Of a stretch of 64,000 nucleotides of DNA, positions 1-64,000 are shown piece after piece. Origin of the DNA: Bifidobacterium sp. N4G05 (lineage in GTDB: Bacteria; Actinomycetota; Actinomycetes; Actinomycetales; Bifidobacteriaceae); NCBI RefSeq assembly GCF_002742445.1, contig NZ_NJNQ01000001.1, forward strand, positions 1-64,000, given 5' to 3'. Each line of letters opens with the position of its first letter. The stretch's first letter is position 1. The translations under genes were made by a program, and so were the position numbers. The notes under the pieces were generated by a model. That model did not search any database and was not told the origin of the DNA. It saw only the letters and a program-made list of their open reading frames with translations.

Positions 1-400
1 CGGCCGGCACCGCGTACGGCAGGAACGTGCTGATGCGGAAGAACTTCGCGCCGTGCAGCTTCATGGAATCCAAAGCCAAAGCCATCGCCGCCGACAGGAA
101 CAGCATGATCGGCACCTGCACGCAGGTGAACAGCGCGACCCTGCCGACTGAGCTCCAGAACTGCTGGTCGTGGAACAGACGAATGTAGTTGCTGATTCCC
201 ACGAACTTCGTGCCGCCGATCATCTGCTTCTGGAAGAAACTGATGTAGACCGCGTACAGGATCGGGATCACGAACACGAACACGAACACCAACGCGAACG
301 GCCACATAAACTTCCAACCACGCCAATCCGCCTTGTGTTTATTGACACGCACGGTTGCCGAATGCAGTGGCATATTGGCAACAACTTCCGTTGCTGACAT
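1..400 (-). CDS. Sugar ABC transporter permease, MalF type (N-terminal part)
   Basis: This is the first ~133 residues of an inner-membrane subunit of a carbohydrate ABC importer; the rest lies beyond the window edge. After a ~30-residue hydrophilic N-terminus there is a long hydrophobic segment (FALVFVFVFVIPILYAVYI), then the loop and second membrane segment usual for MalF/UgpA-type permeases. Two in-frame ATGs (403 and 400) follow an AAGGAG site; 400 has the better spacing (7 nt). It is divergent from the LacI-type regulator at 637, so it is probably part of that regulator's target operon. The sugar transported cannot be read from the sequence. Confidence 0.85.
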   Translation of the reverse strand, partial: MSATEVVANMPLHSATVRVNKHKADWRGWKFMWPFALVFVFVFVIPILYAVYISFFQKQMIGGTKFVGISNYIRLFHDQQFWSSVGRVALFTCVQVPIMLFLSAAMALALDSMKLHGAKFFRISTFLPYAVPA

Positions 401-501
401 CATTCCTCTCCTTCGAGGCAATACCATTTCACAGGGCAATTTACACCCCCGTAAAACAGCTCCTTCCAAATGTTTGCGTTATCATAATAACACTATATTC
501 C

Positions 502-517
502 AAAAGTGTCTACTTTT
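502..517. promoter_or_regulatory. Candidate LacI-family operator palindrome
   Basis: Inverted repeat AAAAGT-GTCT-ACTTTT in the 233-bp region between the divergent sugar permease and the LacI regulator. Its position is right for a shared operator, but the centre is not the usual CG, so the assignment is tentative. Confidence 0.35.
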
Positions 518-636
518 CGCACATTCTAGACCACATATTCACTGCATCGAACAAATTGCATGGTGACGAAAACAATACAGAAGTAAGCATGTAAAGTTAA
601 GCACAGTACGCATTTTCGTTCGGAAGGTAGATACAC

Positions 637-1644
637 ATGGCACGCAACTCAGTCTCGCTGCAAGACGTCGCTAGGGAAGCAGGGGTTTCACCGCAGACCG
701 TTTCCCGAGTGGCTAATGGGAGCGATGCCGTACGCCCAGCGACGAAACTTAAGGTCGAGGCAGCCATGGAGCATCTCGGATACAGGCCGAATTATGCGGC
801 ACGTGCTTTGAAAAGCGGACATTTCAACAATGTTGGTGTACTGCTTTCGCATATGTCGGCCTACGGGAACTCACGTATCCTCGAAGGCATCACTACAGCG
901 GCCGCGAATAGCGGCTATTCCATCACCATTCGCCCCTTGGATAACCTGCAGGATCAGTCACTCACCGGCGCACTGAAACTTGTGGAAGGTCTCCCCCTCG
1001 ATGGTGCAATCGTGATTATGGAACGCGATTTCACCGACTTCAACCAGTTCAAGCCATCCGACAACCTACCGGTAGTGCTTATTTGCGAGGAACCGGCAAA
1101 CCACTGCCCTACCATCGATTCGGACTCGTATGGTTGCGCCACTGCAGCCGTGGACTTTTTCCTGTCGAAGGGGCATAAAACTGTGTACCACATCGCAGGC
1201 CCCACCGTTTCACGCGCAGCACAGAGCCGCATCAGAGGGTGGCGCGACGCATTAGCGCAAGTCGGCATTCCCACACCACCCATGTATTACGGCGACTGGG
1301 AAGCAGATAGCGGCTACCAAGCCGGATTGGCCTTGGCCCACGAAAAGGATTGCACCGCAATTTTCGCAGGCAACGATCAAATGGCATACGGTGCCATGCT
1401 TGGCCTGAGGACAGCCGGAAAGCGCGTTCCCGAAGATGTCAGCATTATCGGTGTGGACGATTCACTCCGCGGCGTTGTGCCCCGTCTTGAACTGACCACC
1501 GTACGTCTCAAGCTCAGAACTGTGGGAAAAGAGGCTTTTTCCATGATCGAGCAACAATGCAATGGCAAAAAAGTGCCTTCTGGAATCAAGAAACTTATCA
1601 CCCCCGAATTCATCGACCGCGGATCCGTGGCAAAACTCGACTAA
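637..1644 (+). CDS. LacI-family transcriptional regulator
   Basis: 335-aa repressor of the usual LacI length. Residues ~6-55 form the helix-turn-helix and hinge helix (VSLQDVAREAGVSPQTVSRV, then a GYRPNYAARAL hinge). The rest is a periplasmic-binding-protein-like effector domain ending in the typical GVDDS...LTTVRL stretch. The start follows CGGAAGG ~8 nt upstream. Divergence from the sugar ABC permease suggests local control of that transport operon in response to an imported sugar. The ligand is unknown. Confidence 0.93.
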   Translation: MARNSVSLQDVAREAGVSPQTVSRVANGSDAVRPATKLKVEAAMEHLGYRPNYAARALKSGHFNNVGVLLSHMSAYGNSRILEGITTAAANSGYSITIRPLDNLQDQSLTGALKLVEGLPLDGAIVIMERDFTDFNQFKPSDNLPVVLICEEPANHCPTIDSDSYGCATAAVDFFLSKGHKTVYHIAGPTVSRAAQSRIRGWRDALAQVGIPTPPMYYGDWEADSGYQAGLALAHEKDCTAIFAGNDQMAYGAMLGLRTAGKRVPEDVSIIGVDDSLRGVVPRLELTTVRLKLRTVGKEAFSMIEQQCNGKKVPSGIKKLITPEFIDRGSVAKLD

Positions 1645-1699
1645 TCGCAATATCTCGCGACTTTAATCAACGCAATCAATCAAATCAGCCAATACGAAA

Positions 1700-1744
1700 A
1701 AGGCGTCTCTCCAGCGTGGGTGAACCGCGTGGGAGAGACGCCTT
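1700..1744 (-). terminator. Intrinsic terminator of sstT
   Basis: 13-bp stem AAGGCGTCTCTCC / GGGAGAGACGCCTT between the convergent LacI gene and sstT. On the minus strand it is followed by a T run, so it chiefly ends sstT; it may also slow transcription from the LacI side. Confidence 0.8.
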
Positions 1745-1766
1745 CTAGATTGAAAATCTGTTGAAA

Positions 1767-3059
1767 TCAGGCTTCGATGCCGAGCTGCTGGCGTTCCTTC
1801 TTGGAATACATGAACGCAGGAAGCTGACGGCCCTGCTTGAGCCAAGCATGATATTCGGCGGTTGCCGCAAACTCCACGTCGGAAGCGGAGTTCAGGCAGG
1901 TCTCCACGGAATCCTGAATAACACCGATGATGAAGCCGACACCCACCACCTGCATAGCGATGTCGTTGCTGATGCCGAACAGAGAGCAGGCCATCGGAAT
2001 AAGCAGCAGAGAACCGCCAGCCACACCGGAAGCGCCGCATGCGCCGAGCGCCGACACCACAGACAGCAGAATGGCGGCCGGCAGCGAAATCTGAATGCCC
2101 ATCGTATTGGCGGCAGCCATGGCCATGATGGTGATGGTGACGGCGGCACCGTTCATGTTGATGGTTGCGCCCAGCGGAATAGACACGGAATACATGTCTT
2201 TGTCAAGGCCAAGCTTCTCGCACAGCTGCATGTTGACCGGAATGTTCGCCGCGGAGGAACGAGTGAAGAATGCGGTCAGGCCGGATTCCTTGAAGCAGCG
2301 GTACACCAGCGGATACGGGTTGCGATGCAGGTACAGGAAAATGACCAGCGGACCGAACACGAGCACCATCAGCAGCATGGTGCCGACGAGCAGGAGCAGA
2401 AGGCTACCGTACTCGGTGAAGGCCGCCAAGCCGTTTTCGGAAACGCTGGTGAACACCAAGCCCATAATGCCGAACGGGGCGAGATTGATGACCCAACGAA
2501 TCACCTGAGACACGCCATCGGCCACATTGGCAAGGAACGCCTTGGAGCTTTCATTGGCAATACCCTTCATGGCAAGACCGAACAGGCAAGCCCACATCAG
2601 AATGCAGATGTAGTTGCCGTCGATCATGGCCTGAATCGGATTGGCCACAATATTGGTCAGCAACGTCTGCACAACCTCGCTCAAGCCCTGCGGCACCACA
2701 TCGGCGTCAGCGGCATCGCCCAACGATATGGTCTGCGGGAACATGCGAGACGTCAGCACCGCCACTACGGCGGACAGGAACGTGGTGAACAGATACAGGA
2801 AAAGCACCGTACCGAAACGGCTATCAAGCTTGGAATTACCCTGAGCCAGAGCGCTTGCAACCAGTACAAACACCAGAATCGGAGCGACGGCCTTCAATGC
2901 GCTTACGAACAGGGTGCCGAATTCGCCGATCCACGCCATATGCGGCACGACCAATGCCAGTGCGGTACCCGCGATAAGACCGACGATAATGCGGATAATC
3001 AGTGACACGCCGTTGTACTTGTCGGCAACGCCACGAAGCGCTTTCGAAATATGGTTCAT
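1767..3059 (-). CDS. sstT: Sodium:serine/threonine symporter (SstT)
   Basis: 430-aa polytopic membrane protein of the dicarboxylate/amino acid:cation symporter family. It shows the SstT-like N-terminus, a serine-rich re-entrant region (FFTRSSAANIPVNM) and the NMNGAA motif of the family near residue 280. The first ATG with a good GAGAG site is at 3059 (MNHISKAL); an upstream reading to 3116 has no ribosome site. It is a single-gene unit with its own terminator. Expected role: Na+-driven uptake of serine and threonine. Confidence 0.88.
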   Translation of the reverse strand: MNHISKALRGVADKYNGVSLIIRIIVGLIAGTALALVVPHMAWIGEFGTLFVSALKAVAPILVFVLVASALAQGNSKLDSRFGTVLFLYLFTTFLSAVVAVLTSRMFPQTISLGDAADADVVPQGLSEVVQTLLTNIVANPIQAMIDGNYICILMWACLFGLAMKGIANESSKAFLANVADGVSQVIRWVINLAPFGIMGLVFTSVSENGLAAFTEYGSLLLLLVGTMLLMVLVFGPLVIFLYLHRNPYPLVYRCFKESGLTAFFTRSSAANIPVNMQLCEKLGLDKDMYSVSIPLGATINMNGAAVTITIMAMAAANTMGIQISLPAAILLSVVSALGACGASGVAGGSLLLIPMACSLFGISNDIAMQVVGVGFIIGVIQDSVETCLNSASDVEFAATAEYHAWLKQGRQLPAFMYSKKERQQLGIEA

Positions 3060-3273
3060 ATTCTCTCTCGTTCTTTCCAGCCAGCTTGCCTTTACCAGCC
3101 AACATAACAAGAGCACATCCTAATCACGCTCGGTAACACGAAATGTGAAATGTCCAATTATAGGGACACGCAACTTCAACACGCCATAGCGATGCGATCA
3201 AATATCAGTATATCGATGAACGGTTTTTATATGTCTTTATTCATCGAGCAATATCCGCTAATCAGACCGTTAA

Positions 3274-4026
3274 TCAGCCAAGCGGCACTTTCGAAACGAA
3301 TGTACGAGGCTCTCCCGTCACCGGATCGTCGAAACGTAACTCACGAGCCACTAATTCCAACGGCTGCGAGAAATCATCGTAAGAATGCTGCACAATATTC
3401 GGATAGAAATCATCGCCCAAAATCGGCAAGCCCAACGAATTCATATGCACACGCAACTGGTGCGTTTTGCCGGTTTTCGGGTGCAGCACATAATTCACAT
3501 ATGCTTTGCCGTCGACGCAACGTACCGCGCTCCCCCGCTCAATCAACGTTTGCGCATTGACGGTTTCCGGAATTTCGTACGCCTGAAGTCGCCCGCGATC
3601 CTTGCAAATATGCGATGCTCGGATTGCCGGAAATGGTTGATGCCTGTCGATTCTTACGATTGTTCCATATTGCGGATGCCGATCGGGGGCAAGTGGCGCC
3701 AAACATTCATAGGTTTTTATGGTTTTGCGATTTTGGAACAGCATTTGGTAAGCGCCACGCAATTCCGGTTTGCGCACAAATACGACGATACCTGCGGTAA
3801 GTCGGTCCAAACGGTGTGCGGGAACAATATCGGGTTCGCCATACTGTTCCCGAAGTCGGATCAACGCGGTTTCGCGATACCACATGCCGCGCGGTGTGGT
3901 GGCGAGAAAATGCGGCTTGTCAACCACGATAATCGCATCGTTCTCGTAAAGAACCTCACATTCGAACGGAATATGAGGCTCTTCAAGAACGTAACGATGC
4001 CTCTTCTGCTGACGCTGTTGACGCAT
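3274..4026 (-). CDS. RluA-family pseudouridine synthase
   Basis: 250-aa RNA pseudouridine synthase. The catalytic motif HRLDRLTAG is present with Asp74 as nucleophile, and the C-terminal KTHQLRVHM block of the family is intact. There is no N-terminal S4 domain, so it is the short RluA/RluC-like form; the target uridine (23S rRNA or tRNA) cannot be told. It lies 11 bp downstream of glmS and is probably co-transcribed. The ATG at 4026 lacks a strong ribosome site, consistent with coupling to glmS termination. Confidence 0.85.
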   Translation of the reverse strand: MRQQRQQKRHRYVLEEPHIPFECEVLYENDAIIVVDKPHFLATTPRGMWYRETALIRLREQYGEPDIVPAHRLDRLTAGIVVFVRKPELRGAYQMLFQNRKTIKTYECLAPLAPDRHPQYGTIVRIDRHQPFPAIRASHICKDRGRLQAYEIPETVNAQTLIERGSAVRCVDGKAYVNYVLHPKTGKTHQLRVHMNSLGLPILGDDFYPNIVQHSYDDFSQPLELVARELRFDDPVTGEPRTFVSKVPLG

Positions 4027-4037
4027 CGTATGAACGA

Positions 4038-5930
4038 TTACTCCACGGTGACGGACTTGGCGAGATTACGAGGCTTGTCAACGTCGTAATTCTTCAGCTT
4101 GGCCATGTCCATGGCGAATAGCTGAAGCGGCACCACATCCACCAGCGGACTCATCAGCGTCGGGCAAGCCGGACGCCAGAACACCACGTCCGCATAGCGT
4201 TCAACATCGGGATCGTTCTCTTCGGCCACGGCGATAATGTACGCACCACGGGCCTTGACCTCTTCGATACCGGAAATAACCTTGGCGTGCAGCACATTGC
4301 GGCCACGTGCCGGCGGCACGATGAACACTACCGGTTCGCCTTCATCCACCAATGCGATCGGACCGTGCTTGAGCTCGCCGGCCGCGAAGCCTTCGGTGAA
4401 GGTGTAGGCGATTTCCTTCAATTTCAACGCGCCTTCCATCGCAACCGGGTAGCCGACATGACGACCCAGGAACAGGAAGGACTTCGCATCGACCATCTGT
4501 GCGGCAGCATCATGCACGGTCTTGGCCTGCGTGTCAAGAACCCACTGGATCTTGCGAGGCATGTCTTTGAGGGAATCCAACGCCTGCGCGATCTCGTCAC
4601 GGAACATTGCACCCTTGACCTGCGCCAAATACAAGCCAAGCACGTAGGCGGCAGTAATCTGCGCCACGAACGCCTTGGTGGAGGCGACCGCCACTTCCGG
4701 ACCAGCGTGCGTGTACAGCACCGCGTCGGATTCACGTGGAATGGACGCGCCCTGCGTGTTGCAGATGGCCAGCACCTTCGAACCCTGCTCGCGCGCGTGG
4801 CGCAATGCCATCAGCGTGTCCATGGTTTCACCGGACTGCGAAATGGCCACCACCAACGTGCGCGGGGTGAGAATCGGATCACGATAGCGGAATTCGTGGG
4901 CAAGCTCCACTTCCACCGGAATACGCACCCAATGCTCGATGGCGTACTTGGCCACCATGCCCGCGTAGGCAGCGGTACCGCAGGCGATGACGATAATCTT
5001 GTCGATCGCCTTGAAATCATGCTCGTCGATGCGAACCTCGTCAAGATTGAGATTGCCGTCCTTGCCAAGACGTCCCAACAGCGTGCGCTGCACCGCCGCC
5101 GGCCCTTCGTGGATCTCCTTGTCCATGAAGGAGTCCCAACCGCCCTTTTCGGCCGCGGAAGCATCCCAATCCACGGTGTAGGTCTTCGGATCGGCCACGA
5201 TGTTGCCCATGAAATCAGACACCACGACCTTATCGGCGGACACCATCACGGCCTGATCCTGGTCGATTTCCATGGCACGTTTCGTGTAGGCCACGAACGC
5301 GGCCACATCGGAACCAAGGAAATTCTCACCTTCGCCAAGACCAACCACCAGCGGCGAATCATGGCGGGCGCCGACCACGATACCCGGCTGACGGCAGTCA
5401 GTGGCGAGAATCGTGAACGCGCCTTCCAGCATGCGAGCCAAGCGTCGCACGGCCTTGAACAGGTCGGGTTTGCCGGTTTCCTCAACGATTTTCTCGCTGA
5501 TTTTGCCCAGCAGTTTCGCCGCGACCTCCGTATCGGTTTCCGATGAGAAACGGTAACCTTCCGTCTGCAGATCAAGACGAAGTTGGGAGGCGTTTTCGAT
5601 GATGCCATTATGAATGATGGCGACCTTGCCGTCTCGCGAGGTATGCGGATGCGCGTTGATATCGTTCGGCACGCCGTTGGTGGCCCAACGGGTGTGTCCG
5701 ATGCCCACGGTGGCCATCGGCATTGGATTGCGTTCCACGTCTTCGATCAGATTGGCGAGACGCCCCGCCTTCTTACGCACTTCCACATGGTCCATGCCGG
5801 GCGCGGTCAGCGCCACACCAGCCGAATCATATCCGCGGTATTCCAAACGCTGGAGGCCTTGGAGGCACACTTCCAACGGCTTGCCGCACGCGGTTTCCAC
5901 ATTTCCTGCATATCCTACGATTCCACACAT
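4038..5930 (-). CDS. glmS: Glutamine-fructose-6-phosphate aminotransferase (isomerizing)
   Basis: 630-aa GlmS, which makes glucosamine-6-phosphate from fructose-6-phosphate and glutamine, the first step to UDP-GlcNAc for peptidoglycan. Cys2 of CGIVGYAG is the N-terminal glutamine-amidotransferase nucleophile. Two SIS domains follow (ISQSGETMDT and ASTKAFVAQ), and the end DKPRNLAKSVTVE is the conserved C-terminus. It is slightly longer than the usual ~610 aa because of a spacer between the two halves. The start is fixed because Cys must be residue 2. No glmS ribozyme is expected or seen. Confidence 0.97.
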   Translation of the reverse strand: MCGIVGYAGNVETACGKPLEVCLQGLQRLEYRGYDSAGVALTAPGMDHVEVRKKAGRLANLIEDVERNPMPMATVGIGHTRWATNGVPNDINAHPHTSRDGKVAIIHNGIIENASQLRLDLQTEGYRFSSETDTEVAAKLLGKISEKIVEETGKPDLFKAVRRLARMLEGAFTILATDCRQPGIVVGARHDSPLVVGLGEGENFLGSDVAAFVAYTKRAMEIDQDQAVMVSADKVVVSDFMGNIVADPKTYTVDWDASAAEKGGWDSFMDKEIHEGPAAVQRTLLGRLGKDGNLNLDEVRIDEHDFKAIDKIIVIACGTAAYAGMVAKYAIEHWVRIPVEVELAHEFRYRDPILTPRTLVVAISQSGETMDTLMALRHAREQGSKVLAICNTQGASIPRESDAVLYTHAGPEVAVASTKAFVAQITAAYVLGLYLAQVKGAMFRDEIAQALDSLKDMPRKIQWVLDTQAKTVHDAAAQMVDAKSFLFLGRHVGYPVAMEGALKLKEIAYTFTEGFAAGELKHGPIALVDEGEPVVFIVPPARGRNVLHAKVISGIEEVKARGAYIIAVAEENDPDVERYADVVFWRPACPTLMSPLVDVVPLQLFAMDMAKLKNYDVDKPRNLAKSVTVE

Positions 5931-6010
5931 AACATCCCAGCTTATCGGGTAATGGTGTCATTTTCGAAACGAAACCGCTCCATCGCGCCGAACCTTTGAT
6001 ATATGGACAC

Positions 6011-6049
6011 AAAAATCCCCATGCCGACAGTTTTCAACATGGGGATTTT
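6011..6049 (-). terminator. Intrinsic terminator of the amino-acid ABC operon
   Basis: Stem AAAATCCCCATG / CATGGGGATTTT with a T5 tail on the minus strand, downstream of the ABC ATPase gene and upstream of glmS. Confidence 0.85.
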
Positions 6050-6122
6050 CTTCAGCCATTCCCTTAATCGCAATTCTTGCGATGAAGAGATGTCTGACTC
6101 TTACGATTACACTTACGACGAT

Positions 6123-6917
6123 TTACAGCACGTGCTGCAGGAAGTCCTTGAATCGTGGTTCCTGCGGATTGTCGATGATTTCAGGACCGCCCTGTTCCAC
6201 AACAACACCGCCGTCCATGAATACGATCTGATCGGCGACTTCGCGTGCAAAGCCTATTTCGTGGGTGACAACCACCATGGTCATGCCTTCTTTCGCCAAA
6301 GACAGCATGACGTTCAGCACTTCGCCCACCAATTCCGGATCGAGTGCGGAGGTTGGCTCGTCGAACAGCATGATTTCCGGCTTCATGGCGAGTGCGCGGG
6401 CAATGGCCACACGCTGCTGCTGGCCTCCGGAAAGCTGTGCCGGATAGTGGTCAAGGCGATCGCCCATGCCCACTCGGTTCAGCTCTTCGATGGCAAGCTT
6501 GCGGGCTTCCTTTTTATCCATGTGCTTGACGTGGACCGGCGCTTCCATCACATTTTCGAGAGCCGTCATGTGCGGGAACAGGTTGAACCTCTGGAACACC
6601 ATGCCCAGCTTGGAACGCTGTTCGGCCACTTCCTTGTCGTTCAAGGTCTGCAGCACCTGCTTGCCACCCTCATCGACATATTTATAGCCGATCATTTCGC
6701 CGTCGACGTCGATTTCGCCGCCGGTCAGCGTTTCCAACTGGTTGATCAGGCGCAGGAATGTGGATTTTCCGGAACCGGAAGGTCCCAGAATCACCGTCAC
6801 CGAGCCGGGCATAACCGTCATATCGACGCCCTTGAGCACGTGCAGGCTACCGAAAGCCTTATGCACCTGCGTGGCCTTCACTGCGGGAACAACACCGTTG
6901 GTGGTTGGTTCAGTCAT
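6123..6917 (-). CDS. Polar amino-acid ABC transporter ATPase (GlnQ type)
   Basis: 264-aa ATP-binding subunit of a polar amino-acid importer. Walker [10 protein letters not shown] at ~45-53, signature LSGGQQQRV at ~162-170, Walker B LFDEP at ~184-188 and a TH switch histidine are all present. The ~20 extra residues in the [14 protein letters not shown] region before the Q-loop are seen in several GlnQ-type ATPases. It lies 12 bp behind the permease gene and shares its transcript. The substrate class (glutamine, glutamate, cystine or similar) follows from the family, not from direct evidence. Confidence 0.95.
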
Positions 6918-6929
6918 TGCTCACTCCCC

Positions 6930-7913
6930 TCACGCGGTCATGCCCGCGAACGTTGCCTCGTTCTGCTTGGTGATATCGTCTTTCGGTTCGCCTTCGGTTT
7001 TACCCGGCAGCGGCGGCTGCTTGCCGCGCGCGCCGGCCGGTCGTGCATCGAAGCCCTTGCCGAAATGCTTCTCCAGACGAGACTGCAGCACCATCAGGAT
7101 GGAGGTGATCACCAAATACCAGATGCAGGCCACGATCAGCAGCGGAATCGGCTTGTACAGTCGGGTTGCGATTGCGGTGGTGGCGAACTGCAGTTCCAGC
7201 GTGAACGGCACGGCGTTGACCAGCGAGGTGGTCTTCAACATGCCGATGAACTCATTGCCGGTCGGCGGAATGATGATGCGCATGGCCTGAGGAAGCACCA
7301 CGCGACGCATGATCATGGAACGCTTCATACCCAGCGCCTTGGCCGCTTCGGTCTGACCTGGATCGACGGCTTCAAGACCCGCACGCACGATTTCGGCCAG
7401 ATATGCCGCTTCGTTCAGCGCGAGACCCAGCCATGCCGCGTTGAACGCGGTAATGACGGACTGCGAGTCAATGCTCCAGAATTCAATGGACGTGAAAGGA
7501 ATGCCCACACCGATGCGGGGCACCAATACGGCGAACAGACCCCAGAACACCAGCTGCGTATACACAGGGGTGCCACGGAAGAACCAAATGTAGAACCAGC
7601 TCACGCCACGCAGCACCGGATTGATGGACTTGCGCATCACGGCCAGAATCACTGCCAGAACAATCGCGATGACCATGGAGATGACCGTCAGCAGCAGCGT
7701 GTATTTGATGCCTTCAAGCACATTCTCGTTGAACAGGTACTTCCCAACCACATTCCATTCGAAACGCGGATTGGTGATCAGGCCCTGCAGCAGCATGGCG
7801 GCGAGCAGAGCAACGATGACCGCCGCCACAATCGGGCCCGTACGCTTAACCGGCAGCGCTTTGATGCGATTCGGAATATCGAGGCCGTCGCCGTCGATCT
7901 GTTTTTTCGCCAT
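6930..7913 (-). CDS. Polar amino-acid ABC transporter permease
   Basis: 327-aa inner-membrane subunit of the HisMQ/GlnP family. There is a ~35-residue cytoplasmic N-terminus, then membrane helices and the family's EAA loop (EAAKALGMKRSMIMRRVVLP). The last ~40 residues are a hydrophilic Pro/Gly/Lys-rich tail beyond the usual end. It lies between the first receptor gene (7959) and the ATPase. As the only permease in the cluster it probably forms a homodimer served by more than one receptor. Confidence 0.94.
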   Translation of the reverse strand: MAKKQIDGDGLDIPNRIKALPVKRTGPIVAAVIVALLAAMLLQGLITNPRFEWNVVGKYLFNENVLEGIKYTLLLTVISMVIAIVLAVILAVMRKSINPVLRGVSWFYIWFFRGTPVYTQLVFWGLFAVLVPRIGVGIPFTSIEFWSIDSQSVITAFNAAWLGLALNEAAYLAEIVRAGLEAVDPGQTEAAKALGMKRSMIMRRVVLPQAMRIIIPPTGNEFIGMLKTTSLVNAVPFTLELQFATTAIATRLYKPIPLLIVACIWYLVITSILMVLQSRLEKHFGKGFDARPAGARGKQPPLPGKTEGEPKDDITKQNEATFAGMTA

Positions 7914-7958
7914 GATGCTTCAGTTCCTTCGTTGTTGATGAAAATAGTGGAGATGAGA

Positions 7959-8888
7959 TCAGTTGAGATCGGTCGGGTTGATCTCAGCCTTGTCCAGAGC
8001 ACCGGATTCCACACCCCAATGCTTGAGGATCTTCATATACGTGCCATCGTCCATCAGCTTCTGTACGGCCTTCTGCACGGCTTCAGCAAGCTGGGTGTTG
8101 CCCTTCTTGACAGCGATGCCCTGCTTGGCCACGCCTTCGACGTCACCCAAGGCCTCAAGCTGTCCGTCGGTCTGGGAGATGGCATAACCGGCGACCGGCG
8201 AATCGGCATAGAACGCATCGGCCTTGCCCGTAGCCACTGCAGTGGCCGCTTCGGCCTGACGCTTGTACGACATCACTTCGGCCTTGTTGTCGGCCTCGCA
8301 GCCTTTGGCGATGGTGTTGGCCTCCTCTTCCTGCACGGTGCCGGTCTGCACCGCGATCTTCGCGCCACACATGTCGGAAGTGTCGAGCTTCTTCGGATTG
8401 CCCTTCTGCACGGCCCACGTGGAACCCGCACGGTAGTAGCTCACGAAATCCACGGACTGCATACGCTCTTCGGTGATGGTCATGGCGGTGATGCCCAGAT
8501 CATACTTGGAGCCAATGGAAGGAATGATGGTGTCGAACATGGAAGACACGATGTTCGGCTTCAAACCAAGCGTCTTGGCGATGGCCTTGGTCATGTCGAT
8601 ATCATAGCCGACCGGAGTCTTACCGTCTTCGGCATAGAATTCAGCCGGAGCGTACGAAAGCTCCATACCGGCGGAAAGCTCGCCGTCCTTCACCAGATCG
8701 CTGGACGAAACCAGCTTGGCCAGCTCGTCATCTTTTTCAATGGTGCTGACATCGTAACCGGTGGTAGTGTTCGACGAATCCGACGAATCGCCGGACTTGG
8801 AAGCATCGGAGGTGCCGCAAGCGGCAGCGGAAAACAACATCGCCGCGCTCAGCACAAGCGCCACAACGGACTTGATCTTCAAAGACAT
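7959..8888 (-). CDS. Amino-acid ABC transporter substrate-binding lipoprotein 1
   Basis: 309-aa SBP_bac_3 receptor. It has a signal peptide with a lipobox ending at Cys24 (AAAC-GTS), a Ser-rich linker, then a two-lobed binding domain (MELSYAPAEFYAEDGKTPVG, GSKYDLGITAMT). ATG at 8888 is preferred because the AAGGA site is about 10 nt away; ATG 8897 is too close to it. It lies 45 bp before the permease, so it is the receptor most closely tied to the transporter. Two paralogues lie upstream at 9155 and 9959. Confidence 0.93.
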   Translation of the reverse strand: MSLKIKSVVALVLSAAMLFSAAACGTSDASKSGDSSDSSNTTTGYDVSTIEKDDELAKLVSSSDLVKDGELSAGMELSYAPAEFYAEDGKTPVGYDIDMTKAIAKTLGLKPNIVSSMFDTIIPSIGSKYDLGITAMTITEERMQSVDFVSYYRAGSTWAVQKGNPKKLDTSDMCGAKIAVQTGTVQEEEANTIAKGCEADNKAEVMSYKRQAEAATAVATGKADAFYADSPVAGYAISQTDGQLEALGDVEGVAKQGIAVKKGNTQLAEAVQKAVQKLMDDGTYMKILKHWGVESGALDKAEINPTDLN

Positions 8889-9064
8889 GATACGCATATC
8901 CTTCTTCTTATCTCTTCATTGCCATACCGAGATCTCAACGCCATTCGATTGCAGAGAACCTCAGTATCTCAAATAGGCACGATAAGAGCGCAATGCTACA
9001 TGTACGTTACGTTGCGCAAAACCTACGCACCAGCCAAGAATCACGGAAAATTCATATACGAAAA

Positions 9065-9101
9065 ACGGAAGACACGCGGATTCGGTCCGCATGCCTTCCG
9101 T
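9065..9101 (-). terminator. Terminator after receptor gene 2
   Basis: Hairpin with outer arms ACGGAAG / CTTCCGT and inner arms GCGGA / TCCGC, followed by T5 on the minus strand, 50 bp below the truncated receptor gene. Confidence 0.75.
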
Positions 9102-9154
9102 CATATCGGCATCACAGTATCACCGCGTACGATACCTGCCTTACGTTTGATCGT

Positions 9155-9715
9155 TCAGCCGAGGTCGGTCGGATTGATTTCGGCTTTGTCGACCGCTCCG
9201 GTCTCCACGCCCCAATGCTTGAGGATCTTCATATACGTGTCGTCATCCATGAGCTTCTGCAGTGCGGCCTGCACCGCCTTGGCTATATCGGAATCGCCCT
9301 TCTTGATGGCCACTGCCTCCTTGGTCACGCCGACATCCTCGCCAAGGGCTTCCAACGTGCCTTCGGTTTGCGGCACGGCCTCAAGACCGAACATATTGGC
9401 GAGCGCCTTGGCGATATCGACATCGAAGCCGACCGGGGTCTTGCCGTCCTCCGCAAGGAATTCCGCGGGAGCATACGGCGTGTCCATGCCGATGGTGAGC
9501 TTGCCGTCCTTGGTGACTGATTCCGGCAGCATTGCGGCTATATCAGCATACTTCGTCACACCGGAAACGTCATAACCGGTGACGTTCGACGACGACTTGG
9601 AATCACCGGAAGCCGTGGAATCGGACTTTTCCGATGTGCCGCACGCACCCAACGAAACGATCATGGCGGCGCTTAGCGCAAAAACAGTGAGTTTCCTTAG
9701 ATTATTGAAAGCCAT
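9155..9715 (-). pseudogene. Substrate-binding lipoprotein 2 with large in-frame internal deletion
   Basis: 186-aa open frame clearly paralogous to the receptors at 7959 and 9959 (~310 aa each). The signal peptide and lipobox (SLGAC, Cys25), the first ~115 residues and the last ~65 residues are present. About 127 residues are missing: the sequence jumps from the FGLEA.PQT region straight to the EGTLEALG region, corresponding to Thr119 and Thr246 of the 9959 protein. The lost segment holds all of lobe 2 and the hinge, so ligand binding is unlikely. Start, stop, ribosome site and terminator are intact, so a lipoprotein fragment may still be made. Confidence 0.85.
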
Positions 9716-9845
9716 CGCGAATCATCTCTTCATTCCCGACCGTATAAAAACGGCCGAACCGAAGTTCTGCACGCACCCTAAAAACGATTGCTACGGCCGC
9801 GTTAATAGTACGCAAACTCTATTTGATATGCCGTTTTTCCCTACG

Positions 9846-9890
9846 AAAAAGCGGGTTTTGTCATATAACAATATGATCAAAACCCGCTTT
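9846..9890 (-). terminator. Terminator after receptor gene 3, with a second hairpin beside it
   Basis: Long stem AAAGCGGGTTTTG / CAAAACCCGCTTT with T5 on the minus strand. A second hairpin, ACCGTCTG / CAGACGGT, lies closer to the stop codon at 9921-9950. Together they separate receptor gene 3 from gene 2, so the receptor genes are likely to be partly independent units. Confidence 0.8.
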
Positions 9891-9958
9891 GTTTCCGGCA
9901 TGTCGCAAGCTATGCGATTCTTGAAACCGTCTGATCCGCAGACGGTTCAATCATGGAA

Positions 9959-10906
9959 TCATTCGGCGCCCGGCGTATTGATTTCCGGCGTTTTGATGGC
10001 ACCGTCCTCGACGCCCCAATACTTGAGGATCTTCAGATACGTACCGTCGTCAATGAGCTTCTGCACGGCCTTCTGCACGGCCTCATCCATCTGGCTGTCG
10101 CCTTTCTTGATGACGATGCCTTCCGGAGCAACGCCCTCGACCTTGCCAAGCGTTTCCAGCTGTCCATCGGTTTGCGCGATGGCATAGCCCGCGACCGGCG
10201 AATCGGCATAGAACACGTCAGCCTTGCCGGTGACAACGTTCGTGGTCACATCGGTCTGCAGCTTGCTGGAGATCACTTCAAGCTTATCCTTGCCGTCGGC
10301 CTCGCATTGCTTGGCCATCTTGTTGGCTTCGGTCTCCTGCATGGTGGCGGTCTGCACGGCCACCTTCTTGCCGCACAAATCGGACGTGTCGATCTTGTTC
10401 GGATTGCCCTTCTTCACGGCCCATGCCGATCCGGCATCGAAATGGCTTACGAAATCAACCGCATCCAAACGTTCCTTGGTCACGGTGAACGACGAAATGC
10501 CGATATCGTACTTGGATCCGACCGACGGAATGATCGAATCGAAATTCGCGGTTTCAGGATCCGCTTCAAGACCGAACACCTGTGCCAAAGCCTTGGCGAT
10601 ATCGACATCGAAGCCGACCGGGGTCTTGCCGTCCTCCGCAAGGAATTCCGCGGGAGCATACGACGTGTCCATGCCGATGGTGAGCTTGCCGTCCTTCGTC
10701 ACATAGTCGGGCAACAGTTTGGCGATGTCATCGTCTTTCTGCACCGACGAAACATCGTACCCCGTCAGTTCGTTCGATTTCGAACCGCTATTGGACGAAG
10801 CCGCATCGTCGCTTCCATCACTGGTGCCGCATGCCGCTCCAGCAAACAGCATCGCAACGCTCAGCACACACGCGGCAGCCGCCTTCAGACTTTTCTTCGC
10901 TTCCAT
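9959..10906 (-). CDS. Amino-acid ABC transporter substrate-binding lipoprotein 3
   Basis: 315-aa SBP_bac_3 receptor with lipobox Cys26 (AGAAC-GTS), a Ser/Asp linker and a complete two-lobe domain (MDTSYAPAEFLAEDGKTPVG; GSKYDIGISSFTVTKERLD). It shares more sequence with the truncated copy at 9155 than with the receptor at 7959 in the LAEDGKTPVGFDVDIAKALA block. It is first in the receptor series and is preceded by an AGAAGGA ribosome site. It probably delivers a polar amino acid to the permease at 6930. Confidence 0.93.
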   Translation of the reverse strand: MEAKKSLKAAAACVLSVAMLFAGAACGTSDGSDDAASSNSGSKSNELTGYDVSSVQKDDDIAKLLPDYVTKDGKLTIGMDTSYAPAEFLAEDGKTPVGFDVDIAKALAQVFGLEADPETANFDSIIPSVGSKYDIGISSFTVTKERLDAVDFVSHFDAGSAWAVKKGNPNKIDTSDLCGKKVAVQTATMQETEANKMAKQCEADGKDKLEVISSKLQTDVTTNVVTGKADVFYADSPVAGYAIAQTDGQLETLGKVEGVAPEGIVIKKGDSQMDEAVQKAVQKLIDDGTYLKILKYWGVEDGAIKTPEINTPGAE

Positions 10907-11036
10907 ATCCTTCTCCTATGTCTCGCTCGGCCTATTCGACCGAATCCGAACCATACACTAGAGAAGTCAAGCTACAAAAATATTACGACCACCGCTTTAT
11001 GTCAGTATGTGAAACCGGAAATTTTCCGGTTTCGAC

Positions 11037-11516
11037 TTATCGCACTTGCTTGTTGGCATAGCGCATGGCACGCAACGCCTCACGCTTGTCTTGTTCCTCG
11101 CGCAACGCCTGACGCTTGTCGAATTCCTTCTTGCCTCGGGCCAACGCGATTTCCGCCTTGACGCGGCCATCCTTGAAATACAGGCTCAGCGGAATGATGG
11201 TGAAACCTTTAGCTTGGCTTTGACGTGCCAGCTTGTCGATCTGCGCCGCATGAAGCAGCAGCTTACGCTTGCGCTTAGGGGCATGATTGTTCCACGTACC
11301 ATTGAGATATTCAGGAATGTTGGCTCCCTCAAGCCACATTTCACCGCGACGGTCGATGGTGATGAACGATTCGGCCAGCGATGCGCGTCCCTCACGAAGC
11401 GACTTCACTTCAGTGCCGGTCAACACCAGACCGGCTTCATACTTGTCTTCGATGGCGTAATCATGGCGTGCCTTCTTGTTCTGCGCAATCGGCTTCACAC
11501 CTTGCTCCTTGGCCAT
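11037..11516 (-). CDS. smpB: SsrA-binding protein SmpB
   Basis: 159-aa partner of tmRNA in trans-translation. Diagnostic stretches are NKKARHDY near the N-terminus, [28 protein letters not shown] and the basic tail ([23 protein letters not shown]). Length is normal. GGAGGT lies just upstream of the ATG. It is the last gene of the ftsE-ftsX-CHAP-smpB series. No tmRNA gene was recognised in the window. Confidence 0.97.
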
Positions 11517-11575
11517 GTCGGACCTCCTTTCCGGTTCTTCGAAGAAGTGTTTTGCAACGCAACAATCGACAATAT

Positions 11576-11619
11576 CACGGAAGCGCGCCGCCCAACGATT
11601 CAGGCGGCGCGCTCCCGTG
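11576..11619 (-). terminator. Strong GC-rich hairpin between the CHAP gene and smpB
   Basis: 17-bp near-perfect stem (CACGGaAGCGCGCCGCC with its complement, one A/C mismatch) and a 10-nt loop. There is no T tract after it on the minus strand, so it may be a partial terminator or an RNA-processing or stability element. Confidence 0.6.
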
Positions 11620-11659
11620 ACACAACGTTCAAGGAAAAACTCAAACGCTCCTTGATGAA

Positions 11660-13042
11660 TCAGTGCACATACCAGAACTGAGATGCGTTGTATAGCGTGC
11701 GGTACGACACATTGAAGGGACCACCGGACGCGTTCATCTCGGAAATGGTGATAGTGCTTCCGTTCACCGCTTCCACAACGGCCACATGACCGTAGAAACC
11801 ATCTGCTCCAGCCTGTCCGGGAAGGAAGGAGAGAGCCGCACCCACCTGCGGATTATGGTCCACTCGCAGACCATATGAGGGAGCTGTACTATACCACTGA
11901 CCACCGTTGCCCAAATATGAAGGGGTTCCGATGCCCATCTGTCTACGACGGTCGTACGCCCACCACGTGCACTGGCCGGCCACGTAGGCATTGCCGTAAT
12001 CGCCATTGGAGGTTCCCTGACCGGAATTGTTATTGGTGCTCGGCGCGGGAGCAGGAGTGGGAGTAGGCGCAGGAGTAGGCGTCACATTGTTGCTGCCATT
12101 ATTGGTATTGCTGTTGCCTGGCTGGGTCTGCCCTTGATTGCCGCCATTGTTTTGATTGGCTGCGGCGGCCTGCTCGGCTGCATACTGGCGATTGAAGGAA
12201 TCGACCTGCGACTGCAACATAACCGTTTGCGCCGCCTGCTTGGCCACGTCACTATTCAGCTGCGACTGCTTGCTTTCCAATTCGGCACGGCGGGTCTCGC
12301 CTTCTGCGCGCAACTGGTCAAGCGAGTCGCGCTGGGTCTGTGCGGAGGCGGCAGCCTGCTGTGCGGATGCAGCCTTTTCATCAGCTGTGGTTTTCAGATT
12401 GGCGATCTGCTTTTCGATTGCGGCAAGACGTTCGCTACGGTTCATCGACGTGTTCAACGTATTCGCCGCATCGCTGGCCGCATTGGCCTCGGTACGGCTC
12501 AACGCATCACGCGACTGCATGGAGTTGATGAACTCCTGCGTACTTGTGGCACCGGTCACCACACTCATCACGGTGGATGTGTCGGAACCATGCATATCTT
12601 CACGAGCCATCTGTGCCACGGCCGCATGCGCGTCGTCGTAGTCCTTGCCCGTCTGCTCAATCTGCGCTTCGAGGTTTTCCTTGTCTTTCTGCGCCGCTTC
12701 CAAACGGGAAGCGGCAGCCTCCGCCTCGCTTTGCGCCGAAGCGGCAGCGGCATTGGCCTCATCGACCTCAGCTTGGGCCGCCGGAATCTTCGTATTCGTC
12801 AATTCGTCCAGCTCGACGATCTTGTCTGCCAGATCGGACTTCACGCCAGAAAGCTGCGAACGCAACCGCGCTTCCCGCTGTGCGCTATTGGACTTCTGAT
12901 TCTGCGCGTTCACCAGATTGCTATACGTATTTGCATGCGCCTGCGGAACAACAGGCGCGAACGGGGCGATCGCCATCGTGGCGCACATAGCCCCCGTTGC
13001 AAACACCGCAGCGGCCGGCTTGAGAGCTTTTTTGCTTATCAT
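11660..13042 (-). CDS. Secreted coiled-coil CHAP-domain peptidoglycan hydrolase (PcsB-like)
   Basis: 460-aa exported protein. Residues 1-~38 are a signal peptide ending around AHA. Residues ~40-280 are an Ala/Glu/Gln-rich coiled coil. An Asn/Gly/Pro/Thr linker (~285-345) leads to a C-terminal CHAP amidase/endopeptidase domain with catalytic Cys in [12 protein letters not shown] and His in [10 protein letters not shown]. Coiled coil plus CHAP is the layout of streptococcal PcsB. The gene directly follows ftsEX, so it is probably an FtsEX-activated septal hydrolase. A paralogue at 44162 is frame-shifted. Confidence 0.9.
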
Positions 13043-13135
13043 TCGGTCACTTGCCTCCCATCATTGTTCCACACCATAGCATCTCATGCTTAAAATCCGC
13101 GACACGTACCGCCACCTGCCATTAAGCAATACCTA

Positions 13136-14059
13136 TCAGGCCTTCAGATATCTATGCAGCGATACCGTGGATGCAACCACAGACAGCAATACCGCTCCAA
13201 GAACCAGAATCGGCGAAATCCAAAGTACTGTCATCTGATTCACATACGGAATCCATTTCACGGAAGTCGCAAGCCAATCAGTGACGAACACCTTCACCAA
13301 TACCGAAAGCGTGGCGCAAGACAGCAGCGAACCCACCAACGACGCGACCACACCTTCCAGAACGAACGGCAATCTAATCGTCCAGTTCGAAGCACCCACC
13401 AAACGCATGATTTCCGTTTCGGTTTTGCGAGACGCCGCAGACATGCGAATCGTGGTGCCGGTCAGCATAATGGCAACAACCACCATCACCGTGGCCAATG
13501 CGGCGGTCGCAATGGTAGCGCGGTTCAGCACGGCAAAAACCGGCTCGAAAATCTGCCGTTGGTCACTGACGGTATCGACGCCTTCCTTGCCGGAAAGCAC
13601 TTCGGAAACCACCTGGTATTTTTCAGGATTCTTGAGTTTGAGCCACAATGAATCCTGCATGTCATCGGCAGTAAGCGTACGCCCCTGATATTCGCCGTTC
13701 GGATATTGCTTGAGGAAGGTGTCGTTATAGAAATCTTCCTTGCTGACGAAGGTGATCTGCGAAACATCATCGGCAAGCTCATTGCGGATGGTTTGCTGCA
13801 AGTCGTTGATCTGTGCCTGCGTCGCGGCGGTTCCCGCAGTGCAGTTCACGGATTGGCTGGTGCCGTCGGGGCACATCCACACCACCACTTCGACCTTGGA
13901 ATACCAATCGCCTTTGGCTTTGGTGATCTGCGCCTGGGTAAGCACCGACGCTCCGATGAAAAGGAATGAGATGAAGGTAACGAGCATCACCGAAAGCAGC
14001 ATGGGCACGTTACGCTTGAGGCTGCTCCAGGTTTCGGAAAGAATGAAACGCAAACGCAT
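13136..14059 (-). CDS. ftsX: Cell-division ABC-like protein FtsX
   Basis: 307-aa membrane protein. A short N-terminal cytoplasmic tail ([17 protein letters not shown]) precedes TM1. An extracellular loop of ~130 residues with two Cys (WMCPDGTSQSVNCTAG) follows, then three C-terminal membrane segments. Its ATG overlaps the ftsE TGA by one base (TGATG type), so translation is coupled. It works with FtsE at the divisome to activate a peptidoglycan hydrolase; the next gene encodes a fitting candidate. Confidence 0.95.
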   Translation of the reverse strand: MRLRFILSETWSSLKRNVPMLLSVMLVTFISFLFIGASVLTQAQITKAKGDWYSKVEVVVWMCPDGTSQSVNCTAGTAATQAQINDLQQTIRNELADDVSQITFVSKEDFYNDTFLKQYPNGEYQGRTLTADDMQDSLWLKLKNPEKYQVVSEVLSGKEGVDTVSDQRQIFEPVFAVLNRATIATAALATVMVVVAIMLTGTTIRMSAASRKTETEIMRLVGASNWTIRLPFVLEGVVASLVGSLLSCATLSVLVKVFVTDWLATSVKWIPYVNQMTVLWISPILVLGAVLLSVVASTVSLHRYLKA

Positions 14060-15360
14060 CAGTCGTTCTCCTTGTTTTCGGACGTTTCATGCTGTTCGGC
14101 GGATTGTTCTGCGCAGTTCGCTTCGTCATCGTCAGTTGCCGCGGGAACGGCAGGAGGGGCCGGAGGCGCTGGCGGCACGGGAGGCATAGGCGGTGCCGGA
14201 GGCGCAGGAACCGTTGGCTCCGCCGGCTGCTCGTTTTCATCCGCGTTTCCTGCTTCGACACTTGTTTCAGACGAAACGATAGTGGCATCGGCATTGGATT
14301 CGCTCTGGGAAAGTGCAGACGAATCAGCTTGTTCCTGTTCGGCAAGTTCCTCGATCTTCAGCCCCTTGCCCCAGGTCAGCGTGGTCTCCACCGGGGCGAA
14401 CGCCTCTCCGTAACGGCCGGTGCGACCGGAATGCACGGAATTGGCAAGTCGCGCAATGCCCGCATCTCCATTGCCACTGTGGATGGCAGCGGCTACTGCA
14501 TCGACCGCATTCGCCGCGGTTTCGGCTCGCGTCGCACCTTCCACATCCACCGTCCCATCGGAAGCATCGGACACGACCAAACCGCTTGGCGCACGGTATT
14601 TCGCGTCGGCATCGCCACCATTCAGCGCCTGATGCGATTTGGATTCCACTTCGGCATCCGGGAAGTACAGTGCGGAATCGTAGGATCCCTGCTGCTCGTC
14701 ACGCACGATTTTGCCGGTATGCAGTTCGACCACGCGTTTGCGCATGGAGTTGACGATTTCCTCATTATGCGTGGCCATGACGACGGTAGTGCCGGTGCGG
14801 TTGATGGCGTCAAGCACTTCCATAATGCCTAACGATGTGGTCGGATCAAGGTTTCCGGTAGGCTCATCGGCCAGCAGAATCTGCGGATGGTTCACATACG
14901 CTCGCGCGATGGCCACACGCTGCGCCTCACCGCCGGAAAGCTCATGCGGGTAGCTGTCCTCCTTGCCGGTGAGTCCAACCGTCTGCAGCACTTTTGGCAC
15001 CAACGATTTGATGGTAGAACGGCTTGTGCCGATCACTTCAAGTGCAAATGCCACATTCTCCCACACCGTTTTGTTGTTCAACAGCTTGTAATCCTGGAAG
15101 ATGAAACCGATGGAACGACGATAATGAGGCACCTGCCGTGCGGACAGGCGTCGCAAATCGTTGCCTGCGATGCGGATTTCGCCGTCCGTGGCCTCCTCTT
15201 CACGCAGCAACAGGCTCAGCAATGTGGTTTTGCCAGAACCCGATGCGCCTACGAGGAACACGAAATCCCCTCGATTGATGTCGAGATTGATATCATCCAA
15301 CGCAGGCCTGGTGCCTTTTGGATACACCTTGCTCACATGTTCAAGCGAAATCAGCGCCAT
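14059..15360 (-). CDS. ftsE: Cell-division ATP-binding protein FtsE with long C-terminal extension
   Basis: 433 aa; normal FtsE is ~229 aa. Residues 1-~225 are a complete FtsE ATPase: Walker [10 protein letters not shown] at ~38-46, [14 protein letters not shown], Walker [12 protein letters not shown] and HN switch. Residues ~226-433 are an added cytoplasmic tail, acidic and Ala-rich, ending in a run of Ala-Pro-Pro units and an Asp/Glu-rich tip. The frame is open throughout and overlaps the ftsX start, so the extension is part of the gene. Such tails may serve as protein-interaction tethers at the septum; this is inference. Confidence 0.93.
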
Positions 15361-15409
15361 CGTCGTACCCCTCCACTATGTGCTGTTCTGATTACGGTAA
15401 TCGCAGCTT

Positions 15410-16540
15410 TTAGGCTTCCGCTTCTTCCGCAGCCTCGCGACGCTGTTCATGACGCCAGCGGATACCAGCTTCGATGAACGCGTCGATGTCACCGTCGAAC
15501 ACGGCCTGGGTCTGCGAGGTCTCATAGCCAGTGCGCAGATCCTTGACCATCTGATACGGATGCAGCACGTAGGAGCGCATCTGATCACCCCAGCTGGCCT
15601 TGATATCGCCGGCGAGTTCCTTCTTCTTCTTGGCTTCCTCTTCGTGGCGCAGCACCAACAGTCGGGACTGCAGCACGGCCATGGCCGCGGCACGATTCTG
15701 AATCTGCGAGCGCTCATCCTGCATGGTCACCACGATGCCGGTCGGAATGTGGGTGATGCGCACCGCGGAATACGTGGTGTTCACGCCCTGACCGCCAGGA
15801 CCGGAAGAACAGTAGGTATCAACACGGATTTCGGAATCAGGAACGTCGATATGATCGGTCGCTTCGACAAGCGGCACCACTTCCACAGCTGCGAAGCTGG
15901 TCTGACGGCGGCCCTGGTTGTCGAATGGGGAGATGCGCACCAGACGGTGGGTGCCGCCTTCCACGCTCATGCGACCATACGCATAGGGGGCATCCACCTG
16001 GAAGGTGGCGGACTTGATGCCCGCCTCTTCCGCATAAGATGTATCCATGACCTTGGCCTTGTAGCCGTTGCGTTCCGCCCAACGCAGGTACATGCGCAAC
16101 AGCATCTGTGCGAAGTCGGCCGCATCCACGCCGCCGGCACCGGAGCGAATGGTCACCACTGCGGAACGTTCGTCGTATTCGCCGTCAAGCAGGGTCTGGA
16201 TTTCCATGTCAGCCAGATCGTTCTGAATGCTTTCAACTTCAGACCGCGCTTCCGCCAACGTGTCGGCGTCGTCTTCTTCCTGTCCCAATTCCACGAGCGT
16301 CTCGACGTCGTCGATACGCTGGATTGCGGAGGCGAGACGCTTCAGCTGGGACTGCACCGCGGAAAGCTTGCTGGTCACCTTCTGCGCGTTTTCAGGGTCA
16401 TCCCACAGTCCCGGTTCGGCCGCCTGCACTTCAAGATCCTTGGCCTGTGCGGTCAGTCGGTCGACGTCAAGCGCCTTGGAAATCGATTCGTATTTGGCGC
16501 GTGCTTCGCCGATTGCTTGGGAAAAATCAAATTCTGCCAT
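15410..16540 (-). CDS. prfB: Peptide chain release factor 2
   Basis: 376-aa class I release factor reading UGA/UAA. The RF2 anticodon-like tripeptide SPF is in [15 protein letters not shown], and the peptidyl-hydrolysis GGQ is in [13 protein letters not shown]. The frame is continuous from MAEFDFSQ, so the autoregulatory +1 frameshift known in many bacteria is absent. It lies upstream of ftsE on the same strand. Confidence 0.97.
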
Positions 16541-16722
16541 CGTTTACACCATACATTTCTTTATGCGTTCTTTATATTCTGTCATGGAGCCTCATACGGC
16601 TTTCGCACAATCCTCAATTTTTCCGCATGCCCACATGCTCGCTCCCACCCTGCCGAACCGCGAACCAGTCTCGTTACGTATGGGAATGCAGACCCGGGGA
16701 GGATCGTACCAGACCAAGGGCG

Positions 16723-16854
16723 TCAAAGACCTGCGTAGATAGCAGGAATCACCAGACTCAGCAGCATCGCCGCGGCAATGACGATGCACACCGCTCGCAC
16801 CAAAGTGCGGCGGCGGCGCTCTCGCTGCTCGCGTTCGCTTCTGTAGTCACTCAT
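16723..16854 (-). CDS. Small single-pass membrane protein (43 aa)
   Basis: A 43-residue frame in an otherwise empty stretch. The N-terminus is highly charged and Arg-rich (MSDYRSEREQRERRRR) and is followed by a ~22-residue hydrophobic helix ending in IYAGL. Only a weak GGTG lies before the ATG. A TATACT box sits 8 nt upstream, so the transcript may be leaderless. The positive-inside layout supports a real inner-membrane peptide. The function is unknown. Confidence 0.7.
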   Translation of the reverse strand: MSDYRSEREQRERRRRTLVRAVCIVIAAAMLLSLVIPAIYAGL

Positions 16855-16965
16855 GGGGCACCAGTATAGGCAACACCTTCTACTTATCGACTTACGGCAT
16901 TTTTGACGCAGTCTCGTATTTCATGCGCGGAAATCATGCACTAATCATTCGAAAACGTGAACGAA

Positions 16966-17445
16966 TCATTTATGGTAGGGCTCTCCGGCATTGATTTTGT
17001 ACGCACGATAGATCTGTTCCAACAAAATAACGCGCATTAACTGATGCGGGAACGTCATTTTGGAGAAGCTCAGCAGGTAGTTCGCCCGTTTCAAAATCGT
17101 TGGATCGAGTCCGAGCGAGCCGCCGATGATGAGTTGGATATGACTTGTGCCGTGCAGCCCGAGACCATCGATTTTCCGCGCAAGTTCCTCGCTGGTCAGC
17201 TGATGGCCTTCGATGGCGAGCGCGATGACGAACGCATCGTCACGTATATGCTTGGCGATGCGTTCGCCTTCCTTGGCTTTGATTTGCCGTTCAACTCCCT
17301 CACTGGCATGCTCGGGCGTTTTCTCGTCGGCCACTTCGACGATGTCAAGCTTGCAGTATCGGCTGAGTCGTTTCGAATATTCGGCGATGGCGTCGCGCAG
17401 ATATTTTTCCTTGACTTTACCGACGGTGATAAGGGAGATTTTCAT
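16966..17445 (-). CDS. rlmH: 23S rRNA (pseudouridine1915-N3)-methyltransferase RlmH
   Basis: 159-aa SPOUT methyltransferase that modifies helix 69 of 23S rRNA. Conserved stretches include [19 protein letters not shown] at the N-terminus, the SAM-binding [17 protein letters not shown] and the C-terminal [20 protein letters not shown] ending in GEPYHK. Length is exact for the family. It lies 10 bp downstream of dapD and is probably in the same transcript. Confidence 0.97.
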
Positions 17446-17455
17446 GGCTTGTTTT

Positions 17456-18445
17456 TTAGTTCTTGTGCAGTTTTTCGTTCAGTTCGATACCGGTCTTGCG
17501 ATAGCGCGCTTCGATACGGCCGGACACCGAGTTGCGGATGAACAGAATGTTGTCTTTGCCGGAAAGGTCGGCACCCTTGACGGTCTCGAGCGGTTCTCCC
17601 GCTGCGACCTTGGCCTTGTCGTAGATGGTTACCTTGGTACCGGCGGTCACATACAGGCCGGCTTCAACCACGCAGTTGTCGCCGAGGGAGATGCCGATGC
17701 CCGCGTTCGCGCCGAGCAGCGAATGCTCGCCGATGGAGTTCTTGAGCTTGCCGCCACCGGACAGGGTGCCCATGATGGATGCGCCGCCGCCGATGTCGGA
17801 ACCGTTGCCGACCACAACGCCTTGGGAGACTCGGCCTTCCACCATGGAAACGCCGAGCGTGCCAGCGTTAAAGTTCACGAAGCCGGCATGCATGACGGTG
17901 GTACCTTCGGAAAGGTGGGCGCCCAAACGCACGCGGTCGGCATCGCCGATACGCACGCCGGTCGGCACCACATAGTCGACCATGCGCGGGAACTTGTCGA
18001 TCGACAGCACGTTCACGTCGGCCTTCGGCAAGCCCGGAGCGCTCTGGTTGGCAGCGGCCATCACATCGAGCTTGCGCAGAGCGAAATCCTCGACCGCGAA
18101 CGGTCCATAGTTGGTCCACACCACATTGTTGAGGGCCGCGAAAATGCCGTCCAGGTTCAGTGTGTTCGGCTTGGCCAGACGCATGCTCAGCAAGTGCAGA
18201 CGCAGGTAGGCGTCGGCGGCGTCTTCGATCGGCTCCTCAAGCTTCGACACGGTGAACACCGGAATGCGGCGTACGCCACGCGCGTCCACTCCCTCATGGG
18301 CGAGGTTGTCGAAATTGTGGTTCGGGCGGGCCACTTCCTTCGGTGCCTCGCCAAGCTTCAATTCCGGATACCAAACATCCAAGGTATTGCCGGCCGCGTC
18401 CACGCTGGCCAGACCCCAACCCCACGCAGTGCGCTGATCGGTCAT
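17456..18445 (-). CDS. dapD: 2,3,4,5-tetrahydropyridine-2,6-dicarboxylate N-succinyltransferase
   Basis: 329-aa actinobacterial-type DapD, which succinylates tetrahydrodipicolinate on the way to diaminopimelate/lysine. The middle and C-terminal parts show hexapeptide-repeat left-handed beta-helix sequence ([40 protein letters not shown]). ATG at 18445 is chosen over 18460 because AAGGAG lies 7-9 nt upstream of it. It pairs with rlmH. Confidence 0.94.
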
Positions 18446-18555
18446 TCTTCGCTCCTTCACAATAGTGATTGCATTACTTGCACGTTTCCGTGCAATACTT
18501 TAGCCGCAGGGCTTGGCGAAAGGCATCACGATTCCATGAAACAGCGAAAAAGCAA

Positions 18556-19848
18556 CTATCGACGGTCGATCGGAACATAATCGCGTTCGGTGTAACCGGT
18601 GTACACCTGACGGGGGCGACCGATCTTGGTGTTCGGATCGGCAAGCATCTCACGATATTGCGCAATCCAACCGGGAATGCGTCCCAATGCGAACAATGTG
18701 GTGAACATCGACGGATCGAACCCGATCGCACGGTAGATCAATCCCGTGTAGAAGTCGACATTCGGATACAGGTGACGAGACACGAAATACTCGTCATTCA
18801 GCGCGATCTTCTCCAATTCCGTGGCGACATCGAACAATGCACGCTCATCGGCAGGCAGTTTCAACGTATCCGCACGTTCCATGATCTTCTGCAGATACGT
18901 CTTGGCGATCGCCGCACGAGGATCATACGATTTGTACACTCGGTGGCCAAGGCCGGAAATGCGCTGACCACTGGTTTTGGCGTCTTCCACGAATTCCTTG
19001 ACGGTTTTACCCGAATCGCGAATGGCTTTGAGCTGACGCAGCACCGCCTCATTCGCACCGCCATGCAATGGGCCCGAAAGCGCGTTGATGCCTGCGGCGA
19101 CCGCGGAATACAGGTTGGCGTGGGCGGAACCGGCGATACGCACCACGGACGTGGAGCAGTTCTGCTCATGATCGGCATGGATGATCAGCAGTCGGCCGAG
19201 CGCGTGCACGTACAGCGGATCGGAGTCGAACGGCTCGTACGGCACCGCGAAGCACATGCGCAGAAAATCGTCCACGTAACCGCGCGAATAATCCGGGTAA
19301 AGCATCGGCTCATCACGACGACGGCGGAAAATGTAGCTGACGATGGTTCGCGCCTTCGCCATGATAATGGTCGCAGCTTCATCAAGCTGGTCGGAATCGT
19401 TGATATCCGTAGTATCCGGGTAGAAGGTGGCAAGCGCGTTGACCGCGGACGCCATCACGCTCATCGGATGCGCAGTACGCGGGAAGGAGCCCATGAAGGT
19501 GCGGAAATCCTCCCCCACCATCGTACGATGGTTGATGTCGGAAATGAAACGGTCGTACTGCTCCCGATTCGGCAGTTCGCCGTGGCGCAACAGCCATGCG
19601 ACCTCAAGGAAGTCGGATTGCTCGCACAGTTGCTCGATCGGGTATCCACGGTAGCGCAGAATCGAGTTCTTGCCGTCGATGTAGGTGATTTTCGATTCGC
19701 ATTGCGCGGTCGTCAGAAATCCGGGGTCAAGCGTGACCCAGCCATCATTACGCAGCGTTGATACCACGATGCCGTCCGCGCCTGCCGTGGCTTCGACCAC
19801 CGGCAGGGTGAAGTCTTTGGATTCCACACTCAGATTGGCTGTGGCCAT
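18556..19848 (-). CDS. gltA: Citrate synthase
   Basis: 430-aa type-II-like citrate synthase condensing acetyl-CoA and oxaloacetate. Active-site blocks are visible: HADHEQNCSTS, GPLHGGANEAVL and GLGHRVYKSYDPRA. The start at 19848 (MATANLSVE) follows AAGGAG; an open stretch to 19917 lacks signals. Bifidobacteria lack a full TCA cycle, so the probable role is a partial branch to 2-oxoglutarate and glutamate. Confidence 0.96.
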   Translation of the reverse strand: MATANLSVESKDFTLPVVEATAGADGIVVSTLRNDGWVTLDPGFLTTAQCESKITYIDGKNSILRYRGYPIEQLCEQSDFLEVAWLLRHGELPNREQYDRFISDINHRTMVGEDFRTFMGSFPRTAHPMSVMASAVNALATFYPDTTDINDSDQLDEAATIIMAKARTIVSYIFRRRRDEPMLYPDYSRGYVDDFLRMCFAVPYEPFDSDPLYVHALGRLLIIHADHEQNCSTSVVRIAGSAHANLYSAVAAGINALSGPLHGGANEAVLRQLKAIRDSGKTVKEFVEDAKTSGQRISGLGHRVYKSYDPRAAIAKTYLQKIMERADTLKLPADERALFDVATELEKIALNDEYFVSRHLYPNVDFYTGLIYRAIGFDPSMFTTLFALGRIPGWIAQYREMLADPNTKIGRPRQVYTGYTERDYVPIDRR

Positions 19849-20010
19849 GCTTGCACGCTCCTTAACCGTCACAATCGTTCGGAAGTATCGAACACTATAT
19901 GGCATCCGCGTTTCCAAGCATGGTTTCGTCTCAAAATCAATCGATTGACATTCGATCCCTCATTCCCGTATAACGAATAATCAGTTTTCCCGTGCGAAAT
20001 TACGCATATA

Positions 20011-20055
20011 AAAAGCCGATGTCTAGAATTGCAAAAGAATTCCAGACATCGGCTT
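20011..20055 (-). terminator. Intrinsic terminator of map
   Basis: Stem AAAAGCCGATGTCT / AGACATCGGCTT continued by GAATT/AATTC, with a T4 tail on the minus strand. It separates map from gltA. Confidence 0.85.
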
Positions 20056-20112
20056 CGCCTGATAAATTTCGTTAGTCCACTACGAAATCACAACGTTTTC
20101 GCCAACCACTGA

Positions 20113-20892
20113 TCACTTGTCACGAACGGTGAGAATCACCGGGCCATTATCGGTAATGGCAATGGTGTGCTCGCTGTGCGCGCCACGGGAACCATCGGAG
20201 CTCTTCAGCGTCCAACCATCCTTCGGATCCTGGTAAATCTCGTCGGTGGTCTTGAGGAACCACGGTTCGATAGCGATGACCAGGCCCGAACGCAGCTTGT
20301 AGCCGTGGTGGGCGCGGCCATCGTTCGGCACGTGCGGATCGCCGTGCATGATACGGCCGACGCCGTGACCGCCGAATTCAAGGTTAATCGGATAACCGTA
20401 TTCGCGGGCCACATCGCCGACGGCCGCGGAAACATCACCCAGACGGTTGCCCGGCTGTGCGGCGGCGATACCGGCTTCCAAAGCCTCTTCGGTGCACTTG
20501 ATCAGACGTAGATCCTCAGGATCCTTATGCTCGCCTACCACAAAACTGATGGCGGAATCGGCAACCCAACCGTCGACGTTAATCGCCAGATCGAGGCTGA
20601 CCAAATCTCCGTCTTTCAGGTTGTAGTCGAACGGAACGCCATGCAGCACCGCATCGTTCACGGAAATGCAAATGTAGTGTGCGAACGGGCCGGTGCCAAA
20701 ATCCGGAGCGTAGTCGACGTAGCAGGATTCGGCTCCCTTGCGGTCGACGATGCGCTTGTGCACGAATTCGTCGATTTCCAGCAGATTGGTACCAACTTTG
20801 GTGAATTCCTTGAGATCACGCAGAATACCGCCGACGAAACGGCCGGCCGGCTTCATCTCTTCGATCTCTTTCGGTGTCTTCAGTTCAATCAT
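20113..20892 (-). CDS. map: Methionine aminopeptidase, type I
   Basis: 259-aa enzyme that removes the initiator Met from nascent proteins. The five metal ligands of the pita-bread fold lie in SLDLAINVDGWVADSA (two Asp), GGHGVGRIMH (His), AIEPW (Glu) and AHSEHTIAI (Glu). There is no N-terminal extension. It is a single-gene unit with a terminator and is divergent from pepO. Confidence 0.95.
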   Translation of the reverse strand: MIELKTPKEIEEMKPAGRFVGGILRDLKEFTKVGTNLLEIDEFVHKRIVDRKGAESCYVDYAPDFGTGPFAHYICISVNDAVLHGVPFDYNLKDGDLVSLDLAINVDGWVADSAISFVVGEHKDPEDLRLIKCTEEALEAGIAAAQPGNRLGDVSAAVGDVAREYGYPINLEFGGHGVGRIMHGDPHVPNDGRAHHGYKLRSGLVIAIEPWFLKTTDEIYQDPKDGWTLKSSDGSRGAHSEHTIAITDNGPVILTVRDK

Positions 20893-21033
20893 GCTTATAA
20901 CCCTACTTCGTACGCCCTACAGTGCATGTGTTTCTTGCGATCAGGCAATCGCGTCTTGCATATGGAATTGCATAATGACGATTATTCGTTTCGGATACAC
21001 TGTTTTGTCATCAAAGATGGATAGTGTGAAGTC

Positions 21034-23115
21034 ATGAGTACCACTTTGAATTCGGGTATTGATCCGGCATCGTTCTCCGCCGTGACCGGCCCTGCGCAAG
21101 ATCTGTTCCGCTATGTCAACGGCCCGTGGATCGACATGTATCGCCTTCCTGACGACCGTTCCCGTTATGGTTCGTTCGACAAGCTCGCCGAAGACGCCGA
21201 AAACCAGATTCGTGAGATTCTCGAGGACGATGACTGCCCTGCCGAGAAGTCCCACGCCCTGTATGCAAGCTTCCTTGATGTCGATACCATCAACGCTTCC
21301 GGGCTCGCCGCCATCGAACGCCAGCTTGAGGCCATTGATGCCGCTGCCAGCAAAACCGAACTCACCCGCGCTTTGGGCGCGATGAATCCGGCTGGCGGCC
21401 CTGACTTGATTGGCATTGCCGTATATGGCGATCCCGGCGCTCCCGAAACCAACATCATCCATGTTGAGCAGGCCGGTTTGGGTCTGCCCGATGAAGCGTA
21501 TTACCGTGAAGACCACTATGCGCCGATTCGCGAAGCGTACGTCGATATGGTGGCCAAGCAGCTCAAGAACGCGAAGCTTGCCGCCGATAGCGAGCAAGCC
21601 GAAGCCGATGCCAAGCGTTTCCTCGATGTTGAGACGCGTATCGCCGCGAACCATTGGGACAATGTAGCCACCCGTGATTCGGTGAAGACCTATAATCCCA
21701 CTGATTATGCGGAATTGAGCGGCATGCTTGCCGATTATGATTTCGACGCATGGATCGAATCTTGGCAGTCCGCATATGATCAGACTTCCGCAGCGCAGGT
21801 GCAACCGCTTGATTTCCGCGGTGTTTTCAACCGTGTGGTGGTGCATGAGCCGAGCTTCCTCACCGGTCTTAACGCGTTCTGGAAGACCGCGGACCTTGAT
21901 GATCTCAAGCTGTGGGCTCGCGTGCATGTGATCATCGGATCCACATTGGAGCTGCCGCACGAATTCGATGAGACGAATTTCGAATTCTATGGCAAGACGT
22001 TGTCTGGCCAGAAGCAGCAGCGTGTGCGCTGGAAGCGTGGCGTTTCGCTGGTCAACGGCATTTGCGGCGAGGATGTGGGCCGCGAATATGTGAAGAGGCA
22101 CTTCCCCGAGTCGTCGAAGCAACGCATGGAACAGCTGGTCGGCAATCTGATCGACGCCTACCGCATGTCCATCTCCAGTTCTGCCTGGCTTGGCGAGGAA
22201 ACCAAGCAGAAGGCGTTGGAGAAGCTCTCCAAGTTCGTGCCGAAGATCGGTTACACGAACCATTGGCGTGACTATTCCGCGCTTGACGTACATGAGGATG
22301 CCGGTTTCGCCGAGAACATGCGTGCCGCCAACCTGTATGAGACCGGCTACCAGTTAGCCAAGGTCGGCAAGAGCGTTGACAAGGACGAATGGCTGATGAA
22401 TCCGCAGACGGTGAACGCCTACTATGAGCCGACCATGAACGTGATCGTGTTCCCGGCCGCCATTCTGCAGCCGCCGTTCTTCGATCCGAACGCCGAAGAC
22501 GCCGCAAATTACGGTGGTATCGGCGCAGTGATCGGTCATGAGATCGGCCACGGTTTCGACGATCAGGGCGCCCAGTATGACGGCGACGGCAAGCTCAACG
22601 ATTGGTGGACCGAAGAAGACAAAGCCAATTTCAAACAGCTCACGCAGAAGCTCATCGACCAGTACAACGCATTCGTACCGACTCAGCTCGCCGAAAAGTA
22701 CGCCGATGATCCCACCCAGGCTCCGCATGTGAACGGCGCGCTGACCATCGGCGAGAACATCGGCGACTTAAGTGGCGTGAACATCGCACTCAAGGCGTAC
22801 TCGTTCGCCCTTGACGAGGCAGCCGGCCGTGAGAAGAACGGATCCATGGACGCAATTGAGGATTCGCTGGCTGAAGCGCCGCAAATCGACGGTTTCACCG
22901 GATTGCAGCGTTTCTTCCTCAGCTATGCATCCATCTGGCGCACCAAGAATCGTGACGAGCTGGCGGAGCAGTATCTGCAGATCGACCCGCATTCCCCCGC
23001 TGAATGCCGCACGAACGGCATCGCACGCAACGTTGACCTGTTCTACAAGGCGTTCGATGTGAAGCCTGAGGACGGCATGTGGCTTGATCCCGATCAGCGC
23101 GTGCGCATCTGGTAG
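21034..23115 (+). CDS. pepO: M13 family neutral endopeptidase (PepO)
   Basis: 693-aa zinc metalloendopeptidase of the neprilysin family. HEIGH in the GAVIGHEIGHGFDDQGAQYD block supplies the zinc-binding histidines and catalytic Glu. GENIGDLSG supplies the third ligand, and NAYYEPTMN matches the substrate-binding stretch. There is no signal peptide or membrane anchor, so it is cytosolic, as in lactic acid bacteria. It probably degrades oligopeptides. It is the only core enzyme gene on the plus strand in this stretch. Confidence 0.95.
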   Translation: MSTTLNSGIDPASFSAVTGPAQDLFRYVNGPWIDMYRLPDDRSRYGSFDKLAEDAENQIREILEDDDCPAEKSHALYASFLDVDTINASGLAAIERQLEAIDAAASKTELTRALGAMNPAGGPDLIGIAVYGDPGAPETNIIHVEQAGLGLPDEAYYREDHYAPIREAYVDMVAKQLKNAKLAADSEQAEADAKRFLDVETRIAANHWDNVATRDSVKTYNPTDYAELSGMLADYDFDAWIESWQSAYDQTSAAQVQPLDFRGVFNRVVVHEPSFLTGLNAFWKTADLDDLKLWARVHVIIGSTLELPHEFDETNFEFYGKTLSGQKQQRVRWKRGVSLVNGICGEDVGREYVKRHFPESSKQRMEQLVGNLIDAYRMSISSSAWLGEETKQKALEKLSKFVPKIGYTNHWRDYSALDVHEDAGFAENMRAANLYETGYQLAKVGKSVDKDEWLMNPQTVNAYYEPTMNVIVFPAAILQPPFFDPNAEDAANYGGIGAVIGHEIGHGFDDQGAQYDGDGKLNDWWTEEDKANFKQLTQKLIDQYNAFVPTQLAEKYADDPTQAPHVNGALTIGENIGDLSGVNIALKAYSFALDEAAGREKNGSMDAIEDSLAEAPQIDGFTGLQRFFLSYASIWRTKNRDELAEQYLQIDPHSPAECRTNGIARNVDLFYKAFDVKPEDGMWLDPDQRVRIW

Positions 23116-23170
23116 CGAGCCGCATCATCAGTAGGCAATCGTCGCCAATCGTACAAGGCATTGATGCCTC

Positions 23171-23707
23171 CTAATGTATGTCGCCGCCGAATTCTTCGGG
23201 ATCTCCCGAGAATTCGGCGGCTTCGTCATCTTCGGGAACCACTATCTCAACCGGAGCCACGCTGCCATGTCTTGCGAACGGGTCGACTCCTACTTGAGGT
23301 TCCATGCCCTTCGTTTCCGGTTGGGCTTGGTCGTTTGGCTTGACGAACTTACGCAACGTAGTGACGCCACGGTTGAGGTCATGTCCTGCCGCGCTGGCTT
23401 CCAGCACAATGCGCGACTGCGGTTTACCATTCATATCGGTCCATGTTTCCGTGGCAAGCGAACCCATTACAATAACCGGTTCGCCTTTCTTCAACGATTG
23501 GCAGATGTTTTCGGATAGATTCCGGTACGCTTTCACCGTGATCCACGTGGTGGGAAGATCTTTCCATTGCTGTGTGCGATTGTCGAAATACCGTCTGGTG
23601 CTTGCCATTCTGAACGAGCTGGCATGAGGCATGCCATCCTTGTTGAATTGCGTGGGATTGGCGCCCACATATCCGGTGATGGTGATGAGAGCTTGCTGTT
23701 GTGCCAT
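23171..23707 (-). CDS. ssb: Single-stranded DNA-binding protein
   Basis: 178-aa SSB. Residues 1-~115 are an OB fold (TITGYVGANPTQF, WKDLPTTWITVKAYRNLSEN, GEPVIVMGSL). A linker of ~60 residues, Pro/Gln/Glu-rich, follows. The C-terminus is acidic but ends EEFGGDIH and lacks the DDxPF tip by which canonical SSBs recruit partners. It is not beside rpsF/rpsR, so it may be the secondary SSB of the genome. ATG 23707 is chosen at the OB-fold start. DnaA-box-like sites lie upstream. Confidence 0.9.
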   Translation of the reverse strand: MAQQQALITITGYVGANPTQFNKDGMPHASSFRMASTRRYFDNRTQQWKDLPTTWITVKAYRNLSENICQSLKKGEPVIVMGSLATETWTDMNGKPQSRIVLEASAAGHDLNRGVTTLRKFVKPNDQAQPETKGMEPQVGVDPFARHGSVAPVEIVVPEDDEAAEFSGDPEEFGGDIH

Positions 23708-23897
23708 GATCGGCCCTTTCTGTCGCTTTGGTAAATAAAGGGGCCGCGGAAAGCACCGATGAAGGTGCGAAAGCAACGTGCAGTCGGAGAAATGGGTTGC
23801 GAGAGAGGGGCTCTGCACGCCTTTCCGCTTCCTTGCGTTTCCGCGGTAGAACCACTATCACTGATTCGACCATACTGACACAAGCGCAACCGACAAA

Positions 23898-23963
23898 TGT
23901 GGATAAAGGACGCCGTTTCGGGCGAGTCGTGGATAGTCGGTGGATAAATTTCACTTATCCACA
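23898..23963. promoter_or_regulatory. Cluster of DnaA-box-like 9-mers upstream of ssb
   Basis: TGTGGATAA (23898-23906) and its inverse TTATCCACA (23955-23963) are exact consensus boxes. GGTGGATAA (23939-23947) differs by one base. They lie ~190-260 bp above the ssb start. They may let DnaA regulate ssb; an unrelated origin function is less likely because there is no AT-rich unwinding region or dnaA gene here. Confidence 0.5.
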
Positions 23964-24033
23964 GCAATGTACTGTCGATATGTGCATGTTTTCCGCAAAA
24001 TCATGCTTCCGTCTATCTGTTTTCTAGATAAAA

Positions 24034-24070
24034 AAACGGAAGACTATGGAACATCCATAATCTCCCGTTT
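24034..24070 (-). terminator. Intrinsic terminator of proS
   Basis: Imperfect stem AAACGGaAGAcTATGG with CCATAaTCTcCCGTTT, followed by a T6-7 run on the minus strand. Confidence 0.8.
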
Positions 24071-24101
24071 ATATATGCTGAAATAATCGGAAAAAAGATT
24101 A

Positions 24102-25937
24102 TTACCTCAGCAGTGCGGCGACACGGTCGGCGATCACCTGAGCGGCGTCGGCAACAGGCACGGCTTCGGCGTTCTCGCCATTGCGGTCACGCACTTCGAT
24201 GGTGCCATTGTTGACAGTGTCACGGCCTGCGACGGCGACCAGCGGCACACCGATAAGCTCGGCATCCTTGAATTTGACGCCCGGGGAAACCTTCTTGCGG
24301 TCATCGAAGATCACTTCGATGCCCTTGGCTTCCAGCTCGGCGATCAGTTGCTCGGCGGCTTCGAATGCGGCCGCATCCTTGCCGGTGGCCACCACATGCA
24401 CCTGGGCGGGAGCGATGATGGCCGGCCATGCCAAGCCCTTCTCGTCATGGTGGGTTTCGGCGATGCAAGCCATCACACGAGACACGCCAATGCCGTAGGA
24501 GCCCATCCACACCGGCACGGTCTTGCCGTTCTGGTCAAGCACCTTCAGGCCGAGCGCGTTGGAATACTTCAGACCGAGCTGGAACACCTGACCGATTTCC
24601 ACACCGCGTTCGAAGCTCAGCGGGCCGGAACCGTCCGGGCTCATGTCGCCGTGGCGAACCTGCACAGCCTCCACCACGCCGTCGGCCTCAAAGTCACGGC
24701 CATACACGAGATCGTAGTAGTCAACACCGGCTTCATCAGCGCCGGTGAACCATGCGGAGCCGCGGGCGATATGCGCGTCGATAAGGTAACGCAACGCTTC
24801 GCCGGTTTCGTTGGCGTTTTCGGCCTTTTCACCGCCGCGAGCCTGCGGGCCAAACGCCATCGGGCCAATATAGCCCTTGACGAGTTCCGGATGCTTCTTC
24901 AGATCCTCGTCGGTGGCCTCTTCGATTTCAGCCGGAGTGAACTGCGCTTCAAGACGCTTCATGTCGACGGTACGATCGCCAGGCACGCCGACAACCACCA
25001 GTTCGCGCCACGGCTCGTCATGATCGTCATCCTGCGGATGCATCACGGCGATTACCACATTCTTCAGAATATCGGAAGCCTCCCACGCGCGGCCGTCGGA
25101 ACGCGGATGGTTGGCGTTGGCGAATTCAACCATCTGATCGATGGTTTCAGCATTCGGCGTCGGACGCTTTTCAGCGGTCGGAGTGTTGCTGAAGTCGATG
25201 GCTTCCGGTTCCGGAGTGGTCAGCGCCTCAACATTCCAAGCCTTGCCGCTCGGAGACTGGGCGAAGGTGTCTTCGCCGATTTCCATCGGAGCAAGGAACT
25301 CTTCGGATTCGAAACCGCCCATCGGGCCGGCCATGGCGTGCACCGGCACATACTTCAAATCGAGACGGTTGAAAATACGCTCATAGGCGCCACGCTCGTC
25401 CATATACGCCTTGACAAGACCTTCCTTGTCGAGCGTGAAGGAGTAGGCGTCCTTCATGATGAATTCACGGCCACGGATCAGGCCTGCACGCGGACGGAAT
25501 TCGTCACGATACTTGGTCTGAATCTGGTAGAGGGTAACCGGCAGATCCTTGTAGGAGGAGTACAGGTCCTTGACCAGCAAGGTGAACATTTCCTCATGGG
25601 TCGGTGCCAGCAGGTAGTCGGCCTCATGACGATCCTTCAAACGGAAGATGTTGTCGCCATACTCTTCCCAACGATGGGTGGCCTCATACGGCTCACGCGG
25701 CAGCAGACCGGAGAAGTGAACTTCCTGGGCGTCGATCGAAGCCATTTCCTCACGGATGATGTTTTCGATCTTGTTCAGAACATTCAGGCCCAGCGGCAGC
25801 CAGGTCCAAATACCCGGAGCGGCCTTGCGCAGGTAGCAGGCGCGCTGCAGAAGCTTATCCGATACGACATCTGCATCGGCGGGATCCTCACGCAGAGTGC
25901 GCAGGAACATGGTGGACATACGAAGTGCTTTAGTCAT
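24102..25937 (-). CDS. proS: Prolyl-tRNA synthetase, bacterial type
   Basis: 611-aa class II synthetase. Motif 2 is in [19 protein letters not shown], motif 3 is in [16 protein letters not shown], and the anticodon-binding domain is at the end. A ~180-residue insertion between motifs 2 and 3 corresponds to the editing (INS) domain, so it is the long bacterial form. It lies 145 bp downstream of the helicase gene. Confidence 0.97.
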
Positions 25938-26082
25938 ATGCCCAAAACTACTCAGGCAAGGGGACGTAAGCCCAATCCAGACACCCGTTCACCGATGTAT
26001 GGCGATGCACGGACGGAACACAACAGTCATATCCGTCGAATCCCAAAAATCATCGTAAATGCCGAACAAGGCAATCGCCGCA

Positions 26083-27489
26083 CTAGAACAGCGCATCCTG
26101 CGCGAACTCGTCATCGTCGGAGACTGCAGTCATCTGCTGGAACGCGGCGATGCCATCGTGAGCCAATGTATCGGACGCCTGTGCCGAGGAGAGACGCAAC
26201 TCGCCGTCCAGGCGCACCGCATCGGGCGAAACCAAAAACATGCGTTCGTTCACACCGTTCAAATACAGGCCCTGCAGGCCTTCCACACGAGACAGCGCCA
26301 CATACCCCATGCCGGGCGCGAAGGTGCGCCGCAAATCCATCACCGCACGGTCGAGCGTCATACCTTGCGATTTGTGGATGGTGATCGCCCACGCGCAGCG
26401 CAACGGCACTTGGTTGACGCTGGCGAGCACTGTGTCGCCGTCCATCATTTCCCAGCAATTCGGCTTCATGGTAACGACATTGCCGTTTTCAAATTCAACG
26501 ATCGGCCATCCGCCCTTGTTTTCGGCGGCAAATCCGCGCACGGTGCCCAATGATCCGTTCACGAATTGGTGGTCAGTGTCGTTGCGTACGGCCATCACCG
26601 CAGCCCCGGTTTTGAGCTGCAAGCGTTCGGGGGCAAGCATGTTTTTCTTCAAACGTTCCACCAGATTGACTGGTCCTGCGGCTTCGGCGAAATATTCGTG
26701 CGGTTCCTCGTTGATTTCGAACAGGCGCATGTCGTTGAGCGTGTCCGCCTGCTTGTTGACGGGAAACAGATTGACGGCCTGCTGACCAGGTTCGGGGATT
26801 GCGCCCAGTCTGGTGAGGAGCACATTGCGATCGTCATCGTTCACGCAACCGTTGCGAATATCGGTCAATACGGTGAGCAGACTGCCGTCATCCTGACGAT
26901 GCTGTTCGGTCAGGTAACAGATTGCGGGATTCAATTCCCGCCATACCAATGATTCGGTGACGAAACCATCTGGATTGAGTCCCGCTTTCGCATATCGTTC
27001 GCGGGAAGCCACGAATTCCGGGCTTGGCGTGACCAGATCGTGGTTGCGTCCACCCACACTCACTGGAGGAAGCTGGAAGAAATCGCCGGACAGCACCACT
27101 TGAAGCCCGCCGAACGGGCGTTGGTCACGTCGAATGATGCGGCACACCTGATCGACCATGTCGAACAGCCACGCATGCAGCATGGAAACCTCATCGATGA
27201 TGAGAATGTCAGCGCCCTGCAGCTTACGTTTGCGTCGGGTACGTATGGTTTTGATCAGATTGTCGGTGAGCGCGTTGGCAAGTCCGACACCGCTCCATGA
27301 ATGAATGGTCTGCCCGTTGATATGCGTGGCTGCGATACCGGTGGACGCCGTCACCGACACCGCAGCACCTTCGGCACGGGCCTGACGCACGAACTCATTG
27401 AGCACGTAAGTCTTGCCAGCACCCGGCGCACCCGTCAGAAAGACGCTCGCGCCACTTTGCAGAATCGCCAATGCCTCAGCCTGCCGCAT
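26083..27489 (-). CDS. PIF1-like SF1B DNA helicase
   Basis: 468-aa ATPase. Walker A TGAPGAGKTYVL is at ~19-30, followed by SVTASTGIAATHI (motif Ia), LIIDEVSML (Walker B), LSGDFFQLPPV (motif III) and, near the C-terminus, TIHKSQGMTLDRAV and GYVALSRV (motifs V-VI). The compact layout fits bacterial PIF1/RecD2-like helicases that unwind 5' to 3' and resolve G-quadruplexes or R-loops. No extra domain is visible. Confidence 0.88.
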   Translation of the reverse strand: MRQAEALAILQSGASVFLTGAPGAGKTYVLNEFVRQARAEGAAVSVTASTGIAATHINGQTIHSWSGVGLANALTDNLIKTIRTRRKRKLQGADILIIDEVSMLHAWLFDMVDQVCRIIRRDQRPFGGLQVVLSGDFFQLPPVSVGGRNHDLVTPSPEFVASRERYAKAGLNPDGFVTESLVWRELNPAICYLTEQHRQDDGSLLTVLTDIRNGCVNDDDRNVLLTRLGAIPEPGQQAVNLFPVNKQADTLNDMRLFEINEEPHEYFAEAAGPVNLVERLKKNMLAPERLQLKTGAAVMAVRNDTDHQFVNGSLGTVRGFAAENKGGWPIVEFENGNVVTMKPNCWEMMDGDTVLASVNQVPLRCAWAITIHKSQGMTLDRAVMDLRRTFAPGMGYVALSRVEGLQGLYLNGVNERMFLVSPDAVRLDGELRLSSAQASDTLAHDGIAAFQQMTAVSDDDEFAQDALF

Positions 27490-27542
27490 GCCGCACCGCC
27501 TTTCCTGTTCAATCGACCATCAATTCCGAAAAAACGGCTTCC

Positions 27543-28442
27543 TTACGCAATCAGCTTGTCGACAACCTGAAGCACCCCGTGATCGGCATTGGATGGAGCC
27601 ACAAAATGCGCTGCTTGCTTCAACGCGGGGTGCGCATTGCCCATGGCGAACGACCACTCCCCTGCCGAAAGCATCTGCAGATCGTTGAGATAATCGCCGA
27701 ATACCGCCGTTTGGGCCGCAGTGATGCCAAGCACGCGCTGCAACGCTTCGACGCCCTGCTTCTTATTGGTTGTAGCATTCATGATGTCGACCCACAGTTT
27801 GCCGGAAACCACCACCTGATAATCGTTTTTCAGTGGCGTCAGCTTTTCCGCGGCCATCGCTTCGGCACCGTCGAAATCAAGAATCGCCAGTTTGAGCATG
27901 GTGTCGCTTTCGCCGTTTGAAGCGATCACATCTTCAAGCACGCTATGCAGATCGTCCACAATCTCCAGTGCCGCATAATATTTGCCGACTTCGTCAAGGA
28001 ACGGCTTGTCCGTGCGCTGCACATATGCTGTGCGCAGGCCACAAAGCACCAATCCCATATCGTATTCGCCAGCCGCGGCAGAAGCGTTCACCGTATCGAT
28101 GGTCCAGCGGGTCACATCGGTATCGACGCCGTGCACTTCGGCGATATTACCGTCAATGGCCACGACATTGCCGTTTTCCGCGATATACGAAAGTTCGCCG
28201 CCGTCAAGCACCCGCGCCGCCTTATCGGCGAACATGGCACGCAAGGTAGCGTACTGGCGTCCGGACGCCGGCACGAATTCAACGCCTCGTGAGCGCAGCC
28301 GGGCAAGCATCGGCCAGAAACCTTGCGGAATCTCGCTATGCTCATCAAGCAGGGTGCCGTCCATATCGGCAACCACCAAGCGAATGTCTTGCGGGATTTC
28401 GATGCTGGTCCAATCGGCTGCGCTCACTGGAGTCCTTTCCAT
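27543..28442 (-). CDS. HAD-superfamily Cof-type phosphatase
   Basis: 299-aa hydrolase. Motif I DMDGTLLD, with nucleophile Asp and acid/base Asp, is at ~30-37. Motif IV VFGDYLNDLQML is near residue 250, with the C2-type cap between. Family members dephosphorylate sugar phosphates, flavins or PLP; the substrate cannot be told. The small gap to orn suggests co-transcription with orn upstream. Confidence 0.88.
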   Translation of the reverse strand: MERTPVSAADWTSIEIPQDIRLVVADMDGTLLDEHSEIPQGFWPMLARLRSRGVEFVPASGRQYATLRAMFADKAARVLDGGELSYIAENGNVVAIDGNIAEVHGVDTDVTRWTIDTVNASAAAGEYDMGLVLCGLRTAYVQRTDKPFLDEVGKYYAALEIVDDLHSVLEDVIASNGESDTMLKLAILDFDGAEAMAAEKLTPLKNDYQVVVSGKLWVDIMNATTNKKQGVEALQRVLGITAAQTAVFGDYLNDLQMLSAGEWSFAMGNAHPALKQAAHFVAPSNADHGVLQVVDKLIA

Positions 28443-28490
28443 GTTTTCGTTGGAATATCAGGTTTTCCAACGATTGTGCGATATGCGGAA

Positions 28491-29141
28491 TCAGTTGTTG
28501 TTCAAAATGCTGGTTGCCACGATCTGATCGGCGATCGCCTTGGCTTCGGCTGCGTCAGGACCGGGCGCCGCTGCCATGAACGCCTTACGGTAGTAACGCA
28601 GTTCATCCAAGGATTCGATGATGTCGGCGAGCGCGCGATGTCCACCGTTCTTCGGCGGACGGTTGCTGTATACGGCCGGATACCAGCGACGGGCAAGCTC
28701 TTTGAGCGTGCTCACGTCGATTACGCGGTAGTGCAGGTGTTCCATGAGGTTCGGCATGTAACGGTCGAGGAATTTTTTGTCTGATCCGATGGAGTTGCCT
28801 GCGAGCAGCGGCTTGACGCCGTCCGGGGTGAAGCGGGCCACGTATTCGGTGACTTTCCGTTCGGCCTCCTCGACGCTCAGGCCGTTCTCCCATTCGTTGA
28901 TGAGTCCGGAACGGGTGTGCATGGCACGCACGAAATCGTTCATATTGGCCACGGCCGCATCGGAAGGCTTGATCACGAAATCGATGCCTTCGTCGAGCAC
29001 GTTGAGGTCGAAGTCCGTCGGCACTACGGAAATCTCGCACAGTTCGTCGTGGAAGATGTCAAGACCAGTCATTTCGCAGTCGATCCAGATCAGGCGTGAA
29101 TCCTTCGCCGTGTATGTTTCACCGTCATGTGCGTCAACCAT
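28491..29141 (-). CDS. orn: Oligoribonuclease
   Basis: 216-aa DEDDh 3'-5' exonuclease that degrades di- to pentaribonucleotides. Exo[11 protein letters not shown], the middle YVARF...[16 protein letters not shown] region and [10 protein letters not shown] supply the DEDD-His residues. Start 29141 (MVDAHDGE) lies ~20 residues before ExoI, as in homologues, and follows a GAGG-containing site. The longer frame to 29363 has no family support. Confidence 0.94.
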
Positions 29142-29403
29142 CTTGCCTCGTTTCCTTTGCGTGTGCGCGTGCCGCTTGGCACGCTTCAGCTGAACATTTG
29201 AAGATACCGCGAGGTAGGGAGATTGGAAAACCACGCACTGGGAAGTCATGCTTGTTTTTCGCGATTTGCTTCGTATATCAATGCCGCTACTTGGCGATAA
29301 GGCGACGTTCGGTGGTACCACGCAGCACAAGTGAGGTGAACATGATGGAATACGGTTCGTCAAGCGGTTTTCTTATATAAATATTCGCGTTGCAGATATG
29401 AAT

Positions 29404-29446
29404 AAAGCCTCTTACTTTCGGTCTTTTCCGAGAAGTAAGAGGCTTT
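29404..29446 (-). terminator. Intrinsic terminator of guaB
   Basis: 14-bp stem AAAGCCTCTTACTT / AAGTAAGAGGCTTT with T-rich sequence after it on the minus strand. Confidence 0.88.
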
Positions 29447-29476
29447 TACCGATTATTGATTACCGGAATTCAGCAA

Positions 29477-31048
<1,572 letters not shown>

Positions 31049-31143
31049 TTACTGCGACACGACAAAACCAACGTCAAACAAGGGTGTCGCAAAAGTCAAC
31101 CAATACCGTCAGGCAAAGCGTTTAATCAGTTTTTACCGTGCTT

Positions 31144-32286
31144 CTACGACCGTACTGACGCATGCCTGCTGCCGTCCGCAGCATCCTCTTCCAGCATTTC
31201 AGGAATCCTATGCTTTAAATACGGATACATGGTGGCGACGGTCAATACCACAGCCGCAATCAGAAATCCGATAAGCACATACTGTGCTTTGAAAAACAAC
31301 GTCATAATCGAACCGAAAGCGATCAGCGCTGCCCAACCCCACAGAATCAACACGGCCCCCTGCACAGAATGCCCGATACGCAACATGCGATGATGCAGGT
31401 GCATACGGTCCGGATGCATTGGCGACTGCCCCTTACGCAAGCGGCGCACAATCGCAAGACACATGTCGAGGATCGGCAGGAACAATACCAGAATCGGCAG
31501 CAGAATCGGCATGAACACCGGCAGATAGATGCTGGCATGAATGCTGGCGGGATCAAGACGACCGGTCATCACAATCGAAGCGCAGGTGATCAGATAGCCA
31601 AGCAGCATGGAACCGGAGTCCCCCATGAACAGCTTCGCCGGATGCCAGTTATGCAGCAGAAAGCCCACGCACATGCCGACCATGGCAATGTCGATCAGCG
31701 TCGCCATCGAAGCGTATGAGGGCGAATTGCGGGCGATGATGTACGAATAAATGGCGAACGCAATGCCGCCGATCGCCACAATGCCCGACGACAAGCCATC
31801 CAAACCATCCACGAAATTGACCGCATTGATGGACGCGACGATCAAAAACGCGGTGATGGCCATCGACAGGCTCGGCGATGCCGTCACCAACGAACCAAGC
31901 GGAAGTGAAATGATCTGCAAGCCGCCCCATGCCACAAACACGGAAATCAGCAACTGGCCGGCAAGTTTGAGCATCCAATCAAGATCCCACAAATCATCGG
32001 CCATGCCCAGCAGACTGATCATAACTGCGCCGGCGAGAATCACCCACGCCTGCTGCGATTGCGCAAACAATCCCTGAATGAACGGAATGCGGGATGCGAA
32101 CAGCATCGACACGGTGAAGCCGATCAACATGCCCAAACCGCCCAGTCGCGGGGTTGGAATGGTGTGCACGTCTCTCGCACGCACTTCGCCGACCGCGCCG
32201 ATTTCAATGGCGATATGGCGAATCAGCGGCGTAATCAGATAGGTGACGCCACCAGCAATCGCAGCAATGAACAGGTAAATTCTCAT
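31144..32286 (-). CDS. Undecaprenyl-phosphate sugar-1-phosphate transferase (WecA/TagO type)
   Basis: 380-aa polytopic enzyme of glycosyltransferase family 4 (MraY/WecA). The Asp-rich motifs DDLWDLDW, NAVNFVDGLDGLSSG and FMGDSGSMLLG are intact, and the cytosolic HLHHRML motif marks the WecA/TagO rather than the MraY branch. It starts synthesis of a lipid-linked cell-wall glycopolymer. Its start overlaps the end of the sua5-type gene by 4 bp, as in the actinobacterial sua5-wecA pair. Confidence 0.92.
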   Translation of the reverse strand: MRIYLFIAAIAGGVTYLITPLIRHIAIEIGAVGEVRARDVHTIPTPRLGGLGMLIGFTVSMLFASRIPFIQGLFAQSQQAWVILAGAVMISLLGMADDLWDLDWMLKLAGQLLISVFVAWGGLQIISLPLGSLVTASPSLSMAITAFLIVASINAVNFVDGLDGLSSGIVAIGGIAFAIYSYIIARNSPSYASMATLIDIAMVGMCVGFLLHNWHPAKLFMGDSGSMLLGYLITCASIVMTGRLDPASIHASIYLPVFMPILLPILVLFLPILDMCLAIVRRLRKGQSPMHPDRMHLHHRMLRIGHSVQGAVLILWGWAALIAFGSIMTLFFKAQYVLIGFLIAAVVLTVATMYPYLKHRIPEMLEEDAADGSRHASVRS

Positions 32287-32945
32287 ACGCCCAAAGCACC
32301 GCCATTCAACGTCAAGGCCTTTCGGATAACCGGCTCGCGAATCACTCCCTCCCGAAGAATCGCAATGCCGTCACGCCCATGAGGATCAGCCGCCACAACT
32401 GTGGAAGCCACATGACCGGGAGTCGCTCCCCCATCCAAGTACAGATCCACAGCATCATCGAGCGCTGCGACGGCTTCCTGAACCGTCTGCGCGCTTTCCT
32501 CGCCAGAACGATTGGCGCTGGTGGCAGCCAGCGGACCTGTGGCACGAAGGATCCGCAAAGCGACCGCGGAATTAGGAATACGGACGCCTTGCGTGGCCTT
32601 GCCCGTTGACGGATCATGCCGCAAAGTGGCAAGTGAGCAATTGCTTTCCGCTTCCGCTATCGGCGAAAACGCACCCGGCATGAACATGGCCGCCAAACGA
32701 TTAAGCGGCACCGGCAGCGTCAAATGCAGTTTCTCCAAGCTTTCGATGGACGGCAGCAACACCTGCAGCGATTTGTATTTCGGACGATTCTTGGCAGCGA
32801 ACACCTTGCGAATCACTTCGATATTGCGCGGATCACAGGCTACTCCATACACAGTGTCCGTAGGAATGACCACCAATCCGCCATCATGGATGATTTCAAC
32901 GGCCCGGGCAAGGGATTCGTCGTTTACTGTGCAAATCTCGCTCAT
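32283..32945 (-). CDS. L-threonylcarbamoyladenylate synthase (Sua5/YrdC family)
   Basis: 220-aa YrdC-fold enzyme that makes threonylcarbamoyl-AMP for t6A37 of ANN-decoding tRNAs. Family blocks are IPTDTVYGVACDPRN, KNRPKYKSLQVLLPS and ATSANRSGEE. Start 32945 follows GGGAGGT, far better than the longer frame at 33056. It overlaps the glycosyltransferase start (ATGA). Confidence 0.93.
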   Translation of the reverse strand: MSEICTVNDESLARAVEIIHDGGLVVIPTDTVYGVACDPRNIEVIRKVFAAKNRPKYKSLQVLLPSIESLEKLHLTLPVPLNRLAAMFMPGAFSPIAEAESNCSLATLRHDPSTGKATQGVRIPNSAVALRILRATGPLAATSANRSGEESAQTVQEAVAALDDAVDLYLDGGATPGHVASTVVAADPHGRDGIAILREGVIREPVIRKALTLNGGALGV

Positions 32946-33129
32946 GACACCTCCCTTTCCAATCGACTCACCTATTGTAAAGCATGGAACGCGGATGCGG
33001 TCGAATAAGGCGAATCGACGCGTGTGTTCGGCACGAAACGTCGCAAAATGGACCAATCACGCGCAATGAAAAAAACGACGATTCACCGGCCCATTGCAAC
33101 GCAAATAAGACCGGAAACGGCATAAAAAA

Positions 33130-33167
33130 TCCGTCGGCCGGAATTATTTCTGATTCCAGCCGACGGA
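33130..33167 (-). terminator. Terminator of the liv operon
   Basis: Stem TCCGTCGGC..GGAAT / ATTCC..GCCGACGGA with a T6 tail on the minus strand, 18 bp below the livF stop. Confidence 0.87.
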
Positions 33168-33184
33168 ACAAGACGGACACTGTC

Positions 33185-33889
33185 TCAGGCGCCCAGATAC
33201 GCCTTGCGCACCTGCTCGTTGTTCAGCAGCTCTTTGGCGTCGCCTTCCATCGTGATACGGCCGGTTTCCAGCACGTATGCACGGTCTGCGATCGACAGCG
33301 CCATCTTGGCATTCTGCTCAACCAGCAGAATCGTGATGCCCTGCTCGTGCAGTTTGCGGATGATGGAGAAGATCTCCTTGACGAGCTTCGGGGACAGACC
33401 CATGGACGGTTCGTCCATGAGGATCGTATTCGGATGGCTCATCAGCGCGCGGCCCATCGCGAGCATTTGCTGCTCGCCGCCGGACAGTGTGCCGGCTTTT
33501 TGGTTGCGACGTTCCTTCAGACGCGGGAACAGACCGTAGACCATATCAAGATCCCTCTTAAGGCTCGACTGGTCCTTCAGGCTGAACGCGCCCATTTCGA
33601 GGTTCTCCTCAACGCTCATGCGCGTAAAGACGTGACGGCCTTCGGGAATGTGAGCCATGCCGAGGGTCACGATTTTGTTGCTGTGGGTTTTCAGCAAGTC
33701 CACGCCGTTGTACATCACGGAACCGGATTTAGCCGGCACCAGACCGGTGATGGTGTGCAGCGTGGTGGTTTTGCCCGCGCCGTTCGCACCGATCAAGGAC
33801 ACGATCTCGCCATCCTTCACGGTGAAACTGATGCCCTTGACGGCTTCGATGGCACCGTACGAAACGGAAAGGTTCTTGACTTCCAGCAT
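33185..33889 (-). CDS. livF: Branched-chain amino-acid ABC transporter ATPase LivF
   Basis: 234-aa ATPase. Walker A GANGAGKTTTL, signature LSGGEQQMLAMGRAL (LivF-typical), Walker B ILMDEPSMGLSPKLV and switch EQNAKMAL are present. Its start overlaps the livG stop. With LivG it powers uptake of Leu/Ile/Val. Confidence 0.96.
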   Translation of the reverse strand: MLEVKNLSVSYGAIEAVKGISFTVKDGEIVSLIGANGAGKTTTLHTITGLVPAKSGSVMYNGVDLLKTHSNKIVTLGMAHIPEGRHVFTRMSVEENLEMGAFSLKDQSSLKRDLDMVYGLFPRLKERRNQKAGTLSGGEQQMLAMGRALMSHPNTILMDEPSMGLSPKLVKEIFSIIRKLHEQGITILLVEQNAKMALSIADRAYVLETGRITMEGDAKELLNNEQVRKAYLGA

Positions 33890-34686
33890 CAGGCTTCCTC
33901 CTCGCTTTCGTCATCTTCGTCATCGGAACCAAGGTATGCGGAAATGACCTGCGGATTGTTGGCAATCTCATCCGGCGTGCCGGCTGCGATGGTGCGTCCG
34001 TAGTCGAGCACCTGGATGCGCTGGCAGACGTTCATCACCAAGCTCATGTCATGTTCGATTAGCAGGATGGCGATGCCGAAACGGTCGCGGATGGTGTTGA
34101 TGCAGTTAAGCAGATCCTCAGTTTCTGTCGGATTCATGCCTGCGGCCGGTTCGTCGAGCAGAAGCAGCTTCATGCCGGTGGCAAGGGCGCGTGCGATTTC
34201 CAGCTTGCGCTGGGCGCCGTACGGCAGATTCGCGGCTTCGGTTTCCGCCAGACCTTCCAATCCGAAGATCTTGAGCAGGTCGATGGCTTTGGCGTGCATT
34301 TCGCGTTCCTGCTTCCAGAATTTCGGCGTGCGGAAAATCGCGCCGCCCATGCGGTAGCTGAACGATTCGTTGAACGCGACCAGCACGTTCTCTTCCACCG
34401 TCATCTGACCGAACAGACGAATATTCTGGAAGGTTCTGGCGATTCCGGCACGCACTACCTGGTACGTCTTCTTGCCGTTCATGCGTTCGCCGTCCAGGAA
34501 GAACTCGCCTTCCGTAGGCTGGTACACGCCGGTCAGTAGGTTGAACACAGTGGTCTTGCCTGCGCCGTTCGGTCCAATCAGACCGATGAGCTCACCGGAG
34601 TTGATGGTCATGTTGAAGTCGGATACGGCCTTCAAGCCTCCAAAGGTGATGCCGAGATGCTCGGCCTTGAGGATGGGCTCACTCAT
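33889..34686 (-). CDS. livG: Branched-chain amino-acid ABC transporter ATPase LivG
   Basis: 265-aa ATPase. Walker A GPNGAGKTTVFN, the LivG insertion around RTFQNIRLFGQMTVEENV, a degenerate signature LPYGAQRKLEIARAL in place of LSGGQ (normal for LivG) and LLLDEPAAGMNPTE are visible. The C-terminus is acidic (SDDEDDESEEEA). It overlaps livM by 4 bp. Confidence 0.96.
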   Translation of the reverse strand: MSEPILKAEHLGITFGGLKAVSDFNMTINSGELIGLIGPNGAGKTTVFNLLTGVYQPTEGEFFLDGERMNGKKTYQVVRAGIARTFQNIRLFGQMTVEENVLVAFNESFSYRMGGAIFRTPKFWKQEREMHAKAIDLLKIFGLEGLAETEAANLPYGAQRKLEIARALATGMKLLLLDEPAAGMNPTETEDLLNCINTIRDRFGIAILLIEHDMSLVMNVCQRIQVLDYGRTIAAGTPDEIANNPQVISAYLGSDDEDDESEEEA

Positions 34687-35843
34687 GCCTTCGCCTCCTT
34701 GGTAGTGGTGACCGTCTCAGCAACCTTTTCAGCGGTTTCGACTTTTTCAGTCGTCTTCTTAGCGTTCTTGCCGGATTCCTTGGACGCCTTGACCTTTTCA
34801 ACGGTTTCAGCCTGCTTCGGCTTGCCGTGTGCCTTGAACTTCATCGGGTAGAACAGCTTGTTGAGGGTCTTGGTCAGGGAGAATTCCCAGTTGCCGAAGA
34901 TGCCTTGCGGTCGGAAGATCATGATGAGCACCAGTGCCACCGAGTACACGAGCATGCGGTAGGTGGAGAAGGCGCGCAGCAATTCCGGAAGAATCGTCAG
35001 GCCGATGGCGGAGACGATGGAACCGGTCAGCGATCCCATACCGCCGAACACCACCATGATCACGTAATTGATCGACTGCAACCATCCGGCCATGGACGGA
35101 TTCAACGAACCGATGTACTGCGCGAAGATGCCACCGGCGATGCCTGCGAAGAACGCGGAAATCGCAAATACGAGCACCTTCATGTAAGTGATGTTGATGC
35201 CGGATGCGCTGGCCGCGATCTCGTCGTCGCGGATAGCCTTGACGGCACGTCCGTAACGGGAGCGGGCGAACATGAACAGCAGCACCACGGTGACGACGGT
35301 AATCCAGAACACGACATACAGGTTGGCGAGACGGTCGATGCCGATCAACGCCTGTCCTGCGGCACCCTTGTCGAGACCCATACCGCCGGCAACCTTCAGG
35401 TTCTGGATGATCACGCGGATGATCTCACCGAAGCCAAGCGTGATGATGGCGAGGTAATCACCATGCAGACGCAATGCAGGGATACCGACCAGAATACCGA
35501 AAATGCAAGCGATTACACCACCGACGAGGGTGGTAAGCAGGAATCGCAAAGTCGGATCCATCGCAACGCCATTGGCGACGAGCAGCTTGCTCAGCAAAGC
35601 AGCGGAATACGCGCCGATCGCCTCAAAACCGCAGCATCCCAACGTAAGCTGGCCGAGCACGCCGATAGTGAGGTTCAGCGAAGTGGTCATGATGATGGCG
35701 ATGCAGATGGTCATCATGATGCCTTTGATATAGGCGCTGGCCATGCCGGATTCACATACGCCCATCAGGATGCCGAACAGCACGACCACGCCGATCGCGC
35801 ACATCAGATAGGACTGTTTGGTGGAAAGCATTGATTTCTTCAT
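34683..35843 (-). CDS. livM: Branched-chain amino-acid ABC transporter permease LivM with charged tail
   Basis: 386-aa polytopic subunit with the LivM EAA-like region (GRAVKAIRDDEIAASASGIN) and GSLTGSIVSAIGLTILPELLRAF. The last ~60 residues are a hydrophilic Lys/Glu/Thr/Ala tail (repeats of the KVxTAEKV type), absent from the usual ~320-aa LivM and probably cytoplasmic. It lies between livH (4 bp gap) and livG (4 bp overlap). Confidence 0.94.
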   Translation of the reverse strand: MKKSMLSTKQSYLMCAIGVVVLFGILMGVCESGMASAYIKGIMMTICIAIIMTTSLNLTIGVLGQLTLGCCGFEAIGAYSAALLSKLLVANGVAMDPTLRFLLTTLVGGVIACIFGILVGIPALRLHGDYLAIITLGFGEIIRVIIQNLKVAGGMGLDKGAAGQALIGIDRLANLYVVFWITVVTVVLLFMFARSRYGRAVKAIRDDEIAASASGINITYMKVLVFAISAFFAGIAGGIFAQYIGSLNPSMAGWLQSINYVIMVVFGGMGSLTGSIVSAIGLTILPELLRAFSTYRMLVYSVALVLIMIFRPQGIFGNWEFSLTKTLNKLFYPMKFKAHGKPKQAETVEKVKASKESGKNAKKTTEKVETAEKVAETVTTTKEAKA

Positions 35844-35847
35844 GGGA

Positions 35848-36774
35848 TCACACCTTCTCTGTTTCCGGTTCGCCCATCAGGCCGGATGGCTTGACCAGGA
35901 GCACGATGATGAGGATACCGAACACGATGGCGTCGGAGAACGCGGACGTGATCACACCTCCGGTGATAGTGCCGATATACGCCTTGGTCAGGCTTTCGAC
36001 CACGCCGATCACCAGACCGCCGACCATGGCGCCCGGAATGGAGCCGATACCACCGAGCACGGCCGCGACGAATGCCTTCAGGCCCAGCATCGCGCCCATC
36101 ATCGGGGACACCTGCGGATAGGAAATGCAGTACATAAGTGCCGCCACCGCAGCCAGACCGGAACCGATGGCGAAGGTCAGCGTGATGGTGGAGTTCACGT
36201 TGATGCCCATCAGAATCGACGCTTCCTTATCTTCGGAAACCGCACGCATGGCCTTGCCCTGCTTGGTGTGGGAGACGAACAGCTGCAGCGCGACCATGAT
36301 GATGACGCCGAGCACGATGGTGATGATGGTCGCACCGTCAATCTTCAGCTTGCCGAGCGACAGCGTCGGAATCTGGATGATCGTTGGCACAGTCTGGTAA
36401 TCGGCGCCGAAGATGGCCTGGGAGCCATTCTCCAGCAACAGGCTCATGGCGATTGCGGTGATGAGGGCCGTCATGCTGTTGCCCTTCTCACGCACCGGCT
36501 TGTATGCGGCCCTCTCCACGATGACGCCCACCGCCACGCACATGAGGATCGCAGGAATGACGGCCACCCATGCGGGCAGGCCGAACGCGACGATTGCCGG
36601 AATGGTAAGCATCAGCACATATGCGCCGACCATGATGAAATCGCCGTGCGCGAAGTTGATCAAACGAATGATGCCGTACACCATGGTGTAGCCAAGTGCC
36701 ACAAGCGAGTACACGCTACCGATCTTCAAACCATTGAAGATCTGGCTGACGAACATGATGATCTGATCGCCCAT
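35848..36774 (-). CDS. livH: Branched-chain amino-acid ABC transporter permease LivH
   Basis: 308-aa polytopic subunit beginning MGDQIIMFVSQIFNGLKIGS, with the LivH signatures YTMVYGIIRLINFAHGD and GLKAFVAAVLGGIGSIPGAM. ATG 36774 lies 4 nt after AGGAGG; the adjacent ATG at 36777 is too near, and the longer frame to 36840 has no signal. It starts the HMGF block, separated from livK by a hairpin. Confidence 0.95.
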   Translation of the reverse strand: MGDQIIMFVSQIFNGLKIGSVYSLVALGYTMVYGIIRLINFAHGDFIMVGAYVLMLTIPAIVAFGLPAWVAVIPAILMCVAVGVIVERAAYKPVREKGNSMTALITAIAMSLLLENGSQAIFGADYQTVPTIIQIPTLSLGKLKIDGATIITIVLGVIIMVALQLFVSHTKQGKAMRAVSEDKEASILMGINVNSTITLTFAIGSGLAAVAALMYCISYPQVSPMMGAMLGLKAFVAAVLGGIGSIPGAMVGGLVIGVVESLTKAYIGTITGGVITSAFSDAIVFGILIIVLLVKPSGLMGEPETEKV

Positions 36775-36853
36775 CATTCCTCCTTTCAAAAATTTGTATG
36801 CCGTCAGGCTCTCGAACCCGACGAATATGGATAAAAACACCTTGATACGCGAA

Positions 36854-36884
36854 AGGGAGAGAACCGGTTTCCCGGTCCCCTCCT
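36854..36884 (-). terminator. Partial terminator / attenuator between livK and livH
   Basis: On the minus strand GGAGGGGACCGG-GAAA-CCGGTTCTCTCC is followed by CCTTTCG: a stable hairpin with a short T tail. It would let livK (receptor) be made in excess over livHMGF. Confidence 0.6.
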
Positions 36885-36931
36885 CTTATATGCTCAGGCT
36901 TTCAAAATCCTTGCCTTCAAGCAGATGGAAA

Positions 36932-38128
36932 TCACTTGGATGGCTGGATGGTGGTCTTGTACTGAGGCTTACCGTCCTTAAGCTCAAGGACGATGACGGA
37001 CTTCTTCGGGGAGCCCTTCTTGTCGAGCGTGAAGTTACCGGTCACGCCTTCGAAGCTCATACCGGAGATGGCGTTGCGCACGGACTCGCGGGTAGCGTTC
37101 TTACCGGCCTTCTCGATCGCCTGAGCCATCATGTACACGGAGTCATAGGCCAGTGCGGTGAAGGTGTTTGGATCGGCGTTCTTGTTGGCCTTCTTGTAAG
37201 ACTTGATGAAGTCCTGCACCTTGGCGTTGGAGGCGTCGTCTGGAGAATAATGGGTGGTGTAGAGCACATTGTTGTACAGCGACTTATCGTCGGTCATCTT
37301 CAGGCCATCGTAGCCGTCAGGACCCATCACATAACCATCGTAGCCGACGGAACGGGCCTGCGGGATGATGTACGGGCCAGCAACGGAGTAATAGTACGGA
37401 GCGTACAGGAACTCGGCGCCAGCGGCCTGAATCTTCTGTAGCTGGGAGGAGTACTCAGTGTCGTCGGCGCTGGAGGAATTCTCCTCTGCCACGACCTCAA
37501 GACCGGCCTTCTTGGCGGCATCGGCGAAAGCCTTGCCCACGCCGGAGGAGTACGGGTCGCCGGTACCGTATAGCACGGCGACCTTCTTGACCTTCAGGGT
37601 CTCGGCTGCGAACTTGGCCGCGATCTCACCCTGATAGGAATCCTTGAAGCAGGTGCGGAACATGTAGCCACCAGTCTCGATGGAGTCGGAGGTGGCGGCC
37701 GGAGCGATGGCCGGCAGCTTGGCCTGGTCGGCCAGCGGAGCCACTGCTGCGGTGGTGGAGGAGATGGTCGGACCGAGCACGCCGAGCACGCTGGCGTCAC
37801 CGGCGAGCTTGTTGAAGGCGTTGGAGGCTTCGGTGGCGTCGCCCTTATCGTCCATGGACTCGAGCTTGACCTTCTTGCCGTTGATGCCGCCCTTGGCGTT
37901 GATCTCGTCCACAGCCAGCTTGAAGCCGGCGACTTCGGCCTCGCCGTATGCGGCGGCGGTACCGGAGTTGGTGGTGATGGATCCCAGCGTGATGGTATCG
38001 CTGTTGGCCGCACTACCATTGGAACTGCTGGAACCGTCCATGCTGCCGCCAGAGCAGGCAGCGAGGGACATTGACATTGCGCCTGCCGCGATCACGGCAA
38101 CGCACTTGGCGGAGAACTTGACGTTCAT
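36932..38128 (-). CDS. livK: Branched-chain amino-acid ABC transporter receptor lipoprotein LivK
   Basis: 398-aa type I periplasmic-binding protein. A signal peptide leads to the lipobox SLAAC (Cys25), then a Ser/Gly/Asn linker and the receptor domain (TITLGSITTNSG.., LGPTISSTTAAVAPLADQAKLP). ATG 38128 has GAGGAA upstream. It is the first gene of the liv operon and is followed by an attenuator-like hairpin. It binds Leu/Ile/Val or related amino acids by family. Confidence 0.94.
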   Translation of the reverse strand: MNVKFSAKCVAVIAAGAMSMSLAACSGGSMDGSSSSNGSAANSDTITLGSITTNSGTAAAYGEAEVAGFKLAVDEINAKGGINGKKVKLESMDDKGDATEASNAFNKLAGDASVLGVLGPTISSTTAAVAPLADQAKLPAIAPAATSDSIETGGYMFRTCFKDSYQGEIAAKFAAETLKVKKVAVLYGTGDPYSSGVGKAFADAAKKAGLEVVAEENSSSADDTEYSSQLQKIQAAGAEFLYAPYYYSVAGPYIIPQARSVGYDGYVMGPDGYDGLKMTDDKSLYNNVLYTTHYSPDDASNAKVQDFIKSYKKANKNADPNTFTALAYDSVYMMAQAIEKAGKNATRESVRNAISGMSFEGVTGNFTLDKKGSPKKSVIVLELKDGKPQYKTTIQPSK

Positions 38129-38371
38129 TCCGTTCTTCCTCTTTTCTTGAAAATGCCGCACATTCCTCTCAACGCGCACCATGAAAGCCATTCATGTTCA
38201 TCTCAATCCCGTGCGCGGAACCGCAATGGCCGCTTATGGCTGCCATCCGTTCTTCATGTGCATTCCGATTGTTCTTTATAGCCCGACGGACAGCGCCATG
38301 CATAAAATGTTCTTATAGTGAGACTCAACTTCCGGCTATATCTTCACCGGCATGCCGTGAAACGTCTTGTA

Positions 38372-39352
38372 TTATCCGATTTCTTGCTTTTCTGCCGTCA
38401 GATAACGCGGACGACCGGTGTAATCGTTGTGCACGACAACATCGACGAAATCGCAAGTACGTGCAAAAGCGGCAAGCCGCTCCCCCTGCGTGACATCGTG
38501 TTCCATTACCATGAGCCCGCCTGGCTTGAGCAGTTTCGAAGCACGTGAGATAATGCGCTCCGGAATGAGCGTACCATCCGCGGAACCGCCGTACAGCGCC
38601 AGATCGGGATCGTAATCGCGTACTTCTGGCTGTACGGGAATGTCGAAAAGCGGCACATACGGAGGATTGGTAAGCACGATGTCGATTGTGCCGTCAAGCT
38701 GGTTCAGTGTCGGCATCTGCGTGGCGTCGGCGATTTCCAGATGATAATTACCTGCGATCGCCGGATACCGTTTCGTGGTTTCGTCAAGATTGCGACGCGT
38801 CCACTGCGCGGTCTGTTCGCTTTTTTCGACGGCCCAGACTTCGCTGCCCGGCACTTCCGTGGCGAAAGCAAGGCCGATCGCACCGCTACCGGCGCATAAA
38901 TCGACCACTTTGGCACGGTACATGCCATGCCGGGTGGCCCATTCGATGCCTTCCTGCACCACCAACTCGGTTTCAGGACGCGGAATAAACACGCCCGGTC
39001 CGACTTTCAGATCGAGATAGCGGAACGGCGCATGGCCGGTGATGTGTTGCAATGGCTCACGTTTGGCTCGACGATCCACCATGGAATGGAACCGTTCCAT
39101 GGCCGCCGCGACGGTATTCCCGGTGGTTTTCGCATTCGCCCAAGCGCCCGATTCTGGTGAATCGGACGCCAAAGCACTGTTCAGATGTCCAACGTCATCT
39201 CCCATAAGCATGGCCTTGTCCACGTCCCGCAAATCAACGTGGAAGGCTTCGGCGAGCAGCAGTTTGACGTCATGTTCCGGAGTGTCGACACCCGCCGCGC
39301 TCAATATGGCCGCGGAGGAACGCACCGTTTCGAATACCGTAGCCACAACCAC
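38372..39352 (-). CDS. prmC: Release factor glutamine methyltransferase PrmC
   Basis: 326-aa N5-glutamine methyltransferase acting on the GGQ glutamine of RF1/RF2. SAM-binding VVDLCAGSGAIGLA and catalytic TNPPYVP are present after an N-terminal substrate-binding domain with an extra loop around residues 50-75. It starts 3 bp below prfA, whose product is its substrate. Confidence 0.95.
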   Translation of the reverse strand: MVVATVFETVRSSAAILSAAGVDTPEHDVKLLLAEAFHVDLRDVDKAMLMGDDVGHLNSALASDSPESGAWANAKTTGNTVAAAMERFHSMVDRRAKREPLQHITGHAPFRYLDLKVGPGVFIPRPETELVVQEGIEWATRHGMYRAKVVDLCAGSGAIGLAFATEVPGSEVWAVEKSEQTAQWTRRNLDETTKRYPAIAGNYHLEIADATQMPTLNQLDGTIDIVLTNPPYVPLFDIPVQPEVRDYDPDLALYGGSADGTLIPERIISRASKLLKPGGLMVMEHDVTQGERLAAFARTCDFVDVVVHNDYTGRPRYLTAEKQEIG

Positions 39353-39355
39353 GCC

Positions 39356-40444
39356 TTACTTCTGGTTGGCGAGACGATCGGCCTCATCCGCCTGGATGTC
39401 GGAATCGATGACGGCCTGCAAATCGCCGTCAAGCACGGCGTCAAGATTGTACGCCTTGTAGTTCGTACGATGATCGACGATACGGTTCTCCGGGAAGTTG
39501 TACGTGCGGATTCGTTCGGAACGATCCAGCGAGCGCACCTGAGAGTGACGCATGTCTGCGGCCTGTGCGGCTTCTTCCTCGTGCTTCATGGCGAGCAGGC
39601 GGCTCTTCAACACGCGCAGTGCGGCCGCACGATTCTGGATCTGGCTCTTCTCATCCTGCATGCTCACCACGATGCCGGTCGGAATGTGGGTCATACGAAC
39701 GGCGGAATATGTGGTGTTCACGGACTGGCCACCCGGGCCGGAGCTCATGAAGATGTCGATTTTCAGATCCTTCTGATCGATTTCAATCTCATCATCGTCT
39801 TCGTCAGCTTCCGGGAACACAATGACACCAGCCGCGGAAGTTTGGATGCGACCCTGCGATTCGGTGACGGGAATACGCTGCACGCGATGCACGCCACCCT
39901 CATACTTGAGGGACGCCCATACGCCATCTTCCGGCGCAGGAGTACCCTTGGCGCGAATGGCAAGCTGCACGTCTTTGACACCACCCAGCTCGGTGGTGTT
40001 TTCGCTTTGCACGGCGACCGACCAGCCACGCTTTTCCGCATATCGCATGTACATGCGCAGCAAATCGCCCGCGAAAAGCGCCGCTTCCTCGCCGCCGGTG
40101 CCCGCCTTGATTTCCATGATCGTGTCACGCGCATCATCGGGATCGCGCGGAATCAACGCGGTACGCAGCTTCTCCTCCGCCGCTGGAAGCTCGCTCTCCA
40201 AACGTTTCGCCTCTTCCGCGAAATCCGGATCTTCGGAAGCCATTTCCTTGGCTGCCTCCAGATCGTCTTTCACCTGCTTGTATGCGGTGTATGCGGAAAC
40301 GATGACGCCCAACTCAGCGTGACGACGTCCCAGCTTACGCATCTTATCCGGATCCGACGCGACTTCCGGCTCGGCCATCTGCTGTTCGATATTGTGATAT
40401 TCCTCAAGTGCGGTAACTGCCGCGGGGAACTGCTCGTCTGCCAA
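39356..40444 (-). CDS. prfA: Peptide chain release factor 1 (TTG start)
   Basis: 362-aa RF1 reading UAG/UAA. The RF1 tripeptide PVT is in [17 protein letters not shown], and GGQ is in [13 protein letters not shown]. The family N-terminus ADEQFPAAV is preceded by TTG at 40444 and by no suitable ATG; an AAAAGG stretch lies ahead of it. The frame extends to 40507, but those residues match nothing in RF1. It is in an operon with prmC. Confidence 0.94.
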
Positions 40445-40633
40445 TGTACGCCTTTTCTGTCTGCTTATAAATCTGCGCTTCAGCGTGAACGCTTCGCTGA
40501 ACTCCACTCAACCTATCCATCATATAAGGTGCCTTGGAAACGCTGCCGAAGCGCGGTATTTCGCAGGCATTCCACGCATCTTACGAATATCCCAATCGCA
40601 TGCACGCAGCGCATGCGCATCCGTTGCATAATG

Positions 40634-40667
40634 AAAAACGCCAGCCCACAATCGGACTGGCGTTTTT
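40634..40667 (-). terminator. Intrinsic terminator of rpmE
   Basis: Stem AAAAACGCCAG / CTGGCGTTTTT, symmetrical, between rpmE and prfA. rpmE therefore has its own transcript. Confidence 0.88.
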
Positions 40668-40687
40668 CATTGCCTAAGCAATAAGAC

Positions 40688-40900
40688 TCACTTGGCCTTC
40701 TTGCCGTAACGCTTCTCGAAGCGTGCCACGCGGCCACCGGTGTCGAGGATCTTCTGCTTGCCGGTGTAGAACGGGTGGCAGTTGGAGCACACGTCGACGG
40801 TCATGTGATCGCCGTTGTAGGTGGAACGGGTGACGAAGGTGTTGCCGCAAGAGCAGGTAACCTGCACTGCGTGATAATCAGGATGGATACCCTGCTTCAT
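40688..40900 (-). CDS. rpmE: 50S ribosomal protein L31, zinc-binding type
   Basis: 70-aa L31 starting [10 protein letters not shown] with the C+ zinc ribbon (CSCGN ... [13 protein letters not shown]). Four Cys are present, so this is the zinc-containing, not the zinc-free YtiA-like, paralogue. AGGAG lies 8 nt before the ATG. Confidence 0.97.
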
Positions 40901-41008
40901 AGTTTGTCTCCTAGAGATTCGGGGGACCCGGGTCGCAACGCCCCTATGGCATCGCGTGAACCGGATAACCTTTCAGATTGTATCAGAAGCCTTGACTTTA
41001 CGAAAGAG

Positions 41009-41082
41009 TGGGGCGTCACGGGCTTGAACCGTGGACCGGCGGATTATGAGTCCGATGCTCTAACCGACTGAGCTAACGCCCC
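41009..41082 (-). tRNA. tRNA with CAU anticodon (elongator Met or Ile2)
   Basis: 74-nt cloverleaf: acceptor GGGGCGT / ACGCCCC, D-stem GCTC/GAGC, anticodon loop CTCATAA (anticodon CAT at 41048-41046), T-arm CACGG-TTCAAGC-CCGTG, A73. CCA is not encoded. The anticodon stem has one T-C mismatch at its outer pair. G1-C72 pairing and the absence of three GC pairs in the anticodon stem exclude the initiator. Elongator Met is more likely; a lysidine-modified tRNA-Ile cannot be excluded by eye. Confidence 0.93.
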
Positions 41083-41133
41083 ACGTTGCAACATGCGAAC
41101 ATGCCAACTCGGTAAGTTTAGCAAATGGGTGGA

Positions 41134-42360
41134 CTAGTTTTGCCCCATGAAACGCAACGGGTTGTCGACGAAGCGTCGCAAGCCGATTTCGGCCGCGCCC
41201 ATCAAGGCTGGACGGTCGACGACGTCAGCCACGAGCACGCTCGCTTCGACTTCCGGATATGCCAGCACTTGCGGACGTACCATGCGTTCGATCCTGCGGA
41301 TCAGTTCAGGTTCGAAACGCGCCCACAGACCACCGAGCATCACCACGTCGACGTCGCAGACATTGATGGTTGATGCGATTACGGAGGATATGGCCTCCAA
41401 AGCTTTTTCCACAACGGCCACGGTTTGCACGTCGCGCTGGCGCCAACGGTCGATCAGTTCGTCAATGGCACTGCTGGTCGCGGCGGCATCGCTGCTGGCG
41501 ATTCCGGCCGCACTCACCATGGAGCGCCTGCCCGCATACACTTCAAGGCAGCCGCGACGGCCGCAACGGCAGATGGGACCACGCATGTCGACGGAAACAT
41601 GACCCAATTCGCCGCTGAAACCATGATCGCCGCTCACCACACGTCCCTCACGGATCACCGCACCGCCGATGCCCACATCGGTCGACATGTAGATGAACGA
41701 ATCGGTCGGTTTGATCTGCCCTGAACCTTCACGCCGCGTGGCATAGCCGGGAACCTGCGCCAACGCAGCTGCATTGGCCTCATTGCAGGCAACAGGATCG
41801 AGTCGTTTGACCACATTGAACTGTTTGAGATCCAAACGTTCCCAACCGAGATTGCGCGCGCCCAACAATCGCAAATCATCGGTGACGAGACCCGGCAATG
41901 CCAAACCGGCGCCGGCAAGCACATAACCTTTCCTCGCAAGAGCATCTTCCTGCTGCAAAGCAAGCTCATCGAGACGGGCGAAAATCTCCCGCTCGTCGGC
42001 ATTGGACATGTCGGCGTCAACCCACTGCTCCCCCACAACGGAACCGTCGAGATCGAGCACCACCACGCCATAACCGTCTGTGTTGGCCTGCAATCCCATG
42101 CCGCACATGCGACCGCTCTTGATTTCAAGCGGAATGCTAGGACGCCCATACAACGTCTGGCCGGAGGGGGAACCCTCCACCAGAATCTCATTGTCGAGCA
42201 TCAACGACACCAGTACCGACATGGCCGCTTTGGTCAATCCGGTTTTCTTGGCAAGATCGGCGCGACTCATTGGTTCGGTGGCACGCAACAGCGAGTCGAG
42301 CACCACGGAAAGATTATGGTTTCGCAAATCGTCTTGATTGATACTCCGCAGTGAAGCCAT
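41134..42360 (-). CDS. ROK-family transcriptional repressor (XylR-like)
   Basis: 408 aa. The N-terminal winged helix (SRADLAKKTGLTKAAMSVLV, ~35-54) is followed by a ROK sugar-binding fold with the zinc motif CRCGRRGCLEVYAG and the glucokinase-like GIGGAVIREGRVVSGDHGFSGELGH stretch. It is divergent from xylB with 169 bp between. By location it probably represses xylose catabolic genes and binds xylose. Confidence 0.9.
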   Translation of the reverse strand: MASLRSINQDDLRNHNLSVVLDSLLRATEPMSRADLAKKTGLTKAAMSVLVSLMLDNEILVEGSPSGQTLYGRPSIPLEIKSGRMCGMGLQANTDGYGVVVLDLDGSVVGEQWVDADMSNADEREIFARLDELALQQEDALARKGYVLAGAGLALPGLVTDDLRLLGARNLGWERLDLKQFNVVKRLDPVACNEANAAALAQVPGYATRREGSGQIKPTDSFIYMSTDVGIGGAVIREGRVVSGDHGFSGELGHVSVDMRGPICRCGRRGCLEVYAGRRSMVSAAGIASSDAAATSSAIDELIDRWRQRDVQTVAVVEKALEAISSVIASTINVCDVDVVMLGGLWARFEPELIRRIERMVRPQVLAYPEVEASVLVADVVDRPALMGAAEIGLRRFVDNPLRFMGQN

Positions 42361-42409
42361 AGTTCCCTCCTCTTTGACGCGTTTTTGCCGAAAAAGCGCA
42401 CCGTCTCAA

Positions 42410-42464
42410 TAGTTAAATCACTTTATGATGGTACACTAGACATTATAGTTCATTCATCTAACTA
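42410..42464. promoter_or_regulatory. Candidate ROK/XylR operator in the regulator-xylB intergenic region
   Basis: Arms TAGTTAAATCA (42410-42420) and TCATCTAACTA (42454-42464) form an inverted repeat with 9 of 11 positions matched. Between them lie TATAAT-like sequences for both strands. The TTTAGTTA half resembles the TTAGTTT half of the Bacillus XylR operator. Confidence 0.5.
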
Positions 42465-42529
42465 AATGAGGTGGCGAACGGTGCAAATTCCTTGCACTTC
42501 GTTGCGCCAGCTCACCGCAAGGAGACACA

Positions 42530-44050
42530 ATGACTCGAACTCTCGTGGCCGGCGTCGACACCTCGACCCAGTCCTGCAAAGTGCGCGTGACCAACGCCGA
42601 AACCGGTGAAATGGTACGATTCGGCCAGGCCAAACACCCCAATGGCACGTCTATCGACCCGAAATTCTGGTGGGACGCGTTCCTCGAGGCAGCCCAGCAG
42701 GCCGGCGGACTTGACGATGTTGAAGCACTGGCCGTTGGCGGTCAGCAGCACGGCATGGTGATTCTCGACCAGCAAGGCAACGTGATTCGCGACGCCATGC
42801 TATGGAACGACGTAAGCTCGGCGCCACAGGCCGCGGCCCTCATCGAAAAGATGGGCGAGGCTCCCGCCGAAGAAGGCGAACCGGAAGATGTGATTGCACG
42901 TGGCAAGCAGCGTTGGGTCAAAGCCGTTGGCTCCTCCCCCGTTGCTTCCTTCACGCTGACCAAGGTGGCGTGGGTGGCTGAAAACGAACCGGAAAACGCT
43001 AAGAAGATCGCCGCGATCTGCCTGCCGCACGATTGGCTGAGCTGGCGTATCGCCGGCTACGGCCCGGTCGCGGAAGGAGAGGACGCACACTTGGAAGCGC
43101 TGTTCACCGACCGTTCCGACGCTTCCGGCACCATCTATTACGATGCCGCTTCCAACGAATACCGCCGCGATCTGATCGCCATGGTGCTTGAGCCAGCGGA
43201 AAGTACCGAAGCGGCACGCGAGCACGCCAACGCAATCATGCTGCCGACCGTGCTTGGACCGCACGATGCCGCCGCAGTCAAGGCAAGCCCGGAAATCGCC
43301 GGCAAGAACGTTGAGGGTGGTTGCATCATCGCACCGGGCGGCGGCGACAACGCCATGGCGTCCCTCGGACTTGGCATGAGCGTGGGTGACGTTTCCGTTT
43401 CATTGGGCACTTCCGGCGTGGCAGCAGCCATTTCCGAAAATCCGACCTACGATCTGACCGGTGCCGTTTCCGGCTTCGCCGACTGCACCGGCCACTACCT
43501 GCCACTGGCTTGCACCATCAACGGATCGCGCATTCTTGACGCCGGCCGTGCAGCCCTCGGCGTCGACTACGACGAACTCGCATCCCTGGCATTCGCTTCC
43601 GAACCGGGCGCCGGCGGCATTACGCTGGTGCCGTATTTCGACGGCGAACGCACGCCGAACCGCCCGGACGCGACCGCAACCCTTTCCGGCATGACGCTGG
43701 CCAACACCACACGCGAGAACATGGCCCGCGCGTTCGTCGAAGGCTTGCTGTGCTCCCAGCGCGACTGTCTAGAGCTTATCCGTTCGCTTGGCGCTGAGAT
43801 TTCCCGCATTCTGCTTATCGGCGGCGGCGCGAAGTCCAAGGCAATCCGCACGCTCGCGCCGAGCGTGTTCGGCATGGACGTAACCCGCCCGACCACCGAC
43901 GAGTATGTTGCCATCGGCGCCGCCCGTCAGGCCGCCTGGGTGCTGTCCGGCGAAACGGAACCGCCAGCATGGCCGCTCACCATCGACGGCGTGGAAACCG
44001 GCGAGCCGACCGAAGCCGTGTACGAGGCCTACGTAAAAGCACGCGGCTAA
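42530..44050 (+). CDS. xylB: Xylulokinase
   Basis: 506-aa FGGY sugar kinase. The N-terminal phosphate loop region is AGVDTSTQSCKVRV, followed by VGGQQHGMV, and the C-terminal ATP site is LLIGGGAKSKAIR. It phosphorylates D-xylulose from XylA so that it enters the bifid shunt at xylulose-5-phosphate. A strong AAGGAG site lies 5-6 nt upstream. It is divergent from the ROK regulator. Confidence 0.95.
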   Translation: MTRTLVAGVDTSTQSCKVRVTNAETGEMVRFGQAKHPNGTSIDPKFWWDAFLEAAQQAGGLDDVEALAVGGQQHGMVILDQQGNVIRDAMLWNDVSSAPQAAALIEKMGEAPAEEGEPEDVIARGKQRWVKAVGSSPVASFTLTKVAWVAENEPENAKKIAAICLPHDWLSWRIAGYGPVAEGEDAHLEALFTDRSDASGTIYYDAASNEYRRDLIAMVLEPAESTEAAREHANAIMLPTVLGPHDAAAVKASPEIAGKNVEGGCIIAPGGGDNAMASLGLGMSVGDVSVSLGTSGVAAAISENPTYDLTGAVSGFADCTGHYLPLACTINGSRILDAGRAALGVDYDELASLAFASEPGAGGITLVPYFDGERTPNRPDATATLSGMTLANTTRENMARAFVEGLLCSQRDCLELIRSLGAEISRILLIGGGAKSKAIRTLAPSVFGMDVTRPTTDEYVAIGAARQAAWVLSGETEPPAWPLTIDGVETGEPTEAVYEAYVKARG

Positions 44051-44089
44051 TCAATCAGCCATCGTGAATCCGGCATGATCCAACACAAA

Positions 44090-44130
44090 AAATGGGTGCC
44101 GTCACAGCCAAACCGTGACGGCACCCATTT
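44090..44130. terminator. Bidirectional terminator between xylB and CHAP gene 2
   Basis: 16-bp perfect stem AAATGGGTGCCGTCAC / GTGACGGCACCCATTT flanked by A and T runs, placed between convergent genes. Confidence 0.9.
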
Positions 44131-44161
44131 GCATTAAAATCACAATCCCCAAAAACACTAT

Positions 44162-45539
44162 TCAGTGCACAAACCAGTACTGGCCCCTATTCACCAATAC
44201 TCTCGAGTGCATCAGAAACGGACCTCCCCCAATTCATTTCCGAAATCAGGAACGTACCGTCTCCATACATTGCTTCGACAACGGCGACATGACCACATGA
44301 GCCATCGGCACCGTCTTGGCCGGGGCGGAAAGAGATCGCCGCTCCGACTTGAGGGTTATGATCGACTCTCAAACCATATGCCGGCGCAGTCAGATACCAT
44401 TCCCCTCCGTTATGCAAATAAGACGGCGTGCCAATGCCCATTTCCGCACGACGGTTGTACGCATACCATGTGCATTGGCCGGCCGGATACATGTTCCCGT
44501 AATCTCCGTTATGCGTGCCCTGACCAGTAGTGGACGGCACACTTGGCTGGGACGGCTGAGACGGCTGAACTGGATTCGAAGGCCGCTGCGGAGTCATATT
44601 TCCCGAAGAAGCGGAATTACCCGGTTTTGCAGGCTGCGGAGCGGACTGACCGGGATTGGCACTGCCAGCCGCATCCGCCTGTTGCTGTGCGTACTGTCTG
44701 TTGGCATCATCGATTTTTGATTGAAGAAGCACCGTTTGCACGGCCTGTTTCGCCGCATCGGATTGCAGCTGATCCTGCTTGCTTTCCAATTCCGCACGAC
44801 GATTCTCGCCTTGCACACGCAATGCGTCCAAGGAATCTCTAACATCCTGCGCTTCCGACGCGGCAGACAGCGCAGCTGCAGCTTTAGTATCGGCATCAGA
44901 CTTGAGTTTGGCGATGCGTTGTTCGATGGCCTTCAGACGCTCGCCACGATTCATGGACACATTCAGATCATCAGCATCCGCAGCGGCGGCATTCGCCTCG
45001 GTTCGCGCCAAAGCGTCTCGCGTCTGCATGGCGGACACAAATTCCTTCGTGCTTTTCGCACCCGTAACAACAGCTATCGCGTCCGCGGCATTCGAGCCAT
45101 GCAACGATTCACGCGCCATTGATGCCACGGCAGCATGTGAATCGTCATAATCCGCGCCAGTTTGAGCTATTTTCTCTTTGAGATCCTGCTCATCCTTACG
45201 CGCGGCATCAAGTCTGTCCGCAGCGGCATCGGCTTCGCTTTGAGCCTGAGCCGCAGCATCATTAGCTGCATCAGCTTTCTCTTGAGCTACCGGAATCTGA
45301 GTATTCGTCAGTTTGTCGAGCTCGACGACCTGTTCGAGCAGATCGGACTGGACACCTTTCAACTGCTCACGAAGCGCCTGCTCCCGCTGCACACTATTCA
45401 CATGGGAATTCTGCGCTGCAACCAAATCCGAATAGGTATCCGCGTGAGCCTCGAACGACAACACCGCGCAGACCGCCACCATCCCAACCGACACTGCGCA
45501 CGATACGTATTTCAATATATTTGAAGCGAAAACTCCCAT
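44162..45539 (-). pseudogene. Secreted coiled-coil CHAP protein 2, C-terminus frame-shifted
   Basis: Paralogue of the hydrolase at 11660: signal peptide (ends near AHA), coiled coil, Pro/Ser/Gln linker and CHAP domain with Cys (AGQCTWYAYNRR) and His ([10 protein letters not shown]). After SEMNWG the open frame runs into RSVSDALESIGE and stops at 44187. Removing one G from the G5 tract (plus-strand C5 at 44226-44230) restores GGPFLMHSRVLVNRGQYWFVH ending at 44162, matching the paralogue's QFWYVH end. Most of the CHAP domain is intact; the last ~20 residues are altered. It is either a true lesion, a phase-variable tract or a sequencing error. ATG 45539 (AAGGGG upstream) is preferred; TTG 45548 is possible. 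Confidence 0.88.
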
Positions 45540-45978
45540 ATGATTCAATACCCCTTCATATTTGTCCTTTGTATCCTATCATGGATAAAAACCAAGAGAC
45601 TCGGGGGGGTATTCTGCATATGATCATGTGCCACTCATTCAGCAATAATCGCACATTTCTGTTGTGTTAGCCCTACAGCCACGTTACCCAGCCTCACAAT
45701 TCAGTCATTTTGTCGCACGATCCTCTTTATTTGACCTCACGATTCCTTCTTTCTTATTAATTTACGAACCGCGAGATGAAGATATCGGTTGGAGGGTATC
45801 AACAGGCGTGACCCCTATACTCAGTATTGTCTCTTCATGAACGCTCACATCTTGTCCTACGCAAAATCCTCCTTATCCATCCCATATTTTTGAGCATACG
45901 AAAGCCACCCGCAGTCAACGGACGGCTCACGCAAGGAATCGGAAGGAAGATAAGGAGGAAAAGAGAGCTGATGAAAGG

Positions 45979-46007
45979 CGAGCCGGAGCAGAGTGCGCCC
46001 CGGCTCG
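45979..46007 (-). terminator. Hairpin below xylA; the rest of 45540-46051 holds no recognisable gene
   Basis: CGAGCCGG / CCGGCTCG with a short CTTT after it on the minus strand is a likely xylA terminator. The remaining ~430 bp up to the CHAP gene has no convincing ORF or RNA gene; a small inverted repeat TATCC-N6-GGATA (45572-45587) lies in the presumed CHAP promoter. Confidence 0.6.
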
Positions 46008-46051
46008 TAATATGACCCGATTTGCAGCTGGGTCAGGCTGTCATCGCGAGA

Positions 46052-47398
46052 TCAGGCCTCGGCCAGAGCTTCGACAATGTAGTTGTTGATCGTGGCCTTG
46101 ACGGACTCAAGGTGATCGGACTTAGTGGCCTCGATGAGCTTGGACTGCGGGATGTCCAGAGCGTACTCTTCGAGGGAAGCCAGGCTTGCGGTGCCGTTCT
46201 CGATGGTTGCGCCGATGCCGGAATCGAAGGAGCTGTAGCGCTCGGCCTGCAGATTCTCGATGACCTTGTCCTCGTGCATCTTGGCAGCGACCAAGAGACC
46301 TGCAGCGAATGCATCCATACCTGCGATGTGGGAGCGGAACAGATCCTCGGCGGCGAAGGAGGTGCGGCGCGGCTTGGCATCGAAGTTCAGGCCGCCGTGA
46401 GGGCCGATCTGACCCTCGGCGAGGACCTCCCACATGACGGTGGAAGTCTCGTACAGGTCGGTCGGGAACTCATCCATATCCCAGCCGATGAGCTTGTCGC
46501 CCTGGTTGGCATCGAGGGAGCCGAGCACACCGGCCTCGCGAGCGGTACGAATCTCGTGCTGGTAGGTGTGGCCTGCCAGATTGGCATGGTTGCCTTCAAG
46601 GTTCAGCTTCATGAAGTCGATGTCGTAGGTCTTAAGGAAGGCGATGGCGGTGGATGCATCGAAGTCATACTGGTGCATCGTCGGCTCCTTGGCCTTCGGC
46701 TCAATCAGGAACTGAGCGTCCAGGCCGATCTCCTGAGCATACTCGTGGCACATGTGGAAGAACTTGGCCATGTGCGCCTGTTCGCGCTTCATCTGCGTAT
46801 TCCACAGGTTCTCGTAGCCTTCACGTCCACCCCAGAACACGTAGTTCTCAGCACCCAGGCGCTTGGCGATCTCCAAGGAGTGCTTCAGCTGGCCACCGGC
46901 ATAAGCGTAGATGTCGGCGAACGGGGAGGTGGAAGCGCCGGAAACGAAGCGTGGGTTGGTGAACAGGGAGGAGGTGTTCCACAGCAGCTTGATACCGGTG
47001 GACTTCATGTTCTCTTCGATCTTGTCGACGACCTTGTCCAGGTTCTTGTCGGTCTCGCGCAGGGTATCGCCTTCCGGAGCGATATCGCGATCGTGGAAGC
47101 AGAAGTACTCGACACCAAGCTTCTGGAAGAACTCGAAGGCGTAGTCGACCTTGGCCAGGGCCTCATCCTCAGCATTGGAGTACTTGCCGTACCACGGACG
47201 CTGGGCGGTGCCGGTGCCGAACGGATCGACCAGCTCCTGATCGAAAGTGTGCCACCAAGCGACGCCGAAACGCAGCCAGTCCTTCATCTTCTTGCCGGCA
47301 ACAACCTTGTCGGCATCGTAGTAATGGAAAGCCAGACCCTCCTGCGGTCCCTTTTCACGACCGACATACGGAATCTTTTCGATATCCCACAGACCCAT
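46052..47398 (-). CDS. xylA: Xylose isomerase
   Basis: 448-aa class II xylose isomerase interconverting D-xylose and D-xylulose. Active-site stretches are [13 protein letters not shown] (His, Asp), [23 protein letters not shown] and [12 protein letters not shown]. Length is typical of the longer class. GGAG lies ~8 nt before the ATG. It has its own promoter at 47481-47510 and is separated from xylB by the CHAP gene, so the two xyl genes are independent transcripts. Confidence 0.97.
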
Positions 47399-47480
47399 GG
47401 ATTGCTCCTTTGCTATTGGTTTTTACTTTCGTAAGACCTTGTTTTTCCCGTCAAGCGGATTTCCGCCTGTCTTGATGTAC

Positions 47481-47510
47481 ATAATAAAATCAATTTCCTA
47501 AATTTGTCAA
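47481..47510 (-). promoter_or_regulatory. xylA promoter with operator-like repeat in the spacer
   Basis: Read on the minus strand: -35 TTGACA (47510-47505), 18-bp spacer, -10 TATTAT (47486-47481). The spacer holds the inverted repeat AATTT-CCT-AAATT (47492-47504), well placed for repression by the ROK regulator. Confidence 0.65.
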
Positions 47511-47631
47511 TTCAGTGAACTATTCGGCGTTTCTATTGAAGAATAGCCAATTATCAACTCAGTGATAAGGTGAGCATGTTTGTTGCACCGCAGCGCTACG
47601 CAATGAAGCGCCCAATCGAAAGAAGAAATCC

Positions 47632-47859
47632 ATGAGCGAAAACGTCGACACCATCTGCGTGCATGGAGGCTACCAACCTGCAAACGGTGAATCCCGCACG
47701 CCCCCGATCATTCAGGCGACAACCTTCAAATACAAGTCAAGCGAACAGATGAGCCGACTGTTCGACCTATCCGAATCCGGATACTTCTACACCCGACTGC
47801 AGAACCCAACCAACGACGTCATCGTTGATCTCGATCAGGCACTCGCCGCTGTGCAGTGA
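47632..47859 (+). pseudogene. Remnant of O-acetylhomoserine sulfhydrylase (metY) with internal deletion
   Basis: 75 codons. Residues 1-~62 are the conserved N-terminus of the Cys/Met-metabolism PLP enzymes (TICVHGGYQP, PPIIQATTFKY, GYFYTRLQNPTND). The last ~13 (VIVDLDQALAAVQ plus stop) look like the normal C-terminal end of MetY, where DLxxAL precedes the stop. About 350 residues, including the PLP lysine, are missing between them. A GAAAGAAG ribosome site and a downstream hairpin are retained. It is not a functional enzyme. Confidence 0.85.
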
Positions 47860-47880
47860 TTCTCACTCAAAATCACATCA

Positions 47881-47918
47881 GGAAGGCCGTACCCCCCCAC
47901 TCAGAGGTGCGGTCTTCC
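47881..47918 (+). terminator. Hairpin after the metY remnant
   Basis: GGAAGgCCGtACC paired with GGTgCGGtCTTCC, 22 bp after the stop; probably the original metY terminator, with a weak T-rich tail. Confidence 0.65.
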
Positions 47919-47983
47919 TCCTATCCGAGTAGACTCGCACGCCATACTCATCTTGCACGGGCGCACCAATCATCTGAAATCCC

Positions 47984-48155
47984 TTATATGTGGCAGATTA
48001 AGGCATCTTCAAAATCCGATTTGCGCTATATGTGGCAGATTCACACTACATTCGAGGGTATAAATCCATAGAAAAATCCCGTTAAGAAATCTCAGGTCTG
48101 CCACATATAGCGATTTTGACTTTTCCAGCACCGTGGAATCTGCCACACATAACGG
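47984..48155. repeat. 42-bp-phased inverted repeat array 1
   Basis: Four copies of the ~13-bp core TATATGTGGCAGA: forward at 47985 and 48027, inverted (CTGCCACATATAG and the variant CTGCCACACATAA) at 48098 and 48140. Within each orientation the copies are exactly 42 bp apart. The spacers are unrelated. It lies between the convergent metY remnant and amidohydrolase and touches the amidohydrolase stop. The rest of the ~300-bp gap holds only the hairpin at 47881. Confidence 0.9.
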
Positions 48156-48158
48156 TTT

Positions 48159-49658
48159 TCATTCAGCCTGTTGGTACGTCCAGCGACCGGCAAGCATAGT
48201 GCCAAGCACATGCTCGGGCATGGCACGCATGGCCTCCGGAGAATCGATTATGCTCGGATCACAGTCCAGAAGTACCAAATCGGCCGCATCTGCGTCCCGC
48301 AAAGCCACGCGTCCGACCGCGGTGGACGAAGCGAGCGCCGTTTCAAAATCAAGGCACTGCTCAGGTTGGAAAGGCTCGCGGTCGGAACTTTCCGTACCGA
48401 ATACCGCCGCGGAGATGGCCAGCCATGGGTCCAGCGGCGCGACCGGCGCATCCGAACCCATGAGCAGTTTGGTCCCCGCCTTATGCAGGCTATTGAATGC
48501 GTAAGGGATTCCGGCGGGGGTGCCCCAGAATCGCGCGATGACGTCACGATCGTCCATGGCGTGCTGCGGTTGGATGCTTGCGGCAAGTCCCAGCTGCGCG
48601 AGTCGCGGAATGTCGCACTCCTTGAGCATTTGGGCATGCTCAATGGAACCATGCGCATGGGTGCGTTCGACACAATCAAGCACAATGGTGTTCGCTTCAT
48701 CGCCGATGGCATGACAGGCGATGTCGAAGTCATGTTCGACGGCGAGTCGCATGTACGACTCGATTTGCTCAGGGACATAGCTCAATGTACCGTAGGTTTC
48801 CGGTCTGATGCCCGAATATGGCATGGAACAGTAGGCGGAACGGGTGTTGAGCGAGCCATCGGAGATCATCTTCATCGCGCCGACGTGACCCAAACCATGA
48901 CTTCCGGGCAATTCGTCTCCGGTGTGCCAGCCGTCGTCGATGGCTTGCCGGAGTCTCTCGGGATATATGCCAACCTCGACACGCAGACCATCAAGCCCTT
49001 GCGAGAATCGGTTAATCCACGTGTCGATGTTCTCCGCCATCTCATAGTCGCGCACGCCGACCACGCCTTTACTCGCAGCGTCGTGTTCGGCGTTGCGCAA
49101 CAGATGCATCAGCTCATTGGCCGCACCAGGTCCTTTGTCCAGCTTGCAGTAGGCGTCGAACCACTCAAGCTCGCCGACGAGTCCGGATTCGTCCACATCT
49201 ACGCCAAGCTTGCGCGCGGCGGCAGAGTTCACCCAACCGCAATGCATATCGGCACTTGACAGCGCCACCGGCTGGTCTCCCGCCACCGCATCGATCGCGG
49301 CCAGGGTCGGCTGGGCGTCATCGGACCACAGGGAATGCCGGAAGCGCATGCCGACCACATATTGGTTCGGGTCGAGTGCGCCGCTTTCACGACGCTCCTC
49401 CAAGTGCCGACGCAACATGTCGAGCGCTTCGCCGGCACTGCGTGCATCAATCAGATCGAGCCGTCCCAATGTGTACGACCACTGCGTGAAATGTGTGTGG
49501 CAGTCCCACAATCCGGGAATCACCCATATCTTCGAAGCAGCATCCGTTGGCCCTTCCGAAGGTCGCACCGAAGCTATTCGCCCGTGACCGACAGCAATGT
49601 CGACCGGCTTATCCGAACCTACGAAACACACGTTTTCAATCACACACGGCTCGCCCAT
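48159..49658 (-). CDS. Amidohydrolase, YtcJ-like
   Basis: 499-aa metal-dependent hydrolase. The barrel metal motif HxH is in WDCHTHFTQW (~50-59). SSADMHCGWVNSAAARKLG, ACHAIGDEANTIVLD and LLMGSDAPVAPLDPW are further family blocks, and the beta-sandwich end is typical. No signal peptide is present. Members are annotated as exoenzyme-regulatory or N-substituted formamide deformylase-like; the substrate here is unknown. It is a stand-alone gene in an accessory-looking stretch between the two repeat arrays. Confidence 0.85.
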   Translation of the reverse strand: MGEPCVIENVCFVGSDKPVDIAVGHGRIASVRPSEGPTDAASKIWVIPGLWDCHTHFTQWSYTLGRLDLIDARSAGEALDMLRRHLEERRESGALDPNQYVVGMRFRHSLWSDDAQPTLAAIDAVAGDQPVALSSADMHCGWVNSAAARKLGVDVDESGLVGELEWFDAYCKLDKGPGAANELMHLLRNAEHDAASKGVVGVRDYEMAENIDTWINRFSQGLDGLRVEVGIYPERLRQAIDDGWHTGDELPGSHGLGHVGAMKMISDGSLNTRSAYCSMPYSGIRPETYGTLSYVPEQIESYMRLAVEHDFDIACHAIGDEANTIVLDCVERTHAHGSIEHAQMLKECDIPRLAQLGLAASIQPQHAMDDRDVIARFWGTPAGIPYAFNSLHKAGTKLLMGSDAPVAPLDPWLAISAAVFGTESSDREPFQPEQCLDFETALASSTAVGRVALRDADAADLVLLDCDPSIIDSPEAMRAMPEHVLGTMLAGRWTYQQAE

Positions 49659-49758
49659 ACATCCTCATTTCAACGTGATGTTCTACCCGTGCCATGGTAT
49701 CCCGCAGCAGCGCAGTAACGCACGTTCGTCTCAATCAGGCATGCCGGCGGCCGACTGT

Positions 49759-49804
49759 TTATCCACATTTTTTGCGCATAACCTCGGTTATCCACTTATC
49801 CACT
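49759..49804. promoter_or_regulatory. Three DnaA-box-like 9-mers upstream of the DUF559 gene
   Basis: TTATCCACA (49759-49767, exact consensus) and TTATCCACT twice (49788-49796 and 49796-49804, sharing one base), all in the same orientation within 46 bp, next to a T-rich stretch. Role unknown. Confidence 0.45.
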
Positions 49805-49855
49805 GTTTTTCGAATACGGATGGCAGAGACCGACCAATCCCTTTATTCTTGCTCC

Positions 49856-50794
49856 ATGGACAATGGAGCACAATATTCTGAGAGTCTCGCGCAGCTGCGG
49901 GCGCGTACCATCGAACAATGCCTTGCGGCGCAGCAACGAACCGGTAAGCAGCTAGTGTTTACACACAGCACGGCATTATGCCTGCAAAGAACCGAGATGC
50001 CAAGATATCCCGATCAGCAAATGCTGTCTTCTCTGCATGCCCTTGCCACAGATAACAACGCACGCACGCATCTTCGAAACGTCCAATTTGAACTGTGGAC
50101 AGGACCAATCATCGAAACCGCTACGCATTATGGCAAGATTCGCCATACGGATCCAGTAACCACATGGGCAATGCACGCGAATCGGCTTCCCCAAGAAGAA
50201 CTGATAACGCTTGGCGATTCAATGCTAAGAAGGAACCAACGTTTTTCCCAAGTCTGCATTGACGACTTCCATGAATATCTGGAACGGCTCAAAGATTTCA
50301 GCAACTACGCGAATGCGAATAGACAACGTCCCATCCGAGGAATCAGAAAAATGCAACATGCGTTACAGCTCATGCGCGAAGGCACGGATTCCTCGCAGGA
50401 AAGCCGTTGCAGGATTGCTCTGATTCGCAATGGGCTACCATGCCCGAAAGTCAACTGGAAGGTTCGACTGAACAATGGGAAAATCGCGCTTTTGGATATG
50501 GCCTATCCAGATATAAAAGTGGCCATCGAATACGACGGAAGACATCATGCCGGCCAATGGCTCGCCGACAGCAAGAGACGTGAAGCCTTAGAAGATGACG
50601 GTTGGGCATACATTCAAGTGACCGCCGAAAACCTTATGAACGACTTCGAGGAACGGGCACTCGCGCAACGCGTGGCCGACCGGATGAGCCAACGATTAAG
50701 CACGCCCATCATGCTCTGTCAAAGAATGCCCTCGGGAAGGATACACATCCGCATAACGTCTCTCGCCAATGGAAGCAGAAAGATTCTCATCTGA
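49856..50794 (+). CDS. DUF559-domain protein (putative PD-(D/E)XK nuclease fold)
   Basis: 312 aa. The C-terminal ~130 residues resemble DUF559/Vsr-like proteins: a conserved Glu (~182), LLDMAYPDIKVAIEYDGRHH with Asp214 and Glu225 as likely metal ligands, then GWAYIQVTAENL. The N-terminal ~170 residues (VFTHSTALCL..) resemble those of AbiEi-like/DUF559 proteins common in actinobacteria. ATG 49856 is chosen because a TATTCT box ends 6 nt before it (leaderless type) and no ribosome site exists for the longer frame from 49694. Function is unproven. Confidence 0.75.
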   Translation: MDNGAQYSESLAQLRARTIEQCLAAQQRTGKQLVFTHSTALCLQRTEMPRYPDQQMLSSLHALATDNNARTHLRNVQFELWTGPIIETATHYGKIRHTDPVTTWAMHANRLPQEELITLGDSMLRRNQRFSQVCIDDFHEYLERLKDFSNYANANRQRPIRGIRKMQHALQLMREGTDSSQESRCRIALIRNGLPCPKVNWKVRLNNGKIALLDMAYPDIKVAIEYDGRHHAGQWLADSKRREALEDDGWAYIQVTAENLMNDFEERALAQRVADRMSQRLSTPIMLCQRMPSGRIHIRITSLANGSRKILI

Positions 50795-50800
50795 AAGCCA

Positions 50801-50978
50801 CTATATGTGGCAGATTTGCCATCCCCGGACAAACCAAAACCGCTATATGTGGCAGACCAGACTGGTTTCAAGCTTCAAAAGACCCCAATCAGTACCCCCT
50901 AGACGAGATTTTCCTTGGGAGACTGCCACATATAACGGAAATCATTTTTCTGAAATGCCAAAAACTGCCACATATAGG
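50801..50978. repeat. 42-bp-phased inverted repeat array 2
   Basis: Same core and geometry as array 1: forward CTATATGTGGCAGA at 50801 and 50843, inverted CTGCCACATATA at 50923 and 50965, each pair exactly 42 bp apart. It starts 7 bp after the DUF559 stop and lies between convergent genes. The inner gap between the forward and inverted halves is ~67 bp (59 bp in array 1). Confidence 0.9.
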
Positions 50979-51022
50979 ACATTTCAAACTGAAAACACGG
51001 CATAGACATATCACCTTTTTCG

Positions 51023-51898
51023 TCAGATCGAAGACAGCATTTCGAAAACGTCATCATCATCGACGACGAGGCTATCGATTTTGCGGCGGCCGAGTTCGCG
51101 CAGCCATTCGTCGGGTTCCGTATCGGCGAGCGCACGGATGTCGAGATGCAACGGCTTGTGCCTTCCGACCACCACCTCGTTAGCATCTACAGCTTGGACC
51201 GGCCCGTCGAAATGGGCAAAGGCACCATCCGAAACATCCAGCCGATCCTTCCGACCCGGAAGGCGTGCGGCACTTCCCACCGATCCTTCCGTACCGTTCG
51301 AATTACCCGGAGCACCCGTACGGCCACCAGTCGGACATATGCCCAACACCGCCGCATACGTGTCATATAGCCCGCGTCGACGTACAGCGTATTCGGCATC
51401 AGATTCCTCCGCATGTTTTCTGCCGTCCACAATGTACGGCATTCCTGTGGTGATGTAGTGGAAGAAATGGCGATTGATGGCGTCGCATTCCGCCCGCATC
51501 ACGTCATATACCACTTCCACACCGGTTTCCTCAAGAATGCGAAGTCCTTTGCCGGCCACGATGGGATTCGGATCGATCGAACCGACCACGACGCGCGTTA
51601 TGCCGTGCGAAAGAATTAGATCGGTGCATGCCGGCTGCGATCCGACATGGCAGCAAGGTTCGAGAGTGTCGATGACCGTGGCTCCATGCATGTCGATACC
51701 ATGCTTGTCGGCGTAGTCGAAGGCCATGCGTTCCGCATGCGGTCCGCGGTAGCGGTCGTGGTATCCGGCTGCGAGAATCTCGCCGTCGCGAACCACCACC
51801 GTGCCGACCAACGGATTCGGATTCACCCAACCGGCTCCCTTATGGGCCAGTTCCAGCGCCTGCGTCATGTATTTCCGATATTGAGGCATGTCATCCAT
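51023..51898 (-). CDS. RibD-like riboflavin deaminase with degenerate reductase half
   Basis: 291 aa. Residues 1-~145 are a full pyrimidine deaminase domain: GAGWVNPNPLVGTVVV, PHAERMA (zinc His, catalytic Glu) and EPCCHVGSQPAC (zinc Cys). The C-terminal ~145 residues should be the NADPH reductase, usually ~220 aa, but they are short. The GRKHAEESD stretch and the end IDSLVVDDDDVFEML only faintly recall it, and the EGG motif is lost. A Gly/Asn/Ser-rich insert separates the parts. No other rib gene is near. The start is uncertain; MDDMPQYRKYM at 51898 fits RibD best. Confidence 0.75.
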   Translation of the reverse strand: MDDMPQYRKYMTQALELAHKGAGWVNPNPLVGTVVVRDGEILAAGYHDRYRGPHAERMAFDYADKHGIDMHGATVIDTLEPCCHVGSQPACTDLILSHGITRVVVGSIDPNPIVAGKGLRILEETGVEVVYDVMRAECDAINRHFFHYITTGMPYIVDGRKHAEESDAEYAVRRRGLYDTYAAVLGICPTGGRTGAPGNSNGTEGSVGSAARLPGRKDRLDVSDGAFAHFDGPVQAVDANEVVVGRHKPLHLDIRALADTEPDEWLRELGRRKIDSLVVDDDDVFEMLSSI

Positions 51899-52069
51899 GG
51901 TTCCAAGCATATTGCGTCGATTGCAGTTCCACATTTCAAAATCGCCACGAGACATTCCGTAAATGGATAGGCGCGAACCGGTCATCCGTTCCATCGCCGT
52001 ACGGCGTCGCACAATAACGCCATACAATGTTGGCAGACCAGCAAAGGAACCAGCGAGAGGAAACATCAC

Positions 52070-52495
52070 ATGCAGCGTGAAATCATGACGTCTATCCCAT
52101 TTCTGAGCCAACCGTCCGTCGAGGCCGAAAACACCGAAGCGGATTTAGTCGCGGCACAGGACTTGAAGGACACGCTTGACGCGCATCGCAATGGCTGCGT
52201 GGGCATGGCGGCCAATATGATCGGCGTGTCCAAACGCATCATCGCGTTTGTGGACGAGGATTTGGGTGGCCGTATCACCGTCATGTTCAATCCTCACATC
52301 ACCGCGCAGGACGGCGCCTACGACGCTTCCGAAGGCTGCCTGTCCCTCAATGGCGAGCGTCATACGTTGCGATACCAACGCATTGAGGTGACGTATGCGA
52401 ATCGCAAGTTCCGCGAGCGCCATGCCACGTTCACTGGTTTCACCGCGCAGATCATCCAGCATGAGATCGATCATTGCGACGGCGTGGTCATCTGA
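52070..52495 (+). CDS. Peptide-deformylase-like protein
   Basis: 141-aa member of the deformylase family. Motif 2 EGCLSL (Cys90) and motif 3 QHEIDH (His131, Glu132, His135) keep the metal ligands and general base. Motif 1 reads GMAANMIG, with Met50 where active deformylases have Gln. Such short proteins form a recognised divergent branch. It has a GAGAGGA ribosome site and is divergent from the RibD-like gene. Deformylase activity is uncertain; a second, canonical def elsewhere is expected. Confidence 0.82.
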   Translation: MQREIMTSIPFLSQPSVEAENTEADLVAAQDLKDTLDAHRNGCVGMAANMIGVSKRIIAFVDEDLGGRITVMFNPHITAQDGAYDASEGCLSLNGERHTLRYQRIEVTYANRKFRERHATFTGFTAQIIQHEIDHCDGVVI

Positions 52496-52552
52496 GGCAC
52501 AACGTGCAGCGCCTCGGCAAGATGCACTGTGGCAAAGATCTTTTCCTGTAAC

Positions 52553-53065
52553 TTAGGCGGTAGCCGAAGTATCGATGCGCGTGAAATACTCAGTGTCCGA
52601 CTCGTGATCGATACAGGCGCCGAGATGACGCTGCACCGCCAACGAAGCGGGATTGTTCTTATGTACGGAAAGGTACGCCTCCGTGATGCCGAACTCGTCA
52701 CGCGCCCTGATAAGCAATAGCCTTAATCCCTCGGTGGCATATCCGCGTCCACGCCATTCGGGAGCGATTCCGTATCCGATATGGCCCGCGCCTTCCTTCA
52801 ACGCATCGTTGAGCTCATGACGCAGGTTGAAGATGCCGACATATTCGCCTTGATCGTTCACAAGGATGTATTTGGTGGCCGGCACCCAACCGGGCTTGAG
52901 TCCGATGCCCGCGGACTCGTTTTCAAGATCGCGCACATATTTCCCGAAAGCGGCCTTGTCCATGCCGGACGCAGGATTCTCGAATCCGTTTTCATCCGCG
53001 GGGAACTTATCGAACAGCGCATAAGTCCGTTCCGGTTCCCCCGACCACACCTCGATCAAATGCAT
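52553..53065 (-). CDS. GNAT-family N-acetyltransferase
   Basis: 170 aa. The acetyl-CoA loop motif is in GYGIAPEWRGRGYATEG, preceded by YVGIFNLRHELND (beta 4) and followed by AYLSVHKNNPASLAVQRHLGA, typical of RimJ/RimL-like GNATs. ATG 53065 gives the usual N-terminus and has a TATATT box 8 nt upstream, suggesting a leaderless start; ATG 53107 is an alternative. Substrate unknown. Confidence 0.82.
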   Translation of the reverse strand: MHLIEVWSGEPERTYALFDKFPADENGFENPASGMDKAAFGKYVRDLENESAGIGLKPGWVPATKYILVNDQGEYVGIFNLRHELNDALKEGAGHIGYGIAPEWRGRGYATEGLRLLLIRARDEFGITEAYLSVHKNNPASLAVQRHLGACIDHESDTEYFTRIDTSATA

Positions 53066-53186
53066 GGCACAATAATATATCCTCTGACTTTGACGTTCCT
53101 TGGTCATGCGGCTCACTTTGCCGTGCTCCACTGCCGCAACGCCCAGTGTCCTCACAGACAGACTTAGTAAAAGACAATTTCGGAAG

Positions 53187-53206
53187 TTCATGATATTTTA
53201 CATGAA
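53187..53206. promoter_or_regulatory. Inverted repeat in the divergent GNAT / RHH-like promoter region
   Basis: TTCATG-N8-CATGAA between the GNAT gene and the RHH-like gene. It could be an operator for the latter. Confidence 0.35.
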
Positions 53207-53324
53207 TGACCTTCCAAACTCTCAACGAGTAATCTATTCGCTCCCAGCAAGACGTCAAACACCCTCGTTAATTTGCCATATATCGCGCTTGTATCATAGT
53301 TCCTAGGCAAGCGAGGTGATTAAC

Positions 53325-53780
53325 ATGGCTACATTGACTTTCGACAACGCGACCTTTGAGCGCGCGGAAGTGGCGGCGGCACGCGAAGGACGCAGCGTCT
53401 ACGACCTGCTCAACGCGACGCTGGTCGATTATGCCGCCACCGTGCCGCTGTCCAAAGTGGACGACGGAATCAAGGTCGACGCGGACGGCTATCCCGAGTT
53501 CAAAGTCAATCGCGACACCGCATGCATCGTGAAGCCCGCCGCATACCGCGGGGACGGAGTCGGACTGTACTCCCACGGCTGGGACGACGACGGCGACATC
53601 CCCCTACTTGACTGGAGCTCTGCGGGACTGATCCGCGAGTCCATCGTGCGATGCTCGCAAATTGCCAGAATTCCACGCGCCGGTTTCCTTAAGGACAAGC
53701 CATTCGGCATGCTGAGCAGGCGCGACGCGATCAGGGTCACACGTGAACTGACGCGACCGCACCCCGAATTGTTCACCTGA
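53325..53780 (+). CDS. Hypothetical protein with RHH/antitoxin-like N-terminus
   Basis: 151 aa. The first ~40 residues (MATLTFDNATFERAEVAAAR..SVYDLLNATLVDYA) have the strand-helix-helix pattern of DinJ/RelB-type ribbon-helix-helix antitoxins. The remaining ~110 residues match no family I recognise and end RVTRELTRPHPELFT. ATG 53325 lies 6-8 nt after GAGGTG; GTG 53316 is an alternative. No obvious toxin follows; the next gene is deaminase-like. Function not assigned. Confidence 0.65.
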   Translation: MATLTFDNATFERAEVAAAREGRSVYDLLNATLVDYAATVPLSKVDDGIKVDADGYPEFKVNRDTACIVKPAAYRGDGVGLYSHGWDDDGDIPLLDWSSAGLIRESIVRCSQIARIPRAGFLKDKPFGMLSRRDAIRVTRELTRPHPELFT

Positions 53781-53895
53781 TCAAACACACAGCCGGATTT
53801 CCGGCTGAAAAGCGCCGCCCACTTGTTCGCCAAACTCGTATGGCGAATTCGAACGCACCTCCCCGAACATAACGAAAAGAAGGACGAATCCCCGC

Positions 53896-54357
53896 ATGGA
53901 CGAAACGGAACGGCTCATCGAAGACGAACTCTATCGAAGCGCTGCGGAACTTATCAAACAACGCTTTCCCTCCGGATGGGGCGGAGCAGCGGCAATGCGA
54001 CTGGAATGCAGAGACGATACTCCCGCACAAATCGTAACCAGCGTGGCGATCGAGACGCCAAACGCCTCGGCATCACTGTGCATCGAGACGGGCGCGATGT
54101 GCGAAGCGATGAAACGCAATCAACGGATCACCCACACCATCTGCTTGGTGAGAGACAACGAAAATAGCCCGTTCATAGTGCTTTCTCCATGCGGCATCTG
54201 TCAAGAGCGACTGAGATATTGGGGAAACGACGTCCGATGCGCCATTACCGATCACACAAACGACGGACGCATCCTGTTCCTTCGGCTGGACGACCTGCAA
54301 CCACATCACTGGACACAAGCATATCCGACTTCCGAGCTCGAACACTTCGACTACTGA
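53896..54357 (+). CDS. Cytidine-deaminase-like zinc protein
   Basis: 153 aa. Zinc-binding and catalytic residues of the cytidine deaminase fold are visible: Cys62-Ile-Glu64 in LCIETGAM, and Cys99 and Cys102 in SPCGICQERL. The pattern is that of CDA and blasticidin-S-deaminase-like enzymes. The C-terminus has extra aromatic and His residues (HHWTQAYP..EHFDY). It probably deaminates a free nucleoside; salvage or drug resistance are both possible. Confidence 0.8.
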   Translation: MDETERLIEDELYRSAAELIKQRFPSGWGGAAAMRLECRDDTPAQIVTSVAIETPNASASLCIETGAMCEAMKRNQRITHTICLVRDNENSPFIVLSPCGICQERLRYWGNDVRCAITDHTNDGRILFLRLDDLQPHHWTQAYPTSELEHFDY

Positions 54358-54677
54358 CCCACCCAGTTAGCATTGGCCCAGTCTGGCGGACAGACGATGC
54401 TAAAACCATGGCTACCATGGCTCATGTTTTATACGCATGCCGTTGAATCAGACCCCACTCCACTGTTGCGGCATGACGATGGGATATGGGATAATCTACA
54501 AGGTGCTTTTGCGTGGACAGACACCGGGATGACACGGGAAAACAAACGGCGGATGACACAAAACGGGCCGTTCGGAACACCTCGTGGACGATTGTGCCAT
54601 TCTTCATTTGCGTCATTACGGAATCAGGTCCAGCAAAACGTTGGAATTGCAACGATAAGACAGGATTGTAGATTTAT
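54358..54677. other. 320-bp gap before ettA
   Basis: No gene is supported: the open frames here lack ribosome sites and family-like sequence. A weak TTGCGG ... GATAAT promoter (around 54470-54495) may serve ettA, which has only a distant AGGA site before its ATG. Confidence 0.5.
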
Positions 54678-56354
54678 ATGGCTGAGTTTATTTACCAGAT
54701 GATCAAGGCCCGCAAGGCTTACGGCGACCGTGTGATTCTCGATGACGTGACTTTGAGCTTCCTGCCGGGCGCGAAGATTGGCGTTGTTGGCCCGAACGGC
54801 ATGGGTAAGTCCACGCTGCTGAAGATCATGGCCGGACTCGACACCGTGTCTAATGGCGAGGCTTCTTTGACTCCGGGTTATACCGTCGGCATTCTGCAGC
54901 AGGAACCGCCGCTGGATGACACCAAGACTGTTGGCGAGAACATCAAGATGGCGTTCGGTGAGATCGCTGAAAAGGTGGCTCGTTTCAACCAGATTGGCGA
55001 GGAAATGGCCAATCCGGATGCCGATTTCGACGCTTTGATGGATGAGATGGGCAAGCTGCAGAACGATATCGACGCTGCGAATGGTTGGGATCTTGATTCT
55101 CAGCTTGAGCAGGCTATGGATGCTTTGCAGTGCCCGGATCCGGATACTCCGGTAACGGTATGCTCCGGTGGTGAACGCCGTCGTGTGGCATTGTGCAAGC
55201 TGCTGCTTGAGGCTCCTGATCTGCTGCTGCTCGACGAGCCTACCAACCATCTTGACGCCGAGTCGATTCTGTGGTTGGAGCAGTTCCTGCACCAGTACAA
55301 GGGTGCCGTCATCGCCGTTACCCACGATCGTTATTTCATGGATAACGTGGCCGAGTGGATCTGCGAGGTCGACCGTGGTCAGCTGTACCCGTATAAGGGC
55401 AACTACACCACGTATTTGGAGACCAAGGCCAAGCGTATGGAGATCCAGGGCGCCAAGGATGCCAAGCTCGCCAAGCGTCTGAAGAGCGAACTTGATTGGG
55501 TGCGCTCTTCGCCGAAGGCCCGTCAGGCCAAGAACAAGGCTCGTCTGGAGCGTTACGACCAGATGGAGCAGGAGGCACGCAACAACAAGAAGCTTGACTT
55601 CTCCGAGATTCAGATTCCGGCCGGCCCGCGCTTGGGCTCTACCGTGCTGGAAGCCGAGCATATTCACAAGGCGTTCGGCGACCGTGTGTTGATCGACGAT
55701 CTGAGCTTCACGCTGCCGCGTAACGGCATTGTTGGTGTGATCGGCCCGAATGGTGTGGGTAAGTCCACCCTGTTCAAGACCATCGTTGGCCTTGAACCGT
55801 TGACGTCCGGTTCGTTGAAGATCGGCGAGACCGTGCAGATCAGCTATGTGGATCAGAATCGTGCTGGCCTTGACCCGAACAAGAACCTATGGGAGGCCGT
55901 GTCCGACGGTCTTGACTTCATCGAAGTGGCCGGCGTGGAAGTGCCGACCCGCGCATATGTGGCGTCCTTCGGTTTCAAGGGTTCCGACCAGCAGAAGCTC
56001 ACCGGCGTGCTGTCCGGTGGTGAACGCAATCGTCTGAATCTTGCTTTGACTCTGAAGCAGGGCGGCAACCTGCTGCTGCTCGACGAACCGACCAACGATC
56101 TTGATGTCGAAACTCTTGAATCGCTTGAAAACGCGCTGCTTGGCTTCCCGGGCTGCGCTGTGGTGATTTCCCACGACCGTTGGTTCCTCGACCGCGTGGC
56201 CACGCATATTCTCGCATGGGAAGGCGATGACGAGAATCCAGCCAAGTGGTACTGGTTCGAAGGCAACTTCCAGGCCTATCAGGAGAACCGTGTCGCTCGT
56301 CTCGGCGAAGACGCGGCTCGCCCCCACCGTCTCCATCGCAAACTGACGCGCTAA
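54678..56354 (+). CDS. ettA: Energy-dependent translational throttle protein EttA (ABC-F)
   Basis: 558-aa ABC-F ATPase binding the ribosomal E site. Two ABC modules have Walker A GPNGMGKSTLL and GPNGVGKSTLF, signatures CSGGERRRVAL and LSGGERNRLNLAL, and Walker B LLLLDEPTNHLDAES and LLLLDEPTNDLDVET. The linker (~240-310) is the charged P-site interaction motif region (KLAKRLKSELDWVRSSPKAR). It is followed by an unusual tandem repeat and a terminator. Confidence 0.95.
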   Translation: MAEFIYQMIKARKAYGDRVILDDVTLSFLPGAKIGVVGPNGMGKSTLLKIMAGLDTVSNGEASLTPGYTVGILQQEPPLDDTKTVGENIKMAFGEIAEKVARFNQIGEEMANPDADFDALMDEMGKLQNDIDAANGWDLDSQLEQAMDALQCPDPDTPVTVCSGGERRRVALCKLLLEAPDLLLLDEPTNHLDAESILWLEQFLHQYKGAVIAVTHDRYFMDNVAEWICEVDRGQLYPYKGNYTTYLETKAKRMEIQGAKDAKLAKRLKSELDWVRSSPKARQAKNKARLERYDQMEQEARNNKKLDFSEIQIPAGPRLGSTVLEAEHIHKAFGDRVLIDDLSFTLPRNGIVGVIGPNGVGKSTLFKTIVGLEPLTSGSLKIGETVQISYVDQNRAGLDPNKNLWEAVSDGLDFIEVAGVEVPTRAYVASFGFKGSDQQKLTGVLSGGERNRLNLALTLKQGGNLLLLDEPTNDLDVETLESLENALLGFPGCAVVISHDRWFLDRVATHILAWEGDDENPAKWYWFEGNFQAYQENRVARLGEDAARPHRLHRKLTR

Positions 56355-56582
56355 GCCGTTAAGCAGACAGTCCTGTGGACTGTCTGTAGGCTTAGTCTGA
56401 GTGAGGCGACAGCCGAAGGAAGGCAACAATGAGCCTTGCGAAGCAAGACCATAATTGCAGGGCCACAGGCTAGCCGTTAAGCAGACAGTCCTGTGGACTG
56501 TCTGTAGGCTTAGCCTGAGTGAGGCGACAGCCGAACGAGGGTAACAATGAGCTTTGCGAAGCAAGTCCATAATTGCAGGGCC
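56355..56582 (+). repeat. Tandem 118-bp structured repeat (two copies)
   Basis: Copy 1 56355-56472, copy 2 56473-56582, ~90% identical. Each starts GCCGTTAAG and holds a 10-bp hairpin (CAGACAGTCC / GGACTGTCTG, loop TGT), a GxCTgagtgAGGC stem, and the mini-hairpin TTGC-GAA-GCAA. Each also has a purine-rich SD-like stretch 4-6 nt before an ATG opening 13-14 codons (MSLAKQDHNCRATG and MSFAKQVHNCRAG). It directly follows the ettA stop. Confidence 0.9.
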
Positions 56583-56602
56583 GGTTAACCCCATATTTCA
56601 GT

Positions 56603-56636
56603 AAAGCGCCGTGCTTCGTTACGAAGTGCGGCGCTT
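56603..56636 (+). terminator. Terminator below ettA and the tandem repeat
   Basis: Stem AAAGCGCCG..CTTCG / CGAAG..CGGCGCTTT with a TTA loop; symmetrical A/T flanks. Confidence 0.8.
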
Positions 56637-56785
56637 TGCCGTATGTGAATCGTTTGACGATTACCTGCCGTTCACGCTGCTCACGCATTCGTTACAAAAC
56701 AATCCGGCGGAATTTACCGCCCTTGCGTAGACTCGAATCCGGAACGAAGCGTTACCTATGCGACTCAGAAGAATCGAGGAGTGTC

Positions 56786-57700
56786 ATGACAGAAACGGCA
56801 ATCACACCATTGCAACGGTTAGCAAAGGTGCTTCAACTGGGCACGCCGTCCATGTACCGCAATCATATGTATGTGAATGGTGAAAGCCTGTATTTTCCCA
56901 CTGGCCGCGTGTATGGCGGTCAGGTGATTGCGCAGGCTATGATGGCCGCATCCAAAACGGTGTCGCCGTCTCGCCTGCCGAATTCGATTCATGGCTATTT
57001 CATTTCTGCCGGTGATATTCGTCAGGATTTGCTGTTTGATGTGGAGAATCTGCGTGATGGCCGCTCGTTCTCCGCTCGTCGCGTGAATGTCACGCAGGCT
57101 CAGGGTTCGATTCTGACGGCCATCGCCAGCTTCCAGGAGCAGGGTCAGGATGGCATTGAGTTCGCCGACCCCATGCCGGAAGGCGTGCCGGAGCCGGAAA
57201 CGTTGACCAGTGCGAAGCAGCTGATGGAGCCGTTTGCCGAAAAGTCTTCGTATGCCAAATACTATGCGGAAAAGTCGCCGTTCGACATTCGTCATGTGAC
57301 GCGCACGATCATGCTGGGTGCCGATAAGAAGAGCGCCAGTAACGATTCCGGCAAGCAGATGGTGTGGATGAAGGCCGACGGCACGGTTGACGTTCCGCAG
57401 GTCATGCATCGTGCGATGTTGGCTATGGGTTGCGATCAGGTGATGCTGGAGCCGGTGTTGCGTCGTGCCGGGTTAAGTATTGCCACGCCTGGCATTTCGT
57501 TCGCTTCGATCGATCATTCGATGTGGTGGTATCGCGATATCGACATCAATCAGTGGCATTTGTATGTGCAGGATACGCCTACCGCGGCTCACGGCCGTGG
57601 CTTGGGGCAGGCGAAGGTATACACGCAGGATGGCGAGCTTGTTGCCTGCATGACTCAGGAGGCGATGATTCGTGTTCCTGAGGAGGATTTGAAGAAGTAA
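56786..57700 (+). CDS. tesB: Acyl-CoA thioesterase II (TesB)
   Basis: 304-aa double-hotdog thioesterase. The N-terminal hotdog has YGGQVIAQAMMAASKTV. The C-terminal hotdog has SIDHSMWWYRDIDINQWHLY with the catalytic Asp, and HGRGLGQAKVYTQDGELVA. The ATG is set by GAGGAG 4 nt upstream; the longer open frame from 56573 runs through the repeat and is not used. It hydrolyses acyl-CoA; its physiological role in bifidobacteria is unclear. Confidence 0.92.
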   Translation: MTETAITPLQRLAKVLQLGTPSMYRNHMYVNGESLYFPTGRVYGGQVIAQAMMAASKTVSPSRLPNSIHGYFISAGDIRQDLLFDVENLRDGRSFSARRVNVTQAQGSILTAIASFQEQGQDGIEFADPMPEGVPEPETLTSAKQLMEPFAEKSSYAKYYAEKSPFDIRHVTRTIMLGADKKSASNDSGKQMVWMKADGTVDVPQVMHRAMLAMGCDQVMLEPVLRRAGLSIATPGISFASIDHSMWWYRDIDINQWHLYVQDTPTAAHGRGLGQAKVYTQDGELVACMTQEAMIRVPEEDLKK

Positions 57701-57706
57701 GGACAA

Positions 57707-58258
57707 TCAGGCTTTCGTTTGGGTTGCCGATTTGGTTGCCGCGGCCGCGTAACGGTTTCGTTGCGTGGCCGTTTTCATTTTCGGGCTTTCCGGACCGTCG
57801 ATTGGTGGGATTTGGCACAACCACTCCCCCACAATGCCGATGATCATGTCAGCGATGCATACGATTGCCGCGATCGCGCATTCGAGAATGACCTGACTGT
57901 AGAACGTCGCCTCACCATGTGGCAGGCTCATGATGAGCTGCCCTCCGTACCAACCGGCCAACGCCGCTCCGGCAACACCCAACGCCTTGCATGACACCAG
58001 TGTGGCGAATGCTTTCCGCGGGTCCAACGGTTTCAACTGCACGCGTTTTTCGGGATCCGTGCTGGTGTATTTGTGGATCTGCAATGCCATATACAGCACG
58101 ACGAGTCCCAAAATCGCCAGTACCACAGGCACGATCCATGGAGCGCCCACGAGCGGTAGTCCTGAAATCTCACCGTATTTCGCCAAGCCAATACCAGCGA
58201 GCACTCCTAATGCGGCGGCGAGAACGTAGTACCACCAAGGGGTTCTGCGTGCCTTCAC
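57707..58258 (-). CDS. DUF3180 membrane protein
   Basis: 183-aa protein with four membrane segments in two pairs (~10-30, 40-60, ~90-112, 122-145) and a basic C-terminal tail. It overlaps the end of folBK by 4 bp. DUF3180 genes lie behind folK in many actinobacteria, so it is a conserved operon member of unknown function. Confidence 0.85.
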   Translation of the reverse strand: MKARRTPWWYYVLAAALGVLAGIGLAKYGEISGLPLVGAPWIVPVVLAILGLVVLYMALQIHKYTSTDPEKRVQLKPLDPRKAFATLVSCKALGVAGAALAGWYGGQLIMSLPHGEATFYSQVILECAIAAIVCIADMIIGIVGEWLCQIPPIDGPESPKMKTATQRNRYAAAATKSATQTKA

Positions 58259-59769
58259 AGCTCACCTCCGATAATCCAATTGTCGGTCAGCAATCCTACC
58301 TGCGCGGTATCGGGGGCCATGGCCAACAGAAATGATACCGGATCCTTGCCCAGTCGCGCATCAGGATCCATATCGAGCCATGGCGCGAGCACTGCGGCAT
58401 GGTTGCGCGCGGTGGGCCAAGGCACCTTGCAGTCAGGCTCATCGCATGTCACGCCTTCCATGTCGATCAGGTCGAGATCAAGGTCGCCGCTGATTGAGGC
58501 TTCCACATTGCCTAGCGTTTCGATCAGATCGCGGGCTCCCATGCGTGTGGAAATCTGCATCACCGCAGCCATCTTGTCGGGAAGTCCATCAAGTTGGCTC
58601 ACATGGTAGAGCGGTGAGATGCCTTCCACCTGGTTGCCAGGGATGCCGTCCAAGGCAACAATGGCCATGCGGAATTGCTGTTCGGCCTTGGTTGATGGGC
58701 TGTCCAGCGAGATTACTGCGCGTCGGGATGCGGGACCGGATTGTACGGATGCCGATGCGGCCGCTTTGGCTGCCGCGGTTCCTTCCGGAAGATCGCTGGC
58801 ATCAATCGCACTATAGGATTCGCCCATATCATCCGCATTATCGGTATCGTCGGCATGGTCGGCGATACCGTCACCGACTGAGCCACCGACCATCCAATCG
58901 TCGGCGATTTCGTCGATATGATCACGGTCAGTTGATTCATGCAAAAGCTGCGCTACGGAACCGGCATGATCGCCAGTCAGTTCGGCATCGGGTTCGAGCG
59001 CCAGCCATGGACCGAGCACGAACGCCCGCTGCCACGCACGGGGGTGCGGAAGCGTCAGATCGGGATCTTGACTTTCCTGACCATCGAAATCGATGATGTC
59101 CAGATCGAGCGTGCGCGAGGTCCAATGATCGGTACGCACGCGGCCATGGTCGGCTTCGATACGCTGCAATCCGCGCAACAGTTCCAAGGCCGACAGTCGC
59201 GTATTCACCGACACGACCGCATTATGGAATTCAGGAGTGCCATCGGGCATGCCCCACGCATCGGTACGGTACAGCGGCGAAACACCCGTAACCTGAGTGG
59301 ATGCCAGTCCGTCGATCGAACGCACCGCGTCACGCAAGGTGGCCACTACATCGCCCTGATTGCCACCCATGGCAATGATGGCATGATGCACTTGCGATGC
59401 AGCCGAAATTGTTTCACGAGAACGTTCCACGGTTACGCTCACGTCGTCGAATGGCACTACGATTGGCGCGCTCGGCTTGTGCACGGTCACCTGCGTTTGC
59501 GCCACGGCAGGATATTCAAGAATCATGCTGGCGATGCGATCCGCGAGTTTTTCGATGAGATCGACATGCTCGCCTTCGATGATGGCGACTATTCCTTTGG
59601 CGATGGCACCGTAATCGACGGTGTCCCGCAGGTCGTCGGAATGCCCGGCTGGCGCAAGATCAAGAAACAACGTGGCGTCGACGACAAACGTTTGCGCACG
59701 CTCATGTTCGAAATCAAGCACTCCGTGTTTGCCGACCGCGCGAACGCCAGTCAATCGAATCTGATCCAT
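58255..59769 (-). CDS. folBK: Dihydroneopterin aldolase / HPPK fusion with a third, HPPK-like domain
   Basis: 504 aa. Residues 1-~118 are FolB (MDQIRLTGVRAVGKHGVLDF; LIEKLADRIASMILE). Residues ~125-290 are FolK (AIIAMGGNQGDVVATLRDAV, SPLYRTDAWGMPDG, SRTLDLDIIDFDG, LPHPRAWQRAFVLGPWL). After an acidic linker (~290-345) comes a second, shorter HPPK-like unit (GISPLYHVSQLDGLPD, DLDLDLIDMEG, VPWPTARNHAAVLAPWLD). This unit lacks the GGNxGD loop and is probably not catalytic. Start 59769 suits FolB. It lies downstream of folP in the folate operon. Confidence 0.92.
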   Translation of the reverse strand: MDQIRLTGVRAVGKHGVLDFEHERAQTFVVDATLFLDLAPAGHSDDLRDTVDYGAIAKGIVAIIEGEHVDLIEKLADRIASMILEYPAVAQTQVTVHKPSAPIVVPFDDVSVTVERSRETISAASQVHHAIIAMGGNQGDVVATLRDAVRSIDGLASTQVTGVSPLYRTDAWGMPDGTPEFHNAVVSVNTRLSALELLRGLQRIEADHGRVRTDHWTSRTLDLDIIDFDGQESQDPDLTLPHPRAWQRAFVLGPWLALEPDAELTGDHAGSVAQLLHESTDRDHIDEIADDWMVGGSVGDGIADHADDTDNADDMGESYSAIDASDLPEGTAAAKAAASASVQSGPASRRAVISLDSPSTKAEQQFRMAIVALDGIPGNQVEGISPLYHVSQLDGLPDKMAAVMQISTRMGARDLIETLGNVEASISGDLDLDLIDMEGVTCDEPDCKVPWPTARNHAAVLAPWLDMDPDARLGKDPVSFLLAMAPDTAQVGLLTDNWIIGGEL

Positions 59770-59864
59770 GCCAGCCTTTCTTTGCATGTTTTAAGGTTTA
59801 ATGGTGGAAATACGTTGCCGCACCTACGCTGTCAGGAACGCACGACGTATGCGAGCACCGTGCA

Positions 59865-60743
59865 TCAGTCGTTAGCGAAGGCACGCCATGCGTTGCCGAT
59901 CAGCACCGCGTCGCGGCTTTTCTCCACGTCATGCACGCGCACGGCCCACGCTCCATGTTCGGCGCATAGGGCGCTAATGGCGGCGGTCGCATTGTCTTTG
60001 CTATCCATGTTTGGCGTGTCAATACCAGCATCGGCAAGCGCCGCGCCGACGAATCGTTTGCGCGAGGCTCCGATCAGCACCGGATACCCGGTAGCATTGA
60101 ACCTCTCCAATGCCGTCATCAGCGGGAAGTTATGCTCGACGCTCGGTTTGGAGAATCCAAGACCCGGATCGATGATGATTTGTGACGGTGAGACGCCTGC
60201 CTGAAGCACGTCGTCGACCTGCTTCATGAGTTCGTCATACACGTCATCCACCACGCCATTGGCGTACACGGACGTATCAGCGTCAGGCACGTCGCCTGCG
60301 GAACCGGCAAGCCATCCACGCCAATGCTGCACGATGTAGAGGCTTTCCGCATGTTCGGCCACCACATGGGGCACTTCGCGGTCCAGCCGACCGCCGGACA
60401 CGTCGTTGATGATCTGCGCTCCATGTTCCAGTGCCATTCGAGCTACCGAGGCGCGCGTTGTGTCGATGGACAGCACCGCGCCTTCCGAAATCAGCGCATC
60501 CACGGCACCTAGTACGCGGGTTTGCTCGTCTTCCTCGCTGACGCGTTTGGCTCCGGGGCGAGTGGATTCGGCGCCGATGTCGATGATATCGGCGCCGGCT
60601 TTCATCATCGCTTCGCCGTGCGCTTTCGCTTTCGCAGGGTCGAGCCACAGCCCTCCATCGGAGGACGAATCCTCCGTAATGTTGAGCACGCCCATCACCA
60701 GCGTATGTGTGCTGTCGTGAATCGCTTTCATATCAATGGCCAT
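59865..60743 (-). CDS. folP: Dihydropteroate synthase
   Basis: 292-aa TIM barrel joining pterin pyrophosphate and p-aminobenzoate. Blocks: VMGVLNITEDSSSDGG (Phe of the usual DSFSDGG is Ser here), GAESTRPGA, SIDTTRASVARMAL, INDVSGG, IDPGLGFSKPSVEHN and IGASRKRFVG. GGAGGGG lies before ATG 60743. It is between folE and folBK. Confidence 0.95.
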   Translation of the reverse strand: MAIDMKAIHDSTHTLVMGVLNITEDSSSDGGLWLDPAKAKAHGEAMMKAGADIIDIGAESTRPGAKRVSEEDEQTRVLGAVDALISEGAVLSIDTTRASVARMALEHGAQIINDVSGGRLDREVPHVVAEHAESLYIVQHWRGWLAGSAGDVPDADTSVYANGVVDDVYDELMKQVDDVLQAGVSPSQIIIDPGLGFSKPSVEHNFPLMTALERFNATGYPVLIGASRKRFVGAALADAGIDTPNMDSKDNATAAISALCAEHGAWAVRVHDVEKSRDAVLIGNAWRAFAND

Positions 60744-60806
60744 CCGGTTTCCCCTCCTATATCCGGTTGTTGTTATTTACGATTCGACTTTGAAGAGTCG
60801 CGCCGA

Positions 60807-61445
60807 TCACGCATGCTGCGACAGGATCAGACTCATGGCTTCGGCTCGCGTCGTCGCGTCTCGCATGCAGCCGCGCACCGCCGACGTGACCGTGCGCGAT
60901 TGCGCCTTCTTCACGCCACGCATGGCCATGCACATGTGGTCGCATTCGGTGACCACGATCACGCCACGTGCTTCGATGCCTTCCATCAGCGCGTCGGCCA
61001 CCTGTTGGGTGAGGCGCTCCTGCACTTGCGGACGTCGGGCATACAGTTCCACCAGTCGTGCAAGCTTGCTTAAGCCCGCCACTTGGCCGTTCGACGGAAT
61101 ATAGCCGACGTGGGCCACGCCATGGAACGGCAGCAGGTGGTGTTCGCATACCGAGAAGAGTTCAATATCGCGTACCAGCACCATTTCGTCGGTATCGACT
61201 TTGAACTTGGTTTTAAGCACTTCCTCGGGGCCGTGTCCAAGTCCTGCGAACAGCTCCTTGCAGGCACGCCCAATACGGTCGGGGGTGTCGAGCAGGCCTT
61301 CACGGTCCGGGTCTTCGCCAATGGATTTTAAAAACAGGCGTACTGCTTGGCGCACGCCTTCCTCGTCATAGCCGACAGGCCCGGCCGCATGGGCGGCACG
61401 GGCCTTGTCGTCGAAGAGGGTATCGAATGCTTCGGTATCGCTCAT
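60807..61445 (-). CDS. folE: GTP cyclohydrolase I, type IA
   Basis: 212-aa FolE making 7,8-dihydroneopterin triphosphate. Zinc and active-site residues are in [20 protein letters not shown] and [15 protein letters not shown]. Its ATG overlaps the ftsH TGA by one base, so it is translationally coupled; the longer frame to 61535 lies inside ftsH and is not used. Confidence 0.96.
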
Positions 61446-63541
61446 CAGTTGGTCAATCCTGCGCTTTTCTTCAGGGATTCGGGAATCGGAACCGGCGGAA
61501 TGTCGGAATCCGGGCGCTTGCTGTCGCTCAGCCACACTTCACGCTTCGGCGCCTTCTTGACATTAGCGAAGATTTCCGCAAGTTCCTTTTCGTTGAGTGT
61601 TTCCTTGACGAGCAGCTGACGTACGAGCTCGTCAAGAATCTCACGATTCTCGTTGATGACGTTCCACGCTTCGGTATGCGCGGTTTCCACCAGTTTGAGC
61701 ACTTCCTCGTCGATGATTTCGGCGGTGCGTGCGGAATACTTGTGGTTCAGCGATCCAAGATCGCTCTGCTCGTCATCGGACCACTTGATGGCACCCAGCT
61801 TGTCGGAGAAGCCGTAGTCGAGCACCATCTGACGTGCGATGTTCGTTGCCTTCTCGATGTCGTTGGAAGCACCGGTGGTCGGATCATGGAACACGACCTC
61901 CTCCGCGGTACGACCGCCCATGGCGTACGCCATCTGGTCGAGCAGCTGGTTGCGCGACATGGAATAGCGATCTTCCGTCGGCATCACCGCGGTGTAGCCG
62001 AGCGCACGGCCACGCGGCAGAATGGTGACCTTGGTGACCGGATCGGTATCGTTCATGGCGGCTGCCACCAACGCGTGACCACCCTCGTGGTATGCGGTGT
62101 TGCGCAGTTCGTCGAGCGCCATGCCCTTGGAACGGCGCTTCGGCCCCGCCTGCACGCGGTCGATAGCCTCGTCGATGGCGCGGTTGTCGATCAGCTGCGC
62201 ACCGGCGCGGGCGCACAACAATGCGGCTTCGTTCAACACATTGGCCAGATCAGCACCGGTAAAGCCCGGCGTACGCACGGCGATCATATGCAGATCGACG
62301 TCAGGCACGAACGGCTTGCCCTTGGCATGCACCTTCAAAATAGCCTCGCGGCCTTCCAAATCAGGCGCTTCGACGGCCACCTGACGGTCGAAACGGCCCG
62401 GACGAAGCAGTGCCGGATCAAGCACGTCGGGGCGGTTGGTTGCGGCGATGATGATCAGATTGGTATCGTTATTGAAGCCGTCCATCTCAACTAGCAGCTG
62501 GTTCAGCGTCTGCTCACGTTCGTCGTGGCCACCGCTCATACCGGAACCGCCACGCTTACGACCGACGGCATCGATCTCATCGATGAAGATGATGGCCGGA
62601 GCATTCTTCTTGGCCTCATCGAACAGGTCACGCACACGAGAGGCGCCAAGACCCACGAACATTTCCACGAAGTCGGAGCCTGCCATGGAGTAGAAAGGCA
62701 CGCCGGCCTCGCCTGCGATGGCTCGTGCCAGCAGTGTCTTACCGGTACCTGGAGGACCGTAGAGCAGCACGCCACGCGGAATACGGGCACCCAAAGCCTT
62801 GTAACGAGACGGATCCTTCAGGAAGTCCTTGATTTCCTCGACTTCCTGCACGGCAGCCTCTTCGCCGGCTACGTCGGCGAACTTGGTGGTCGGGGTCTGA
62901 CCTTCGAGCAGCTTGCCGCTGTTCTTCTTGCCGCCCATGCCGAACATGCCGCCGGCACCGCCCATACGACTCATCATGAACCAGAACAGACCGAAGATAA
63001 TGAGGAACGGCAGCAGCGAGGTCAGCAGATACGTCCAAATGCTGCTCTGCTGCATGGTCGCCGTCCAGCCCTTGGCCGGATCGGCCTTTTCAACGGCCTT
63101 GACCACGGTGGCGGACTGCGCGTACGTGTAGTAGAACTGCACGCTCTTGCCGTAGTTCTTCATACGCCCGGTATCAGGGTCGGTAGCGGAGTAATCGCTC
63201 TTGAGCTTGAGCTTGACCTGCTGGGTGTTGTCTACGATCTGCGCGTATTCAACATTGTTGCCGTTGAGGATCTGCAGACCATTCTTGGTGTCGATGGTCT
63301 GGGAACCGGTTCCGGCGAAAATCTGGAACATGGTCACGGCAAGCAGGGCCACGACCACAACCCACAGCCACGGGGACTGCCAGAACGGACGTGGACCACC
63401 ATTGGAACCGTTGCCACTGGAACCGTTACCGTTGGAACCGTTACCATTACCGGTGTTGTTGTTGCGTCCAAACGGATTGGTGAACGGGTTATTGCCGCCG
63501 CCGTTGTTGTTCGGCGACTGGCCCGGACCAGGAAAACTCAT
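61445..63541 (-). CDS. ftsH: ATP-dependent zinc metalloprotease FtsH
   Basis: 698-aa membrane AAA+ protease. A low-complexity Asn/Gly/Ser N-terminus (~55 residues), TM1, an extracytoplasmic domain and TM2 (~170-190) precede the AAA domain ([47 protein letters not shown]) and the zinc protease motif HEGGH. It overlaps hpt by 4 bp at its start and folE by 1 bp at its end. Confidence 0.97.
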
Positions 63542-64000
63542 GCCTGACCTCCTTCATAGACTTCCGGCTTCAGCACCGCGATCGAATCAAGATTGCGGTA
63601 TCGCTCGTCATAATCCAAGCCGAAACCGACCACAAATTCATCGGGAATCTCACGTCCCTTATATTTCACAGAAACATCCACCTTACGGCGCGCCGGCTTT
63701 TCCAACAGCGCAAAAACCTCCACAGAAGCGGCACCGCGGCGCTTGAGCTCATCGACGAGCCACGCCAACGTGATGCCCGAATCGATGATGTCTTCTACAA
63801 TGAGCACGTGACGACCGCGAACATCGGTGGACAAATCCTGTCGCACGGTGATCTTGCCGCTCGATTGAGTGCCGGAGCCATAGCTTGACAGGCTCATGAA
63901 ATCCATCTCCGCGTGGATGCTCATGGCCTGCGAAAACGCTGCCAGCGTATTCACCGCGCCTTTGAGCACGCAGACCAGCAGCGGATTCTTGCCACGGTAG
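63538..64000 (-). CDS. hpt: Hypoxanthine-guanine phosphoribosyltransferase (C-terminal part)
   Basis: The last ~153 residues; the N-terminus lies beyond the window. The PRPP-binding motif [15 protein letters not shown], the [11 protein letters not shown] loop and the end [20 protein letters not shown] are HPRT signatures. It salvages hypoxanthine and guanine. It leads the ftsH-fol operon, overlapping ftsH with ATGA. Confidence 0.96.

Follow-up and report, generated by a model that had tools for sequence, protein, structure and literature searches.

The DNA analysed here is a stretch of 64,000 nucleotides (the window) from Bifidobacterium sp. N4G05, a gut bacterium. It contains a short motif that occurs twice in forward and twice in inverted orientation between two convergent genes, a metB-like frame (end at 47859) and an amidohydrolase gene (end at 48159). 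The locus raises the question of what kind of element this arrangement, termed array 1, represents, and why its spacing should be so regular. An earlier note, made from the letters alone, had drawn attention to the core motif, TATATGTGGCAG, which is indeed present on the forward strand at 47985 and 48027 and on the reverse strand at 48098. The fourth copy also lies where the note had placed it, at 48140 on the reverse strand, but it is a one-mismatch form, TATGTGTGGCAG, and not an exact copy. Both pairs of cores are spaced by exactly 42 bp. The repeat unit, R, is 24 bp and not the 13 bp originally proposed, and reads approximately TATCTCGCTTATATATGGCAGATT in the commoner type of this genome. 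The spacers, which had been called unrelated, are so within array 1, but across the family they follow a weak consensus (0.41–0.49 identity between unrelated loci).

Allowing up to two mismatches, the window holds 11 core matches against 2.6 expected, a number reached in none of 100 shuffles. A further array, arranged in the same way and absent from the earlier note, is found 2.8 kb downstream (array 2, with cores at 50802, 50844, 50923 and 50965). A motif-free detector, which compares four 20-bp windows and has no knowledge of the motif, was applied to the window in 2.2-kb pieces and scored 72 or above at array 1 and array 2 only. The features of the region are given in Table 1. The metB-like frame at array 1 encodes 75 aa; the short form is also present in genome G040, and G019 and G020 are about 1 kb longer here.

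Table 1. Array sites and neighbouring genes in the window.
Feature	Position	Strand	Model match	Remarks
Array 1, site R1	47976–47999	+		24 bp
Array 1, site R2	48018–48041	+		42 bp from R1
Array 1, centre	48042–48094			Contains TTCGAGGGTA; R2–R3 anchor distance 82
Array 1, site R3	48095–48118	-		Inverted
Array 1, site R4	48137–48160	-		Inverted; one core mismatch
Array 2, site R1	50793–50816	+		Starts at the stop of the DUF559-like gene
Array 2, site R2	50835–50858	+		
Array 2, centre	50859–50919			R2–R3 anchor distance 90
Array 2, site R3	50920–50943	-		Inverted
Array 2, site R4	50962–50985	-		Inverted; array 2 spans 50793–50985
DUF559-like (PD-(D/E)XK / Vsr-type) gene	49856–50794	+	PF04480	312 aa, counted from the ATG that relatives conserve
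Amidohydrolase gene	48159–49658	-	PF07969	Between arrays 1 and 2
metB-like (Cys/Met PLP enzyme) frame	47632–47859	+		Cut down
RibD-type deaminase gene	51023–52111	-	TIGR00326, 152.9 bits, just under the cut-off of 156.35	Far side of array 2

Array 1 belongs to a large family. The earlier note had proposed a search for further copies, and these are numerous and extragenic, both in this genome and in other bifidobacteria. The 2.07-Mb genome contains 13 exact cores (none for the reversed control), and a second core form, TATATATGGCAG, with one mismatch allowed, reveals many more arrays; a model of the half-array gives 37 matches at an E-value of 1 or better. About 16 arrays could be laid out, several of them with a decayed outer site, and a recount that required both inner cores returned 15, among which six have four cores within one mismatch and six have three. 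A full array is about 190 bp in length and consists of R1, an 18-bp spacer, R2, the centre, an inverted R3, a further spacer and an inverted R4, although single and half copies are also present in this genome. None of 69 copies examined for gene context lies within a predicted gene. On the same crude gene calls, which left six copies at locus edges unplaced, the neighbours of the 63 placeable copies are convergent in 24 cases, tandem in 28 and divergent in 11. The placement between convergent gene ends therefore holds for array 1 but not as a rule for the family, and the preference for 3' ends predicted from it amounts to at most a moderate excess.

Across a comparison set of 112 genomes of the genus, one per species, the half-array model finds matches in 21, with 39, 45 and 23 matches in G045, G059 and G060, respectively. 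Copy number and locus content vary between close species. Plasmids and phages gave no match to array 1 at an E-value of 1e-3, and viral contigs gave 10 pattern matches. Fifteen loci from the pattern scan outside the bifidobacteria were passed through the motif-free detector and scored 54–67, except for L118 at 90; L118 and L157, from one Myxococcota genome, were rejected as arrays, being plain 42-bp tandem repeats that match the pattern and are unrelated. Neighbour genes common to several of the array loci collected first were likewise discarded, as the largest of the top 25 groups looked like frame-shadow matches in GC-rich frames and orthologous neighbourhoods. Several unusual loci were encountered. 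L189 (G020:C1:1402290-1402507) has five sites in total, three of them direct R copies spaced by 42 + 42 bp, whilst L017 (G000) holds two arrays 925 bp apart with near-identical centres. At the rfbB locus (L017, L257, L258, L259, L260), genes that resemble RelB/RelE and MazF, named by eye from their translations, lie between R sites. A second dispersed palindromic repeat, approximately TGTCCGATTCTGCAGAAACGGACA, occurs in several copies beside arrays in G000 and G060 (L014, L029, L208; e.g. G000:C4:322200-325400).

The spacing within the arrays is strikingly uniform. The earlier note had asked whether it varies freely, and it does not: with 28–58 bp allowed in 14 genomes, 91 of 95 direct core pairs are 42 bp apart (orthologues entered separately), the others being at 41 (twice), 46 and 50, and the reversed control gave no pairs. 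The inner distance, from R2 to R3, is similarly restricted. Earlier array lists had admitted set inner distances only and so biased the phase statistics, hence an unrestricted recount was used, which took every adjacent pair of converging sites 20–320 bp apart flanked by a partner site on one or both sides and imposed no class. From four lineage types, 108 of 111 distinct stretches have an inner distance of 80–82, 90–92 or 101–103. Two of the remaining three, at 123 and 144, equal a class distance plus 42 with one site missed, and the third, at 56 (L232, G059:C45), is a true exception. The one-turn classes are also broken by a short-centre array at G059:C1:8074-8163, where the inner distance reads 47; among 74 inner matches, two are R2–R4 pairs of one short-centre array, at two places in G059:C1. 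The 101–103 class comes from a second lineage (G016, G021, G024, G032, G054 and G067) with an R of approximately TATCTCGCTTACAAGGGGTTGATT, which also shows inner distances of 91 (four loci) and 80 (one locus). The class centres of about 81, 91 and 102 bp give steps close to 10.5 bp, with 10.25 and 11 not separated. The stretches are non-independent by descent, yet the class switches within types and within lineages. The distances in the arrays are thus whole helical turns, as in phased protein sites, and binding of protein to one face of the helix, as the earlier note had suggested, is the likeliest cause of the constant phase.

The inverted layout could in principle reflect base pairing between the two halves of an array, but the two halves do not appear to be coupled. 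For both the outer and the inner R, identity within arrays equals identity between arrays (36 arrays of three types; permutation p 0.23–0.91), and the two spacers of an array are likewise uncoupled. Slight coupling (0.75 versus 0.70, p 0.015) is confined to the palindromic middle of the merycicum/pongonis centre. The left and right copies of R vary independently, which argues against a hairpin, and they behave as separate samples of what is, from the sequence, one putative binding site. Neither window array is marked by a terminator scan, and neither matches Rfam at the gathering threshold. In 16 orthologous groups of close species the outer R has 15 variable columns out of 655, compared with 39 out of 540 in the spacers (p 6e-5) and 234 out of 3105 in the flanks (p 9e-8). 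As the outer R is less variable than both, R is held in place. The inner R (25 of 737 columns) was left out as evidence because the loci had been chosen by exact inner cores and are therefore biased.

The sequence of R is lineage-specific, whilst the geometry and often the position are kept. A pattern built from the constant parts, CTCGCTTA-N9-GATT, matches in 29 of the 112 genomes, eight of which have unrelated middles only and look like chance matches; elsewhere the middle differs by lineage (TATATGGCA, TAGATGGCG, CAAGGGGTT, CGAGGGGCT, CGTGTGGCA and others). The region after metB illustrates this. In G019, G020 and G069 an array of the G type follows metB, and the same place is occupied by arrays of other R types in G001 (X), G045 and G059 (M) and G030 (its own type); across these genomes the first R anchor is 28–133 bp past the stop. 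There is no array after metB in G060, and metB is cut down in G000 and G040. At two further loci, arrays of different R type are swapped likewise, but there the whole intergenic regions differ. One locus in G001 (L250, L251) has a G-type and an X-type array side by side, an arrangement that would explain how a position changes type. The order of the amidohydrolase and DUF559-like genes is as in the window in G019, G020, G040 and G069. In G001 the segment carrying these two genes has the opposite orientation, both of its junctions bearing an array, and G001 and G030 have in common the order DUF559-like gene, array, metB, which is taken here to be the older one.

The DUF559-like gene is itself linked to the arrays. 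Linkage was examined in 29 genomes, of which nine had been noticed through coinciding coordinates, an array lying beside the gene in G000, G019, G020, G040, G069, G001, G030, G024 and G016. The other 20 species were chosen without looking (nine of them suspected to carry arrays, the other 11 with no known array), and the motif-free detector was run 3' of the best homologue in each. An array was found there in 18 of the 20, with scores of 69–120, whereas neither 100 shuffles nor 14 control loci from the genus exceeded 61. The array lies 134–425 bp beyond the point where the matched coding region ends, and with the R1–R2 spacing left free between 30 and 60 the best value is 42 in all 18 gene-linked arrays. 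A register shift prevents the detector from fixing the absolute inner distance, so that only distances anchored on ATCTNNNTT are given; at the 12 readable gene-linked loci these are 91–92 or 101–102 in 11 and 105 in L352. The two species with no linked array are G028 (L350, G028:C1:660340-661950), which scored 62, one above the shuffle maximum, with no R-like sequence, and G015 (L358), which scored 60. The homologue of G028 has an in-frame TAG; a TAG is also present in the homologue of G001, which has a linked array. On the far side of the array, the neighbour falls into nine groups over 23 loci, namely a trpS-type gene (8), a symporter-type gene (6), both named by eye, metB (2), ribD (in the window) and five others, so the link between gene and array is not one conserved block. 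Eight genomes, including G024, where the neighbour differs, have a further array or R site 1.66–1.89 kb from the other end of the gene.

The gene-linked arrays also predict R elsewhere in the same genomes. The genomes G031, G041 and G053 had given no earlier match to the half-array model or to the constant-part pattern. A pattern taken from their gene-linked arrays, CTGCGTTA-NN-GGTAGTG, occurs 79, 46 and 19 times in them, respectively, once in G062 and not at all in the 108 others, nor in the reversed control, and most of the listed copies are paired 42 bp apart. Arrays are only weakly clustered around the gene: among listed copies, G041 has three others within 50 kb against 0.44 expected (P 0.008; P 0.05 within 100 kb), and G031 has one within 50 kb (P 0.46) and four within 100 kb against 1.23 expected (P 0.03).

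The protein encoded by the window gene matches PF04480 modestly (E 3.9e-5; 23.9 bits, just above the cut-off of 20.6), and its matches to the PvuRts1I-like and MTES_1575 nuclease models fall below their cut-offs. PADLOC gives a weak match only, to a methyl-directed restriction enzyme (E 2e-5). The nuclease signature residues (TDSS-E, LD-AYP and IEY-D/E-G-HH) are kept in G000, G024 and G016, two of these being distant homologues whose partial sequences miss an E-value of 0.01. No DNA-binding domain was recognised in the protein, and the AlphaFold model, with a mean pLDDT of 41, is unusable. At an E-value of 1e-10, homologues are present in 81 of the 112 genomes, many of which have several. The heavy array carriers G045, G059 and G060 have none at this threshold, implying that the homologue has diverged there or that another protein serves in its place.

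Taken together, the DUF559-like family and the arrays are probably partners, R being bound by the protein in the form of a phased multimer. The partnership would resemble that of REP sequences with their RAYT transposase, though with an enzyme of another class. In an intact array, four directional 24-bp sites lie along the same helical face, the two pairs of sites facing each other across a centre whose length is locked to whole helical turns. Several copies of the nuclease-type protein would bind along this face, and the units on R1–R2 and on R3–R4 may then touch across the short phased centre and close a small loop. The protein may perhaps also nick the DNA at the arrays. The arrays distributed over the chromosome would be both targets and descendants of the protein, and the outcome would be either that the arrays spread or that the chromosome is served. 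The earlier note had envisaged a dispersed element mobilised by a specialised enzyme, for which the linked nuclease-like gene is perhaps the candidate. A broader proposal, which we put forward more tentatively, is that a PD-(D/E)XK nuclease family and phased four-site arrays form an undescribed two-part system in which protein and site change together, giving every lineage a site sequence of its own whilst the geometry stays fixed, and in which the nuclease may spread or maintain the arrays, as an independent counterpart of REP/RAYT with a different class of enzyme and a looped complex. If correct, this would point to a function for a so far uncharacterised protein family, supply naturally matched variants of protein and site in which the evolution of DNA specificity could be followed, and provide a dispersed bacterial repeat defined by helical phase and not by a hairpin.

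A partnership of nuclease and array has to be weighed against other readings of the same observations. The arrays could be platforms for a different DNA-binding protein, concerned with chromosome architecture or the insulation of gene ends, with the DUF559-like gene merely retaining an old array at its 3' end. The constraint on the outer R would be consistent with such platforms, as would the post-metB position kept across carriers of four R types, the three heavy carriers without a detectable homologue and a bias towards the origin (one-sided KS p 0.005–0.036, mutually non-independent) in five complete genomes that are related and begin at or close to dnaA. An old, passively retained array is harder to reconcile with a gene–array link that spans nine far-neighbour groups and with gene-linked arrays that predict the genome-wide sequence of R. 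The bias towards the origin is not seen in G031 or G041, where 4 of the 19 and 5 of the 14 listed arrays, respectively, are in the near half (partial lists, origin unlocated). We consider this reading unlikely. It appears less likely still that the arrays are old non-autonomous, MITE-like elements, now mostly relics, in which R formed the transposase-binding ends. Mobility of this sort would suit the differences in copy number and locus content between close species, the two near-identical centres of L017, the three direct R copies in G020 and the inverted, end-like layout. Free transposon ends, however, have no need of a centre distance locked to helical turns, and the outer R is constrained in place. 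Moreover, 69 pairs of arrays with unrelated flanks reach a centre identity of 0.7, but among the 30 listed only L222/L231, from two species, exceed 0.79. Three aligned orthologous regions offered no clean empty site, and the transposase-family search of the genomes covered Y1_Tnp only.

The inversion in G001, where arrays mark both junctions of the amidohydrolase and DUF559-like segment, might suggest that the arrays are paired recombination sites that invert or exchange the DNA between them, and the gene–array–metB order common to G001 and G030 and the toxin–antitoxin-like genes (named by eye) between R sites at the rfbB locus could be read in the same way. This is a single inversion, though, which ordinary homologous recombination between inverted repeats can explain, and no linked recombinase was encountered on unsystematic inspection; such a function is very improbable. 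Hardly credible is the remaining alternative, that the arrays act through RNA or as cruciforms, forming long hairpins that serve as terminators or stabilise 3' ends. It can draw on the inverted layout, on the slightly coupled palindromic centre of the merycicum/pongonis type (p 0.015) and on the share of convergent neighbours (24 of 63), but R1–R4, R2–R3 and the spacers are without compensation, the terminator scan and Rfam passed over both window arrays, and steps of 42 bp and of one turn would be needless for a hairpin with loose internal loops.

Binding sites arranged in whole helical turns are familiar from the ara and lac operators, where DNA looping depends on this spacing. The arrays share the whole turns between sites, but they occur in dozens of dispersed extragenic copies with four sites each and mostly do not lie between divergent genes. 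The ends of Mu and of Tn7-type elements contain several directional protein sites of about 22 bp in inverted orientation, a layout that resembles the putative sites of the arrays; in contrast, the inner distance of the arrays is fixed to helical turns and the array contains no cargo. Chromosome-organising sites of the nucleoid-occlusion type are depleted near the terminus, and the five related genomes mentioned above show an origin bias, whereas G031 and G041 show the opposite trend (partial lists, dnaA unlocated). A CRISPR array was rejected, as the repeats number four and switch strand midway. The product of the window gene resembles DUF559 and Vsr-like PD-(D/E)XK proteins through its match to PF04480, and no link to dispersed repeats is apparent in the titles and abstract openings of the listed papers that name DUF559.

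The closest comparison is with REP/BIME elements, to which the earlier note had likened array 1. RAYT (TnpA-REP, Y1 HUH) genes are flanked by REP repeats. Like the REP/BIME–RAYT system (background in part from PMC3116915 and PMC8266576), the arrays are short extragenic repeats in many copies, arranged in inverted groups, with a lineage-specific sequence and a repeat that flanks a protein gene. Membership is nevertheless not borne out. The arrays consist of four directional 24-bp sites with strict 42-bp and one-turn spacing, and not of palindromic units that fold into hairpins, and their R copies show no pairing constraint. By inspection, individual R copies of the A type are imperfectly palindromic, but the R of the second lineage is not. 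The A-type consensus, the only type inspected for this, is without the tetranucleotide tags GTAG and CGTC named for REPs in PMC3733652, a paper in which a term search finds no mention of Bifidobacterium. The array-linked gene is of the PD-(D/E)XK type and the arrays have no association with Y1_Tnp (PF01797), which is present in seven of the 112 genomes and does not follow them: five of the seven are carriers (G016, G019, G059, G060 and G069), and it is absent from the carriers G000, G001, G020, G040 and G045. REPINs, described in PMC8049555 as populations of paired inverted repeats that persist and are passed on vertically, are similar in these respects, but the arrays differ in having four sites, a phase-locked centre, another partner gene and an outer R constrained in place. 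Among the PMC matches listed, no description of the arrays is apparent from the abstract openings. The known kinds compared with the arrays fail on either geometry or partner. If the DUF559-like protein proves to move them, the system would belong with the REP/RAYT kind.
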